Shown one piece after another: positions 1 to 64,000 of a DNA stretch of 64,000 nucleotides. Numbering within the stretch: position 1 is the stretch's first letter; every line of letters begins with the position of its first letter. Both the position numbers and the translations under genes were made by a program. The DNA is from Collybia mongolica. Lineage: Eukaryota > Basidiomycota > Agaricomycetes > Agaricales > Clitocybaceae. The DNA is taken from assembly GCA_013420905.1 (NCBI GenBank), contig JAAXNY010000005.1:3224001-3288000 (forward strand). Reading direction: 5' to 3'. The notes under the pieces are model-generated. The model was given only the letters and a program-made list of their open reading frames with translations. It searched no databases and was not told where the DNA came from.

Positions 1-2
1 TC

Positions 3-435
3 GAAGATGACGGCATTTACTCCAACGACATTTACGCAATCCTAAAGACATATGGAGTGGAGATGGCTCGGGCTGCGATCCTGCAGGAGATAGGTGGCGT
101 GTTCGGCGCGTACAATATTCAAGTGGACCGCCGTCATCTCGAGCTCATTGCGGATTACATGGTATGTGTCTTTACGCGTCGCGTTGAAGCCCAACGATTT
201 ATGTGTCAAACAGACTTTCGACGGCGGGTATAAGCCATTTAATCGCAAGGGTATTTCAACGAACCCATCGCCGTTACTGAAGGCATCGTACGAGACAACA
301 GCGGCGTTCCTGTCGGAGGCAACACTACTCGGGGACTTTGACGACCTAACGACACCGTCAGGAAGCATCGTGTTGGGAAGGCCAAACCTGACAGGGACGG
401 GGGTGTTTGATGTCGTGATGCCCGTTGAAAAGTAA
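3..435 (+). CDS. RPA190: RNA polymerase I largest subunit (A190), C-terminal end, partial
   Basis: The 3' end of a gene whose 5' part lies left of the window. Exon 3..161 reads in frame into exon 214..435, across a 52-base intron (162..213, GTATGT...CAG). The visible end contains VFGAYNIQVDRRHLELIADYM, followed after the intron by TFDGGYKPFNRKGISTNPSP and LLKASYETTAAFLSEAT, then a stop. This block is the conserved C-terminal jaw/cleft region of the largest subunit. The GYKPFNR and late-ending form fits Pol I (A190/RPA1) rather than Pol II, because there is no heptad CTD. The protein catalyses synthesis of 35S pre-rRNA in the nucleolus. About 126 residues are visible out of an expected ~1,600-1,700. 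Confidence is high for the family, and slightly lower for Pol I over Pol III. Confidence 0.9.
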
Positions 436-637
436 TTTAGTTTAGATAAAGCTGGTTAGGCCGAGGCGTATAATTTTATGTAGTAATTGGCAACGCGGTA
501 CGTCACATGTCGCGTGACCATCCTTGTGACAGACACCCCAAGATCCTTTGTTCTTTGAAAAAAATTTAACCACGCTTTGATTTAATTGTCGACCGCTTGT
601 CCTCGTTTTTACTCAAGTCATTACTCTCCCCCTCCCC

Positions 638-1603
638 ATGCGCCGCCCAGGCCCCCTCCAGGAGCTTCCCCTCGATCTCTTCTTACCGCCTAATCCTAAT
701 CTTCCAACCAAATCACGTCCCAATAAGCGCCCCCTATCTCCTGGAGGTCCTAACCTCTTTAGCCCAGCCAAACGCCGCATTCTGAACGACGAGGGCATCT
801 TTTCGCCAGAAAAGACATTGAAGGGCCCGATATCTGCCCGCTACTCGCCCGCACGTTTTACGGAAGTCCTCAGTGGCCCTGCCAGTCCAGCTAAAAAGCT
901 TGATTTTGGCGTCGCGAAACATCGCGTGGAGAGCCCTGTCTCCAGTCGCTTATCCGCGACCATAACGAGCACTACGCCGGCCCGTGAAGCCCCCTCGAGC
1001 AGCAGGCTTGCGCCCTCGCCCGAACTCAGACCCCCGCCCCGTTGCCGAGATGAAGATGACGAAATGGAGGGTTATTTCAGCCACTCAGGCCACCCGTCAT
1101 CTTCGCAATCTGCTTCCATTGAACGAGAGATGCCGTCTTCACCCGATATCCAATCAAGCCACTATCCAGGCTTTCGCGTCTACTACGACACACACATCCC
1201 CTTGACAAGTGTCAATGTGGACATGGATGACGTGGTGTTTGTGGATGGAGACAAAGATGGGCACAAGGAAAATGTTGCACCACGTAGGAAACCACGAAAG
1301 GCTGTTACGGGCTCCAATGCTGATTTCAAATCCGCACTGTTTTCACCGGAAGGCAGGAAGCGAGAATTGGAAAGAGCTGAAAAAGCAAAGTCAACACCTG
1401 CCACACCGAAGAAAGATCCCAGCCGAGACAGGCTGGACTCTGTAGGCAGTCCAACCCCCCGTAGGCCTGTTGTAGGACTGGTTCGGATAGCCACTGAGGC
1501 CACCCCAAGATTGACGAGCAAGGGCAGAGAGGAGATGCGGCGAGTTTTGCAGGATGAAGCAGACCAGGAGGGGAACGGTGAAGAAGATGAAAGCATGCTC
1601 TAA
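638..1603 (+). CDS. Disordered SP/TP-rich protein with a KEN box
   Basis: An intronless 321-residue ORF opening MRRPGPLQELPLDLFLPP. I do not recognise a folded domain. The sequence is low-complexity and charged, with many Ser-Pro/Thr-Pro dipeptides (RPLSPGG, LFSPAKRR, IFSPEKTL, YSPARF, ASPAKK, LFSPEGRK, TPATPKK, SPTPRRP), the pattern of a cyclin-dependent kinase substrate. Around residue 210 it has GHKENVAPRRK, a KEN-box context typical of APC/C-Cdh1 degrons. An acidic patch (DEDDEMEGYF) lies near residue 145 and another acidic run lies at the end (QEGNGEEDESML). Codon use and the uninterrupted frame support a real gene. A cell-cycle-regulated nuclear protein is an inference only. Confidence 0.7.
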   Translation: MRRPGPLQELPLDLFLPPNPNLPTKSRPNKRPLSPGGPNLFSPAKRRILNDEGIFSPEKTLKGPISARYSPARFTEVLSGPASPAKKLDFGVAKHRVESPVSSRLSATITSTTPAREAPSSSRLAPSPELRPPPRCRDEDDEMEGYFSHSGHPSSSQSASIEREMPSSPDIQSSHYPGFRVYYDTHIPLTSVNVDMDDVVFVDGDKDGHKENVAPRRKPRKAVTGSNADFKSALFSPEGRKRELERAEKAKSTPATPKKDPSRDRLDSVGSPTPRRPVVGLVRIATEATPRLTSKGREEMRRVLQDEADQEGNGEEDESML

Positions 1604-2165
1604 ATCTCATCACCCGTCACACTGGATTTTACCGGAACAATAAAACCCAAGATCGCCCATTGTTCACATCGGCTCGATACGACACAGACTTACCAAACTA
1701 CAACGTATTACCCCCCCACAGGTGGACCAGGCAATATAAGTTCCAATCTCTTTTATCTTTACTATATTAAATTTTCACACATTTACGACCTCGAGATGCC
1801 CATCTCCAAACTTCTTAAAAATTTCCCATTCACTGCCTTAAGCTTGTGTCGTCTTGTTCACGATTCTCAGACGGACTAGCTTGGATTTGCTTGTTTCTTT
1901 TGTAACACGGACAGTAAACCTGTCGTTGCTGTATCTCTTGATGGGCCCAATAGCACCACTCATCGCTATATATGTATATTTTGTACTTATCCGTTGTCTA
2001 CACAATGTATATTTGGTCTCGTGGTAGACCAGGATGCACAACGCACAGTAAACGAGCAGCTGGTGGAAATTTCGCACACGTGATGTCGAAACTGACACGT
2101 CTGCTTCGAATTGCAATTGATAAAAATCCTAATCTATTTGTTTCCACGTCGCCTCCATCGAAAAC
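1604..2165. other. Intergenic, no gene seen
   Basis: The 3' flank of the KEN-box gene and the promoter of LCL2. Several open frames overlap here on the minus strand, but none shows a recognisable protein or a splice-consistent structure. TATA-like AT-rich stretches occur near 1970-1985. Confidence 0.5.
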
Positions 2166-2607
2166 ATGTCCCGTACACTGGCACTCGTACTGTTCCTCAT
2201 GTTCAGCCTTGTTTCCGCAAATTTCGATTTCTTTGGGAACATGTTCGGAAACCAGCAACAGCATAACCACCAACAGCAGCACCACCGTTCCGGAGCTGCA
2301 CAATGGGCTTCACAAGTGGACAGTGGTATGCACATGTAGCTCCCAGTACTATGTTTGCCTGCTAAGCTACGATGACTGTGTAGTGCAATGCTCCCATTAC
2401 CTGTGCCCAGTGACTCTCGACTGTGTCCCAACACCTTCTGAGTGCCCATGTCCCGATGTGCAAGACATAAAATGCACGATACCCAATGCAGGCGGGGACG
2501 ATGAACCTATGGTCGTGTGTGTCAGGGGATCAAACGAATGTACGGAAGTGGAACGGCTCATGAGAAAGGGGATGAAGAAATCCAAGCCCAAGTCTAAGTC
2601 CAAGTGA
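2166..2607 (+). CDS. LCL2: Long chronological lifespan protein 2 (LCL2), secretory
   Basis: Two exons, 2166..2325 and 2384..2607, with a 58-base GT-AG intron, give 127 residues. It begins [18 protein letters not shown], a clear signal peptide. A short hydrophobic/Gln-His segment (FDFFGNMFG, then QQ/HH repeats) follows, and then the Cys-rich LCL2 core: [20 protein letters not shown] and CPDVQDIKC. The order of signal peptide, FDFFGNMF, Gln-rich linker and CxxYLCP...CVxxPxxCPCP is the LCL2 family signature, and the length matches (~120-130). A basic Lys/Ser tail (SKPKSKSK) ends the protein. In yeast LCL2 is linked to ER quality control and lifespan; its biochemical role is unknown. The start was chosen for the signal peptide; longer upstream frames are not supported. 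Confidence 0.88.
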
Positions 2608-5139
2608 TTAGAAGCGTGGTCCACAGAATCATTATTGGAAAGGGCTCTTGTGGAGTATTGTACGTTTTTGCATGACGTGTAGAAGTGGATGTGCCATCGC
2701 ACAGAGAAGCTGAATATCATTATTTTGTTACTCAAGGCTCCAGTCCGCATACCATTCCTCCGATACAAGGGAACTTGGACGCAAATCGGCTCAGTGGCAC
2801 CTGACCACGCACGATGAGCAAGAGTCGCGTAGTTTTAGCAGGGTACATGGTCCAGAAGATTCGGCGACCTGAAATACGAGCATAGCACATTCGCACCAAT
2901 CAGTTTGTAGTCTTCGCAGACCCGCTTCCCTCTTCAACCTACCAAATTGTATGTCTGTGAGCTCCTCCACCCTCCTAGGAATATTCCAGCACCACACACC
3001 TCATTGAGCTTCACATTCCTCCCTTCAGAGGGATCTGGACCTTCCCGCTCCACTATCGTGTGGCCCTTCACTGCCATACCCCCAGCCATGAACATTTGAT
3101 ATAACGTCAAACATATGAGAGCCAAAAGTTAACCATTGAATATGGTAGTCGAGAAGTATGATGGGGCCGCCTCAGTGCGCTTTCTGCACGAAATAAGCAA
3201 TGTCCCGATGTGGTAGATAATGGTAAAGATAGATGCGCAGGGGTTGAGCCACATCGATAGATATCCCAAGTCAAGCATTGAAATGATCAGGAGAAGACCC
3301 CAAACAGGGATGCGCAGGTGAAGAGAAAGAGACTCCTAGGCAGTGGTAAGGGCGAGGAGGGTAGGCGCCGCGCAACGGCATCAGGCAACTCGAGTGCAGG
3401 GAGTTCAAAAGGCATGCATTGACGTTGAGCGCCCTTGGATTGCTAACGATGACTAGCACCGAGCGTCGTGAACTTTGTAGATAGTGACTAGCACTTGGCA
3501 GAAAGAAAGGTTAAACCTGATCTGGATGGCTTTTTGACATAGCTTTTGGGCAGGTTAGGTCGCTATAGAAGCCGATCAGACTGCTTCATATCTCGAAACG
3601 AGTTCTGCGCTGTCATGGTTGAAAACCATCGTCTCCGTGCATCGAGTCGATCAACGATCAGCCAAGCCCTTCAACATAACTTATAATCATCAATGTTTTC
3701 GTTCCTTGTCGTTCCATCCTCCAAGAACTGAATGACGCGCCAATAGAGGTCATAGGGGAACGAGCTGATCGCAACTATCCCATGGCACTAGTCCGTTGAG
3801 GCTCCCGATGGATTTTACATAGCGTTTGTGCTTTTCCGGTTCTCGAGACAGTTTGCTGCCCAATGGCATTTACTTGGCTCTGGAGACCCCTGGGCCTCGG
3901 TTTTCACTTACATCATCACACCGGCGGTACTCATGGCATCTTCCAAGTTCCCCACTCCGTCCCCTCCCTGTGAATTTCCTCTGGCGGTACACGAAATTTG
4001 GCACTCCAACAAACTAGATTGCTCTAGACGAGTCTCATTCCTGAACAGTTCTTAAGCTTCTACCTTGTGATATTCACGAGTGACATCATTCGAAACATAG
4101 TGGACCTACGAATTCAAACGGTTCTCTCACGCGATGCTATAAATCACCTCAATGCCGAATGTTACATTCTCATCTAACAGACTAAATATCAAATGTCATG
4201 CATCATGCCCCACACCACACTTGCCTTGGTTATGGTTCATCCGACATCTTCCTCGTTTTTGGGTTCGATTCAGGCGGTTTCTCTCGAGCCTACGTCTCAA
4301 TATGTCAAATACCGTCCTTTCGGGGTAGAACCCCAGGGATGATACCCACAACCATGGATATGAACAGAACCGGCTTCGAGACAGCTTCGAGACCAAACTT
4401 AGCTAATTCTGGGGACAACAGCTTTCTGAATTTCGGTGCCTGCAAACGGTCGCTCTAAATCTCAGCGAATTATACCCACGTTTAGTAGGAGGGAGATTTG
4501 CCTCAACAAGCCTGGCTGTTTTCTTTTTTGCTGCAACTCTCTTACTTGTCATCAATGTTTGTCATTCCCCTTGTGAGTGCCAGTAATCCGACTACTCCTT
4601 GCCCATAACGCCAATACTACGGAGGCCGCGTCGCATACTCACTTGAACGGTTCTGCGCTCGTCGGACGACAACAACTATTATTACAACAGCACGTTGCCG
4701 AAGACTCAAGCCTCGTTGGTGTGACGGGAACCGCTGATACAGTTAACTTGTTATCTTATTATTCACAAATCATATTCCATTCCAACAACACTGCTTCGTG
4801 CATAACGGTCCCTAGTTCTATCTCTTTCCCAGGAACGTTGCCACAAACTAAAAATATGCGATACTGTGGGTTGACATTGCTTCTGCATTACTCAGATGTT
4901 TATCCGCTCAAAGGTTATTTTGCACAGCTCCTTTAGCTTCGGAAGATACCCGTGTAATATTCTCATAGCTAGTGGGTGCTATCATGCATCTCGGAATTCA
5001 AGTAATCCGGATGCCCACATATCTGGTCAGCTTATTACGTCGTAATGAGGAATCTATTCTACTGTACCCGCATTTGACAAACACGACCATATAACGTCAA
5101 ATAAGCACTCGTCCGATTCTTAACACAACTTGACTCGTA
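2608..5139. other. Gene-poor block, 2.5 kb
   Basis: No frame longer than ~137 codons is convincing, and no splice-consistent protein or transposon protein motif could be read on either strand. No terminal repeats were seen by eye. It may be decayed repeat sequence or simple intergenic DNA. Confidence 0.5.
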
Positions 5140-5617
5140 ATGGCACTTGCCAGACCAACAGTGAGCTTAGACTCTTTCCTTCGTCAGTCTTTGGATTTCT
5201 AACTTGCCTGAAAAGACGAAATTGCCCCCAGGTGCTAATCGAATACTATTCGTCAAAAATCTAAATTACCAGATCACTGGGGAAGACTTGTATGACCTCT
5301 TTGGCCGCTATGGCAGCATACGCCAGATACGAATAGGAAACGAGCAGAAGACGAAAGGTACCGCGTTCGTCGTTTTTGACGACGTAATGGACGTAAGTTA
5401 TTCCTGCTGCCAACAGGGCTATGTGATACTCATCGGGCTGTTGAAGGCAAAAAATGCTCTTGACCATCTTAATGGGTTTCATTTGCAAGAGCGCTATATC
5501 GTCGTATTGTATCATATGCCAGCAAAACAAGATGCGGCCGCAGCCAAGGCAGATCTTGCCCGACGTGAAGAAGAGCTGGCTCAGTTGAAGAAGAAGCACA
5601 ACATCGGGGACGACTGA
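5140..5617 (+). CDS. SF3B6: U2 snRNP splicing factor 3B subunit 6 (p14)
   Basis: Three exons, 5140..5160, 5216..5392 and 5447..5617, encode 122 residues (human p14 has 125). The protein starts MALARPT and continues TKLPPGANRILFVKNLNYQI, then a single RRM with RNP2 ILFVKNL near residue 16 and RNP1-like KGTAFVVF near residue 56. A lysine-rich C-terminal helix follows (EEELAQLKKKHNIGDD). The subunit contacts the branch-point adenosine within SF3b of the U2 snRNP. Intron 1 (5161..5215) has a TTCTAAC branch site and ends AAAAG. Intron 2 (5393..5446, 54 bases) is a multiple of three and stop-free, so an unspliced reading would insert 18 residues into the RRM. FAL1 and SF3A3 lie 3-7 kb downstream. 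Confidence 0.92.
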
Positions 5618-8600
5618 GGCATCGTGTAGTATGTTATCATGCGGGTCTATCCAACTAGTCCAATAATCGAAGATATCCTTTTTTTTGAAGTATACACGGC
5701 ACTTATTGCGACACCACTGTTCCGAGTCTCGATCGAAATTTTCGGAGGATGTGTTCTTGTCCATGCAGCCTTTTTGCTTCGCTTCATCTCATCCGTCTGG
5801 CTCTTTTCGTGCTCCCTACGGATCCTTAAAAGACAAGCGAATCACCGCCCCGCCGCTACGCATGGAGGACAAAATTTATCAACGTGCGGTGAATATTGTT
5901 GTGGATATTGGCGGCTTGGAACGTATCAGAAAATGTCCTACAGTGATCACTATCACATACTATTGCCAACACGTTTGGTTACACCTTGGTGGTTTGCATT
6001 CCTTTGGGTGAGCGGGACTGAATTTACAATTGGGCAGGTCACATTTGATCTGAAGTCAATCAGCCTCTTTTACCGAAAATGAGCATGTTCCGCACCTCCT
6101 CGTCTGGCTACAGAACATGTTACGTCAACGGAGTGTTGGATGAGATAGGCATAACAACCAACCATAGCCAGTCCGTGGCCACATCTATCCTTGGGTTGAG
6201 AGGGGAACATGCTAGCAAACAAATATACTCACCTTATGTAGATATTTCGAACGCTACACAGTGCAAGTTCGACGTGAGCACCTTCTTAATGAGAGTCATT
6301 AAATAAGTACTCACCGTCGCCAGTAACACATCCTTGGTTGAGGTACGAAAGAAACCACAAGAATCTAAGCCATTTTATAGTAACCACCCGAAATACTTCC
6401 TCGGACCTTACGCGCAAGTTATTACCACACGAAATGGTTTACTTATGAACCATTCGTTGGTAATGTCAAGCAAATCTAGTATCCAAGAAGTTACAGGCGA
6501 CAGGACCTAAACCGGGAAAGAAGGTGTTCTCCTGTCGGCAGACCTTTCAAGACACCAACGGGATAACGCTGGGAGACTCCTGCCAGGTGATCTCACCAGT
6601 CATACGTCTCGGGTTTGTCCCGTGAGACGCCTACAGCCGCAACTGGAAAATCAATCGTGAATCCCCGGGATTGGCAAGTCGACAGCACTGGTCTCCGAAT
6701 CACCGATAGAATTTGGACTCAAGCTCCCATATCCCCGACAAAAGTTATCTAGGCATGGCGTTCATTTTATTATTTTTGAACTAAATGCTCCACCTCCAAC
6801 TTCACTAGGATTCTACACTTGCGAAATTTCGCTACGCTAGTCCGTGGCCCATTCGTGGTCACCTCTGTCTGATCATCTGATCAAACAGGTCATTCCCAGG
6901 TGCTTCACACAAGAATTCGACACGCTGAAAACGCCACGCGGATACAAAACATCTGTTTATCCCCCTGTTATTTTCCCAAGTCCATTCCCTCGGCACATCT
7001 TAGTATGTGCTATAAAATACTAAGCTTTGACAGATTCCGGGTGGTGGAGCATCCACGTTGAAAAGGGGCCGCGACCAGAGACAGGTTATGCGGTAGATGT
7101 GCACGATCAGCTGTCTCTTCGGACTACTGATATGTGATTTGATTTTTTAAGCTTTCCTGGTGCGGTGATACTTCCATTTATACCCCTTTATCTTCGAGAC
7201 CACCTCACTAATTCTTAACGTGTTCTCTCAAGACAGTTAAACTATAGAAAGATCACCAGGTATCTGATCTGTCCCCTATCCGCATCTCAATAGATACCGT
7301 CTCCACTGGCCTGTACACACTATGTCGTGCCCAGGTCTGGCTTTCGAAGGCCCGGGGTCCTTTAATGACCAAGGACCTTGTTAGGGTGGAGAAACTTCGA
7401 TAAAAACTTGGGAACTTGCCTCTTTCGTCTTATGCCGTGTTTTCTATCTTCTGCTCGGGAACGTTATTAGTCTTGTTCTTAAGAGCAGAAAATATCTAGA
7501 AAGTCCCGCGCGATGGGGTTCCCGGCGCGTGGACCACTACATGGGATGTTCGGCTAGAAGTTTCGGGGCTTCGTCAGAGTTGTGGAAGCTTTTCGCGCCA
7601 CGCGCCTGGAGTTATTGGGGGTTATGTCACACCGTTGGTGCGCGTTGCCGATGGCACCAACCGGTGGGTATCTTTTTACTCGTCTAGACTTACTTCTGAT
7701 GCGTTTATCGGGAAATAGTAGCCTTCGGCGACACCCCTTCGCCACCACGTAGTAACGACCCCGAACTACACACGCTGAAAGGTAAGCTTAGCGTTGAATG
7801 TCCACCAAAAGCCCTGGCATGACCTTGGGGGCCCGAGCTGCTGGTGGGGAAGTCAGGAAAGTATCATACTGTACTCTTCTCTTGGCCCTTCTGGAATCAT
7901 CTATATACACAAAGGCCTTGATCTGTTCGAAAATTCCTCAGGTAGATACCCCTCTTTCCTGTCCGCCTGATCACAGTCAATGGTACCAGATGTTAATCAT
8001 AAGGAAATTCCTCAAAGGGGAGAGTCCACGTTGTGAGTTAGAAGACGCAGCCATGTCCTATCGTACTGGTTCGCTTTTTCACAAACGTATGGGCTAAAGA
8101 AGAACCCACAAACTATCCCGAACTAACCGAAATTACCTTCCATGCGTACCAGTTTTTTCGAACCGGGGACGGCGGTATGTAGTGCTTGCCTGCTTCAGCT
8201 TGTTTGCTGTGTTCATTTCCTGAGATTATTACTATACCTCTCATGTATCCCGTTGTTCTTTCCCTCGAAAACTCAATCAGACTTCATTTGGGAAATGACC
8301 GAGACAAGTACACGCATGGGTATTGACCAAAAGTAGGATTTTCGGCGGCAAACATGGGGGTTTTTTAAAGTGGTTTTTTAGAACGTTCCCCGGCGATTTA
8401 TATCACTTTCATCCGAAAAAGATTATCGCGTGGTACATGTGCCCAGGATACAGAACCAAGCCATTTATCTGATAGATGACTGGATCTGCAAGACATTGTA
8501 GTCTGATGAAGCCAAACATATAGGTACCATACTGATAGACTATAAACTACAAAAGGGGAAGATACGAACTAGGCCAGCATTATTCTCTACAAATGTATAG

Positions 8601-8622
8601 GGCAATAAAAGGTCAAATACAC
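5618..8622. other. Gene-poor block, 3 kb
   Basis: Only short, mutually overlapping open frames occur, with no recognisable protein. I found no inverted terminal repeats or target duplications by eye. It lies between SF3B6 and the 3' end of FAL1. Confidence 0.5.
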
Positions 8623-10235
8623 TCAAATCAGCTCGGCAGCATTGACGGGCATTTCGTCCTGGAAAGTCGGGTCAGTACTAGGCCTGGACGAGAGATCAAG
8701 GAGTTATACAATTTGTGTGCTGTAGAATTGTTCTATTGAAAGTAAATAACCGCATAAGCAATCATGCCGTGAAGCGTTGCTGATAAACTGACCGATGTCC
8801 CGCAGGATACGAACGTCGTCGACTGTTACAAACTGCGAAAGGGTTCGGTGAGTTTAAATGTTCAGCGAGATTAGGCATACGACTTGCGTTGATGGCGACA
8901 CCCTTCCGGCCGAAGCGGCCTGAACGCCCAATACGGTGGATGTAATTTTCACGATTCCTTGATACCAGATAACGTTAGCACAATGAATCAGGTGTGCCTC
9001 TCAACGTACGCTGGAAGGTCGTAATTGATGACGAGAGATACTTGCTGGACATCGATACCTCGTGCCCAAACGTCGGTGGTAATAAGCACTCGCCTATAAC
9101 GCTAGATCAGAACGTCGCAGCACTATTGAGAAGGTCAAGCTTACGAAGTACCACCACGGAATTCCGCCATAATAGCATCACGTTCCTTCTGAACCATTTC
9201 GCCATGCATTGACGAAACCGTAAAGTTGGAAGAACGCATTTTTTCCGTTAACCAGTCCACCTAAGTGAGGTGAGCGTGGGGAACGACAGACAACACTAGA
9301 CTAACTTTTCGGCGGGTGTTGCAGAAAATGACAGCTTGGGTGATAGTGAGAGTGTCATACAAATCACAAAGGGTATCAAATTTCCAGTCTTCTTTCTCCA
9401 CGGCCACGAAGAATTGCTTGATCCCTTCCAAGGTCAATTCATCACGTTTCACAAGTATGCGAATAGGATCGGTCATGAATTTTGTTGTCATCTCCAAAAC
9501 ATCGTACGGCAGGGTAGCGCTGAGAAGCACCACCTGCGTTGCGGGAGGAAGGTACCGGTAGACGTCGTATATCTGGTCCTTGAAACCCTTGTTTAGTAAC
9601 TCGTCCGCCTCATCAAGGACAAGCATTTTAATGTTCCGCGTTCGTAGACTTCTTCTACGAATCATGTCGAAAACACGGCCTGGGGTACCAGACACAACAT
9701 GCTGCCCGTATTCGAGCTTTCGGATGTCTTCACCGATAGACGTGCCACCAATACAAGCGTGGCACTGCACATTCATGTAGTCGCCTAATGCGAGAACGAC
9801 GGACTGAATTTGAGTTGCGAGTTCGCGTGTTGGTGACAGAACAAGAGCTTGTGTCTCACGAACAGTCACGTCGATGGATTGGAGGATGGAGATGGAGAAT
9901 GTGGCCGTTTTACCAGTACCTGACTGGGCCTGTGCAATGACATCGCGTCCTTGAGTAATGGGTAGGATAGCTCGCTGTTGGATGGCAGAAGGCTTTTCAA
10001 AATCTGGTAGGCAGGTTTTGGTCAGAATGAATATTGCATTCCATGCGAAGGAAACACACTGTAAGCGTAGATACCCCTTACAAGGTCTTCCTTGAGACCG
10101 AGGTCATCAAACGTCGAGACCACAGAGACAGCCTCGGAGGATTCAAAAACTAGTTTCTAAGGGTCTGTGTGAGTACGTTGTTCTCGAAATGAATAGCTAG
10201 AGGGATACCTCGTCTCCTGTGTTTATACCAGACAT
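8623..10235 (-). CDS. FAL1: ATP-dependent DEAD-box RNA helicase, FAL1/eIF4A3 type
   Basis: Nine exons on the minus strand (10209..10235, 10060..10156, 9306..10003, 9145..9260, 9010..9093, 8888..8957, 8793..8832, 8710..8732, 8623..8658) sum to 1,191 bases, or 396 residues. Motifs in order: AQSGTGKT (Walker A), PTRELA, GGTSI, GTPGR, VLDEADE (DEAD), LSATLP (SAT), [24 protein letters not shown] and [13 protein letters not shown] (motif VI). The end [11 protein letters not shown] and the phrase [11 protein letters not shown] are specific to the eIF4A3/FAL1 branch rather than eIF4A. The family is an exon-junction-complex core protein in most eukaryotes and an 18S rRNA maturation helicase in yeast. 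The intron 8833..8887 has a GC-AG boundary (GCAAGT...CAG). The gene shares a 94-base divergent promoter with SF3A3. Confidence 0.93.
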
Positions 10236-10329
10236 TTTTTTTGAAGTTGGTTGGTTTGAGAAAGGCGGAGTTACAATTTCACTCTTTCCGTGTTTGCTTC
10301 AACCTGCCCAACACTTTTCCCAGTCGAAA
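10236..10329. promoter_or_regulatory. Divergent FAL1/SF3A3 promoter
   Basis: Only 94 bases separate the two start codons, so both transcripts must initiate in or across this stretch. It holds pyrimidine-rich runs and an A/T run next to the FAL1 ATG. No clear TATA box was seen. Confidence 0.7.
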
Positions 10330-12216
10330 ATGGACTCCATTATCGAAATTCAACGTCAAACTCACGAGGAGGTGGAACGTTTTGAACGAGCCCTCTATAC
10401 CCTTCTCTCTAGGAATCATTCTACTCATGAACACAATCTTCAAAATGAACACAAGGCGTCACAAGTCCTTGACCGCATCACTTCTCGGGCGTCAGCATTG
10501 CACTCCTTGTATCAGGACGAAGACGCCAGAAAACTAGAGCTGGAGGCACTATCAGCACCTGCCCAACAAAACGATCTTTCGGAATTCTATTCACGCTTGG
10601 GGAAAATTCAAGAGCACTACAATAAATACCCCGACTCGATTCCGGGGGGGTTCGACCTCGAGCTTGCTGCTCTTTTGGAAGACGTAAACCAAGACGGAGA
10701 TGATGACTACGAAGAGGAAGATCGTATGTAACTTGATCTTTTCTGTGCTGCCTATGTTTATTGCGTTCTACTCCAGCTGTCTCTTTGTTATTCTCCGGAG
10801 AGGAAGCATATGGTAAATATCTTGATCTATACGCCAACCATACGGCGTTTAACAACCTCAAAAACATTGGAAAGCGGCCTGGTTACCTTCAATACCTCGA
10901 CCTATTACTTGCGGCTCAAAACGGACCAGTCCACCAAGACTTGTCAAAAGAAACGCGTTTCACGAAGGACTATGAAACGTATGAATTCAAGTTTCAAAAC
11001 TGTATACGTACCTGATCCTTCCGTCTAACCAGTTACATCAAGAATCTTCATACTTACTTGCTCTCCTTTGCCAAGCGTACCCAGCCTCTAGTCGACGTTC
11101 AATCTCAACAAGAGACCGTAGATGAAGAGTTCAATAAGAAGTGGGAGGCTGAGGAAATTTCAGGATGGGAGGAACGCACATCGAAAGCACCCGCAGATGG
11201 TAATGGATCTTTAGGAATCTGGTGTGCACCTTGTAAGTCTCTTAAATTGTCATGTATCAGCTATCCACTCATGACTACATAATCTAGGCCAAAAACATTA
11301 TTCAAAGCAAACAGTGTATGATGCGCACCTAACATCTAAAAGACACATCAAAGCTGTGGCCAAACAGGCCTCCTCCGGGGCGCCTCCTGCTAATCCCAAT
11401 GGTGGCCCTGCTGCTCCAGCCCAATCTATAAATAATACTCAAAAGTCGTCCGCCAACTCTCGCCTACGTACGTCCGCACATCTAACCCATTTAACAACGG
11501 CGTTGCTTGTGACGCTGGTACCTACTCTTAACGAAACGAAGTCAAATGTTGAGCGACGGTTCTCTCTGACGGCTCGTGAACGTGAGCAAGAACTGATCGA
11601 CCAAGCTAAGCCTCCGCCGCCGCCCGTCAACAAGGACAATGCTGGTCCGGAAGAAGAGAATGAAGAGGAAGAACGCATTTACAATCCTCTCAAATTGCCA
11701 TTGGGGTGGGATGGGAAACCTATTCCATACTGGCTATACAAACTCCATGGACTTGGCGTCGAGTACCGATGCGAGATTTGTTCCGACCATGTGTACATGG
11801 GGAGGTAAGCCATTTGCCAAATGATTTCTTCGAACGTGGCCTCTGATTCTCCCACCTCAAGAAAAAATTTTGACAGACATTTCCAGGTATATGGCTCCAT
11901 GACTCCATAGCCTCCGTTATTAACTTTCTCCCAGGAATCCAGACATGCCTTCGGCATGCGAGCTCTGGGCCTTCCAAACACAAAACATTTCCACGAGATT
12001 ACACGCATCGAGGATGCCCTTTCCCGTTCGTCTATTTTTGCTTTCATGATTGACGCGGTATTGACATATTTCTGCTGTTTAGTTGCCGAAAGGCTTAAGC
12101 AGGAGGGACGTCACGAAATTTTCGAGCAGGAAACGATGGAGGAGTTGGAAGATGATGAGGGCAATGTTTATAATCGCAAGACGTATGAGGACCTGAAGAA
12201 GCAGGGTCTGATCTAG
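10330..12216 (+). CDS. SF3A3: Splicing factor 3A subunit 3 (SF3a60/Prp9)
   Basis: Seven exons (10330..10723, 10777..10978, 11033..11232, 11288..11804, 11862..11886, 11935..12025, 12083..12216) sum to 1,563 bases, or 520 residues (human 501, yeast Prp9 530). It starts [19 protein letters not shown], the conserved N-terminal helix. [14 protein letters not shown] and [15 protein letters not shown] follow near residues 145-180. The first zinc finger is [20 protein letters not shown] with KRH, and the second, C-terminal C2H2 has [12 protein letters not shown] then [14 protein letters not shown], split by a 25-base exon. The tail ([20 protein letters not shown]) is diagnostic. It is part of SF3a in the mature 17S U2 snRNP and works next to SF3B6, which is also in this window. 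An acidic stretch ([12 protein letters not shown]) near residue 125 is typical. Confidence 0.95.
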
Positions 12217-12302
12217 GTCTGGATTATATTACATTCATTATATTTAGAATTCTTGTACAGATTGTATTGATATCATGCTAGTATCATCCCCTGTTGTAAT
12301 GG

Positions 12303-15300
12303 TCATGTCGTGACGCCGTCATGTTCAATAGGTTTTGCTGATCGTGGTGGTGGAGGTGGTGGTTTTCGTGTTGCTTGAACTGGGGCAATGGGCGTCTGCA
12401 ATGAGAAGGCATGTGTATAGAGTTCTTCGTCCGATGAAGAGGGAGACGATGATAAGGATGAGTCAGTAAGAGAATCGAAGGGGTTTCCCATGCGGTGGTT
12501 ATGGTTCCGGAACTCAGATAGAGGTACAATACCGCCGGGATAATCTTATAATTACTTTCAGCCAATCGTTGCACATGTGTATGATGCGCTTACCTGGGCC
12601 ATCCCACCATGCTATATCATCGGAACTCGGCGGTGGGACTATAATATTCCACGGGTAACGGAACTGTTATGGATATTAAAAAAAGATCGACTGACGTTCT
12701 GCATAGTCAGCAGGCAAAACTAATGCTGCCAGTTTTTCATCAAGCTTTTCTCCCGGACCAGTGGAGGTTATACTCTCGATTAGTAGACGAGATAACGCAG
12801 CTCGCTTGATAGCATCAATGACGCGAACTTCAGCCCGGAAGGCAGCATAAACTGTTAAAAGTTCGATCATTGGCATTTTAGTCCAGATTATTGTTACAGG
12901 AGGCCGAACCTGGCTTGTGATCTGAGCCCCGTAATTCTGATCTTGAGTAAACAGAAAGGTCCAGCTTTTCTCCGCGGTATAGGATACGATCTGGATGATG
13001 ATTAAATCATGTATTGGCTCCACCTTGATATGTACTTACCCGTCCACGCTGGAATCCGCATCTTTTCGCTTGTGTCATAGTTGTCCGTGCCGAAATCATA
13101 GCGGTAAGTAGGCCGGAATAGCAACGGTCCCTCGGAGTAACTTGCGAAGGCCGCCCCCGTATCAATCGCTTGCTTCAGCTTACTCCTGGTGAATATAAAA
13201 ACACGAGGAAGATGAGAAGCCAAAAACCTGGTCGGCTGCGAGCAAAGCATCAAAGTTATCAGCCTCCACCAGTGCCCTGGCCGTGTCGTTATCAAGGTCA
13301 AGACGGTAATTTACGTCCCCAAGCCATATTACATTACTACACAGTATTCAGATTGGCTCCAAAGAGGGAACAAAAACATACTCATGACTGGAAATAGTCT
13401 TGCCTTTTTGAAAATGAAGTCCATTGGCAATGGTCCTGTAATCTGCATTTCGTTCTTCGACATTGGAATGTCCGGCAGCCAGGTGCGCCGTCAGGAAACA
13501 AAAGCTGGTGTCGTGGTATTCCAAACGGATGCCTACAGCACCTTTGTTCCCAGACATACCTCGTAGACCAGTCTGTTAGGAATTGATAAATAGTTACATT
13601 AGAATTTGTTAATGAGTAGCCATACTTTGCGTGATGTCGCCTCCACATTCCGAATGATGGGCGTTAAATCTGCCCGAACGAATACGAGTAACGCAGTTCC
13701 AACTAACTGGATTCCCACGTTACCAGGTGTGACTGTACATGCGGGGAACGCTTACTTGTTCACTCCTGAGGAGCACATACTTAATTTTTTTGTTAGGACG
13801 ACGGTCCAGGTTGTCGAGTATCCTGGATTCCCAAATTCGCCTGGATTCATCTCGTTAGTGTATTCTCACAAAAGACAAAGGATATCCGCGCCGTTTTTCT
13901 GGGTCGGTTTGGACGATCTGCTGAGCTGTTAAAGGTACAATTTCCTGGAAGCCAAGGACTAACATATCAGGGCTGATCGCGTAAGCTTCAAAATAATTGC
14001 AAAATGCAGTCATACGTACTCGCTAATGCCTGTTCAACATAGAGTGAGCCCAAATACAAGTGATAAAACATTAGCTTTACTATGTCGGGGGAATAGCCAA
14101 GGTAGTAGCGACTCGGACGGGGGCTGAAATGAAAGGTTCATACAAGTTACGAACAAGGGGAGGGGAAGGCAACTCACTCTACCATTGACGTTCCATGTTC
14201 CTACAAAGATGGTACAGTTTTTCGCCGTAGAATATTCGGATTGCCTGATATATATGGTAAAAAATACCATGCAAATGGAGAATGGCGAGAGGCACACCGT
14301 TGGTCCAAGATAACACGAACGGAATCGTGAATAGGGTCAAAGATCCTAACAGGACGCTGGTTGCTCAGGTTGCCCTGGTCAAATCAGTCAACTAGCCTTC
14401 CTTTTCAGATAAGTTCAAACAAACCAGAAACATGTCAATGGCTACTTGTTTCCCTTTGTCTTGGAAATTATTGATATATGCTCGCGAAACGCTCTTGGTG
14501 GCGTCCGACAAGACGCCTATGGAATGACCAGGGGTAAACATGACGAAGTTATAAGGCAAACATTGGACCTCACCGGCAAGTGTTCTTTTCCCACTTCGAG
14601 TAAAACTGGTATTCAAAGCGCCCGTCCCAGCGTATATTCTAGATAGAGCATCCCCGTTTTCAGCCCAAAGTTCCCGATGGTGGGACCACAAGGAATTTGA
14701 TTGTATCCATTCGCGGCGGACGAGTGCGAGGTATTGTTCTAGCGTTGTACGGGACAGAATGTCTTGTACAAAATTGGTACGATCGAGACTGGATAATGCA
14801 AGAAATCAATCATTGACCATGAACTATGAGAAGTCAAGGTGCGCACCAATCTAGACAATTCGTTCTAAAAACGCCCTTCTGATCCGTGACAATCTCATCG
14901 GTGGCAGCATCGCACATCGAAAACCCAAATCTATCCACATGATCTACTATTGAATCAAGACGTCTATGGATGTAGGTTAATGGTAAGCATACGCAGAATG
15001 TCGCAATGACACACCTTATATCCCTTATAACACTATCATGACCACCAATTCTCACAGCATTATGAAAATCAAACTGTGTAATGCCTAAATCTTCCCCAAT
15101 GGCACTCCGTGCTATCTGTAAATGTCTGCCATAAGCTGTTGTTAACGAAGCTTCATTTTCTTTGGTTCCGAGGAGGTTGATGGCATGTGTGGCTCCATAC
15201 TCTTCCATTAACTGTACAAAATGTCGCTCAAACGCAGGCTGTGAAGCCTGGGGACGTGTGATCTGAATGCGCTGACCAAAAGTTTGCAAGCCTTGCTGTT

Positions 15301-16462
15301 CCCAAAACACTACAAATTGCATTTTATTAAGATCAATTGTGTATTTAAGATGAAGTACATACAGGGGACACTTCCACGAACTTGTACATAACTAACACAA
15401 TGCTGGTCGGTGCTGAAGACCGTCTCGGTCTGACAGCGCCTCAGAGAGAGCCCAAGACCGACAAATGGAATTACTCACTTCGACAAAGTTAGCAGTATTC
15501 CCATCATCGTCAACGCCACGGGTATTGAACCGGGTGCCAGCTCGTTTGTACCCTAGTCTGGATATTAGGGAAAGCGTAGCAATAGTGGGTGACCCATCGG
15601 TCGGAGGAGCCGGTAAAGGCATGGTGAAGACCCCGACGTAGCCCTGTATCGCCAAGATCTAAAAAGCGTTGGGTTGTGTTGCGAGATGCCGTACGGCGAC
15701 TACGCACAATAAACTGACAGTTGTCCAGATCCTCGCGTTCATGGGGTTCCAATCGTTCCCGGAAATCTAGTAAGCTTCGGACAATGTATTCATTCCAAAC
15801 GAAACGTTCATCGAAAGTTCCAATATCCTTTGTAGATGATGGTTCCCGAGACAAACGAACTGCGAGCCTTGACGAAAGATCCCAAGGAGAATCGAACGCA
15901 TAATAGAAGGACCCAGACGACAGGATTTTCGTTAACGGCAAACATGGGTGTTCGAAGATCTGCGGTGCAGCTGTAGGTTGCGTGTAAACGTCTCTAGTCA
16001 TGGATAAATCGACTGCATCTGGTCCAACCAAACTATCAGCGACGATAGAAATATCATCCCATATTGAAGAGGTCAGGCTGTAGAATGAGACTTCATGAAT
16101 CCTGGCCACAGACTCGGGATTCATCCCAGAGGGTCTAGTGTTCCCCACTTCGGTTGCACTTGTGACAAGGGCTAAGAAGATATCTAAAACACGATGGTAA
16201 GAGCAAAAGCAAGTGAGGATGAGCGAGAATGAATACCGTTCTCAATGGAAATTAACCCAAGGCAACCTTTGACGACTCTACTTGTAAGACGGATAATATT
16301 TGTGAGGTCGATTTCATCCTTGGGCAGAAACTCCACCACCGCTTGTGAGCCAGCTTCTCCAGCTCGAAACACGAGGGCCCGTCGAGGCCTACCTAGCCTT
16401 TCATCATGCGAGCTCGTAACGAGATATAATACACGGGGGTTGTTGCCAAGATAGAGATACAT
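12303..16462 (-). CDS. Synaptojanin-type phosphoinositide phosphatase (Sac1 + 5-phosphatase)
   Basis: A multi-exon minus-strand gene starting MYLYLGNNPRVLYLVTSS. The N-terminal Sac1 domain includes the block with FDSPWDLSSRLA, FVWNEYIVRSLLDFRERL, SLISRLGYKRAGTRFNTRGV and FVVFWEQQGLQTFGQRIQIT. Its CX5R(T) active site, NCLDCLDRTN, is split by an intron near 14840. The C-terminal inositol 5-phosphatase domain has FVGTWNVNGR, MSGNKGAVGIRL, the metal/substrate motif WLGDVNYRLDLDND (near 13310) and RIPAWT (near 13045). The protein ends in a Pro-rich, acidic/Ser tail (TRKPPPPPPRSAKP). This is the fungal Inp51/52/53 architecture, acting on PI(4,5)P2 and PI4P at the plasma membrane and endosomes. The exact paralogue cannot be assigned by eye. 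Confidence 0.9.
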
Positions 16463-17194
16463 GACTCTTGGCCTCTGGAAAACCGTCAGTCAGTCCGGCA
16501 TGGTGAGCTCTGCCGGGTCTGTTTGGCAACAGTAGCCGTTCACAACAGTATTGGATGTTAACATGGACTTGCAACTTTGTTTAAAGTTTCCATGTTCATT
16601 GGTATTGTCCCAGAGGTGATTTTAAACCTTCAAATTTTGCTTGTATACGGGAATTAAATCCTCAACCCTCCTCATGGGTACATTTAAAGACAAGATGCAA
16701 AATCTTGGAATACTTGCATGCGAGAGCACCAGCTACCAGCAACATAAGTCTACAAATCAGAAACAAACGAGTATTCGTTACTAGGAGGTGTAGGTATATC
16801 GTATCTATGAGGGATCGGACCCCGATATAGGTCGGTGTGGATACTGAGGCTGATGTTTTGCAAAACCCAAAACGTGGAAACACCAACAACCCTGATCAAA
16901 CATACTCCCATCATCATTAAATGCGCACTGGCGTAGGGGGGAGCCTCAAGACAAAAAGGGGTTCTGAGCATATGGCTCAGTGGCTTCTTTGGATGGACAC
17001 ACACTTGTCCTCTTGATTTCCACGTTGGGAGGATGTTGGAAGACGATGTTGGAGAAATTTAAAGTCATTCTTTCTGAATGTGACCAGAGATATGTTTATT
17101 AAAAATGAGCACCACTACAGTCCCTCACCCTAACAGTTATAATGCTTGTAGATAGCTGAACCCATGCACTAAAAGAACCATGTCAACTCAAAAA
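16463..17194. other. Intergenic, 730 bases, no gene seen
   Basis: It lies between the synaptojanin-type gene start and the M35 protease stop. Only shadow-sized frames occur. A predicted transcript start for the phosphatase gene would fall here. Confidence 0.5.
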
Positions 17195-18514
17195 TCAAAG
17201 CCAGGGCGACGAATAACACACTCGATAATTATCAGCATTGTTGCGCTTGTCGGCCACACTCAATGAGGCAGTTACGGAGCAGCCGTACCCGAGGTCCGAT
17301 GTACCTGATGTAGCATGGGACAGCTGTGATGCCATGTATGTTAGTCTTAATCGAGCAGTGGTTGGAAGATACGGACTTCGTGCAGGATAACACCACCTTT
17401 GCTTGATGTGGTCGAATCGAACCCACCTGCGTAAAAAAAGTGAGATTCATGGAGTGAGATGCGATGATGAGCAGCGTACCAGTGCAAATGCTAGGTGTAC
17501 TTCCGACGGCGGTGAAGAATATATCACAAGTATAAATCTAGACAGTGGCTCAGCCTCGTGAAACATAATGTCAGTGGGGACACCCACATCACTTCCTACG
17601 ATATTTCCACCACTAGTGTATAACAGGGTGTATGCAATTACGCCACCAGATCCACCACAGATACCGGCAGGATCAGTACATGAGATTCTGGCAAATATTA
17701 TCAGTTTTCATCCTTGGAGAGTGAAAAAATAACATACATGCGAGTTCCAGACGAGGACAAGTCACCTGCGATAATGTCGTGGCGATACCAGATATCATCT
17801 TGTGAGTTTCCGCCAAAATAAGTATTGAATTCCGACGAGGTAGGGTGAGTTCGGATGTCAGTAGCTGCACCACCAGCAAGTGCGCGAGCGGATGCCAGAG
17901 CGTCGGCAATGACTTGACGTCTGCCACCATCAGAGCAGCTAGGTGTAGAAAGTCGACGTTGGAGACCCATGAATGAACGTTTCGCGACGTCCCTAGTCAC
18001 AGCAATGTCGACAGGAGTAGAAAGAGCTTCTACAATGGGGGTATCGGGACCAGTCTGGAAGTAAGTGTTGGCGTCGAAGGAGAATGTACCTGTGCCGAAT
18101 GACTCGAAGTCATATGTGGCGCCGAAGCCAGTATGATTTACGGCTACTGATCCACCGGCGGGAATGGTGGTATAGACACCTTCAGCACTAAGGTCGTATG
18201 TTGCCTAGATACACATTAACCAATGAGCAAACGGTGGTTGAAAGAGAGGGGAGGCATACACGTATACCGGAGAACAGGAGTTGGTCGCCTTTGCGAGAAA
18301 CGGTGAACGATTTGGTTGCGGAGGGGTCCAAGATGTTATTTTTAGCAATAACCCGGATGTCCGACTTGGTGGGATTGGTAACAACCGCGGAGATGACAAT
18401 GTCGTTGACAGAGTCCACTGAAGTTGAAACTGCCTTCACAGATACCTTCAAGTCGCCAGCTGATAGGCCTAGGGCTGCCGCCACGAAGCTAAGCAAGATA
18501 CTTGAACGGAACAT
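17195..18514 (-). CDS. Secreted M35 metalloendopeptidase (deuterolysin/peptidyl-Lys type)
   Basis: Six exons (18260..18514, 17738..18204, 17588..17687, 17480..17537, 17377..17426, 17195..17323) give 352 residues. The start MFRSSILLSFVAAALGLSA is a signal peptide. A ~165-residue beta-rich propeptide follows. The mature region begins near CSDGGRRQVIADALASARAL and contains FNTYFGG, which is typical of M35. The aspzincin zinc motif HELSH is built across the last intron (17324..17376), which cuts between HE and LSH. It is followed by GTSDLGYGC, giving the third ligand Asp, and then NNADNYRVCY at the end. These features fit the deuterolysin/GfMEP-like family secreted by wood and litter fungi; substrate preference is not known from sequence. 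Confidence 0.9.
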
Positions 18515-19469
18515 GCTGAATAGTGTTATGTGCGCAAGAGTTGGAATCCTGCAGTTTTCCTCTTTGATTCCTCTTTTTAACTTGTGTCCCGGATCGTAAG
18601 CCATACGATTTCTAACAGTCAGAAAGCCATTTCAGGTCCACTGTCATGCCTCCAGATGCTAGAATATCACCGCTTAGAATGGACCAACATGAACAAGTAG
18701 ACAGCATGACGATAACTCTACCTACTATCACCGAGAGAAGTCTGAAGAGATCTCAAATCAAAGGCATAAAAACATCACGAGACTCCTCCCTCCATGTGCC
18801 TAACACGCGGGTATCGAGTAAATTTTTTGGTAGGCTACAAAGGCTACGCACCTGCCCGCATGCCTCCACAGTCAGCAGGCCAACCAAACATAAAATAAAG
18901 CGTAAAACAGGCGCAGATTTGATTTCGGGAGCGATGGAAGTGCTCATGAGTCAATTGAATGTTCCATATCTCTTCCCAGAGTCCGTGGATGGCTACAAGG
19001 AAGCATAGTCGGGGCCTTCCTGAGAAGCGCAAATGTGAGCCCACCATGCGCCCTGTTCAACGTTAATGCTATGCCTATGTTTGGTACATGACAAATTGGT
19101 CGGTGGGATATGTGTTTGGTGTGATTGGGCTCCTTATTGGGGGTGAACAGAACAGAAGATACGTTTGTCGGGGATATAGTTGGAAACGGGTCAAGAAAAT
19201 TTCGCGAAACATTGCTATCAAGGTTGGTCTATGCTACACTCATGACCCCGGTTTATTTATTTGAGTTCGCTATCAAGAATGGTGAGTTTTAGCCCCGAGG
19301 TTAAATTTGCCGTGACCGTCAGGAAAAGGGGAGGTATGGATGGGTACGTACATCATATGACCGAAAGTGATGGTGGTCGGGTTTCAAATGCCTCGCCATC
19401 ATTCCAGTACTAAGTAATCGCACGTGTTCCCAGACTGACCAATGTACACAGTACATACAATCCCATCCA
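18515..19469. other. Intergenic, 955 bases
   Basis: It holds the upstream region of the M35 gene and the 3' flank of SVP26. A 120-codon open frame at 18646..19008 has no recognisable features and I do not call it. Confidence 0.5.
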
Positions 19470-20637
19470 TCATCTATTTCGTAGCATGCTGTCGTCGTCT
19501 ATAACGCCAGAACTAGAACTCCTTCTCAGACCTAGCCCTACTGTGTCGCCAGAGAGGCCTGATGTGGCACCTGTTTGCCTCCGAATCGGTGTAACCCGTC
19601 GAGGTGGGGTATTGAGTTGGAAATTTTGATGGGACGGTGCATGTGCATCCAGTTCTTGATGCCTGGGTCCAGGGGAGCGCGGAGGTGACATCGCGCTAAA
19701 CCTAGATATAGAAGGAGAAGGAGGAGGAAGGGGCGACCGCGGCGGGTTAGGGGAATGAGGTGCGAGGAGGCCTTCAGAAGTATTTTTTCGAGATAACCTG
19801 GGGCGCATGCTAGGAAGTCCGTCAAATGATAACAGTGATCGGAAAAGTGAAACACGGGTTTGGGCGAATTGCACTGAAGATGATCCTGAGGGAGAGCCGG
19901 GTTCGGCTAACACGACAAGATTTAGAGTACAGTCCCGAAATAGGAGAAGAGGAAGCACCTGCAGAGACTGGTAGTGCATTGTCGTTTGCACTCAGGCTCA
20001 AAAAAAGAAATAAAGGGGCAAGCCAGACGCAAATTCCGAAGAAAGACGCAATCTCTGAAAATCCGTGTACATTTGGTACGGGTCCTCGATAAGTCCTTAG
20101 TTGTCTTGCTTCTTGCGTTACACGAGAAAAATAAAAGAACCAGAGGAAGTGGTCGGCTATGACAAACGTGCAGGAAGCCAGGAATGAGATGGACGTCAAG
20201 GATATGGTGGGCCATGTGGCTGAGAAATGTTGTAGATAGACGACATGACATACGATTGAGAACGCCGTTTGGGCAAGAGGAAGAGAGTCCGAGAAGTAGA
20301 TAATGATGTGGAGAAATATTATGACCTGATGGAATTGATTCAGCGCGTCGAACGAACTGTGGAGTTTGACGAGTACCCACATATATGCCTCTTTGTCCGA
20401 TCGTTTTAGCCAGACGAGAATGCTCCTCAATAAGCTCTGAGACATACAGCAGTCCACTTGCTGTAGAGAAGTGAGCATAGTTAGAATAGAGAGGAAATCG
20501 AAATTCGACTAACCAAGTGAGAGTGTGACGAAGGCAAATGCAGCTAGAATAGCAGCATAACTGTAGAAATATTAGCTCAACAACGGGCGTTGAAGTACGT
20601 CTAAGGAAACAAACCTAATGTAGTACAGGAGGCCCAT
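19470..20637 (-). CDS. SVP26: SVP26/TEX261-family ER-Golgi membrane protein
   Basis: A minus-strand gene whose first exon is only 23 bases (20615..20637, MGLLYYI). The assembled protein runs through SYAAILAAFAFVTLSL, ASGLLYVSELIEEHSRLAKT, IIFLHIIIYFSDSLPL, SLTSISFLASCTFVIADHFL, and FSEIASFFGICVWLAPLFLF followed by LSLSANDNALP. These give about four to five membrane spans and match the SVP26/TEX261 family, cargo receptors that sort type II membrane glycosyltransferases into COPII vesicles. The introns are short; one separates GIY from VIIFLH. A Ser/Pro/Arg-rich cytosolic tail of ~165 residues (RSPLPPPSPSISRF, TPPRRVTPIRRQ) extends beyond the usual family end. It shares a 196-base promoter with DID2. 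Confidence 0.88.
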
Positions 20638-20833
20638 GGAATACTATGGCTTATAAGGTCCTCTTTGAGCGGAGGGGGTCAGAACGGGATTTTTCCTCGA
20701 CGACATTGAAGAGTCGCGTCCGAACGCACGTGGCGATTGATGGATCACATGCATTACTCGCATCCTGACAACCGAGCCAAATCTATCCTCTTCACCGCAG
20801 GCATCGTCCAGTCTTCAAGCTTCATACCCGATC
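20638..20833. promoter_or_regulatory. Divergent SVP26/DID2 promoter
   Basis: 196 bases lie between the two start codons. The interval contains an EBS-like GAGCGGAGGGGG stretch near 20667 and CACGTG-related CACGTGG near 20728. Function is inferred only from position. Confidence 0.6.
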
Positions 20834-21689
20834 ATGAGCAATCTTGAGAGTGAGCAAAGATGCAACTTATCGTCTTATGCGCTAATGTCCAATAGAAACT
20901 TTATTTCAACTCAAAGCAAGTCTAAACTCGAGTATTCCACATCTATGCCATCATTAATCTCGAGTCTCGACATAAGTTCACAGCAAAGACTCTCAACCGA
21001 CAGGCCAAGAAGGCCCAGAAAGACGAGAATTCAGAGAAATCTCGCTTAAAAAAGGTATATACTCGTTAATTAATTCCGATTTCCTCAGGTTGACCCATTT
21101 CATGCAAAACCCAGGCGCTACAACAGGGCAATAACGAAGGGGCCCGGATATATGCCTCTAATGCGATTCGGAAGAAGAGTGAAGCACTAAACCTCCTCAG
21201 ACTATCTAGCCGTATAGACGCTGTTGCCAGTCGTGTGGAGACTGCTGTGACGATGCGGCAAGTGACTGGCAACATGACGTCTGTCGTTCGAGGGATGGAT
21301 AAGGCCATGGAAAACATGAACCTGGAACGGGTAAGAATAATAGCAGCTCTTAGCAAGCCCCTTATCCATTCCATGTCTCTATCGTTCAATTAACCACCGC
21401 TGAACAGATATCCCTCGTAATGGATAAATTCGAATCTCAGTTCTCCGATCTGGATGTTCAAACGTCCTACATGGAAGACGCAATGTCCTCCACCACCGCT
21501 GTATCAACGCCCCAAGACCAAATTGACCATTTACTTCGCCAGACGGCGGAAGAGGCCAATATTGAACTCCAGCAGGATCTGGCTTCGAAAGATATGGATG
21601 GTGTCGCGGACCTTAATACGCGGGAGAAGGTCGGGGAGGAAGATGCGAAGCTCGCTGAGAGACTACGGGCATTGAGACCTGCAACGTAG
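20834..21689 (+). CDS. DID2: ESCRT-III-associated protein DID2/CHMP1
   Basis: Five exons (20834..20849, 20896..20915, 20977..21054, 21115..21330, 21408..21689) give 203 residues (yeast Did2 has 204). The protein reads [90 protein letters not shown], and ends [17 protein letters not shown], which is the MIM1 helix that binds Vps4 MIT domains. It is a charged helical Snf7-fold protein that recruits Vps4 to endosomal ESCRT-III. The two-exon start (16 + 20 bases) is needed to make the N-terminus. The intron 20916..20976 is GC-AG (GCAAGT donor). A second acceptor is possible inside 21055..21114, but only the one used here keeps the frame and the family sequence. Confidence 0.93.
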
Positions 21690-22410
21690 GGCTTGGGTGG
21701 TATGGTTGCTCACGATTGTACAACTATCAGGGTTGATATTTATGTTTTCAATTTCTTTGACTTTTTTCTTACGCAATGTGGGACTGAAGCGTTCTTGTGC
21801 CATGTACAACGTTACGTATAAATGTGCATACATTAATCATCTATGTTCGACATACATATAACAAACATTAATAAGTAGAACTATCGGGTTGGCATCAAAA
21901 ATGTAGGATGATGGTTATGAGAGGAGTATCGGGGTTGAAGTCATAGAATACGTTAGGGAACGGTGTTGATATAGAGAGAATTGCAAAGATGAGCGTGTTC
22001 TATGTGATGTGAAGGGAATAAGGTCGTGATCAAAGGCATAAAAAGGTCGAATGCCACATAAACAGGATGTAAAGTAATACACAAATAAATGTTGGCTTGA
22101 AAGTTGGGGTGGTAAAATAAAGGGATGTAACCCAAAAGAACCAGAATGAACAGGCACCAAAACCCAAAAAAAAGAGCGAGCAGAAGATCATAATCTAGGG
22201 CGAAGAAGGGAAGAGACCCCATTGTCGGATACTAGGAGAAAAGTTGTTTCCGTTTCCATCCACATAAGGGAGTGGATTTGAATGAACAGACAGGGTAAAT
22301 TGTTGAAAGGAGGAAAGGAAGGAGCTCATTTTCTTCGTGTGGAGAAGAGTATAGGCCGTGTGATGTAAGTGCTTAATTGTGTGTGTCCTGTAGGTTGGCG
22401 GGTATAGCTA
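21690..22410. other. Intergenic between convergent genes, 720 bases
   Basis: AT-rich 3' flank shared by DID2 and the disordered-protein gene. Only shadow-sized frames occur. Confidence 0.5.
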
Positions 22411-25349
22411 TTACGCATTCTGAAGGATGATTCGTACGAAGCTGTCCAGGAGTCGTCGTTTGCCTTCATCGCTGAGAGCTGGGGCTGACTTCAAGAGATG
22501 CTCAACACGAGAGACGATTCCTGTCGGACCATCGAACGGAATCTCGTGAGCATCGAAGCGATGGACGTCTAGAAGAGGCTTCATTAGTGACCGAAAGCCC
22601 GAAAGATGGGAAAAGCGGAAAGGTCAGGCGAAATTAAATAGACGCTGAGGTCTGGGTTGAAATAAAAGGGTAGAGGCAGCGTACATTTCTTGAACGCCGC
22701 ATAGCCATCATCATCGAGGGCGCTGTGGAACACTTCCGCAACCTCCCGCCCAACCTTCGAACGATCTTTCTCATCTGCCCCGTTGGTGGACCCCGATGCA
22801 GACCTGCCTCCATTGGACACGGGCGACCGACCACTAAGCGAAGATGTTCCACTCGGCGAACGCCCGAAATATCCAGATGTGGGCAGCAGAGCATCTTCCC
22901 TAACTTTAGTAGGGGCCCATGCTAATCCAAGTCCAAGATCTAAAGAACGGCCCTTTGTCCCAGATCGATGACCAACGCTTGCCCCCGGAACTGGCACAGG
23001 CGCACGATCTCCGCGATGTGAACTAGATTGCTTTTCTTTTAGTTTATACCTCTCTTTCTCTCTTTCTCGCTCCAGATCCCCTTTTATTTTCACTCGCTCC
23101 CTCTCCCTCCCGGGCTCACTCCTCCCTCTTTCCCCGCCCCATGACACTGACAACGGTGCCTCCCCTGTTCCGGTACCTACGCTTCCCGTACTCCGCGTTT
23201 GTGATGGCACAGGAGGCTCAAACGCAAACAAACCATGGGCCAATCCCAGGGTGGTAGCCCGTCCCTTTCCACTGGTACTCCCTGCGCGAAGTAGCCCACC
23301 TCGCTTTTTGCCAAGGCTAGATGATTTACCACTGTGGTCTTCTGATTCTGATTTCCGCGGAGGGGGCTGTAGCGACCGATGCCTCTGACTCGTTTGCCCT
23401 CGTTCCATCTCCTCCTTCACAAACACCTCCCCTTTCCTCCGGCTCCGCTCTTCCTCCCGAGCACGCCTCATCAGTTCCTCCCTTTCTTTCCCCCTTTTCA
23501 TCGATGCCTCCCTCTGAAGGGTCCCTACACCAGCCAACCCTGGACCCATAGTACTCTCTCTGACGCCACCCATGAGACTACCAGTGTTCCTCCCCCACCC
23601 ACTAGTTCCACTTGTCCCAGTCCCTGTCGTTTCGTTGCTCCCGGACCTCTGTATAGCCCCAGTTGCACTCCATCCAGGCCTCTCGAAGTCGAAACTCCCG
23701 TGCTTTATCGATCGCGATGGGTGGCCAGTCCCACTGGCATGAATTCTGGCTCTCGCCCCTCCGTTAGGCAGGCCGATGACACTCAAGCTTCCTAGCTCCC
23801 TTTCCTTACCCTTTCCAATCAATCCAATCCCACTAAGGACTGCGCCCTCATCGACAACATCCATGGTCGCATTGGCATGATAGCGATATCCCGAGTCCAT
23901 TGAGTTCTTGCGTTGGCTCAAACGCGGCGCGTGTGAAACCGGCGTTGTACTGGGCCTGGGTGACGATTCCGATCGTAGCGGAGTCGCGGGTGTATTGATA
24001 ATTTTTGGCGGAGGCACTGATGGCGGACCCATCATACCAGGTTTAGTTTTGTGTGGAAATACATCGGGTACTGTTTTGTGAGGCTGGCTACTGTTGCTAT
24101 TACTTCGGTGGTGTGAGGGCCCGGATGGACGTCGGAGGGGACCAGAGACGTTGTCCGCCGAAGGAGCGGTGGGCGCAGACGATTTATGTCCGGAGAAAAA
24201 CTTTTGAAGCCTAGAGGAAGCAGATGTCGAAGAAGTAGTCGTACTACTACTGCTAGCGTTCAAAGTAAGAAGTTTTGGGCGGGGGCTTGGGCTCGGACTT
24301 TCCGGCCTAAAATTGGTTTGTGGAGAATGTGATCTGAGCGGTCTAGGTGTTGGCTCATTATCCTCTATAACTTCATAGTTCTCCTGCCCTGGGAGGGGAG
24401 GCGGCGCTTCAATTGACGGTCTCCGGCTGCCTTGCCTTGATGAGCCAAAGGACGATTTTCGTGGGCTGGACAATGGGATACCGAAGAGAGTGTGCAGCTT
24501 TTTGCGCGTAGAGGAGGCTTTAGGCGTTTCTGGTCTCGATGAAGAGCGTTCAAGGTTCGCATCCATAGCGGTTTCCGGAACAGCGATTGCAGAAGGCGGT
24601 CGTTTCTTCGGTCGTGGTGTACCGGGCGTGATGGTGGTATTCGTTGCGGTGGTGGTTGAGGAAAGGGGACGGGACTGGATACGTGTGTGAGGTCTTGAAG
24701 GGGTCACTGACCCTGTGTTGCTGAGTTTTGCAGAACCGCTTTCTGGAAGATCGGGAATAGGTTCTTCTGGATCTACGGATGGAGCATGGCCATTTTTTGA
24801 TCGTGAACGTGATCGTGAGCGAGTAAGAAAGTTGTAGAGCTATTGAAGTACTGGTGTTAGCGCCAATAACGGATTTAGACAAAGATACTTGCTCTGTTTT
24901 CCGATTTAGACTTTCTCGATGGGCGGTCATCGTCTAGAGGCATATCGTCCGCGTCACCATAGATGTCTCGATGGCACTGTAAAAAAAGATATATAGTCAG
25001 CTATGGCCACAGAGTAACTGAAGATCGCCTACAGGGTGCTGGCGGCGAGACGAGCTGTGAGAACGAATCAAGGCAGAAATCTGGTGAACGACGGACACGT
25101 GTTAAACACGGGGAGATGTATGTTGGGTCATATGCTCACTTCCTTTGGAAGACTGCCTAGCACGCTCAAACTACGCCGCGCTGCCCTCCTGGATAGGCTC
25201 GCCTTTGATGCCGACGAACTTGGTGCTCCTGAGTCGAACCTATTCAGACGAGAGCCCTGGTTGGCAGGTGAGTGCTGAGAGGACGACCCTGGGCTGTTGG
25301 AATAGCTGTGGTCACTGTTGCTGGCGGCGTGGCTTTGAATAGACGCCAT
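22411..25349 (-). CDS. Large Ser/Pro/Arg-rich disordered protein with conserved-looking C-terminus
   Basis: Four exons (25140..25349, 24893..24976, 22685..24839, 22568..22411) total 2,607 bases, or 868 residues. I do not recognise a family. The N-terminus is Ser-rich (SNSPGSSSQHSPANQGSR), then comes the compact stretch CHRDIYGDADDMPLDDDRPS with KSENRLYNFLTRSRSRSRS, which looks like a structured or docking segment. The middle ~700 residues are disordered, with many SP/TP and RxxS sites plus RE/KE-rich coiled stretches (GKGKERELG, REREKERYKLKEKQ). The C-terminus (EVFHSALDDDGYAAFKK, FDAHEIPFDGPTGIVSRVEH, DEGKRRLLDSFVRIILQ) looks folded and helical. The intron 24840..24892 is GC-AG (GCAAGT) and is required to keep frame. 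The last intron (22569..22684) is 116 bases, long for this genome. A telomere-like box lies 100 bases upstream of the start. Confidence 0.78.
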
Positions 25350-25448
25350 TTGGATGCATATGGGGGACACAACGAACAGTGACGACGACGGCAAGGGCGA
25401 CGAAAGCAACTCGGAAGTAAATCTGCTCAGAATTATTGACACCGATAC

Positions 25449-25466
25449 TAGGGTTAGGGTTTGGGG
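25449..25466 (+). promoter_or_regulatory. Telomere-repeat-like box (TAGGGTTAGGGTTTGGGG)
   Basis: Two abutting TTAGGG-type units about 100 bases upstream of the start of the minus-strand gene at 25349. In that gene's sense direction it reads AAACCCTAACCCTA. A second copy occurs at 27392..27406. Binding by a Myb/telobox factor is inferred. Confidence 0.55.
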
Positions 25467-25641
25467 AAATCCCGGCTTGGTGCCAACATGATTTTTTTAT
25501 TTCTGACTCAAGCAAGTCAAAAAGTTGTTCACAAGAGAAGTCAAGCTTCACAAGAGTTACGGTGTTCTGTTCTGAATAAAATACAAACCCGTATCGAACG
25601 CTGGTGTACACAAAATCAAGACTGTAACACCCAGTGATGAC

Positions 25642-27271
25642 CTATGACAAGAACCCCCTGATCGCACCCCCCACATTCAGGACATCGATCAGGAACGTAT
25701 CATGCCCCCACACGCCCCCGAGCTCGTAATAGCTCACTCCTTCGTTACCTGTCATCCTTAGCGCATCCGCGACCTCGCGCTGTTGTTCCACTGTGAATAA
25801 AATATCACTCTGCACACCCAGTACGAGAGTGGGGATGTGAGCGAGTGGACTCAGCCCGCGCGCGAGATCAGATAAATGTGGCGGGGGATTAAGTGGGGGT
25901 GGATGTGATTTAGAATGCGAAGTCCGGTTGGGGACGGGATACAAAGAGGATGGAGAGGATGAGGGAGGATTGAGGTTCAGGGCTTCTAAAGCGGGGAGAG
26001 TCATGTCAAAGAGGTCCATTGCTTTAGAGATGTAGATAAGGGAGTTGGCATCATATTTGAGGCAGAATTGTTCGCCCTGCAAGAGAGTGAGTGTGACATA
26101 CTTTAGAAGGTAAAATTAAGGGCAAACGAACCTGGTGGTCAAGGTATGTCTCAATAAGGAAGTCAGGACAGAGTGCTGGAATACGCTGAGAGGAAGGATC
26201 TTCAGATTCTGGACGAGGTCTGACTTGTCGTCCAAAACGTTGGTCCCATTCTGGGCCAGATCGATAAGTGATAGTAGCTATCTCTATTCTCCCGCCGGAG
26301 ATGAGAACGTGGATAAAATAGAAGAGTAATTGAGCTTACGCCTAGCTAGTTTCATACCCGTGTGTGGAGGAAGCGCGTCGTAATAAAATCCATTTTTCCA
26401 ATTCGGGTCTGCCATAAGTACTACGGTAAAGCAATGAGGCAACAGGTGTACGAAAAACACGATAGTGCGCACCACTCCTTTGGGCATATCGCATTGCGAC
26501 ACTGGAGGGGCTACTGCGTGCAGTCCCGCTGATACTAACAATTTTGCCGACACGATCTGGATTCAACCACCCCGCTGCCAGACTCTGCATCGCACCCATG
26601 GAGCACCCAACGCTCGCGTACAGCTTTTCTATTTTGAGATGATCGAGAAGGCAGAATTGTGCGCGGACCATGTCAAATATAGACAGAATGGGAAACGTAG
26701 TAGCATATGGCCTTCCCGTCTCAGGGTTAATAGAAGACGGCCCAGTAGACCCATAACAGCCTCCGAGAACGTTTGTGCATATGATGAAGAAATTATCGGT
26801 GTCCAACGCCTTCCCTGGGCCAATAAACTTCTGCCACCATCCGTCTGCGGGGTTTGCTGAGGTTGCAGCGGCATGTGAAGAGGCAGATAAGCCTGTGTGT
26901 AGGAGGATAACGTTATCGTGGGTGGGTGAGAGGGTGCCCCATGTTTCGTAGGCGATATCGAACGATGACAATGGCGTTGGAGAATACGTTAATGTCAGCG
27001 GTTTTGAGTGGCGATAAATGTTGTAAGAAGTAGGGTTAGGACGAGCATAGGCTGGTTCTGGGCCAGAATCACGGTGGTCAACGGACGAGGCGGATGAGGA
27101 CGTCCGGGATGTCGCCTTGAGCCGTGATTCGCGAGCAGCATGGGCGTCGACACAAGGAAAGCTGGGTGAGCACTGTGAGGTCGATGTTGGCCGAGTAAGT
27201 TGGGGAGTTCTCTGCCGTGCCAGTTGGGCCAACCCGGCTGGTCTTGCAAGACGGAGAGCCCTAAACGCCAT
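25642..27271 (-). CDS. Mitochondrial serine O-acetyltransferase, MetX-fold (CysA/Cys2 type)
   Basis: A minus-strand multi-exon gene. The N-terminus [20 protein letters not shown] is Arg/Leu-rich and acid-free, a good mitochondrial presequence. [16 protein letters not shown] follows. The alpha/beta-hydrolase core reads [64 protein letters not shown] and the nucleophile elbow [16 protein letters not shown]. Later exons give [54 protein letters not shown] and [14 protein letters not shown], with the catalytic His in the last. Fungal MET2 homoserine acetyltransferases are usually annotated for this fold. The SFPCVD and [10 protein letters not shown] blocks, however, match my memory of the CysA/Cys2 branch, which makes O-acetylserine for cysteine synthesis. 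The divergent neighbour is VPS60. Confidence 0.82.
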
Positions 27272-27391
27272 TGAATAGAAGGAGAAGTCGGAGAAAGGTG
27301 ATCGCAGCTCTTGACTGCATTTCTGAATGCTGAATGAGGTTGTAAAGTAATATGATGGTCAGCATGGCGTGCTTCACAATAACTCCATTTC

Positions 27392-27406
27392 AAACCCTAA
27401 CCCTAA
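27392..27406 (+). promoter_or_regulatory. Telomere-repeat-like box (AAACCCTAACCCTAA)
   Basis: It lies in the 218-base shared promoter of the acetyltransferase (start 27271, minus) and VPS60 (start 27490, plus), 84 bases upstream of the VPS60 ATG in the same orientation as the copy upstream of the gene at 25349. A bound regulator is inferred. Confidence 0.55.
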
Positions 27407-27489
27407 TGTCGGGCCCACTGGCTGCGCTTCATTGACAGTTAATAACTGCGGCCACGACCACTGTGACCTTCGATTTATCTGCCTACAAC

Positions 27490-28402
27490 ATGAATCGGAT
27501 TTTTGGGTCCTCTGCAAGTAAAAAACCAAAGCCTTCGCTCCAGGATGCTATCGCGTCTGTCAGTATTCTCGGAGAAGACTTCCACAATGAACACTCTAAC
27601 ATTATGGACAGACTGACGCACGAATGGCCTCGATTGAGGTCAAAATACGGAAGTTGGATGGAGAACTGGGACGGTACAAAGAACAAATGAGCAAACTTCG
27701 CAACGGTCCAGGCAAGGTATTATTTTTAACATTCCGACTCACCGTCCGCCGTTGAGTAAATGCAGGACGCGATCCAACAAAGGGCCCTCAGGACGCTGAA
27801 GCAGAAGCGAATGTATGAGTCCCAGATTGCCCAGCTTACTCAACAGACGTTTAACATGGAATCTGCGGCACTTACGACTGATAATCTCCGGAACACAATG
27901 GCCACAGTTGATGCAATGCAGGTTGCGAATAAGGAGATGCGAAAGCAGTACGGGAAGATAGATATTGATAAGATCGAGGTAGCTCCTTTTGTCTTTGGCA
28001 CGAAGGAGCCACCTTCTGAGAGGAATTCGAACAGAACATACACTATGATATGGAAGATTTATTGGAGCAGGCCAACGAAATACAGGAAACACTGGGACGA
28101 TCGTATGCTGTGCCAGATGAAATAGACGAAGCTGATCTTGAGGCCGGTAAATACCTTTTACTTGTCTAAGTAATCCCGAAATCTGAATACAGACGCATTT
28201 CTAGAATTGGATGCATTAGCTTTAGAAGAAGAGGAGGAAGGCACGTCGTATCTAGCCGATCTGAACAAGGTGCCCGACTTTGTAGACGAACCCCCTGTAG
28301 AGGTTGGAGAGGTAGGACTTTTCCTGCAAAGCTCAGCTGTTTTTGACTCTTTATGGTAAACAGACACCCACTCGACAGGAAGCCATCAGGACGACGGGCT
28401 GA
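27490..28402 (+). CDS. VPS60: ESCRT-III protein VPS60/CHMP5
   Basis: Six exons (27490..27558, 27612..27716, 27766..27978, 28035..28146, 28193..28311, 28364..28402) give 218 residues (human CHMP5 has 219). It begins MNRIFGSSASKKPKPSLQDA, then KIRKLDGELGRYKEQMSKLR, NGPGKDAIQQRALRTLKQKR, NLRNTMATVDAMQVANKEMR, and HYDMEDLLEQANEIQETLGR, then the acidic DELDA-type region (DLEADAFLELDALALEEEEE). The NRIFG start and RNGPGK context distinguish it from Snf7 and Vps20. It binds Vta1 and regulates Vps4 in late ESCRT-III remodelling, functionally next to DID2, which is 6 kb away in this window. Confidence 0.93.
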
Positions 28403-28525
28403 GCGACTTTCCACCTTATTTATTCACGATCTGGGCGGACACATGCAGAACTTCATTATATCATATACCACTTGTAATATCATCACCGCGAACCAACTGC
28501 GTGTAATAATGTGAAATTGAAATGA

Positions 28526-30726
28526 TCATCCGTATCTGTGCTCCTCGGAAGCATCTGCGAACCAATCATCTGATTGTCTGGACTCCTCAGCCGTCGCGAT
28601 ATTTACGATGGTGGACTTGCTTTGGGAATCTAAGACGAGATTAGTCCATTATCCTGGGTAAGACAACAAGACACACAAGCTTCCAACGCTTCCAGTCCGT
28701 TCTCCCTTCCGATTCCGCTCTCTTTCATTCCTCCCCTGATTGATATTTAGTAAGAAAACGTTCCTTAGACTTGAGTTGAATATACGCACCAGGGAGAGCT
28801 TGGATCGTTTCTGTGATGTGTATTCACCCAACATAAGCCTGACTCAATCTCTGCCGCCAAGCGATGGGCCCGAGATAGATCTGATGTCCATATACCCGCT
28901 CCCAGACCATATTTCGAGTCATTTGCTAACGACACACCATCGGCTTCGGTCTAGAAAAATATTGAGTTTAGGTTTAAACATCTATTTGAACGAACTCTAC
29001 TCGGAATCGCTTGACGACAACAACAGGCCCGAAAACCTCTTCCTTCCACAACTCGTCGTCGCGGCTGATTTCAGTTACAACTGTGGGTGGGAAGAAGCTT
29101 CCAGGGAAGAAATCGAATCCATCGAGATCAGATTTGCCAAGCATACGGTGACCCCCCTTCACAATTGTGCCTTTAGTTCGCTTCATCATTGATTCAATAC
29201 GTTGGAGGTGGTCGAGCGATACAATCGTTCCCATGGTCGACTTTGGATTCAGAGCTAAATGATAATATTGGTATTAAATTGCTTCGCAGAGATGAATACA
29301 ACGACTCAACGATTTCCCATCCTGCGTTTGATGCTCTCGACCTTTTCCAAGAACAGTGGCATAAAGCGGTCATAAATCTCGTCTTGTAGCAGTATGCGGG
29401 TCCCGGATACACAAGTTTGCCCAGAGGCAACGAAAGAAGCAAAAGCCGCCCCATTTACTGCAGAAATCAGGTCCGCGTCATCGAAAACAACTATAGGAGC
29501 CTGATGGGAATGTGAAGATTGGCAATTAGGGCATTAAATTAATGCTTCTACCTTCCCGCCTAATTCCGCTGTATATGAAGCTAGGTTCGCACCGACGATA
29601 CCACCGAGAATACGACCAGTTTGTGTGCCAGCCTAAATACTAAAATAAACACTGGCGAGGTAAGGGTTATGTCCTCAACTCACTGTGACGTCGACCTTCT
29701 TTATTAATTTATTGCTTACGAGTTCTCTCCCAGTTGTTGGGCCGAACCCAGGAAGAACGGTGAGCACTCCTGGAGGAACTGTTTGCCTAGATATCAGTTG
29801 GATTCGGGATTATGAATATCATTGGTTACCGCCAGCAGCCTCCGTCATTTCCGCAAATTCAAGAACTGTGATAGGTGCTAGCTGAGAACACCGGTACACC
29901 AACAGTTATTACTCATCGAAAGCAACAAGAAGACTGATCACCTCAGATGGCTTCACAATCACGGAGTTTCCAGCAGCAAGTGCCGGAGCAATCTTCTTCA
30001 CCGCAATCAAAAGAGGATGATTGAAAGGCTTCATTGTTGAACATCAGTATACGTACGGCATACGTGCAAGAAAGCACAAGACTACTCACAGTGATCTGGG
30101 CAACGACCCCGAGCGGTACACGGTCTACATAGTTCAGCAGCTTCCCCTGCGTTGGTGCGACAAATGACTGATTGGTTCTCAGTAAGGCTGCAAAGTAATC
30201 GCTAGATGTATAAGTTACAAGGAAAGAAATGGGAATGAAAGTGGGCTCACAGCCATTCTGGAAGGCGGCCAAGCTGCGCATTCATTTCACGGATTGTTCT
30301 CCCAGTCTGCAACGACTCAATTTTCGCAAGCTCAGGAATGCGTGCCTCAAGGGACCGAGCAAGTTTCGAGAGAACTTTAGAGCGATGAATTACTGGGGAT
30401 TTCGACCATATGCCGGAGCTGAACGCAGATTCTGCATTGTCTACAGCTCTGTTCACGACCTCCGGTGATGCGCATGTAATTCTGGTTTGGTTGGCTGACA
30501 TTAAACGCAAGCTTATGGGTATTAGGCAAAGGCTCACCTGCATAAACTTTCACCTGTTGCAGGATTGGACACTGTGAACCTATTCACAAGCCGCGTGAGT
30601 CAGATCAGATTGCTCGCAATTGAACAGTTTATAAACGCACTCCTCAGCTCCCTCAACGTGCCTGGAGTTATTGAAAATTGGTGACGACGCTGAGATGTGA
30701 GGACCATAATGAACTTTGTGAAACAT
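28526..30726 (-). CDS. NAD(P)-dependent aldehyde dehydrogenase
   Basis: A minus-strand gene of about ten exons. The proposed start at 30726 gives [20 protein letters not shown], then [19 protein letters not shown], the usual ALDH entry strand. Key motifs: [20 protein letters not shown] near 30000, YTAELGGK near 29590 (general-base Glu), [12 protein letters not shown] near 29410 (catalytic Cys), [14 protein letters not shown] near 29040, [20 protein letters not shown] and [20 protein letters not shown]. The C-terminus runs [17 protein letters not shown] to EEHRYG. The family oxidises aldehydes to acids. The lack of a clear targeting peptide suggests a cytosolic enzyme, and the substrate cannot be named. 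The first two or three exons are short and less certain than the rest. Confidence 0.86.
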
Positions 30727-31364
30727 CCGCTGAATCCACCATAGTTATCGAGTCACCGTTGTAGTTTAAATATACATCACTGTATTAGAACTTACGCGCT
30801 GGATAAAAGTCACAGCCCTCATATTGGCGCGTTTTCTGCGGATAGCTGACGATATCCGTTCAGTACTAGGCAATGTCACAGTAAGTCTGAAAGCGCTGTT
30901 TGAGTGGACCAGAGTAGATGAACATAAAAGCCCTATTCGAAGACATGGCAAGGTCAAATTGAAGAAGCGTGGCTCGGGCTGATGGGTTGATCCCCATTGG
31001 AACACCCACGACACAACCACTTACTGTTTGCTCATCGGCAAGTCTCTAGCGTCCAATGCCTCAGGTTTACCTCATTTGATAAGACGGGACGCATTCACAA
31101 CGACCAGAATTAGTTAACCAGATCTAGCCTGGATATAGCGGGAGATAGGGCTTGCAATTCGACACACATTTAGAGAGATAAGTCCCACTATTGGTTCTTA
31201 CACTATAAACGGTAGCGAGAGAAGATCGAAAAGGGGGAGGGGGGGGGATGAAAGAAAACTATCGTGCTACTATAGAAGCGTCGCATTCTGAAACAAGCAT
31301 CTGGCAAGGGAACACACCTTGCATCTAAAGCTCCGAGGTCCAACATCCGCGAGATCGATGTTGT
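30727..31364. other. Intergenic or tail of the unrecognised gene
   Basis: No convincing coding exon. A poly-G run lies near 31241-31248. An intron-like GT-AG pattern near 30790-30830 has no partner I can identify. Confidence 0.4.
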
Positions 31365-32596
31365 CAAGAGATTGATTCTAACACAAGGCATTTGCATATA
31401 AAAGTAGACGCCAATTTGTGCAACCGCCTACCTGTCCTAGCAGCCTCTATGAGACATTGGGTGGAGAGCAAATCATACCATGATGGGTACTCCAGGACGG
31501 GTAATGAACTGGGGTTGAGAGACACAATCTCTGCAAAAGGCCAGCTCTGCATTACGAAACATATATCTAGATCTATTGGTAGCAGTGGCCGAGGATGCTG
31601 GATGACGAGCTCTCTCATCCTGCAGAATTCTTCAGGTCGCGACATGTTGACCCGTTTCATGCCTTCCAACCCATATACACCTTTGACATGGATATCCCCA
31701 GGTTAGAAATTTCCAGGTTGGAATAGGATCGAAGTATGTGCTACACAGTCATATATAATGCCCAGGTGTCCATGCTGAACCCTCTGGAAACCCGATATAA
31801 TGTTAAGCTTTCCGTTAAGGTGTCACGAAGAGCGAGAGACCCTCGAAGTAATGTACATGTTGCATTATCATCCTTGAGTGTGATTCTTTCACGGGAAGAC
31901 ATGACTGCGTGGACGAGGCCAGAAAAGTTGGTAGTCATCACCATCCAGTTACGAGTGTTATCCTGACCAGACCATGGCAAAGGCCAAAGCATCGGAGGCA
32001 GTTGGATACCCGTCATATCTGAGACGGAGATAATGTGGAAAGGGCTGTTGATGTACTCCTGGTGAAGGGACGATGCGACGTCGATTCTAGGAGAGAGATA
32101 TTCGTTCATGGATGACAGACCGGCTACTGGATGACCTGCATGCGATTGGAAAGAGGTAGGAATAATCCGTTCTGATTCTGGCAAGAATGGAGTAGAATGA
32201 AAAATTTGAAGTGGTCGTCAAAAAGGGCCACAGTTGTGGTAGTCTCCCGTAGGCAGACCAAACAAAGGAAGATGGCCGTTCCTTCAAAGTTAAGGAACAC
32301 CGATAAAATGTTTTCATCGCTTGATAGAGAACGAAAGTCCCTTGAGATTCGGTCAGGCTCGGCCAAGACTGTAAGTCCAGATATACTGCTACCAAAGGTG
32401 AAGAAACCCGTATTGGCGATAGTATCCTGAAGTGTCATGAGAAAAGTTTCCTAGGAGTATCAGGAGGGGTAGAAGTATCGGGGCCTCGAGGAGATGAAAG
32501 GTGGAAAGAGTTGCTAAGGCCTTGATGGTAGTTGCACAGTTTCTTTAGGCGGCTTTCGAGGGCAGGTAGATAGCGGTACCAGGGGAGAGCAGACAT
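31365..32596 (-). CDS. Unrecognised multi-exon gene, possibly decaying
   Basis: Several open stretches on the minus strand have coherent protein composition: MSALPWYRYLPALESRLKK (32596 downward), DTIANTGFFTFGSSISGLTV, SVFLNFEGTAIFLCL, SLHQEYINSPFHIISVSDMT, PLPWSGQDNTRNWMVMTTNF and SRPEEFCRMRELVIQHPRPL. They can be partly linked by GT-AG introns, such as one of 77 bases near 32203-32280. The frame around 31690-31800 could not be joined cleanly: an in-frame TAA sits between two copies of a CCTGG-type phrase near 31700. I recognise no domain. It may be a lineage-specific gene or a pseudogene; the boundaries are approximate. Confidence 0.4.
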
Positions 32597-32831
32597 GAGA
32601 CAAAGATCACCAAACAGAAATTCAATAGACATACACAACGCGCCAGTCACGTGTTATTTTGTGGACGTTGAAGCGTTGAGCAGGTCCGGCCAAAATTTTG
32701 TGGCCTTGGAGTCTTTCTCTTCTTCCCCCACCACCATCCATTCCTTGCGCAACCTATATTCTGTGCATTTTGCCTATTGCCTTTTGGCGATCTGACTCGA
32801 GAAGTGCAGGTAGTTGGTAGATCGGCCCACA

Positions 32832-34614
32832 ATGCCTCCCCGACGCTCCACTCGTGCTGCTTCGCTCAAGCCCGAAGCACAACCTGTACCAAAGGTGCTA
32901 GAAAAGCTTCCTACTCGACCTAAAAGCCAATCCACTAAAAAACGCGCCGCTTCGCCTGAACGACCCCCCTCACCTACAACGAAGCGCGCGCGCACAGCTC
33001 AGAAACCAGAGAATGACCCGCCCCCACCGGCACCTGCAAAATCTCGTAAACCACCCTCCAAAGTGACTGGGGACAAGAAAGCTCCGGCGGCTACGGTAAA
33101 AAGAGCTGCTTCAAAGTTGCAGGTCATTCTGGAAAGCCCACTTCCCCCCGTTCCCCAGATGAAGCCCTATTTCAATCCTCTCCCTACTCCTCCGCCACAT
33201 TTACGTCCAGGGCTTCAGCTCTTCGCATGGGGTGCGGGTAACTTTGGACAGTTTGGCATGGGTCCTGACATTTTGGGAGAACTTGATAAGCCAAAGCGAA
33301 ATTTGTGGGTCGAGGAGAATATGGGAGACGGTACATTCGGTGAGGAAGGTGCTGGACTTGAATATATTGTTGGGGGTGGGCTGCACTCGCTCTTTATTGA
33401 TGAGAAAGGAACGGTTGGTGCCGTCCTGATTATTGTTTTTATTTTTTTGAAATAACCCATCGATTTCAGGTGTGGACATGTGGAGTTAATGATGATGCTG
33501 CCTTGGGACGCATCACACACAACGTCCCCGATCCTAACAATCCGGGTGCTTTCTTGGATGTCGACGAACTCACAAGCATACCACACCCCCTGCAATCATT
33601 AGTCGACGAGAAGTTCCGGGCAGTACAAGTTGCCAGCGGTGATAGTATTTGTGCTGCGGTTAGTGATCAAGGAGATCTTCGAGTATGGGGGTCTTTCCGG
33701 GTATGTTACTTCAGAATATTTCCATAGCCCAAATTGACGAAAATATACAATCATAGGTTAACGAAGGATCTCTGGGTTTCTCCAATGGACTGAAGCACCA
33801 ATTCCTTCCCGTGCCCATCCTCGAACTCAGAGATAAACCGGGAGACACAGAAAAAGTCAGCTCTATTGCTGCTGGTGGTAACCATCTTCTAGTATTGACA
33901 ACCCATGGGAACATCTACACGTGGGGTGCTGGGGAGCAAGCTCAACTCGGTCGGAAAGTGCTCGAGCGCCGAAAAATCCATGGTACTGTTCCTGAAAAGG
34001 TAACACTCGGAAATCGGTCGCGCAAAGCTGTCAGGATTGGCGCCGGTTCCTTCCACTCCTTTGCCGTAGACGACGCTGGTGATGTATGGGGCTGGGGCCT
34101 TAATAGTATGGGGCAGACAGGTACTGGCTACGAAACATCGGATGATGCCGTCGTTCAACTGCCGCAAAAAGTTGCGCGGCTTAGCAAGGAAGAGCTCAGT
34201 GGCGATGAAGTCGTCCAGATTGACGGAGGAAATCACCACACCTTGTTCTTGACATCCAGTGGGAAGCTGTATGCTTGCGGGCGGTCGAACGCAGGACAAC
34301 TAGGACTTGCAGACGATGACTCAGCTTTCAAGGACCGCATTGATCCCGACTTTGTCACGGAGCCCGTTCTGGTGACTTTCCCGGACGCAAACGATCCTAT
34401 CGTGCATATTTCCTCGGGACCACATAGCAATATGGCTGTCACTCAAGGTGGGGCGCTATATTGCTGGGGTCAAGGAACTCAAGGTGAGCTTGGTGTTCCC
34501 GACGTGGAGGTAAAGACACCGCGTATGATCGTTCGGAAGGAAGGAGGGTCCTGGACTGCCGTCTCCGCGTCGTGCGGTGGACAACACACATTGGGGCTTT
34601 TTAGGAAGAAATAA
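32832..34614 (+). CDS. Regulator of chromosome condensation RCC1 (Ran GEF; Prp20/Pim1)
   Basis: Three exons (32832..33413, 33470..33700, 33757..34614) give 556 residues. A basic, Pro-rich N-terminus (KKRAASPERPPSPTTKRAR) of ~120 residues should serve as nuclear localisation and chromatin tether. It is followed by the seven-bladed RCC1 propeller: LFAWGAGNFGQFGMGP, GGGLHSLFIDEKG, VWTCGVNDDAALGR, ASGDSICAAVSDQGDLRVWG, AAGGNHLLVLTTHGNIYTWG, GAGSFHSFAVDDAGDVWGWG, DGGNHHTLFLTSSGKLYACG and GGALYCWGQGTQGELGVP. It charges Ran with GTP on chromatin and so sets nuclear transport direction and spindle assembly. Both introns are 56 bases. Confidence 0.95.
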
Positions 34615-35030
34615 AGGACCAACTGCGTAACCTCTCGGCAGTTTCATGCTCCCTCACTATTATTAGCGAATGTCTATCATCTATTAGATTCTACTACTAC
34701 ATACACAATGCTCTCCATGGTCGGCAGTCATCTTCATCTCCATGATTCTCATACTTTTTTGTTCTGAATAGTCCTTATCATTATATTTCTTCCCTATTTA
34801 ACTCGGTTCCTCCAGCACAAACCAATACGCCGATGTCGTAAGACGGACAAGTCAAAAAGTGATATGACGTAGGGCCCTATCTTGAACTGAATAGAAACTT
34901 TTTGTCGCCGTCAGGAACGCGCCATCGACGCATCTCATGATGAAATGCCTCCGTGACTAGACTAATGCGTCTGTGACGGAAACTCATATATTTTCCCCCA
35001 CACCTCCTTCAGAGGCTCCGACAGCGCACT
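34615..35030. other. Intergenic, 416 bases
   Basis: 3' flank of RCC1 and promoter of the next plus-strand gene. Nothing else was seen. Confidence 0.5.
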
Positions 35031-36069
35031 ATGGTACCAAGTTCGAACGTGAGTGCAGCAGCGACGCTTAATATGTATTTTTAATGCGTTGTTGCAGAAA
35101 TCAATTCCTCCGGGTTATACTTTCTTGAATATCCAAACTTTCATGTCCGTCAAAGCAAAAGATTTGGTGTTAGGCCTCTTCGCACAAGCAAGGCGGAGAA
35201 ATCCTGACGTATTCGACATGTATATTTACGATGGTGAATGGAGGCCGATGCGTTCTCTTTCTCCACTGTACTATTCCTGATGTCAGGACATGTCCAGAAT
35301 TTTACACGCACGCCGTTTTTAATTTGGTGGACAGGACACTTGCTTCAATACATTCCAAGATCAACAAGAAGGATTACATTGAGGCCTATTGTATCCTGGA
35401 AGGCCTAACTGTTTTCAATCAACTCGATTCATCTTGGTTGGGTAAATGGTTATTGCTCACTCGATAAAATTGTATTCTCATTTGAGATAACCATCAGCTT
35501 GTGAAGATGAAGACCGTACAAAAGTCACCAACAAATTATATGGTGCTGCAGTTGTCACTCTCTTGCGCACCATAGACAAAGCCGGGCACCTTGACTCAAT
35601 AAATTTCCCGTCTTTAGAGGATTTCCTCCGGAGAGCTGCAGAGTGGGGCAAAGATATGAAGGCGATGTTCGGCGGCACTGATTATGACCTATTCTGCAAA
35701 GCTGTTGCAAAAAGGCTATTCAAGGACAAGACCCCGGCTCATTTGGCCCTAGACATCGCTCGTCTGGTGGAATTCGGCAAGGCGATGCCTGAGGACCAAG
35801 ATATCGAGGTAGAAAATAGGATCGAGCTGCTCGAGAAACTCTTCACGCAAGAGGAATGGTTCGGGGGAGCGGAAAGATTTGATGAATGCGACGACAATCC
35901 GGATTTTGTATTCTCCCACGTTTGGAGAGACTACAAGGAGCGTTTGCGACATGCCCCAAAGCAACCCCTCTGCGGTGGCCCTAGTTGGGACATTACCCAG
36001 TGGACTGAAGAAACGAAGGCGGACTTTGTGTTTGACGGTGGATCTGGTGATGAGTTTAAGAACGATTGA
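35031..36069 (+). CDS. Unrecognised conserved-looking intracellular protein
   Basis: A plus-strand gene starting MVPSSN, with an intron at ~35050-35098. Coding continues with SIPPGYTFLNIQTFMSVKAK and LVLGLFAQARRRNPDVFDMY, a middle part with at least one further intron at ~35235-35290, then IHSKINKKDYIEAYCILEGL, TVFNQLDSSWL, an intron at ~35450-35497, and the long final exon (GAAVVTLLRTIDKAGHLDSI, FPSLEDFLRRAAEWGKDM, GGTDYDLFCKAVAKRLFKD) ending GGPSWDITQWTEETKADFVF. It is acidic and helical with no signal peptide, no membrane span and no motif I can name. Codon use and splice-consistent frames support a real gene. The exact junctions near 35280-35335 are uncertain. Confidence 0.65.
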
Positions 36070-36154
36070 ATCTTGAAGAATATGGCCTTGCAGTTGAATT
36101 CAGCATAGAATACACAAGTATATTTGGTTCACCGCCCATATCATAATGATTTAC

Positions 36155-37588
36155 TCATGTATATGTTACCGCTAATCGACCAACAATGTAATCGCCCGTA
36201 TTGATAGGTGGATATTTCGCTTCCTTTCCACAGTTTGGCAGGCAAGCTATCTCAGCGTCAAAGTTAGGATTGCAAAAAAATGCAATGGATTGCCGGCCTG
36301 GGGTTATCGTCTCAGTTTCGTTTATTTTCTTGGCTGCTGGTGCGACAACTCGATGGAGAGTAGAACGTAGAACATTGTTGCTCCAGCGCGCAAGAAGATC
36401 CCCGACATTTATGACGATTGTGCCTGGCTAGAGTTATAGATGGTTACGATTATGTTAGGATTTATCTATATAAGAGCAAAACGTACTATTGGCACGGCAG
36501 GGACAAAATCACCTGTGTGAGGATTTTGAACTTCAAGCCCACCAACCTACATTTAGCGCGAATGTAAATAAAAGCGTTATGATTGAAGCCTTAACTCACC
36601 GAATCTTGAAACAAAAGAGTCAGGGTTCCATAATCTGAAAAACTCGTCATGTATATTATTGAAAGTGTCTATATTAATATCGTACCGCTATGAGAGCCAG
36701 CTCGAGCTTGACCTTCACCCTCTAGAAGAGCCCTTTTGATAGGCGGGTATGATAGTAGCCTCAGGTTGTGACATTGCTCGTTGATTTTGGCATCGAAAAA
36801 TTTCTCTTCAATGTCAAGGCCCAGGGCTATGGAGCGCATGACTTCAACGTGTAGATTATGGCATATCTGAAGCAGTAAGAACAATACCCGCCCGAGTAGA
36901 CGGAGACTTACTTGATAAAAATCCAACATTGTCCGTTTGAATTGCGGGACGTCATTCTCGCGAGGCCACTGGTTCTTCCATTCTGCATCCCAATCGCGGC
37001 CAATTTCCATGGTTTCCTTGAAATCAGGCGCTTTAGCGCGTAGAGCTGCAATCTCGTCTGGGTCTGCAGACTGTGTCACACGCTCCCGCCCGATTTTAAC
37101 ATAGCCGCGATTCGAGCGTGGGTCCTCCCATGCGAGTTTCGCCTGGAGTTATGTCACTCTCCGGGGAGATCGATAGTAGTGTCGGACGTACCTTGTTCTC
37201 GCCTGACATTCGAAAAAGTTCTGCGCTCTGATAAGCCCCTTGGTTCAGTTCTTAGTCAAACCTGAGCCTATCAAGATAACTACCTTTGTAAAAGTGGTCT
37301 CAACAGTTGCTGTCAGGCGTAACTCTTGAGACAGAAATCAAAAGAAAAATGAGAAACTGTACTGGAAGATATGCCATGGCCTGACAGATATATGAACCCG
37401 CTTTTCTTAAATGCAGACACGATCTTGTCGGCGGTACGTTTCTTCTCGGACAACGTGGCGGCCTCTCTAAATTGGGTGAAATCGATAACAGGAATGTGGA
37501 AGGATTGAGCACTCTGTGCTGTAGTTACTAGCAAGCGCTTGTGGACTGCAGTGGACACCAGAAACCTCGAAAACCTGATAGACAACAT
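36155..37588 (-). CDS. 2-oxoglutarate/Fe(II)-dependent dioxygenase (IPNS-like)
   Basis: A minus-strand multi-exon gene. The N-terminus MLSIRFSRFLVSTAVHKRLL is Arg/Ser-rich and acid-free, suggesting mitochondrial import. The N-terminal DIOX domain follows with FHIPVIDFTQFREAATLSEK and SAFKKSGFIYLSGHGISSS. The middle carries GRDWDAEWKNQWPRENDVPQ and RTMLDFYQICHNLHVEVMRS. The jelly-roll core has the HxD pair in GSHSDYGTLTLLFQD near 36620-36660, GDFVPAVPIPGTIVINVGDL, the distal His in RSTLHRVVAP and the 2OG-binding Arg in GRQSIAFF. The end is GDYIVGRLAVTYT. The family oxidises diverse small molecules; the substrate is unknown. A short 5' flank separates it from the transposon island. Confidence 0.85.
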
Positions 37589-37717
37589 AATCGCAGGAGC
37601 TTAAACGGTGTTTGTTGTAGAAAAGAGCTAGTCATTTTCGGTGAATACGACTCGGTCCATATGGGCGCAATTCCGACGCATGTCTGGACGAATGGTTGTT
37701 ACGGCAAGTGCCGACGA

Positions 37718-37742
37718 TACAGGTGTTTCGGAAAAGCTTGTC
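37718..37742 (+). repeat. 25-base motif, left copy of an inverted pair
   Basis: Matches 48324..48348 perfectly in the opposite orientation. In both copies the same reading frame encodes TGVSEKLV. Flanking bases on either side diverge at once. Confidence 0.7.
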
Positions 37743-37852
37743 CCACGTGCGTTTGAGCGATTTTTAAATAAAATAAATAGAAAAAATAGAAAAACACCTA
37801 TGCTTCCTCAACACAGACCCTACACTTCTCCACACTCTTAAAACACTCTATA

Positions 37853-38354
37853 TGTCTGACTATGAGTTGGATAATGAGTTGGGCTTCCCATCATCCAAAG
37901 ATCCAGCCGAAAAAGATGGAGAATTTGATGATCTGCCAGTTTTGCAGGCAAAGACCCACTTGAGCAATATCGAACAACTCAGCGACAAAGGTGCCAACCC
38001 CGGGTCAGGTCGATCATAGAGGAGCAAGAGGTAGAGGAAGAAGCGAGACAGGTCCAAATTCTGAGGGTAAGTGCGTATGATTCTCGGCAAAGTTGTACAT
38101 AACTGAGAAGTCTGCAGAAGAAGCTCGACACACTGCACCTACTTAAGCCAAAATCAAGATTTGCACACCTGCTAAGGGAACAAAACGGCAAGAGCAGTAA
38201 GGTAGCGGACACTAGGAACCGACATCCCTTACATAAGCAATTTTCGTCCTTGTCGCCATCCTCAATAACCACAACACAAGTAGTTATTCTATGTAAATGT
38301 GTCCGGGAATATGTTGTAACTACTCTAGTTGTTGCTGTCCAGCTTTCCTTTTGA
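37853..38354 (+). pseudogene. Short unrecognised gene or gene fragment
   Basis: An ATG at 37853 opens MSDYELDNELGFPSSKDPAE with an acidic continuation (KDGEFDDLPVLQAKTHLSN). A second coherent frame further on (EEQEVEEEARQVQILR, then after a GTAAGT...CAG intron at ~38068-38117 KKLDTLHLLKPKSRFAHLLR) runs to a stop near 38354. The two parts cannot be joined by a normal-length intron: only ~18 bases separate them near 37990. The gene looks broken, or one junction is unresolved. No family was recognised. It lies at the left rim of the transposon island. Confidence 0.35.
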
Positions 38355-39507
38355 AAAAATGTCAATTTATGAGTGAGATATTGAGCCTCAAATTTTTGAA
38401 ATAGAAAAAGCTTCAGAAAGCTTTGTTTCGACAAGAAAACATCTTTTGGAAGGGGGAGCTTTTTTGGTGACCAATTTTTTTGCGGCTTACATAAGCGATC
38501 ACGTGGTCCATCCCAGTGGGTAGAGGGAGGAGGAGAGGGGATGAAAACAGGCCAAAAAATATACATAATAGCCTCACGAGGTCATCCAACAAATGGGAAG
38601 AAGATCCAAGGCTACTTTAACTCACATTCAAAACCTCAGGCTCCGAAAATTTTGAAACCCATCCAACCACAGACTCAGAGGATGAAAATTATTTACTGGG
38701 CCAGAACCCACAACGGCAAGAAGTCACAAAGATCTATACCTTTGGTAGTGATCTCAAGGATTCCACATCCAATACCATTCCACCCTAATAATGCCCTTCT
38801 TACTGCACTGTGCCACCTGGATTTTTTTTTTCTTTCTTCTGGACATCAATTTTTGTGTGGCTTGGCGCTTACTAATCAGATTACATAAGGGTGTCGGAAC
38901 CTAGTGTCCCCTACCTTATTAAGAGTTGTCAAATCAAGAATTGCTCACACACATCTTCAAACACATTCACAACAAGGTGCGAGGACAGCAACCAAGCACA
39001 AATCTGACAACCCCCCAGACTCAGATAGCTCAGGCGATGAGCAACCCTTCCACCATCCGTTCATTGTGGACCATTGCTGGATTCCATCCATGGCAAGATG
39101 CTACAGCACTCTCCTTGATCTTGTTGGACCCATACTTGTCCTGCTAGCGCTGATACCTTTGCATGTACCAGTCATGCTTGTTCCCTTTGGTCATAATCAC
39201 CTCTTACACTCTTTCTTTTAACATTGATCATATCCTAGGACCATTGTTGTACCACCTAGTAGGAACTACTTACACAATACTTACACTTAGTATAAATAGT
39301 ACTCATGTACTCTTGTTATTGTAGTCTAATCCATATCTTCATTATACCTCTCTCTAAGTCCAAGATCTGGTGGAATAATGCTGTCAAATGAAGTGTCATT
39401 TTCTTCCCAGTGTCAAATGCTTTTTACTGAGACACCAAAGCTGCAACATTGTCAATCTGCCACTGTTCATCAACAAGCTGGAGCACAAACTGCTTCACAT
39501 CAGCAAT
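38355..39507. other. Repeat-like region left of the Tc1 element
   Basis: AT-rich with only short frames. A stretch of ~470 bases (about 38892..39364) starts TGTCGG, contains a TATAAATAG box near 39292 and ends in CA. This could be a decayed solo LTR, but I found no target duplication. The rest is unexplained. Confidence 0.3.
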
Positions 39508-39509
39508 TA

Positions 39510-39720
39510 CAGTGGCTCAAAAAACTGCCCCAATGTTTGTACATTTTTGAAAGATCAATATGGTATGAAGTGCTGACATAAGCAGGGGACCTGGGGTAAT
39601 TATGTAAGATACTATGACATCGTGGCTTTCCAATGGACCCTGGATCATGTGATTTGGATCAATATCCATTAAGCTATAAGCCAAACAAAATGGTTACTTA
39701 TTGGGGCAGTTTTTTGACCC
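39510..39720 (+). repeat. Left terminal inverted repeat of the Tc1 element (211 bp)
   Basis: Pairs with 40897..41107. It starts CAGTGGCTCAAAAAACTG and ends GGGGCAGTTTTTTGACCC. Confidence 0.93.
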
Positions 39721-39870
39721 TTATCTTATTTTCCATTATTCTGGCATTTATGATCCAATGCAAGAACATTATGGACTGTGGGAAGAATAAACAATGTCAT
39801 GTGACTTTATTTGTATCAATTTGACATGTTGGAATTGGTTCAATCATCTTCTTGACCTCTTACCACCATC

Positions 39871-40880
39871 ATGAAAGCCATTTCTACTGCTCAGCACAAT
39901 ACTGTTGTTTCTCTCCTCAATGAGGGCTATTCTCAGCGTCAAATCAAGGAGAAAACTGGTCTAGGGAAGGGTACCATCAGTAGGATCAGCAAAGATGTGG
40001 ATGGAAACAAAGAAAACAACCTTGGTGGCCGCCCCTCCAAGCTGTCTGTTCGTGACAAACAGTCAATTATTCGTCAAATCAAGTCAGGGAAGCTTGATAA
40101 TGCAGTTCAGGCTACCCAATTCATCAATGGCATCATCCCCAATCCTGTCACACCCCAGACAGTCAGAAATGCACTCAAGTTTATGCTGCTACAAAGAGGA
40201 AAGCTCCTCTTCTCAAACGAGCCCATCGCATCCGGCGTCTCCAGTTTGCAAAATATCATGAAAGCTGGACTGTGGAGGACTGGAAAAGGGTTCTATGGAC
40301 AGATGAGACCAAAATCAATAGGATTGGGTCAGATGGAAAGGTTTATGTCTGGAAACAAAGGGGAGAACCACCATCTGATAGAACAACATCACCTACTGTC
40401 AAACATGGAGGAGGAGGAAACCTCATGGTATGGGGTTGTATGGGGTGGAATGGAGTGGGAAAGCTCATAGAGGTGCAGGGGAACATGGACAAGGTTCAAT
40501 ACTGTGAAATTTTGGAGAGTGGAGTTCAGGAAAGTTTTGAGAAGTTGGAAATGGTGGATGGCGAGTGCTACTTTCAGCAAGATAACGACCCCAAACACAC
40601 ATCTGGACTGGCCACACAGTGGTTTGAAGACAACAACATTCAAGTCCTTGGCTGGCCTGCCCAATCCCCTGACATGAATCCAATAGAACACCTTTGGGAA
40701 CATCTCAAGCGCTGTCTTAAAGAATATCCGACACCACCCAAAGGAGTACATGAGTTGTGGGATAGATTGGCTGAAGAGTGGGGTGAAATTCCACCAGAGG
40801 TATGCCAAAACCTGATAGAAAGTATGCCCAGGCGGATACAAGCAGTTATAAAGGCAAAAGGTGGTCATACAAAGTATTAG
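39871..40880 (+). pseudogene. Tc1/mariner transposase, frameshifted
   Basis: The N-terminal part (from 39871) has the paired helix-turn-helix of Tc1 transposases: LLNEGYSQRQIKEKTGLGKG, TISRISKDV and the GRPS linker GGRPSKLSVRDKQSIIRQIK, then TPQTVRNALK. After ~40175 the family sequence moves to another frame (ATKRKAPLLKRAHRIRR), and the catalytic half continues with EDWKRVLWTDETKI (first Asp), CYFQQDNDPKHTS (second Asp) and SPDMNPIEHLWEHLKR (Glu), spaced as DD34E. The break is a small indel near 40170-40180, so this copy cannot make a full transposase without frameshifting. No other damage was seen. Confidence 0.88.
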
Positions 40881-40896
40881 ATAGAAAATTAATAGA

Positions 40897-41107
40897 GGGT
40901 CAAAAAACTGCCCCAATGAGTAATCATTTTGTTTGGCCTATAGCTTAATGGGTTTTGATCCAAATCACATGATCCAGGGTCCATTGGAAAGCCACGATGT
41001 CATAGTATCTTACATAATTACCCCAGGTCCCCTGCTTATGTCAGCACTTCATACCATATTGATCTTTCAAAAATGTACAAACATTGGGGCAGTTTTTTGA
41101 GCCACTG
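40897..41107 (-). repeat. Right terminal inverted repeat of the Tc1 element (211 bp)
   Basis: Inverted copy of 39510..39720, followed by the TA duplication. Confidence 0.93.
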
Positions 41108-41156
41108 TATACAATGAAATAGCATGGTCCTAGACTCCCATACGTCGTGAATGGTG

Positions 41157-41666
41157 AGGCCCCTGGACACTCCCATATACCTTCGGCCCAAAATTTCCCA
41201 AAAATCAGTCTCAAATCCCCAATGTTTTAGGTCTCAAATCCCCTATCCAGGCTGGGGTTTATGTTTAAAACATAAAACATATGGAAAACATAGAAAACAA
41301 ACATAGAAAACAAACATAGATGTTAAAAAATTGGGCAGCTGTTTTAGTGCTGGGTGCCATCCTGACTCGACATGATTGAGAGAAAGCCTTTTTTTTTCAC
41401 CTTCTTCACAAACTTCCTTCCCACTTGTGATCCGAACCAACTTCTCAATGCAGACATTACGAATCACAAACGTCAACCTCACCATTTATTTACATAACAA
41501 TTACCCAAAAAGTTTTGGCTGCGAGGCTCTGAAATCCCCAATAATGGGCCAAAGATTTCAAAAAATTTCTCTCAAATCCCCTATCTTAGGTCAAAGATTT
41601 TGGCCAATTTGGGGTCTGAAATCCCCAAAATTTTGGCCGAAGGTATATGGGAGCGTCCGGGGGCCT
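41157..41666. mobile_element. About 510-bp non-coding inverted-repeat element
   Basis: The ends are inverted and similar: AGGCCCCTGGACACTCCC on the left and AGGCCCCCGGACGCTCCC on the right, both followed by ATATACCTTCGGCC and an AAAATTT run. The repeat is about 35 bases with two or three mismatches. The interior carries several scattered copies of a CTCAAATCCCC/CTGAAATCCCC phrase in one orientation, so it is partly iterative. It begins 48 bases right of the Tc1 target site. No convincing target duplication was seen. Coding potential is minor. Confidence 0.65.
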
Positions 41667-41792
41667 GAATGGCGCCGGTTCGAATTTTTTGATTTTTCGC
41701 CTTTTTTTTATTTAAAAATCACTCAAACACATGTGGGACAATGTGACAATAAGTGACTAGTGACGAGAGTGACTAGCAGTTAAAGCACAATG

Positions 41793-41905
41793 TACGGTGC
41801 GTCACCTGTACCAGCCAGGATTTTAAGATCAGATATGTAAATTCATCATGGACCGTTGGAATTTTGAACCATTCAATGTGATGGCAGTTCATTTAAGGCA
41901 TCTAT
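41793..41905 (+). repeat. Left terminal inverted repeat of the 6.2-kb element
   Basis: Matches the reverse complement of ~47866..47984 over more than 100 bases with scattered substitutions, for example CATCATGGACCGTTGG against CATCATGGACCGTCGG. Confidence 0.85.
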
Positions 41906-42956
41906 CACAGCTTAGTCAGCGTTCTTTTCACATTGGCTGAAATCGGTTTGTTCGTTGACTTGTTCTCACCTGTCCCAGACCAGATTTCACTCTCTGAGCA
42001 CATCAACTTATCTGTTCATCAATGAGTATTCATCAATTGAATAAGGTTTCAACAGAGGATGTCTCTCCAATTGACTATTGACATAATTGGTGAGAATTGT
42101 TTGTTCTTCGAGGGTGGCAAGTCCTGATACCCATCCCTCTAAAGGCTTTCTGAGTAATGGATTGAGGTTCTGGAAGTAAGTTCATATGGTCTTAAGTTAG
42201 TATTGACACTAATACCCTCCTTGCAGCAACAAAGGCTCTATTTCATACAATTCCATGCTGCCACATCCATAGCTTCTAGGACCTCGTAAATATTGACTCC
42301 CATAAGGACTACTGTACAATCCTCCCACACAATCAATGGTTTTACTTCTGCTATACAGGTGGATTTAGGCCAAGAAACTCCTGGACCAGGCTCAGCAGCT
42401 ACTGAAGGTGTGCTTGGGTACATCTCAAATTTCTGTGGTACTGACCATATTACAGTGCAGCCCATACGCTCCAATGTCCCCAACTTGGGAATGGACAGAA
42501 ACCAAGGTATTTTGACTTCACCTATCCACGATTGGCCATTAACATGTACGTCAGGTCTCAGCAGCAATTACATGTATCTAGTGTGCATTTTGCTCTTGTT
42601 TTAATCTCTGTCCTGAGAGTCTTCTAAATGGTTCTTTCTATGCAGCTCTTTTCATAACTTCCGGGTGGAACAATTGTGGACACAACTCAGCAATGGTCAT
42701 CCGCGCGGATTTGGGCCAGAGATTGGTCAAGGTGAGGGCAACTGGGAGTGATCTCAGCTTGATATAGTTAATATGTGTTTGTAAGAGTTCAAATTGTCTC
42801 AGCCATGTGTTTGTGAATAGACCCCCAGAACATTTCTGTATTACATTCAGGATGCTTCAGCCAGTGATGTTGACTCTTAGAATTTTGATGTGAAGCAGCA
42901 CCTGAATGCCTTAAGAACTGAGACAATTCCATCTAATTATCACCAGCTCCTATAGT

Positions 42957-44555
42957 ATGTCCGCAGGACCGTCGAACAATAACCCAACTGGGATCAATCA
43001 GTTTAAAGATTGCCATGCGTTGGAATCTCTTCCTTGAGTGTTCTGATTATTGACCAGTCCTCATAGCCAGAGCAGATGACAGCTTTGTCAAAGCTATTAT
43101 TCACAAGTATGATCATCGAGGTATCATGAACTGGGATCTGATCAGTGAGATGCTCCTCGCCAAACACAATATTCAAATGAGGTAATGGTATATTTACTAC
43201 TACTCATATTGCGTTGTGCTAATGTATCATTGCATAGCTCGACTACAGTTGCATGCCATCATGATAAGTATGGCCTCGTGGGAAGTGGGCACACAACTAA
43301 GAAGCTCCCACTACCAGTCAAATGGCAACTAGTGTTGGATGAAATGGCCAAGGATCCAACCAGTAGGAAAGGGCCGAAGATGATTATTGAGGGGATTGGT
43401 CTTACCAAGGGTATCCATCTGACTCAGTATGATGCTGGAGATCCTTTCACTGGTCCTTTTTTTTATTCATATGCCCCTTTGACAGTGAGTTTGTTCATTC
43501 GACGATGCACGCTGAGGATCCCAAAGGTTTTAGTATTCGTGAACCTTCTGCTAAGAAGATCAAGCGAGGGGTTTTGACCGCAATTGGTCCCCATCAAGAA
43601 TGGAGTGGTGATGGTCATGATAAACTAGCTGCAATTGGCTTCCCAATCTGGGGGATGCGTGATAAATGGGGGTCAAAATGGTTAGGGCTCTGGGTAGTTC
43701 CAAATAATCAACTCAAGAAAGCAATTGCTTTGTTATATCTTCGACTCATTAAGAAGCATGGAGGTGAGCAGTGTTGGTTAACTGATCTGACTACTGCTAA
43801 ATTTTATATTCTAGGTATGCTGATTCAGACAAGTACTGACTGTGGGAGTGAAACCACTGAGGTGTTTGGTTTAGCCAACGCACTGAGGTAATTTGTGTCA
43901 GGCTTTCCGAATGACTGCTTACCTTGTCTCCAGGGAGATATTTTTGAGCCATCTTGATATCAATGACCTCCTGGCCCACTGCTTCATACAGAGCATCCAC
44001 AACATCACAATCAAGTGAGGATGGCTTTGCCTGCGTCTTCAATGGGGTGACAATGTCAAGGTGTTTTGGGAAGTTGGCTCTGAGATCTACAACGAGTCCA
44101 ACATGGCACAATAGTGATTTTTACTCTTTTTAACATTGTCACTATTCTTATTCTGGCCCAGTAACCTTGTTCAATGGCTCTGGTTGACTCTGATTCAGTC
44201 TGAACTCAATGGTCTACTAGATCATTTCAACAATCATGTCACAAGAAAGGACCGAGGAAAGCAGCTACTGTCAGGGGTTTCTCCCAATGTTGCTATGGCC
44301 ATGCCATCAAAGTATGGTGGTGAGAATTGTTTGCAGAGGGTGGATATGGATGTTATTGATAAGCTGATGGCAGAAATTGGTGAGGAAGTCCTCCAGTTTG
44401 TCACCCCAGAGTATGCGGAGCATGCACAGACAGTTTATGATTCTCTTGATCTGGGTCGGTTAACGTTTGATAATGTCTGGCATGTATTTATGGCAATGCT
44501 CCCTCATTTAGAGTCATCTACTTATTCTTTTTTTCTGATGCTCCACTATGTTTAA
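42957..44555 (+). pseudogene. Integrase-core (rva_4-like) transposase with two in-frame stops
   Basis: A plus-strand multi-exon gene starting MSAGPSNNNPTGINQFKDCH. Further exons give ADDSFVKAIIHKYDHRGIMN, KKLPLPVKWQLVLDEMAKDP, HEFVHSTMHAEDPKGFSIRE, the RNase H-like core GPHQEWSGDGHDKLAAIGFP (first Asp), RDKWGSKWLGLWVVPNNQLK, LIQTSTDCGSETTEVFGLAN (second Asp), GWLCLRLQWGDNVKVFWEVG and LVQWLWLTLIQSELNGLLDH, then YGGENCLQRVDMDVIDKLMA. This protein type is common in Agaricomycetes. A TGA at 43035..43037 ends SLP before the next exon, and a TGA at 44016..44018 interrupts NITIK/GWLCL, where the family normally carries Arg. Both are compatible with CGA to TGA change. Other introns are intact GT-AG. 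Confidence 0.78.
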
Positions 44556-44635
44556 CAAAATTGCAACAAGTTTATTTGACAATATATATATACAAGGGTT
44601 TAAGCTCATAGATCAAGATATGAACTTGCCCGTAA

Positions 44636-47012
44636 CTAGGGAGAAGGAAATCCATGACAAAGTGGGCCATCACTTCGAATTTGGGCTCCCTTGAGTTTAA
44701 GTTTTTTGGAGAGATCATTGCATTTATGGGCATTTCGCCATGCTTTGATTTTGACAGAACCACCATCCCAAAATCCGGTGTCTGCCTCCTCACTATGAAG
44801 TAATTGAGATTAGGCATGATAGAAAAATCAAGTGACATATGAATGTGCCTGTGTGTCAAATAAGATCACAGACTGCGATGGGCCAACAGCACCTCCAAGG
44901 TAGAAAAAAAATGTCAGGGTATATACTTGAGTAGCATGACATAGTTCAGCCAACATACCTTGTAAATCAGTTAGCAAGATAGCTCCATTTGAATCAACTA
45001 GTGTGTGATGAGCATACGCATCCATGGCACTGCTAACAACATCAATACTGCGCCCAGCTGTAGTACTCCCACTAAACTTTCGTTCAGTGTACAGTCCTGA
45101 CATATCAAGGAGTGACGCTGCAAGGAAGGTTTCAAAAAGGAGGCTTGAAGTATCATCAAGCCAGAAGTCAATAACTTTTCCAAGGAAGGCACCTCAGGAG
45201 TTCCACCGGATACCTATTTCCAATCCTGCTCAATGCAAATACAATGCCATCTTTGAAAGGTCAAACATACTTGGGATCCGAACTTTGTAGGTTTCTGCTC
45301 GTTGCGCAAAAGACTCTGCAAAGTATTGGCCATGAACAAGAAATTTAAGTTCAGCCAAAAGGTCTGAGTGGTTGGATGCTTCGGTAACATTGTCACCCTG
45401 CTTGCACTGGAAGATAGCATAAGGTACATTATCAAACTGACCCTATGCATAATCTTAGGATTCACCGGAATGGATGAGCTATACACCACATACCAGGAAT
45501 GCAAACTTTGTAGCACCTTTCGAAAGGTATCCATCCTCCAGCTTATCACCCTCACTATATTTACACCAGTTTTTGGAAATCTTAATCTTCTCCTCAAGGC
45601 TAACCGTTTCTTCAAGATTCCCTTCACTATCTATCGAGATCGTGGTCTTTTGAAACTCGTATGATGTGTACTCAAGCTCAGACTTTCCATGAGCAGTGGA
45701 GAGAAGCTTGCGAGGGCGGTATGAACTTGTATATTCTGTAGTCATTGAAATACCTATTTGGAGGCAATAATTAGGAATGGATTACGAGATGACCAGGCAA
45801 TAACATACTGCCAGATGCTTTGCACTTTGCACTGGGCTTGCCACAAGTTGAGGTGGTGCATGCAGATGAGTGTCTAAATGATGATTGGTTTAATGAATCA
45901 TACTCATCCATGTCATCCAAGATCTACACAGTTTTAGTATATTAAAAGTGAAAAGGGTTAGCACAACAGACTGAATGTGCTTCATAAACATAGACACGAA
46001 GGCTAAGTCGGCAATCCTTGATATCAGACTCCGAGAGTTTGGAATCTGCCTTAAGTGCATTAAACATGGTTTCTGTGCTCCCTAGAATGCACTCCTCTGT
46101 TTGCTTGAAATTATAGACAACCTTGGCAGATTGGTTGATCCCAAAAACAGCACTACAATAGGTAAAGTTTTAGAACATGTCCAATAACACATGATAAAAC
46201 ATTGGATCTCACTTGTTGAAATTCATGGCATTGATCCCACCAATATTTGATGCCAGGGATTCCAACCATGCCTTCTTGAGTTCATTCTGAACAGTATCCA
46301 AGACTCACCTGGCAGGATCTGATCCAAAGTACTTTTTCAAAACAGGTAAAAGTTGAGCCTTCAATACATTAACATGTCAGTGGAATCAATCAAAGTATAA
46401 CCTAGTGGAGTGAGAATTAGGCTCACCTTCTTCACCACTCCACCATTTTTCGGATAGTAATACAGTGTAGCTTCTGCAGTTACCATGTCAGCCTTTGCTT
46501 GTTTCTTGAGTGTTGCAAGTTTGTTTTTAATTTGTGCAGCATTGGCAGCTTGGAGACCTGCATTAAGCATTGGAGGTTGATTAAGACGGTATTGAGATGC
46601 CGTCGATTGGTATTGGACAGCATGCGAAATGATAATATCCTTTACGGTATTTGCTGTAATGAGGAATCAATATCCTCTGTGATCTGACTTGAGCTGAACA
46701 TACCATTTGCAGACGACGTTGAGGCTAGTAGAAAATGAGACTCTTAAGGGAATCACTTGAAAATATCACATACCCTCCATGCAACTTCCACAGAGTACAT
46801 TTTTCATGAAGGGATACACAACTGAACAGTTTTCGCACTGTGGCTGATTCTAACATTGTTTGTCAGTACAGGAGAAGTTAGACTGCGAAAGATATGCCTA
46901 CCGCGATTACCTCACAGTCGACAGAGGAAGCCGAGGAAAGTTTAATACACTTCATGCACATTGGCTCATTGAGCCCGCGGAATAACACAGCACATCCAGT
47001 ACATAGCCCCAT
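44636..47012 (-). CDS. Alpha-type protein kinase with two N-terminal zinc-ribbon modules, transposon-borne
   Basis: A minus-strand multi-exon gene. It starts MGLCTGC; the first module is CTGCAVLFRGLNEPMCMKC and the second, after an intron, is CENCSVVYPFMKNVLCGSC, both C-x2-C-x11-C-x2-C. A helical region follows (MLNAGLQAANAAQIKNKLAT, YYYPKNGGVVKK, LKKAWLESLASNIGGINAMN). The alpha-kinase domain covers the last ~300 residues: GYLSKGATKFAFL, the candidate ATP Lys in VPYAIFQCKQGD, FLVHGQYFAESFAQ, FETFLAASLLDMSGLYTERK, MDAYAHHTLVDSNGAILLTD with LQG, then SVILFDTQAHSY. After the last intron comes ADTGFWDGGSVKIKAW with HKCND, the C-terminal His/Cys motif of alpha-kinases. The frame appears open throughout. 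The last acceptor (GTGAG near 44778) and some early junctions are inferred. Confidence 0.75.
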
Positions 47013-47865
47013 GGTAAGAATGTGGTGTGGTATACAAAAGCAGGACCAAAGGTTAACCAAAGGCTGCGAAAAAAATTAGGTTCAAAGCGCGAAGTTGTAC
47101 CAGGCAGACATACCATCAACCATCACATTGCTAGCATATAACCAACACAAACTCTGAAACAGCAAATACATTGTTAGTTGAGAGTACCGTAAATTTATGT
47201 GGTTGAATCTTCACCTCCATCAGCCCCGTCTGCATCATGCTTGTAAGTTGTACTTTGAATTGAGATGGTGGGCATCAATATATCGGGACTTTAACTATTT
47301 GAGCAGGGCACAAGGTGGGTAACAGAGATCGATCATACACATAAAACTCTGGGAGGTTCCGAGTAGACCTGCACTAGCACACCAGATGAATCTAACACAC
47401 AGCGTGAGATGCCAGTGGGAAGAGCTTGTTCTTGGTCGTTCCGCTGGCTCCCAGACAAGATGGGAAAGTAAGTGTTCCGTCATAAATCCAGCTGCATGGT
47501 TAGGATATAATGGTTTAGAATATGAAAGCAGGGTCGACATGCTAGACCGGTGACCAATCCTGCTATGAGACAAGCATCGAGGACTTGTCCCCCCCTTATA
47601 AGGGATGGTCATGAGTCTATTGAGCTGCTTTGGACCGTATTGAATTCAGTGTCCCCAACTGTCGGAAGAAATTGGCAGAATGGTGTGCATCATGTGATCA
47701 CAAATTCTTACCACAACCGTGACAGAACGTTGCGCACATACCCCAAGCTTCAAGCTTCAAGTTGAACGTGGAAGGCACACTATGTCCTTCACGTCTTCCT
47801 AAATATATGATAGTTCTAAACCTCTTCCTACATCCCCACATAAGTACTGGGCTATAAATATAATA

Positions 47866-47984
47866 GATGCCCTTAATGTCGAAATGAACTGCCATCCACA
47901 TCGAATGGTTCGAAATTCCGACGGTCCATGATGAATTTACATTTCTGATCTTAAAATCCTGGCTGGTACAGGTGGCGCACCGTA
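47866..47984 (-). repeat. Right terminal inverted repeat of the 6.2-kb element
   Basis: Inverted partner of 41793..41905. It is a few bases longer owing to small insertions. Confidence 0.85.
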
Positions 47985-48323
47985 ACAACGAGAAGGGATT
48001 TTAGCTCAAGTCTCGAGGGAACCGTTATAACAATAGTAGATTCAAGGTAAGCTAGGTTACATACAGACCGAGAAGGACCTTTATATAGGTAGCTAAGGAG
48101 GTGTGTATGTAATGTAAAATTTTAGTGAATTAGAATGAATAGAACGAAAATTAACTGTATAGCCTCGAGAGATCGAGGCGTCGATCAATTATAGTGAATT
48201 GAAAGCGGGAAGGAAAAACGAGAGGGTGGAGAGATCGGAAACCCGGTAAGTTTTTCATAAGTTTTTTTAGGGGAAGGAAAAGAGGGACAGCCCGAAGGGG
48301 AGTCACGAGTTTCGATCCTTACA
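47985..48323. other. Unexplained repeat-like stretch right of the 6.2-kb element
   Basis: AT-rich with a TATATAGGTAG box near 48081 and a hairpin CCTCGAGAGATCGAGG near 48163. No coding signal. It could be a decayed LTR fragment. Confidence 0.35.
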
Positions 48324-48348
48324 GACAAGCTTTTCCGAAACACCTGTA
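48324..48348 (-). repeat. 25-base motif, right copy of an inverted pair
   Basis: Reverse complement of 37718..37742 without mismatch. It lies just outside the right end of the 6.2-kb element. Confidence 0.7.
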
Positions 48349-48691
48349 GTTGTTCTCCACCCAAAAACTACGAATATCCAATATCCTTGTCTCCTGAACA
48401 GCGGGGCCGCCACCAATGCCATTCGTTTGTTTCTGCATTCTACTCGGTCAGGAAAATTGAATAATATTATCATGTCTGCTGTCACCCGCAAGAGCAAGCT
48501 TTGCCACTACCCCACAGCAACTTCAGTGCATCCCACAAATGCATTGACTCCTCTTCCGTGAAGAAAAGGTTAGGCTTGCACTCTGTGATGGCAGTATTGA
48601 ACGGAACCCTGAGGCTGAATCGTTTACGCTCTGGCCCTCCATCCGCCCCAGAGGATACATTTCATCATCTACAATATGATTCACACGGGCA

Positions 48692-49170
48692 TCAATTGTC
48701 GGGTAAAACTATTCAGAAACCCGGGGTTTCTGAGGGGGTTTCCAGAAACCCCTGGCATATGGTCAAATTGAGTTTTCGGTGAGCGGTGATGATAACGGTG
48801 ATGGTCCGGCGCTGATTAGTCACATGTCGTTCACTGTCAATGAAGCTCATGGATACCCGCATTCATCCATGACGATCCTCTACAAATGCTGGTGGGAACG
48901 AGCAAGCCGCAAAACGTGGGAGGCCACACCGATGCGGTGTCTGCCGACAGGAGGGGCATAATCGGTCCAATTGTCCATTCTTGCTTCACCAATCCTGAGT
49001 GGTTGTCGTAGAGGACATGAGCTGAATGGGATAGCAATAAGGAATGTCTTGTAGTTGAGCTGAATGGTGAGAACGGAAGTTTGGTGTGGCAATGCGACAT
49101 CACATGACATCGGCGAACCCATCAAATTTTCTGGAAAGGGGGTTTCTGAATAGTTTTACCCTCAATTGTC
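48692..49170. mobile_element. 461-bp Mutator-like MITE with 9-bp target duplication
   Basis: Element 48701..49161 starts GGGTAAAACTATTCAGAAAC and ends in its reverse complement (...GAATAGTTTTACCC). The flanks are perfect 9-base direct repeats TCAATTGTC at 48692..48700 and 49162..49170. A second inverted phrase (TTTCCAGAAA / TTTCTGGAAA) lies inside each end. A 9-base duplication is the Mutator (MULE) hallmark. The interior has no protein feature, so it is non-autonomous. The intact duplication points to a recent insertion. Confidence 0.85.
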
Positions 49171-49437
49171 ATCAAGATTCGAACTTCTGGTTCCAATGTG
49201 ACAGGCCCAATATATAGGTATTTAAGACGTTGGTAATACTATACAATGGTGTACAAGACGACGCTGATCAGGCCTAATAAGGTTGGAATATAAACCGTTG
49301 TTGATGACCGGCCTATGCCATTGTATTAGGAGAACGGAGTCGGCGAAATATACTCATGAGGGTCTTCCCCCCTTCCGACCCCCATCTGGGCGAACAGGTC
49401 AGCGTGAGTTGCTTGCGCGATGCAAAATTGAAAAAGC

Positions 49438-51718
49438 TTACTCTCCAGCCGCGACTTCTTGACAGCATTTCTCAAATTCCTCAGAAACAGAGACTTCGTC
49501 CCATTTCTCTGTTACATAATCCTGCGTACATCAATCAGAAGCGTAGTCATTTTTAACGGCATATGGACCGACCTCAACAAGTGCATGTAGCTCATCCCAC
49601 ACGGATGTTGCAAGGAGGAGAGCAAAACTCGACTGGGGCGTGATAGTGGACATCATGTGTTCTAAAGCCAAAGTTGCCAAACCCGGCATCGAGTATCGGT
49701 GAGCAATTTGGTACATAGAAAGGGCAGATGCAGGTCGTGGTGCTGGCGTTGGGTGAGGATGAGGATCTGGCACAGAGCCGAGATTCGACGCGTGCGGTCT
49801 CCCTGTCCGAGGGGAAATCGGATAACTGGGGTGAGCCGACGGGGTAAATTTAGTAGTGGTAACAGGTACAGGTACAGTCTTCGTTCGCGGGACGGATGGC
49901 GTGCTGCCTATGGTTACTGTTAGAGGGCTTGACGTTGAAGCCGGAGGTACACGCCGGGAAGAGCTTGACGTTGACGGACGAGAAGTGGCAGATGGGGATG
50001 CCACCTTTGGACCAGACCTTGAAGTTGAAGGGCTGTTTGGTGCAAGAGAGGCAGTAGGTGTTGTACCCGGCTCAAATGCCTTGCCCTTTCCAATTGATGT
50101 CCTTGTATCGCTGGTAGAAAGAAGGCTTTCACCACTTGTTGCGCTCCTAGTATCCCCCGTACCCTCGTCAACACTACCCTTCCGGAAAGTTTTCCAATCC
50201 CATTCTCCTCCCTGGGAATTGAGCCACTTCGCACTCCAGCCAACACCAACACCATCTACGGCTGCCCTAGGATCGTCGTGCTCTTTGAAAAGCAACCAAT
50301 TCGCATAACAAAACTTGAGGAGCCAGTATATCGTCTCAAAATCAGCTTCCTCTACTACAATGGTGTAACACTTTCTTTCGCCCTGGACTAGTGCTGGGTT
50401 TTCTGAAAACGAAGAGGAAAGCATGGTAGCAAAATACTCAGATCTTCGTGTTAGAATGTCAGAATGAGCATAGATGATTCGTTTGCGTGCTGTCGTTCGT
50501 GTAGAAAAAGGTGAACAGGAGGATGCGGATGATGATGACCGCATGCTCGCGGCGTCGGACGGGTGGAGGTTGGGGGAGGCCTGCGTATCGGGGCATAACT
50601 TTTCTAAGCACACAAAGCGCACATCTCCGGTGTCTGCAGGACTACCATTAGACAAGATAGTCTTGGTTGAAAGAGCCATGCTCACTCGAATTATCCAACG
50701 AAGCTTCAAGTCCATCCAAAAGATCCCGTGGGACAGAATATATCGAAGGCTGCTGAGGGAAGGATGGACCGGACGGACAATGGATCTGAACACAAATGAC
50801 CAACGAGTCCGTTTCCCGGATTCTAGGGTTTTCTAGTAGTGCAGAAAGAGGTGGAAGCGGGCACTCTATGTGAAGAGATGTCATTTTAGTACATTCAGGA
50901 AAGTTATCATTTTTGTATTTTATCTCACCCCAAACTTCGTGTTCTTGCCGAAAGACCCAATCCATCTGCCAGAACTCCCAAATCCACTCTGGGGGTGCAC
51001 CACGTTCTCCAGGACGGTCGGCCTGGCATTTGATAGCCGTCATCATCGATGCTGATAACTCATAGTCGCTATGAGCGTAGTCCACCATCATGGATGAGAT
51101 GTAAAGAGAAAGTGCAGGCTTGGTGGTAGACCCCTCGCTTAATTGGGTCGGCACTGTGCAAGCCCCAGATATCAGTTCAAAGCTCGACTGGCCCAAAATG
51201 TCCATACCAATTTCCAACTTGAACTTGTTGTCTCCTATCATTGGAGATTGTTTGAGGATCTCAAAATCCGCGTCTTCCGCTGCTTCCCCTCCTTCGACGT
51301 AGTCTTTCAATTTGTGGACATCACGAACAACCCATTCAAAGCCCTGCATGAGACACCTTCATAAATGATTATTACCTGCTGGGAGATTGTTGAAACATGC
51401 CATAAATGTCCATTGGCGCGTTGAGTCCTCTTGACTAGAAATGCCTGCCCCACCCATGATAGAAGATGTACTGTGCCTTGATGTTGGGGTTGGCTGCCAC
51501 GTTATAGACCCCGAGTTTGAATTAACACCAGGACTTCGAGTTGTTGAGCGTGAAGTGGCCAGAAATGAAGACCTTTGATCCCACGAGACAGGAGAGGAAT
51601 TGACGCCGCTAGAAGAACGCAACGAAGACACTTGCCAGGGCCACGAAGGCCTTGCAATGGTAGTTGGACGACCGGGTGACGACGATACAGGTGAAGATAT
51701 TCGGAGGAAGTCTGACAT
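49438..51718 (-). CDS. MATH-BTB domain protein
   Basis: A minus-strand gene starting MSDFLRISSPVSSSPGRPTT, with a Ser/Arg-rich disordered leader of ~90 residues. The MATH domain follows (STRQWTFMACFNNLPA joined by an intron to GFEWVVRDVHKLKDYVEG, then DADFEILKQSPMIGDNKFKL and DYELSASMMTAIKCQADRPG). After an intron at ~50632-50684 comes VRFVCLEKLCPD and the BTB/POZ part (KRIIYAHSDILTRRSEYFAT, CYTIVVEEADFETIYWLLKF, SMYQIAHRYSMPGLATLALE). The BTB fold is interrupted by a ~160-residue Ser/Thr/Pro-rich insert with many SP/TP sites. The proposed last exon gives DYVTEKWDEVSVSEEFEKCC, using a short ~36-base intron near 49525. MATH-BTB proteins are usually Cul3 substrate adaptors; here that role is inferred from the family. 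Confidence 0.82.
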
Positions 51719-52028
51719 ATAGTTCGAGAGAAACTCTTATGCCTCGAGGTGGCCAGCAGTCACGACAATACAAAAGGTCTTTGAAACTGTAAGGGTTTGT
51801 ATATTTGGGTGGCGTCGCTATGGAATATTGAAGGTGAGTCTACTAACGGGCGCCCCTCCAAGCCCGTCCAGCCGCTCACAAAGGGTCAATATTTTAATAT
51901 TTATCAATTCTCGGCGCTCGCCGGTCCAATGTTATGATCCATATCCTTTCATAACACGACTTCAAATACAATAGTAATACTTGCTTGTCTTTTTATACAT
52001 ACACTCAACTTTTGCAGAATATATTTGC

Positions 52029-54157
52029 CTAATATGTTTCCCAGTGTATGTCTGGTAGTACTTCCCGCATCACTGCACGTCCACGTTAGCAGGAGAAGAT
52101 ACAACCGCGGCACCACATACCAGCCCAGTGGTCAAGACCTTGTTCATCTTGCAATTTTCCCAAAGGGTTGTGGGCATCTGTCAAGATGAATTTGCTATTG
52201 TCTTCCTCGCTTGTGAAGTTTCTGATGAGATCGAGCTTTATTTCTCGGGTAGAGAGGGAGTTTAGAACATGGCGCCGCAGGGGAGATCCGAGGTAATCTG
52301 AGCTGCGGGGTTTTCGGAATGTCAGGGGAGCCTTCGACCGAGTGCAAAAGAGAACCTGGATGTCCTCAACATGTCGTTGATGTACTCTTAATCGACTATG
52401 GCTCACCATGTTAATAAAATCGGTTCCATATTTCTCATCTGTGAATTCTCCAAAGACATCATGGAAAGCGCGGCACTGGCCAAAATTCTTCTCCACTGTC
52501 TGGATCACCATCTTTGAGGAATCAGATTGAAGAACGCCTGCAAAATTCTGTTCAATGGCGTCGTTAGCATAAGCGTCAAGCATTGTTCGAGAGAACTTAC
52601 GACTACAACCACGCCCTCTGATTTAATAACCGCCTTGAGATCTTCCCAGAACTCCATGGTGAAGATGTGTTCGGGGACACCACCCCCTGAGAAGCAATCG
52701 TGGATGGCAATGTCGTATAGCGTTTCATTTTTACCCGCTGTGACACTTTCCCGTTTCCGAGCCGCCCAGGATCTAGCGTCCTCGAGGAATAAGTTTCCAG
52801 GCCCGGGATCTGGTAACCCAAAGAACGTGCTTGCTGCGTCATAAACAGCAGGGTCGACCTCTACAATCGTTGTGGAAAGACCATGTCGCATAAAAGCAGT
52901 AGCTGAAATGCCTGCGCCCAAGCCACTTGAATCATAGTCAGCACGGCAAAGAAACGATAAAATCAATTCGTACATAACTAAGGCATTCTCTATCGACTCT
53001 GTCTTCCCTTGTTCTGTACTGTTAATCAGTCGAGCAGCTTCTTGTAGCACGAATGTACTGTAAATAGAGTCGCCTAGTCGCGCCCCGTATAGATCCTCGA
53101 GCGGGTCTTCATCGTTTATTATGTTCACTTTTTCGCCCATCCATACACCTCCCAAAATCGAATGTGACGCGCGCAGGTAGCGCACAGAATGCATCTCATG
53201 ATCCTCTCCGCCAGTGTACCCTGGTGGGGCAAGGGCCTCTCCTACAACGATTAATCCCGTGGTAGACTGTACTGAGGAGTGTATTTGCAGGGAACCTGAT
53301 GGATGTGTGAAGGTTTCCTGTAATGGGTGGGGAAGGACTGGGGAGGAAAGGGCTGGGTACATGGACCACTGTATCCCAACCAATGCAGCTAGTATTGCCG
53401 CCTTCATTTGGGCCCCCGATGATGCTGAGTTTCGAGGTTGTTTCTGAGTAGTAACTCCCATAGGTGTCTGTAATATCCAGAGACCATAGGCAATACTAGC
53501 TATTCCAAGGAACTGCACGATCAATTAACATGTGAACAGCCATAGCGGGAAAAGCATACGATTTGGCTCTCGGATACACTGTGCAGTTGCGATATTCCCT
53601 TCCAGAAACGCGACAAGAATGTCCCCACAACATAGCAAATCCCTCCTGAAGCTAGTCGATGGATAATTGGAGGTCGTGAAGTGTTGATGAGTGCGACTGT
53701 AGTTTTTCTTGGCTGTGTTGCGCGTCAGAATAGAACATGAGGAATCTAGGTTGAGACTCACATCTATATCAACTGCAATTGTGGTCAGAATAAGCACCAG
53801 TGGCGCAAGCACGGTCGCATGAGTGATGGCCGGACCAAGTATTGAATACTTTTGTCTCGAAGTCAGGACTGCGACCCAATAAGTCGCATTAGGCGCTAGA
53901 GATAAACTCAGAGCAGCACACAACCAATTCCATGATGTGTGAATTTTGAATGGATGTACCACGGCTAAAACAACGGCTAACAATACGAATTTGTTGAGTA
54001 GAAAAGTGGTCGGCCCAGATCCATACAAGGGGAGCAAGGCACGTTCATATGCAAAGATTATGAGGGACGTTGGTAAAACAGTTGTAGTTGCGTTGGTCGC
54101 CTGCAATAGGATAGACGGGAATTGGTTGCGTTTGGCTGTAGCTTTTGAGGGTGCCAT
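52029..54157 (-). CDS. Multi-spanning membrane protein with spermidine-synthase-like domain
   Basis: A minus-strand multi-exon gene starting MAPSKATAKRNQFPSILLQA. The N-terminal ~280 residues hold about seven hydrophobic spans (VLPTSLIIFAYERALLPLYG, LLNKFVLLAVVLAVVHPF, WLCAALSLSLAPNATYWVAV, LGPAITHATVLAPLVLILTT, LGIASIAYGLWILQTPMG, AAILAALVGIQWSMYPALSS). The C-terminal part is a Rossmann methyltransferase-like fold: DSIYSTFVLQEAARLI, then GLGAGISATAFMRHG (glycine-rich loop), TTIVEVDPAVYDAASTFFGL, NLFLEDARSWAARKRE and LYDIAIHDCFSGGGVPEHIF. This is the fused membrane/spermine-synthase architecture found in fungi and bacteria. Whether it makes a polyamine is unproven, as the DxxxxD substrate residues differ (IHDCFSG). 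An internal GT-AG intron follows ENALV. An upstream in-frame ATG at 54175 is possible. Confidence 0.8.
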
Positions 54158-55112
54158 GACAGCACAGAACAACACGAAGGTTGTACGTTAAACGATTGTA
54201 TCGTTAACGTTGATATGAAATAGACTCAAGATTCGCAATGCCAGCACGAGAGCAACTTCGTTCATGATTTCATTTGATGCTCAAATGAATTTCTCCGTCT
54301 ATATACATAACATGTCAGTGCCGTGCTCAAATTTCTCCATAGTTCTAGCGAGGAAAATGCTGGCAGTCCACCCCTCTCTCGTGAGAAGCATAATCCGTCG
54401 ACATATCTCGTGTCAAGATGTAGATATGATGTATATCCGTATATATGATGGCGCCCGTCCAGGAGGAAGATGGAGAACGATGGCGAAAACGGGCCAAGGA
54501 AAGCGGCAATGAGGAATTACTCTATATAAAAAGTGGTGATTATCACTACCAATCTCTTTATACATCAACAGAACGCGGAACAAGCTTTCTTTCATGTATC
54601 GACAAACACGTTTCGTCCCCAGTCGAGTCAGATGATTCAGATCCCAACAGCAAGGAAAGCGAGATACGCATCGTAGGCAAAATAGTGAGTGATAATAAGA
54701 TTCGGCGATTTTACAAGTACATACAACGGTCATTCACAAATTTCTTTCATTCATGAAGTTGATATCGGCCATGTGGGGCGCGCGCAGATGACGCGACGTG
54801 ACACATATCTGGGAATTCACTGGCACCAAACTTGTTTTCCAGTCTCTAGGGAAAAGGTGAAGTACCGGGGTAAACGTAACCAACGAGGAGCAAGTACATA
54901 AATAATTTACATTCGTCTACGTAGCGTCCAATGAAGTAAGCGCAGTGTCCTTAAACAACCATGAAGTATTGTCTTCCGTTTGACCATATTACACATCCTC
55001 CGTCCGCATCTGCGCGTGAACATTGTGGATATGTACTATGTCCCTTTCCCTGTTCGCTGACCCCATGTAGATAATATGGCGTATATAATAATGCTGATAC
55101 GTCAAGACAATG
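54158..55112. other. Intergenic, 955 bases, no gene seen
   Basis: Promoter side of the membrane-synthase gene and 3' flank of the membrane protein at 55113. Frames at 54264..54512 and 54445..54756 lack any recognisable feature. Confidence 0.5.
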
Positions 55113-55820
55113 TTATCCATTCGGTAGATTGGGTGAGTGCGAAGGTTGGGGCATTAACACCTCGAGTGACACTCTCCTGATGACCGGAGAACTCGGGGGA
55201 CTCGCGGAAGGCACTTGGGCGTAGTTGGTCGTGTTTGTTTGGGCCGTTGGCGCCGGTGGGGGAGGTTCTATAGCGGAAATGTAGGAAGGAGGTCGTGGAA
55301 GATAAGGAGGGGCTGGGTCGTCGATGGACGCGCGCCTTCGAGCAAGAGGGTTGCGCTCCAGGTCCTCTAATTCTTGCTGAAGACGATATCTATTGACCAC
55401 GCCCATTACTCGATCATGACTTGGTGTCCTCTTATAACTGTAGCAACACCGTAGCAAGCATACAAGAACCCCAAAAATGATAATACCGCATAGAACTTCG
55501 AAGAATATTATGATGGGTTTTTGCTGCCGGGATTGACGGTGACCCCTTGGGGGTCCACCCCTAGAGTCTGGTCCTCTACCCTTCGCGAGAGTGGGCTCTG
55601 CGGGTGGTCGGTTGTAAGTGATGGGAGTCGGGACAAGAAAAGTTGTTAAGACGTGGGGATTACGTGAGAGCGTTGAGATAGGGTGTTGTGATGCACTGGC
55701 AAAGCCACGAATACTACTGGGAGCTGCGACGCTACCTGTCCGTGTGGAATTTGAAAGAATGGGCGTGTTCGATGACGTTGGTATAGCCTGTGCAAGTGCT
55801 CTTGGGAAAATCAGGAACAT
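55113..55820 (-). CDS. Single-pass membrane protein with Ser/Thr-rich ectodomain and PPxY-like tail
   Basis: An intronless 235-residue ORF. The start MFLIFPRALAQAIPTSS is a short signal sequence. A Ser/Thr/Pro-rich ectodomain of ~100 residues has likely N-glycosylation at NSTR. One strong transmembrane helix follows (PIIIFFEVLCGIIIFGVLVC) near residues 102-122, capped by RCCYSYKR. The cytosolic tail carries APPYLPRPPSYISAIEPPPP, two PPxY-type motifs that in other proteins bind WW domains of Rsp5/Nedd4 ligases. The layout resembles fungal cell-wall stress sensors or arrestin-linked adaptors, but no family was recognised. It shares a 519-base upstream region with RIB1. Confidence 0.68.
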   Translation of the reverse strand: MFLIFPRALAQAIPTSSNTPILSNSTRTGSVAAPSSIRGFASASQHPISTLSRNPHVLTTFLVPTPITYNRPPAEPTLAKGRGPDSRGGPPRGHRQSRQQKPIIIFFEVLCGIIIFGVLVCLLRCCYSYKRTPSHDRVMGVVNRYRLQQELEDLERNPLARRRASIDDPAPPYLPRPPSYISAIEPPPPAPTAQTNTTNYAQVPSASPPSSPVIRRVSLEVLMPQPSHSPNLPNG

Positions 55821-56339
55821 TTTTTCGGAAGAATGTGATCAGCTTACTGGGAAAATGAATAAAGCATTAATAAGGTGTGCAGCATCAGACGCATTCCGGC
55901 CGCAAGACTAGCAAATCAAAAGTCACAGTGTTTAATCCATGGTACACCACTCGAACTCCTTAAAGTCGTGCGCTTTGGTCATAGGGCGGCTGAGAAAAAA
56001 AGGAAATGGGAAGAAAAACCGAAGACTTACTAGTTGTCTGAGTGCTACACGAGGTAAGTACTGCAGGCACAGTTCCACGGTTGCCTGGCAGTCGCAAAGC
56101 CGCAGAAGGGTCGAAATTTGCCGACCTGTCACGTGCCTCTGCACGTGCTTACGTGATCGGAGTGATCAAGCTTTCTAATAACCGGCAGAAATTTGGGCAT
56201 GTGAATGGATTCCACTGACAAACTTTTTGGAAAGTCTTCTGACAAGTAACGATCTCTTCCGTACATAAACTCTTGCTGACCAAAGTTCTATATTCCCAAT
56301 CCTTCTCACCGTCTCTCCTTTCACTCACGGCCTATAACT

Positions 56340-57857
56340 ATGTCCACAGACATCCTCCAGCGCCATTTCCCAGCTTCCGGCCACCATGACCCCGATGCTG
56401 ATGCAGCTTTGCTTGATATTCTAACTGGTCCAACTCTCCCCACAAGAAAGTCTTTTGCCCGACGGGATGCTGCACTCGATCCGCTGCTTATCGCTGCAGC
56501 TGCTGCATCCGGGCCTAATGTTACCCGAAATCACTACCACCACGACTTCTTCCCCGGAGTAATGCTTCCCGAAGGAGAGGGGTCTTGGGATTGGACAAAA
56601 TGGAGCGGGGAGGATGCCAGTAAGAAGTCTGAGCGCAAGCGACTTACCTATGTGAGCCGCCAAGCCCCTAGGAGGCAACGTCTGCGTGATATTGCTTCCC
56701 AGGAGAGCAAAGAGAACGACCCACTAGAGCGTGAGATGGAAGCACTCCAAATAGCGGACAACCTCCCCTCTACTCCCAAGAAGCGTAAATCCTTGACCGC
56801 TGAGGGGAAGTTTCGGCCGAAGAACTCGGTTGAAGCGGAGTGTACAACGCCTCTACAATCGCCGCCGGCTACCGTCGACGTTAAATGTATGGCCCGCACA
56901 CGCATTCCCACCCCTCATGGATCGGCATTCCTTCATCTTTACCACAACACCCGCGACGCTAAAGAGCATCTCGCCATTGTCATTGATCCCGCTCAGTTCT
57001 CCGAGAACACCGGAGCAATTTCGGCGCCTCCCATCCGCTCGAGGAGCCTGGATGCGGTATGGGATGGTGAAACTAAGATGGACCGTATCACTCGGGGGGC
57101 TTATGTCGGACGGCTTTCCCCGACATCACAGTGCGCGTCTGACCCAGCAGCACCAGTCCCCAAACTCATCAACGAAATCCCATCTCCACTCATCCGTATT
57201 CACTCGGAATGTTTCACCGGTGAAACAGTAGGTAGCATGCGCTGCGACTGTGGTGAACAGCTTGACGAAGCCATTCGACTTATCTCGCAGTCCATTTCTG
57301 TTCCTTCCCCATCCCCGTTGACCGGCCCCACCATAATCCCGGGGCGTGGTGTCGTTGTGTATCTTCGACAAGAGGGCCGAGGTATCGGTCTTCTGTCAAA
57401 GATCCGCGCCTATAACTTGCAAGATATAGGCCACGATACTGTCACCGCGAATCTCATGCTTGGGCATCAGGCTGACGAGCGTGGCTACGAAATTGCTGGT
57501 GCTATCCTGCGGGATTTAGGTCTTGGGGATAATAACCCCTTGAGTGAGGGTGTGCGTGTCCTTACCAACAATCCCGACAAAGTTCAGGCGTTGCAGACAG
57601 AAGGTGTGAGGGTTGTCGAACGCGTGCCGATGATACCACGAAGTTGGCAAAAGCGACAATCGCAAATAGAAACGAAGCCGCCGCCTGTAGAGTCATTACC
57701 CACCTCGGCGGTGAATGCGAAGCAGGAGGATGAAGAGGGGACAACAGGTGTTACACGGATAGGAGGGAAAGCAGTGTATGGGGAAGATCTCGACAAGTAC
57801 CTGCGAACGAAGGTCTTGAGAATGGGTCATATATTGCCTTTGTGGATGGATGAGTGA
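56340..57857 (+). CDS. RIB1: GTP cyclohydrolase II (riboflavin synthesis)
   Basis: An intronless 505-residue ORF starting MSTDILQRHFPASGHHDPDA. The catalytic domain fills the C-terminal ~300 residues: PLIRIHSECFTGETVGSMRC with DCGEQLDEAI (Zn-binding Cys triad C...CDC), VVVYLRQEGRGIGLLSKIRA, YNLQDIGHDTVTANLMLGHQ with DERGYEIAGAIL, and VRVLTNNPDKVQALQTEGV. It opens GTP to 2,5-diamino-6-ribosylamino-pyrimidinone phosphate, the first committed step to riboflavin. The first ~190 residues are a fungal extension with low-complexity, basic and SP/TP sites (DNLPSTPKKRKSLT), and a long Ser/Pro insert sits between the two halves of the Zn region. The start is supported by context (CTATGTCC). Confidence 0.93.
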   Translation: MSTDILQRHFPASGHHDPDADAALLDILTGPTLPTRKSFARRDAALDPLLIAAAAASGPNVTRNHYHHDFFPGVMLPEGEGSWDWTKWSGEDASKKSERKRLTYVSRQAPRRQRLRDIASQESKENDPLEREMEALQIADNLPSTPKKRKSLTAEGKFRPKNSVEAECTTPLQSPPATVDVKCMARTRIPTPHGSAFLHLYHNTRDAKEHLAIVIDPAQFSENTGAISAPPIRSRSLDAVWDGETKMDRITRGAYVGRLSPTSQCASDPAAPVPKLINEIPSPLIRIHSECFTGETVGSMRCDCGEQLDEAIRLISQSISVPSPSPLTGPTIIPGRGVVVYLRQEGRGIGLLSKIRAYNLQDIGHDTVTANLMLGHQADERGYEIAGAILRDLGLGDNNPLSEGVRVLTNNPDKVQALQTEGVRVVERVPMIPRSWQKRQSQIETKPPPVESLPTSAVNAKQEDEEGTTGVTRIGGKAVYGEDLDKYLRTKVLRMGHILPLWMDE

Positions 57858-58414
57858 GTATATCGCGGATAAAGAGGTTTTGGATCACATATCATTGTAG
57901 GAATTTCTTAGACGCAGCATATTCTTATATTACTATATCATTTATCCAGACTTTAAGGTCTTCTTTAATTAAAAGGCCTGAACATATTGCTAAAAATACG
58001 GGTGGCAGTGCTCAAAGTTGTGTGATGGCGCCCATGATATACTTGGCAATGTCCTCCAAACTGTCGATCAACTTCTCTTCAAACATGTTGATGATCGCTA
58101 TCTGCAATTGCTTCACTTAGGGTATTAAAAATCGTTCCGTTGTGATCAACGAGCAACTTGCCCAATGTGTGTATCTGGGATAGACAAATACTTGGTACCG
58201 CTTGAATTGTCGTGATCGCCAAGGTTTCCTTTGGCTTGGGTCCCTGGTCATTGGACCAGAATGGCCACGCGTGGCGCGATTGTCGTGCTTAGGCCAAGCC
58301 CGCGACTGGAACTGTCTTTCATCACTCCATTTTCTCTTCACTTCATATTCAAGGTCGCACTGTGCTGCGGCCCCCCACTCGCTCTTTACCTGTTCCACCA
58401 CCCGGTTTGATACT
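57858..58414. other. Intergenic, 557 bases
   Basis: 3' flank of RIB1 and promoter of the GH17 gene. Nothing else was seen. Confidence 0.5.
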
Positions 58415-60271
58415 ATGGCCTACCCATCAGAATACCAAAATTTAGGTCCCAACTCCTTTGAGAAGGGTGCAGCCAAAAAACGGCGGTCGAAATGGATTGT
58501 GCGTGTCACCCGTGCTCGCTCAAACAGGCCGCTCTGACACCTTGAACTCCAGGTCATTGGGAGTATACTTGCTCTCTTGGTTTTGATAGCAGGCGGTGTT
58601 GCGGCTGGTATAATTATTTCCAATAACAACAAGAAGGCTCCTGGCTCTTCAGGCGGCAAGAACAGCCCCACCAATGACCCCAGCATATTTACGAAGGATT
58701 CAAGGTTACATAAATCATTCTATGGTATGGCATACACCCCGGAAGGCTCCATGTTCCCAGAGTGCGGCAACTCATTGGGTGTGTGTTCATACATTTCCAC
58801 CGACAACCCGTCTTATTCCGAGTACTTGTGTAGAAAATGTTATCAAGGATATCCAGGTACGATTAATTCAAAAGATTTGCCTATCCTATATACTTAAAAC
58901 GATCAGCTTTTGTCCCAACTAACTACTCGTGTGCGGCTCTATGGCGCCGACTGCAACCAGACGGCGCTTGTTGTGAGTTACGATCCTGATATAATCACCT
59001 GAACCGAATGACACAATGTTAATCAGCTGGAAGCAATCAAACAAACGAAAGTCGACATAGAGGTGTTTGTTGGAAACTATGTCTTACCAGAAGACAACGA
59101 GCCCTATGTTAGGCAGCGCGATATCATTAAGAATGCCATTCAGACATACGGGACTGACCACATTGCGGGAGTTACCGTTGGAAATGAATTCATGCTCAAG
59201 TATGCGCTCGACTTATAATCGTCAATCGTTACCTTACCTTAGCACTCCCACAGCTACCTCACTGCTCGCGAAGACAATGACCCTAATGGCGTGAACGGAC
59301 AAGCAGGTGATTTATTACTGTGCCTTGCATTCTAGAAAGTTTAATGGACTGACTGTGACAAAGGTGCCGCTATCCTCAAAGCTGACATTGAAGATACACG
59401 GGCCATGCTCGCTAGCCTTGGTTTGACCAAGGACATCCCTGTGGGTAACTCAGATGCTGGCAGTTTCTTCAGTACCGAAGTCCTGAGTTCCGTCGACTAC
59501 GGCGTATGTCTTTGGCGCTTCTCATTTCACCTCCACACATGACTAAAGTTATGTGGTCCTAGTTATCCAACGTGCATGCCTGGTTTGCAAACACAACTGT
59601 GGAAGCCGCCGCCGACTGGGTCAACGCTTTCTTCGAGGAGGCCAATGTGAAACCTGCAGCGCTTTTGCCCAACCAAGTAAGTTCTGCGTCAAAACATCTC
59701 CTCGACCTACCCATTAATGTGTATGATAGCCGAAGATGTACATTGCTGAGACGGGTTGGCCGACGGTGCGAATACCTCTATGTTTACTTTATATGCTTTT
59801 TTGATGTTTTTCCCTTAGAAATCTTCCGATGCAGGAAACGCCAACAATGGTGCATCTGATGCATCTGTAGCTGGGCTTCAAACCTTTATGGATACGTTCG
59901 TTTGCCAAGCGAATACTGCTGGTGTCCCCTATTTCTTCTTTGAGGTGAGTTTATTGGAAAGCTATTTCATTCTATCACTGACAATACCCTGTAGTTCTTT
60001 GACGAGGGATGGAAGGCACGTACCGAATTGTATCATAGTATTTTGTGACTAACACACTCGTAAACAGGATATCCAATTTGGCGGAGTTGAAGTATGTATC
60101 ACTGATGGTTTTCATGCTTCGTTGACTAACAACAATTTCCAGGGGTGGTGGGGTCTCTTCAATGCAGAGTGAGTATCTTCTACAGATCAATTCGTATCAC
60201 TGTCACCAACTCTATTTTTCTATAGCCGGACCCTCAAGGACTTGATAATACCCGATTGCCCGTCGCCTTGA
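58415..60271 (+). CDS. Membrane-anchored glucan endo-1,3-beta-glucosidase (GH17)
   Basis: A plus-strand gene with about ten introns, starting MAYPSEYQNLGPNSFEKGAA and KKRRSKWI. A type II signal anchor follows (VIGSILALLVLIAGGVAAGI), so the enzyme should face the wall from the plasma membrane. Then come a Ser/Gly/Asn linker and the GH17 barrel: LHKSFYGMAYTPEGSMFPEC, TTRVRLYGADCNQTALVLEA, VDIEVFVGNYVLPEDN, HIAGVTVGNEFML (acid/base Glu in GNE), AMLASLGLTKDIPVGNSDAG, NVHAWFANTTVEAAADWVNA, MYIAETGWPT (nucleophile Glu), GVPYFFFEFFDEGWKD and GGVEGWWGLFNADRTLKDL. It hydrolyses beta-1,3-glucan during wall remodelling. Two exons near 60010-60170 are very small. Confidence 0.92.
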
Positions 60272-60630
60272 TTTTTTGCCCTTCCGCTTTTCGCTCATGC
60301 ATTGTACGACTGAAGTTATTTATTCACCGTCAGTGGATCATTCAAATCTCTATACTATATCTACATCTGTTTGGAATTTCTCGCCTGTCGAGCACTTTCA
60401 AGTGAACTGGACACAATCGTAGTATCCCTTTGATGTACATGATATCTCTGCCTGTTTATGCACACTCTCTTTGATTGACGTATTGGAGCTCACTGTTACC
60501 GACTCGGACTTGGACCAATCTCAATTACGTAAACCTTTGCTCTTGCCACTGAACTCGAGTTGTCGACAATTTGTCGAATTTGAAGAGCCTGTGAACGAGA
60601 TATCATCTCAATCTTTTCTCATTATCGTCC
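60272..60630. other. Intergenic, 359 bases
   Basis: 3' flank of the GH17 gene and promoter of VPS17. Nothing else was seen. Confidence 0.5.
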
Positions 60631-62927
60631 ATGTTTGACCCTCTGAGCTCAACGGCTTCCGTCTTCGCTGCTGACGACAACGAGACCCCTCCATGGCCCA
60701 CAACTCCATATTCAGCTCATTCTCCCATTCCCAACCTTCGCCGGGCCTCATCGCCCTCTCTATTCGTTCCTCCCATTCCTGATAAAGGTCCAACACCAGG
60801 TCTATATGGAAAGGAACCACAGATATATGGCCAGCCCGATGCGGGGCTTATATCACCCCGGGATACAGTTGGACTTAACGGCGCCAAGTATGAGAAGCCG
60901 GAGCCCTACCTCAGAGTGAGGATTACTGGCCTAGATAGAAACCGAAGAGACATATTGGTCAAATTCGACGCACAGGTAAGTCATGTCCTCAACCAACTCT
61001 ATATTTTCAGCTCACTCCACCACAGACTAATCTTTCCAATTTTACTGGTACCACTTATCGGAATGTGAATCGGTCCTACCTAGAATTCCAACAGTTCTAT
61101 GAGTCCATAATTCACAGCAATCCTCAGACCATCATCCCTGCACTTCCTTTGGCACAGACATCTGCGCCAACCGACGAGGAGGATGACCGACTTGTAAAAA
61201 TCATGCTGCAGAGATGGATAACACGAGTATGTGAGGACCCGATACTGGTACATGATGAAGATATTCGTTCTTTCGTTGAAAATGACTTCGGGTACCAACC
61301 AACGCCCCGTCCTCGCCGAAAAACGTCTTCCGGCTTCGGTCTAATGCGCCGGGGAGTTCCCGACGAGGACGAAGAACTCCAAAGGGCTCGGTTCGAGTTG
61401 ACAAAACTAGAGGGTCAGTTCTTCGATACCGCGAAAGCTGTTGATAAACTCGCGGTTGCTCGAAAATGTGAGCGATAACATATCTTTCATATTGTCTCCA
61501 AATTCAACTATGGCACCACAGCACTTGCGAGCGTGCACATTGAGATGGGGAATAAACTTATCAACGTCGCTACTACTGAAGCTCATCCTCCACTCGGGAA
61601 TGCATTCCGAAAAATTGGGCGGGCGTGGCATAGTGTTGCCGATCTTGATCATGCTCAGGCCATCAGCGAATGTGTTGTGCTTGGAGATTCTTTGGGCTAT
61701 CAGGGAATGAACGCAAGATCCGCTAGGGAGACATTGCTGATGCGTACAGGAGTGCTCGAAGAATATCAAACAGCGGTCAAGACGACGATATCGAAAAGAC
61801 GACAAATCGAGCGACTAAAAGCGAGCTCGAATATAAGGCCTGATCGCGTGGATGAAGCCCTGGAGGACATGGAAGAGGTAGGAAATAAAATTTCCCGTGA
61901 CCCGTCATTTTACTCACTGTAAACTTAGGCCAATAAGTATGAGCAGACACTCGCTAAACGTGCAGAAGGAATATCCCAAAACCTGCACCGAGCTCTCCAA
62001 ACTCACAACCACTACGCTAACGATGATATCACGACTGCTCTGATCGAGCATGCCCGCTCTTCGATCATGTATGAGCGGCAGCTCCTTCGGGAATTGGAAG
62101 CTCTTAGGGTTGATGTCAGCAATGCCGCAAATAAGGTGGTTCCAGCTACCAGTGGGGTACCCAAGCCTACAGTGATTCCGCCGCTGGAAGAATTCAATGA
62201 AATTCCAGTTTCTCACCCCGTACCATCAGCTCCCGTTTCGAACGGCTTCAGAAATCCCCCGCCCCATCTACAAAACCCTCCCCATACATCCCACAACACA
62301 GGTCCTTCACAATATTCCCATCAAGGACACCCTCAGCAGGGACAACCTTCCCGAAATCAGCTCCCTCAAAGTCCTCCAATCCCCTCCCAAGCCCTGTTTC
62401 AAAGGCAGGAACCACTCTCAGCCTCCTCGACTCGCTCGTTCTCCTCCCACTCGAACTCATTTTCTACCCCACCCACTCATACTCAATCCAAGCTCGCAGC
62501 GCCGCCGCAAAGTCCTGGTGCAGGCCCTTCATCCCCTATTCCGAGCCAGATTACATTTGCTAGACCACCTCTCGACGAGCCGCCCCTTGGTGGCCGATTT
62601 GTTGATGGTACTAAATCCATGTTCGTCAACCCAACAAAACCTTCACATCCTCCTCCGGCGCCCGTTTCTGCATCCTCCACATTCGCCTCCGGGCCTCAAC
62701 AGCGCCCTCTGTTGGATAATCCTCTCCACGCTGATCCACTTCGGGGAGGCCTCATCTCTCCGCTTCACGATGCATCTCGAACCAATGGTCAGGCGTCGCA
62801 GAACAATGGTTTTGACCCCTTGGGTCATATCAAACCTCAGCAAATGTCGAGCTCTGTCAGGGTAGCACCCATTAGACCAAGGTTGGACGCGCGCGAAGCA
62901 GCGAGCAAGCTCGCAAACATGTTCTAG
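60631..62927 (+). CDS. VPS17: Retromer sorting nexin VPS17 (PX-BAR)
   Basis: A plus-strand gene with at least three short introns (~60976-61031, ~61469-61520, ~61878-61928). It starts MFDPLSSTASVFAADDNETP. The PX domain begins PEPYLRVRITGLDRNRRDIL and continues TNLSNFTGTTYRNVNRSYLE, FQQFYESIIHSNPQTIIPAL, RLVKIMLQRWITRVCEDPIL and FVENDFGYQPTPRPRRKTSS. The BAR domain has RARFELTKLEGQFFDTAKAV, IEMGNKLINVATTEAHPPLG, FRKIGRAWHSVADLDHAQAI and IEHARSSIMYERQLLRELEA. A long Pro/Ser-rich tail (~250 residues, LPQSPPIPSQALFQRQ) ends DAREAASKLANMF, a short helical terminus. With Vps5 it forms the retromer SNX-BAR dimer on endosomes. Confidence 0.92.
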
Positions 62928-63074
62928 GTGTTTGTTCATGTGTTTTATACCACCATTGCGAAGGAATTACTATAGCTCGTCACTAACTTGGAGTATTAAT
63001 AAAAATGTGGTTACTTCGTCATCGCAATGATTTATCGAGTGAGTAGATATGACCCGACATAGCTAAACTGGGTT

Positions 63075-64000
63075 TTAAAATTGAGCAACGAAAGTATTTC
63101 TCTTCCTCTCATCAATTAAATGGTATCTCTCCTGCCGTCCGTGAACGAACTGCCACGATTGAGTCGCCCTCGACCAGTAAGCATTCTCCTCCTGACGAAA
63201 CCTTAACGTTTCGTTTCGTTCTGAAACAAAATGATACGCATAGAGCTCGATACTATAGTAGGTGTCTGGGAGTAGGGTCAACTCTCCCAGGACAGGTACA
63301 TATTCGGGGAGATTAGTAAATCCTTGTCGATATTTTAATATGCCATATACGCGATTAACTGGAAAAATAGACTCACCCATCACTGCCCCAGCATCATGAC
63401 CCCAGTCACCAATTGGGTGTGAAAATATCTGCCCATCTATAGCTTCCTTCTTCATTTGTGCTAAACACAAGGACAGAACTTCGTTCCCAGTCAGCCCTGG
63501 GCGCATAGTTGCCAATACGATATCCTGCATTTGGTTGCTTTTCCTCATGCCCTCCTTGAGGCTCTCTGGCGCATCAGTTTCGGGTACCAGAGAATCAGTA
63601 CGAAGCACGTAAGCCATGTGCTGGGTATCCGTATTTAATCCCAATGCAGTTATCCCATAATCGATATGAAGTAAGTCCCCCTCTTGAATGATGTTCCGTG
63701 AGCCTTCCCACCCCGGGAAGGAGCTTTCTACTAGGACGGACACTCGGGGTTGGTTCCAGGTCGTGACATTCAAGGTTTGCATTCGTTCACGAAACCACCA
63801 TTCCAAGTCCTTCTGTTATCAAGCAAGAGATAATCTGAAGATTTTAAAAAACATACCTCAGTGGTCGTTAATCCAGGTTCAATCGCCTTGTGTGAAAAAC
63901 CCTCTTCGAGCATAGCCCATACTGTCTCTTGCAACTTTTGATAATAAAACAGCTGCCCGTCCACCCGAGTCGCGACGAACTCTATTGCCAAACGCGGTTC
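63075..64000 (-). CDS. M24-family metallopeptidase (Xaa-Pro peptidase-like), partial
   Basis: The gene enters from the right edge on the minus strand; its 5' part lies outside. Exons give AIEFVATRVDGQLFYYQKLQ, EEGFSHKAIEPGLTTTE, EWWFRERMQTLNVTTWNQPR, VSVLVESSFPGWEGSRN, the first metal Asp in LLHIDYGITALGLNTDTQHM (Asp pair HIDYG and NTDTQH), the His in FSHPIGDWGHDAGAVMG, the Glu in DTYYSIELYAYHFV and the last Glu in LRFRQEENAYW. All five M24 pita-bread ligands are therefore present. The intron at ~63318-63375 joins VMG to FTNLPEYVPVLGE. The protein ends FVAQF. The substrate is not determinable; creatinase/aminopeptidase P relatives are the nearest by layout. Confidence 0.85.

Follow-up and report, generated by a model that had tools for sequence, protein, structure and literature searches.

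IS3EU transposons are described in general as having TA..TA ends, usually 6-bp target duplications and an integrase-like DDD/E transposase (PMC10045372). The TET-bearing IS3EU families of rusts show 6-bp duplications, ends of the form TAYGG..CCRTA and inverted repeats of >30 bp, and the TET/JBP gene on such IS3EU relatives is thought to counter methylation (Kojima, 2025; PMC12730594). The same paper mentions in passing (section 4.1) that TET/JBP-bearing IS3EU elements (rusts, Tuber indicum) hold a transposase and an alpha-kinase in opposite orientation. Hence, the suggestion in an earlier note on this DNA that no element of this design had been described is not quite right, as the design is already in print for TET-bearing elements. 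The IS3EU-related Styx of Zymoseptoria too has 6-bp duplications, a DDE transposase and extra genes, together with 36-bp inverted repeats; in the part of that report drawn on here, the extra genes are GATA-, CCHC- and DUF3577-domain genes, with no alpha-kinase among them (PMC10853768).

The window, i.e., the whole 64,000-nucleotide stretch of Collybia mongolica DNA analyzed, harbors a 6192-bp unit at 41793..47984, which we consider, with a probability of roughly 0.83, to be a decayed cut-and-paste DNA transposon of the IS3EU type in which the alpha-kinase is a regular gene of the element, most likely aiding its spread. The left terminal inverted repeat (41793..41894, + strand) begins TACGGTGCG and the right one (47882..47984, − strand) terminates CGCACCGTA; the ungapped match of 88 nt at 94% extends, end to end, to 97 identical among 102 vs 103 positions, and the termini read TACGG..CCGTA. 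The inverted repeats of over 100 bases proposed earlier as the bounds of a 6.2-kb unit were thus located exactly at 41793 and 47984. The unit is flanked by ACAATG on the left (41787..41792) and ACAACG on the right (47985..47990), differing at one position, and it splits an older LTR-like repeat into a left portion (41742..41792) and a right portion (47985..48324), ∼96–98% alike in four uninterrupted copies (two each on contigs C4 and C9). These four empty sites read through AAAGCACAACGAGA and carry ACAACG, which together with the flanks indicates that the element inserted here and generated a 6-bp duplication, the left copy of which later acquired a single change. Copies of the LTR-like repeat are present on C4, C9, and C10, and the pairs on C4 and C9 lie 7–9 kb apart in one orientation, resembling LTR pairs. 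A 40-nt inverted repeat (90%; 41157–41196 and 41627–41666) is also present immediately to the left of the element.

When the whole genome (46 Mb in 26 contigs, labelled C1, C2, etc.) was searched with the end sequence of the window element, eight ends forming four pairs were detected, i.e., four copies of this family. The three further copies, at C5:170067–181736 (C5b), C6:727634–733384 (C6), and C13:2476663–2482557 (C13), have both ends and both genes in common with the window element and are flanked by exact 6-bp duplications (GACTGG, ATCTGG, and GCTGTG, respectively). The checks proposed in the earlier note, i.e., additional copies in which matching ends enclose the two genes, target duplications and empty sites, were therefore borne out, with 6-bp duplications at all four copies. 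The inverted repeats extend over 103 positions in the window copy, 124 in C6, and 58 in C13. The C6 and C5b copies are 99.9% alike across 5.6 kb, with both genes open and free of stops in each, and this likeness, on which the dating is based, suggests that the family multiplied recently. In the gene region, the window copy is ∼79–81% alike to C6, and C13 is ∼68–70% alike to the window copy; C13 has one stop in the kinase and one in the transposase. The low copy number, four in this family, might be expected if the inverted repeats had paired up by chance or if unrelated genes had been nested into a composite. Such an explanation is made extremely improbable by the separate 6-bp duplication at each of the four copies, by the empty sites and by the five additional elements of like design described below. 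Close to the right end of C5b, a further insertion of ∼5.9 kb is nested within the element; its ends are CAAGGGGGTCCC, and it is flanked by an exact 8-bp duplication, TATAATAG, the length of which recalls the KDZ group.

Within the ends, the window element contains a DDE transposase gene (rva_4/integrase core; 42957..44510, + strand) of seven modelled exons from 42972 (model 42972–44510) with a possible ATG at 42957 and, convergent to it, an alpha-kinase gene (44639..47012, − strand) of 12 modelled exons. The models were computed from sequence without transcripts, and the divergent kinases mentioned below were modelled over the catalytic part only. The convergent arrangement reported earlier was confirmed by these models and by Pfam matches of the C6 copy to rva_4 (PF24764) and Alpha_kinase (PF02816). 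PF24764 exceeded its cut-off in all three transposases scanned. The PF02816 score was 56.4 bits for the C6 kinase against a curated cut-off of 21.3, compared with 48.3, 42.7, and 98.2 for the kinases of three other elements and 28.3 for the window exons. Both genes of the window copy are broken. In the transposase, the codon at the presumed catalytic Glu (44013–44015) is changed and is followed by a premature stop (44016–44018; together 44013..44018, + strand), and the kinase contains premature stops at 45194..45196 and 46305..46307 (both − strand). The kinase, earlier termed complete-looking and preserved beside a broken transposase, is thus interrupted by two in-frame stops, against one stop and the changed Glu codon in the transposase. 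The alpha-kinase motifs DxQG (Asp-x-Gln), DPQ, and H-x-C-x3-C were found to be kept in alignments to 4kuj, 1ia9, and 5dyj; the first two presumably have a catalytic role and the last a zinc role. Known alpha-kinases carry other parts, e.g., a channel. Compared with the solved alpha-kinases (Entamoeba 4kuj, TRPM7 1ia9, and MHCK A 3lkm), the kinase described here has CxxC pairs in its N-terminal region and a middle domain that is perhaps ubiquitin-like; with Foldseek by itself, no match reached E 0.001.

Ends were sought at 15 loci, of which nine contained complete elements and six did not. Besides the four copies of the window family, this genome contains five complete elements that belong to other families and hold both a transposase and a kinase: C16:153392–160320 (duplication GGCGAT; ends of 31 nt ungapped, identical), C4:1258852–1264617 (CGGTCT; 33 nt ungapped), C5:680016–686522 (CCGGTA; 28 nt ungapped), C1:152588–158524 (CTCGTC; 41 nt ungapped, degenerate termini), and C1:5130974–5136490 (AGTTAT; measured over 24 only). 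The gene order is variable: the two genes converge in C16, as they do in the window family, and share one strand in the other four, with the kinase upstream in C1:152588. Complete elements scored 21–24 in the end scan against ≤15 in 15 order-1 shuffles per locus, and five loci without ends scored 0–13 in the same shuffle-controlled scan. TA..TA termini and 6-bp duplications were found in nine of nine complete elements (eight duplications exact; the window copy 5/6, with the original in its empty sites), although for five of the nine the scan itself demanded TA termini and a 6-bp duplication with ≤2 mismatches. TAYGG..CCRTA occurs at both ends of the window copy, C5b, C6, and C1:5130974 and at one end only of C13; three families (C16, C4, and C5:680016) start with TACCG instead, and the ends of C1:152588 are degenerate. 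Among the elements with a repeat length given above, the inverted repeats exceed 30 bp except in C5:680016 (28) and C1:5130974 (measured over 24).

The assignment to IS3EU is based on structure, i.e., on ends, duplication length, and repeat length. The TACCG starts of three families, the degenerate ends of C1:152588, and the variable gene order count to some extent against the main reading. The ends, duplication, and transposase type agree with the general description of IS3EU, which in the part drawn on here mentions no kinase (PMC10045372). The elements resemble the TET/JBP-bearing IS3EU in their 6-bp duplications, TAYGG..CCRTA ends, long repeats, and opposed genes; however, the latter hold TET/JBP between both genes in the portion of the account used (PMC12730594), whereas no TET/JBP gene lies between transposase and kinase in the nine complete elements, and in some of the present families the two genes share a strand. 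Placement in another integrase-type group (Ginger1/2, GingerRoot, IS481EU, or Polinton) appears unlikely. An integrase-like core is common to all these groups, and GingerRoot, which is written together with IS3EU in the section used, likewise duplicates 6 bp and in most cases ends in TA..TA (PMC10045372). The duplications given there, however, are 4 bp for Ginger1, 4–5 bp for Ginger2, and ∼4, 15, or 25 bp for IS481EU; Polinton also duplicates 6 bp, but no Polinton gene beyond integrase is found among the two gene models. Moreover, an alpha-kinase is reported for IS3EU alone of these groups in the portion of the literature covered (PMC12730594).

The association of the two genes extends across the genome. 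The Pfam profile search detected 13 alpha-kinase matches, and the kinase-linked transposase of C6 as query gave 53 matches grouped as 18 loci; the genome searches were run exon by exon, and these counts are hence lower bounds. For eight of the 13 kinase matches, a transposase locus is present at a distance of <3 kb (379–2190 bases), with a chance of ∼2e-17 (20 loci as territory), or ∼5e-13 for 6/11 when the three copies of one family are collapsed. The number rises to 10/13 after local modelling, which added C1:5131974 (rva_4 confirmed) and C2:416387 (a 117-residue transposase fragment). Eight of the 13 matches sit within complete elements, and the kinase of C13, absent from the Pfam list, is a fourteenth. 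The kinase at C9:3210105 has a transposase 7.7 kb away and no ends were found there; for C12:546116 the nearest transposase is 11.6 kb away, and C4:4403856 has neither transposase nor ends within 9.4 kb. Conversely, a kinase match is present within 3 kb at 11 of the 18 transposase loci and absent at seven (C1:7969k, C4:4880k, C4:4909k, C5:4465k, C9, C12, and C10; ends were sought at C9 only). These seven suggest that the kinase may be dispensable, and the fuller counts, i.e., these loci and the stops across 11 gene pairs given below, go slightly against our main reading. A separate integrase locus at C8:3084380–3085013 was the sole rva_4 Pfam match in the whole-genome scan and was missed by the C6 transposase query.

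Other fungi were surveyed through protein lists. Four of 12 kinase homologues have a locus tag adjoining that of a transposase homologue, apparently on the same contig (Lyophyllum shimeji 0409960/0409970, Termitomyces T32 005461/005462, Tricholomella 002423/002422, and Paramarasmius 018299/018300). For a fifth (Phlegmacium), only the contig sizes match and the tags do not adjoin, and for the remaining seven no adjoining entry occurs among the transposase matches listed (120 of 196). The named transposase matches, among those listed, belong to mushroom-forming fungi. A further, alignment-based search added five matches, short or partial. The proposal that carriage by an element explains the spread of alpha-kinases in Agaricomycetes is partly supported: in the present genome 8/13 lie in complete elements, and beyond it the check covers protein lists, with 4/12 adjoining pairs.

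Transposase and kinase distances over 12 pairs, of which this genome supplied seven and others five, were correlated with r 0.88, which was reached in 0/5000 permutations, and the eight closer pairs gave r 0.84 (P 0.001). C5b (near-identical to C6) and the fragmentary C8, C15, C1:1083k, C9, and C2 were left out beforehand, as was C1:5130974, the kinase of which was not modelled. The comparison of trees proposed earlier gave agreement in the main order and disagreement on Phlegmacium and on how C16, C4, and C5:680016 branch relative to one another. The correlated distances and the agreeing main order are best accounted for if the two genes descended together as a unit.

The selection acting on the two genes was found to be similar. 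Between the window copy and C6, dN/dS was 0.148 (0.112–0.194) for the kinase and 0.142 (0.102–0.195) for the transposase; against C13 it was 0.05–0.10 in both genes, with synonymous sites near saturation. The matching values indicate about equal purifying selection on both genes during the lifetime of the element. Over eight pairs, three stops were present in 3257 kinase residues and seven in 3159 transposase residues (P 0.22), and over all 11 modelled pairs, including the decayed C8, C15, and C1:1083k, 7/3563 and 16/3951 (P 0.14); in these counts, several of the kinases are only partially modelled, a bias towards stretches without stops, and the near-identical C6 and C5b enter almost as a single sequence counted twice. 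The kinase thus leans somewhat towards fewer stops. This bears on the possibility that the kinase is a host gene captured as cargo and kept for the host's benefit, the transposon merely spreading it. The kinase models of C16, C4, C5:680016, and C1:152588 are stop-free (0/885 residues) and their transposases have 1, 1, 3, and 0 stops, respectively, as a cargo gene would lead one to expect, and the C4:4403856 kinase without transposase or ends in 9.4 kb points the same way. Such a role is nevertheless quite improbable considering the two stops in the window kinase and one in that of C13, the P values of 0.22 and 0.14 obtained with partial local models that avoid stops, and the equal dN/dS and matched divergence of both genes. 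The earlier view that the kinase is selected on its own is likewise unsupported by the dN/dS values and stop counts. What the present elements add to the published mention is the absence of TET/JBP, a varied gene order, evidence on selection and co-divergence, and the presence of 8/13 kinases in complete transposons.

The kinase is read here as a gene of the element owing to selection about equal to that on the transposase and divergence in step with it. From what is known of the family, the transposase would pair the inverted ends, excise the element and join it to the two target strands with a stagger of 6 bp, and the kinase would most likely help the element itself to spread. Its sequence suggests an active kinase, with the CxxC pairs and perhaps the ubiquitin-like domain as putative docking parts. 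Our preferred guess is that it may phosphorylate chromatin or silencing proteins and so counter silencing of the element by host cytosine methylation. The CpG observed/expected ratio was 0.40 in the window copy and 0.39 in C13 against 0.78 in C6 and 0.87 in the remainder of the window, and CpG transitions numbered 16 (kinase) and 19 (transposase) on the window branch and 2 and 1 on the C6 branch. The CpG loss in older copies is likely a footprint of cytosine methylation. The alpha-kinase TRPM7 can phosphorylate histone H3, according to the part of that study drawn on (PMC12699267). It is on TRPM7, the TET/JBP of relatives and this probable footprint that the guess is based. C16:153392–160320 had the lowest ratio among eight elements measured (0.12), and its 31-nt ends are still identical.

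Alternatively, instead of opposing silencing, the kinase could act in transposition itself: by phosphorylating the transposase, one of its partners or a regulator of the cell cycle, it would license movement or set its timing. This reading, to which we assign somewhat below even odds, draws on the same association and co-divergence with the transposase and on the presence of the kinase in elements lacking a TET/JBP gene. It competes only with the final step of our main explanation, and a direct role in the reaction and counter-silencing are considered about equally likely.

The alpha-kinase family has been called highly expanded in rusts (PMC4469406), a study of candidate effectors lists an alpha-kinase as one of the genes showing diversifying selection (PMC4150398), and the family appears in a Pfam comparison table of rusts (PMC5295586), as far as the portions of these reports used here go. 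The present data, from one mushroom genome and no rust, raise the question of whether the growth of the alpha-kinase family in fungi is largely transposon copy number. In its broadest form, the alpha-kinase would have belonged to the core genes of basidiomycete IS3EU transposons already before their families diverged and would be a chromatin kinase countering silencing, the phosphorylation counterpart of the transposon-borne TET/JBP; this combined proposal is tentative and rather doubtful. If true, much of the fungal family growth, rusts included, would reflect the copy number of selfish elements and not host gene evolution. A transposon kinase under the same selection as the transposase is, in our judgement, unusual, and the elements found here, which are open, have multiplied recently and lack TET/JBP, provide material within a single assembled genome for testing the job of the kinase. 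The sole TET/JBP-domain match of this genome is located at C5:4428003–4428410, outside the nine complete elements.
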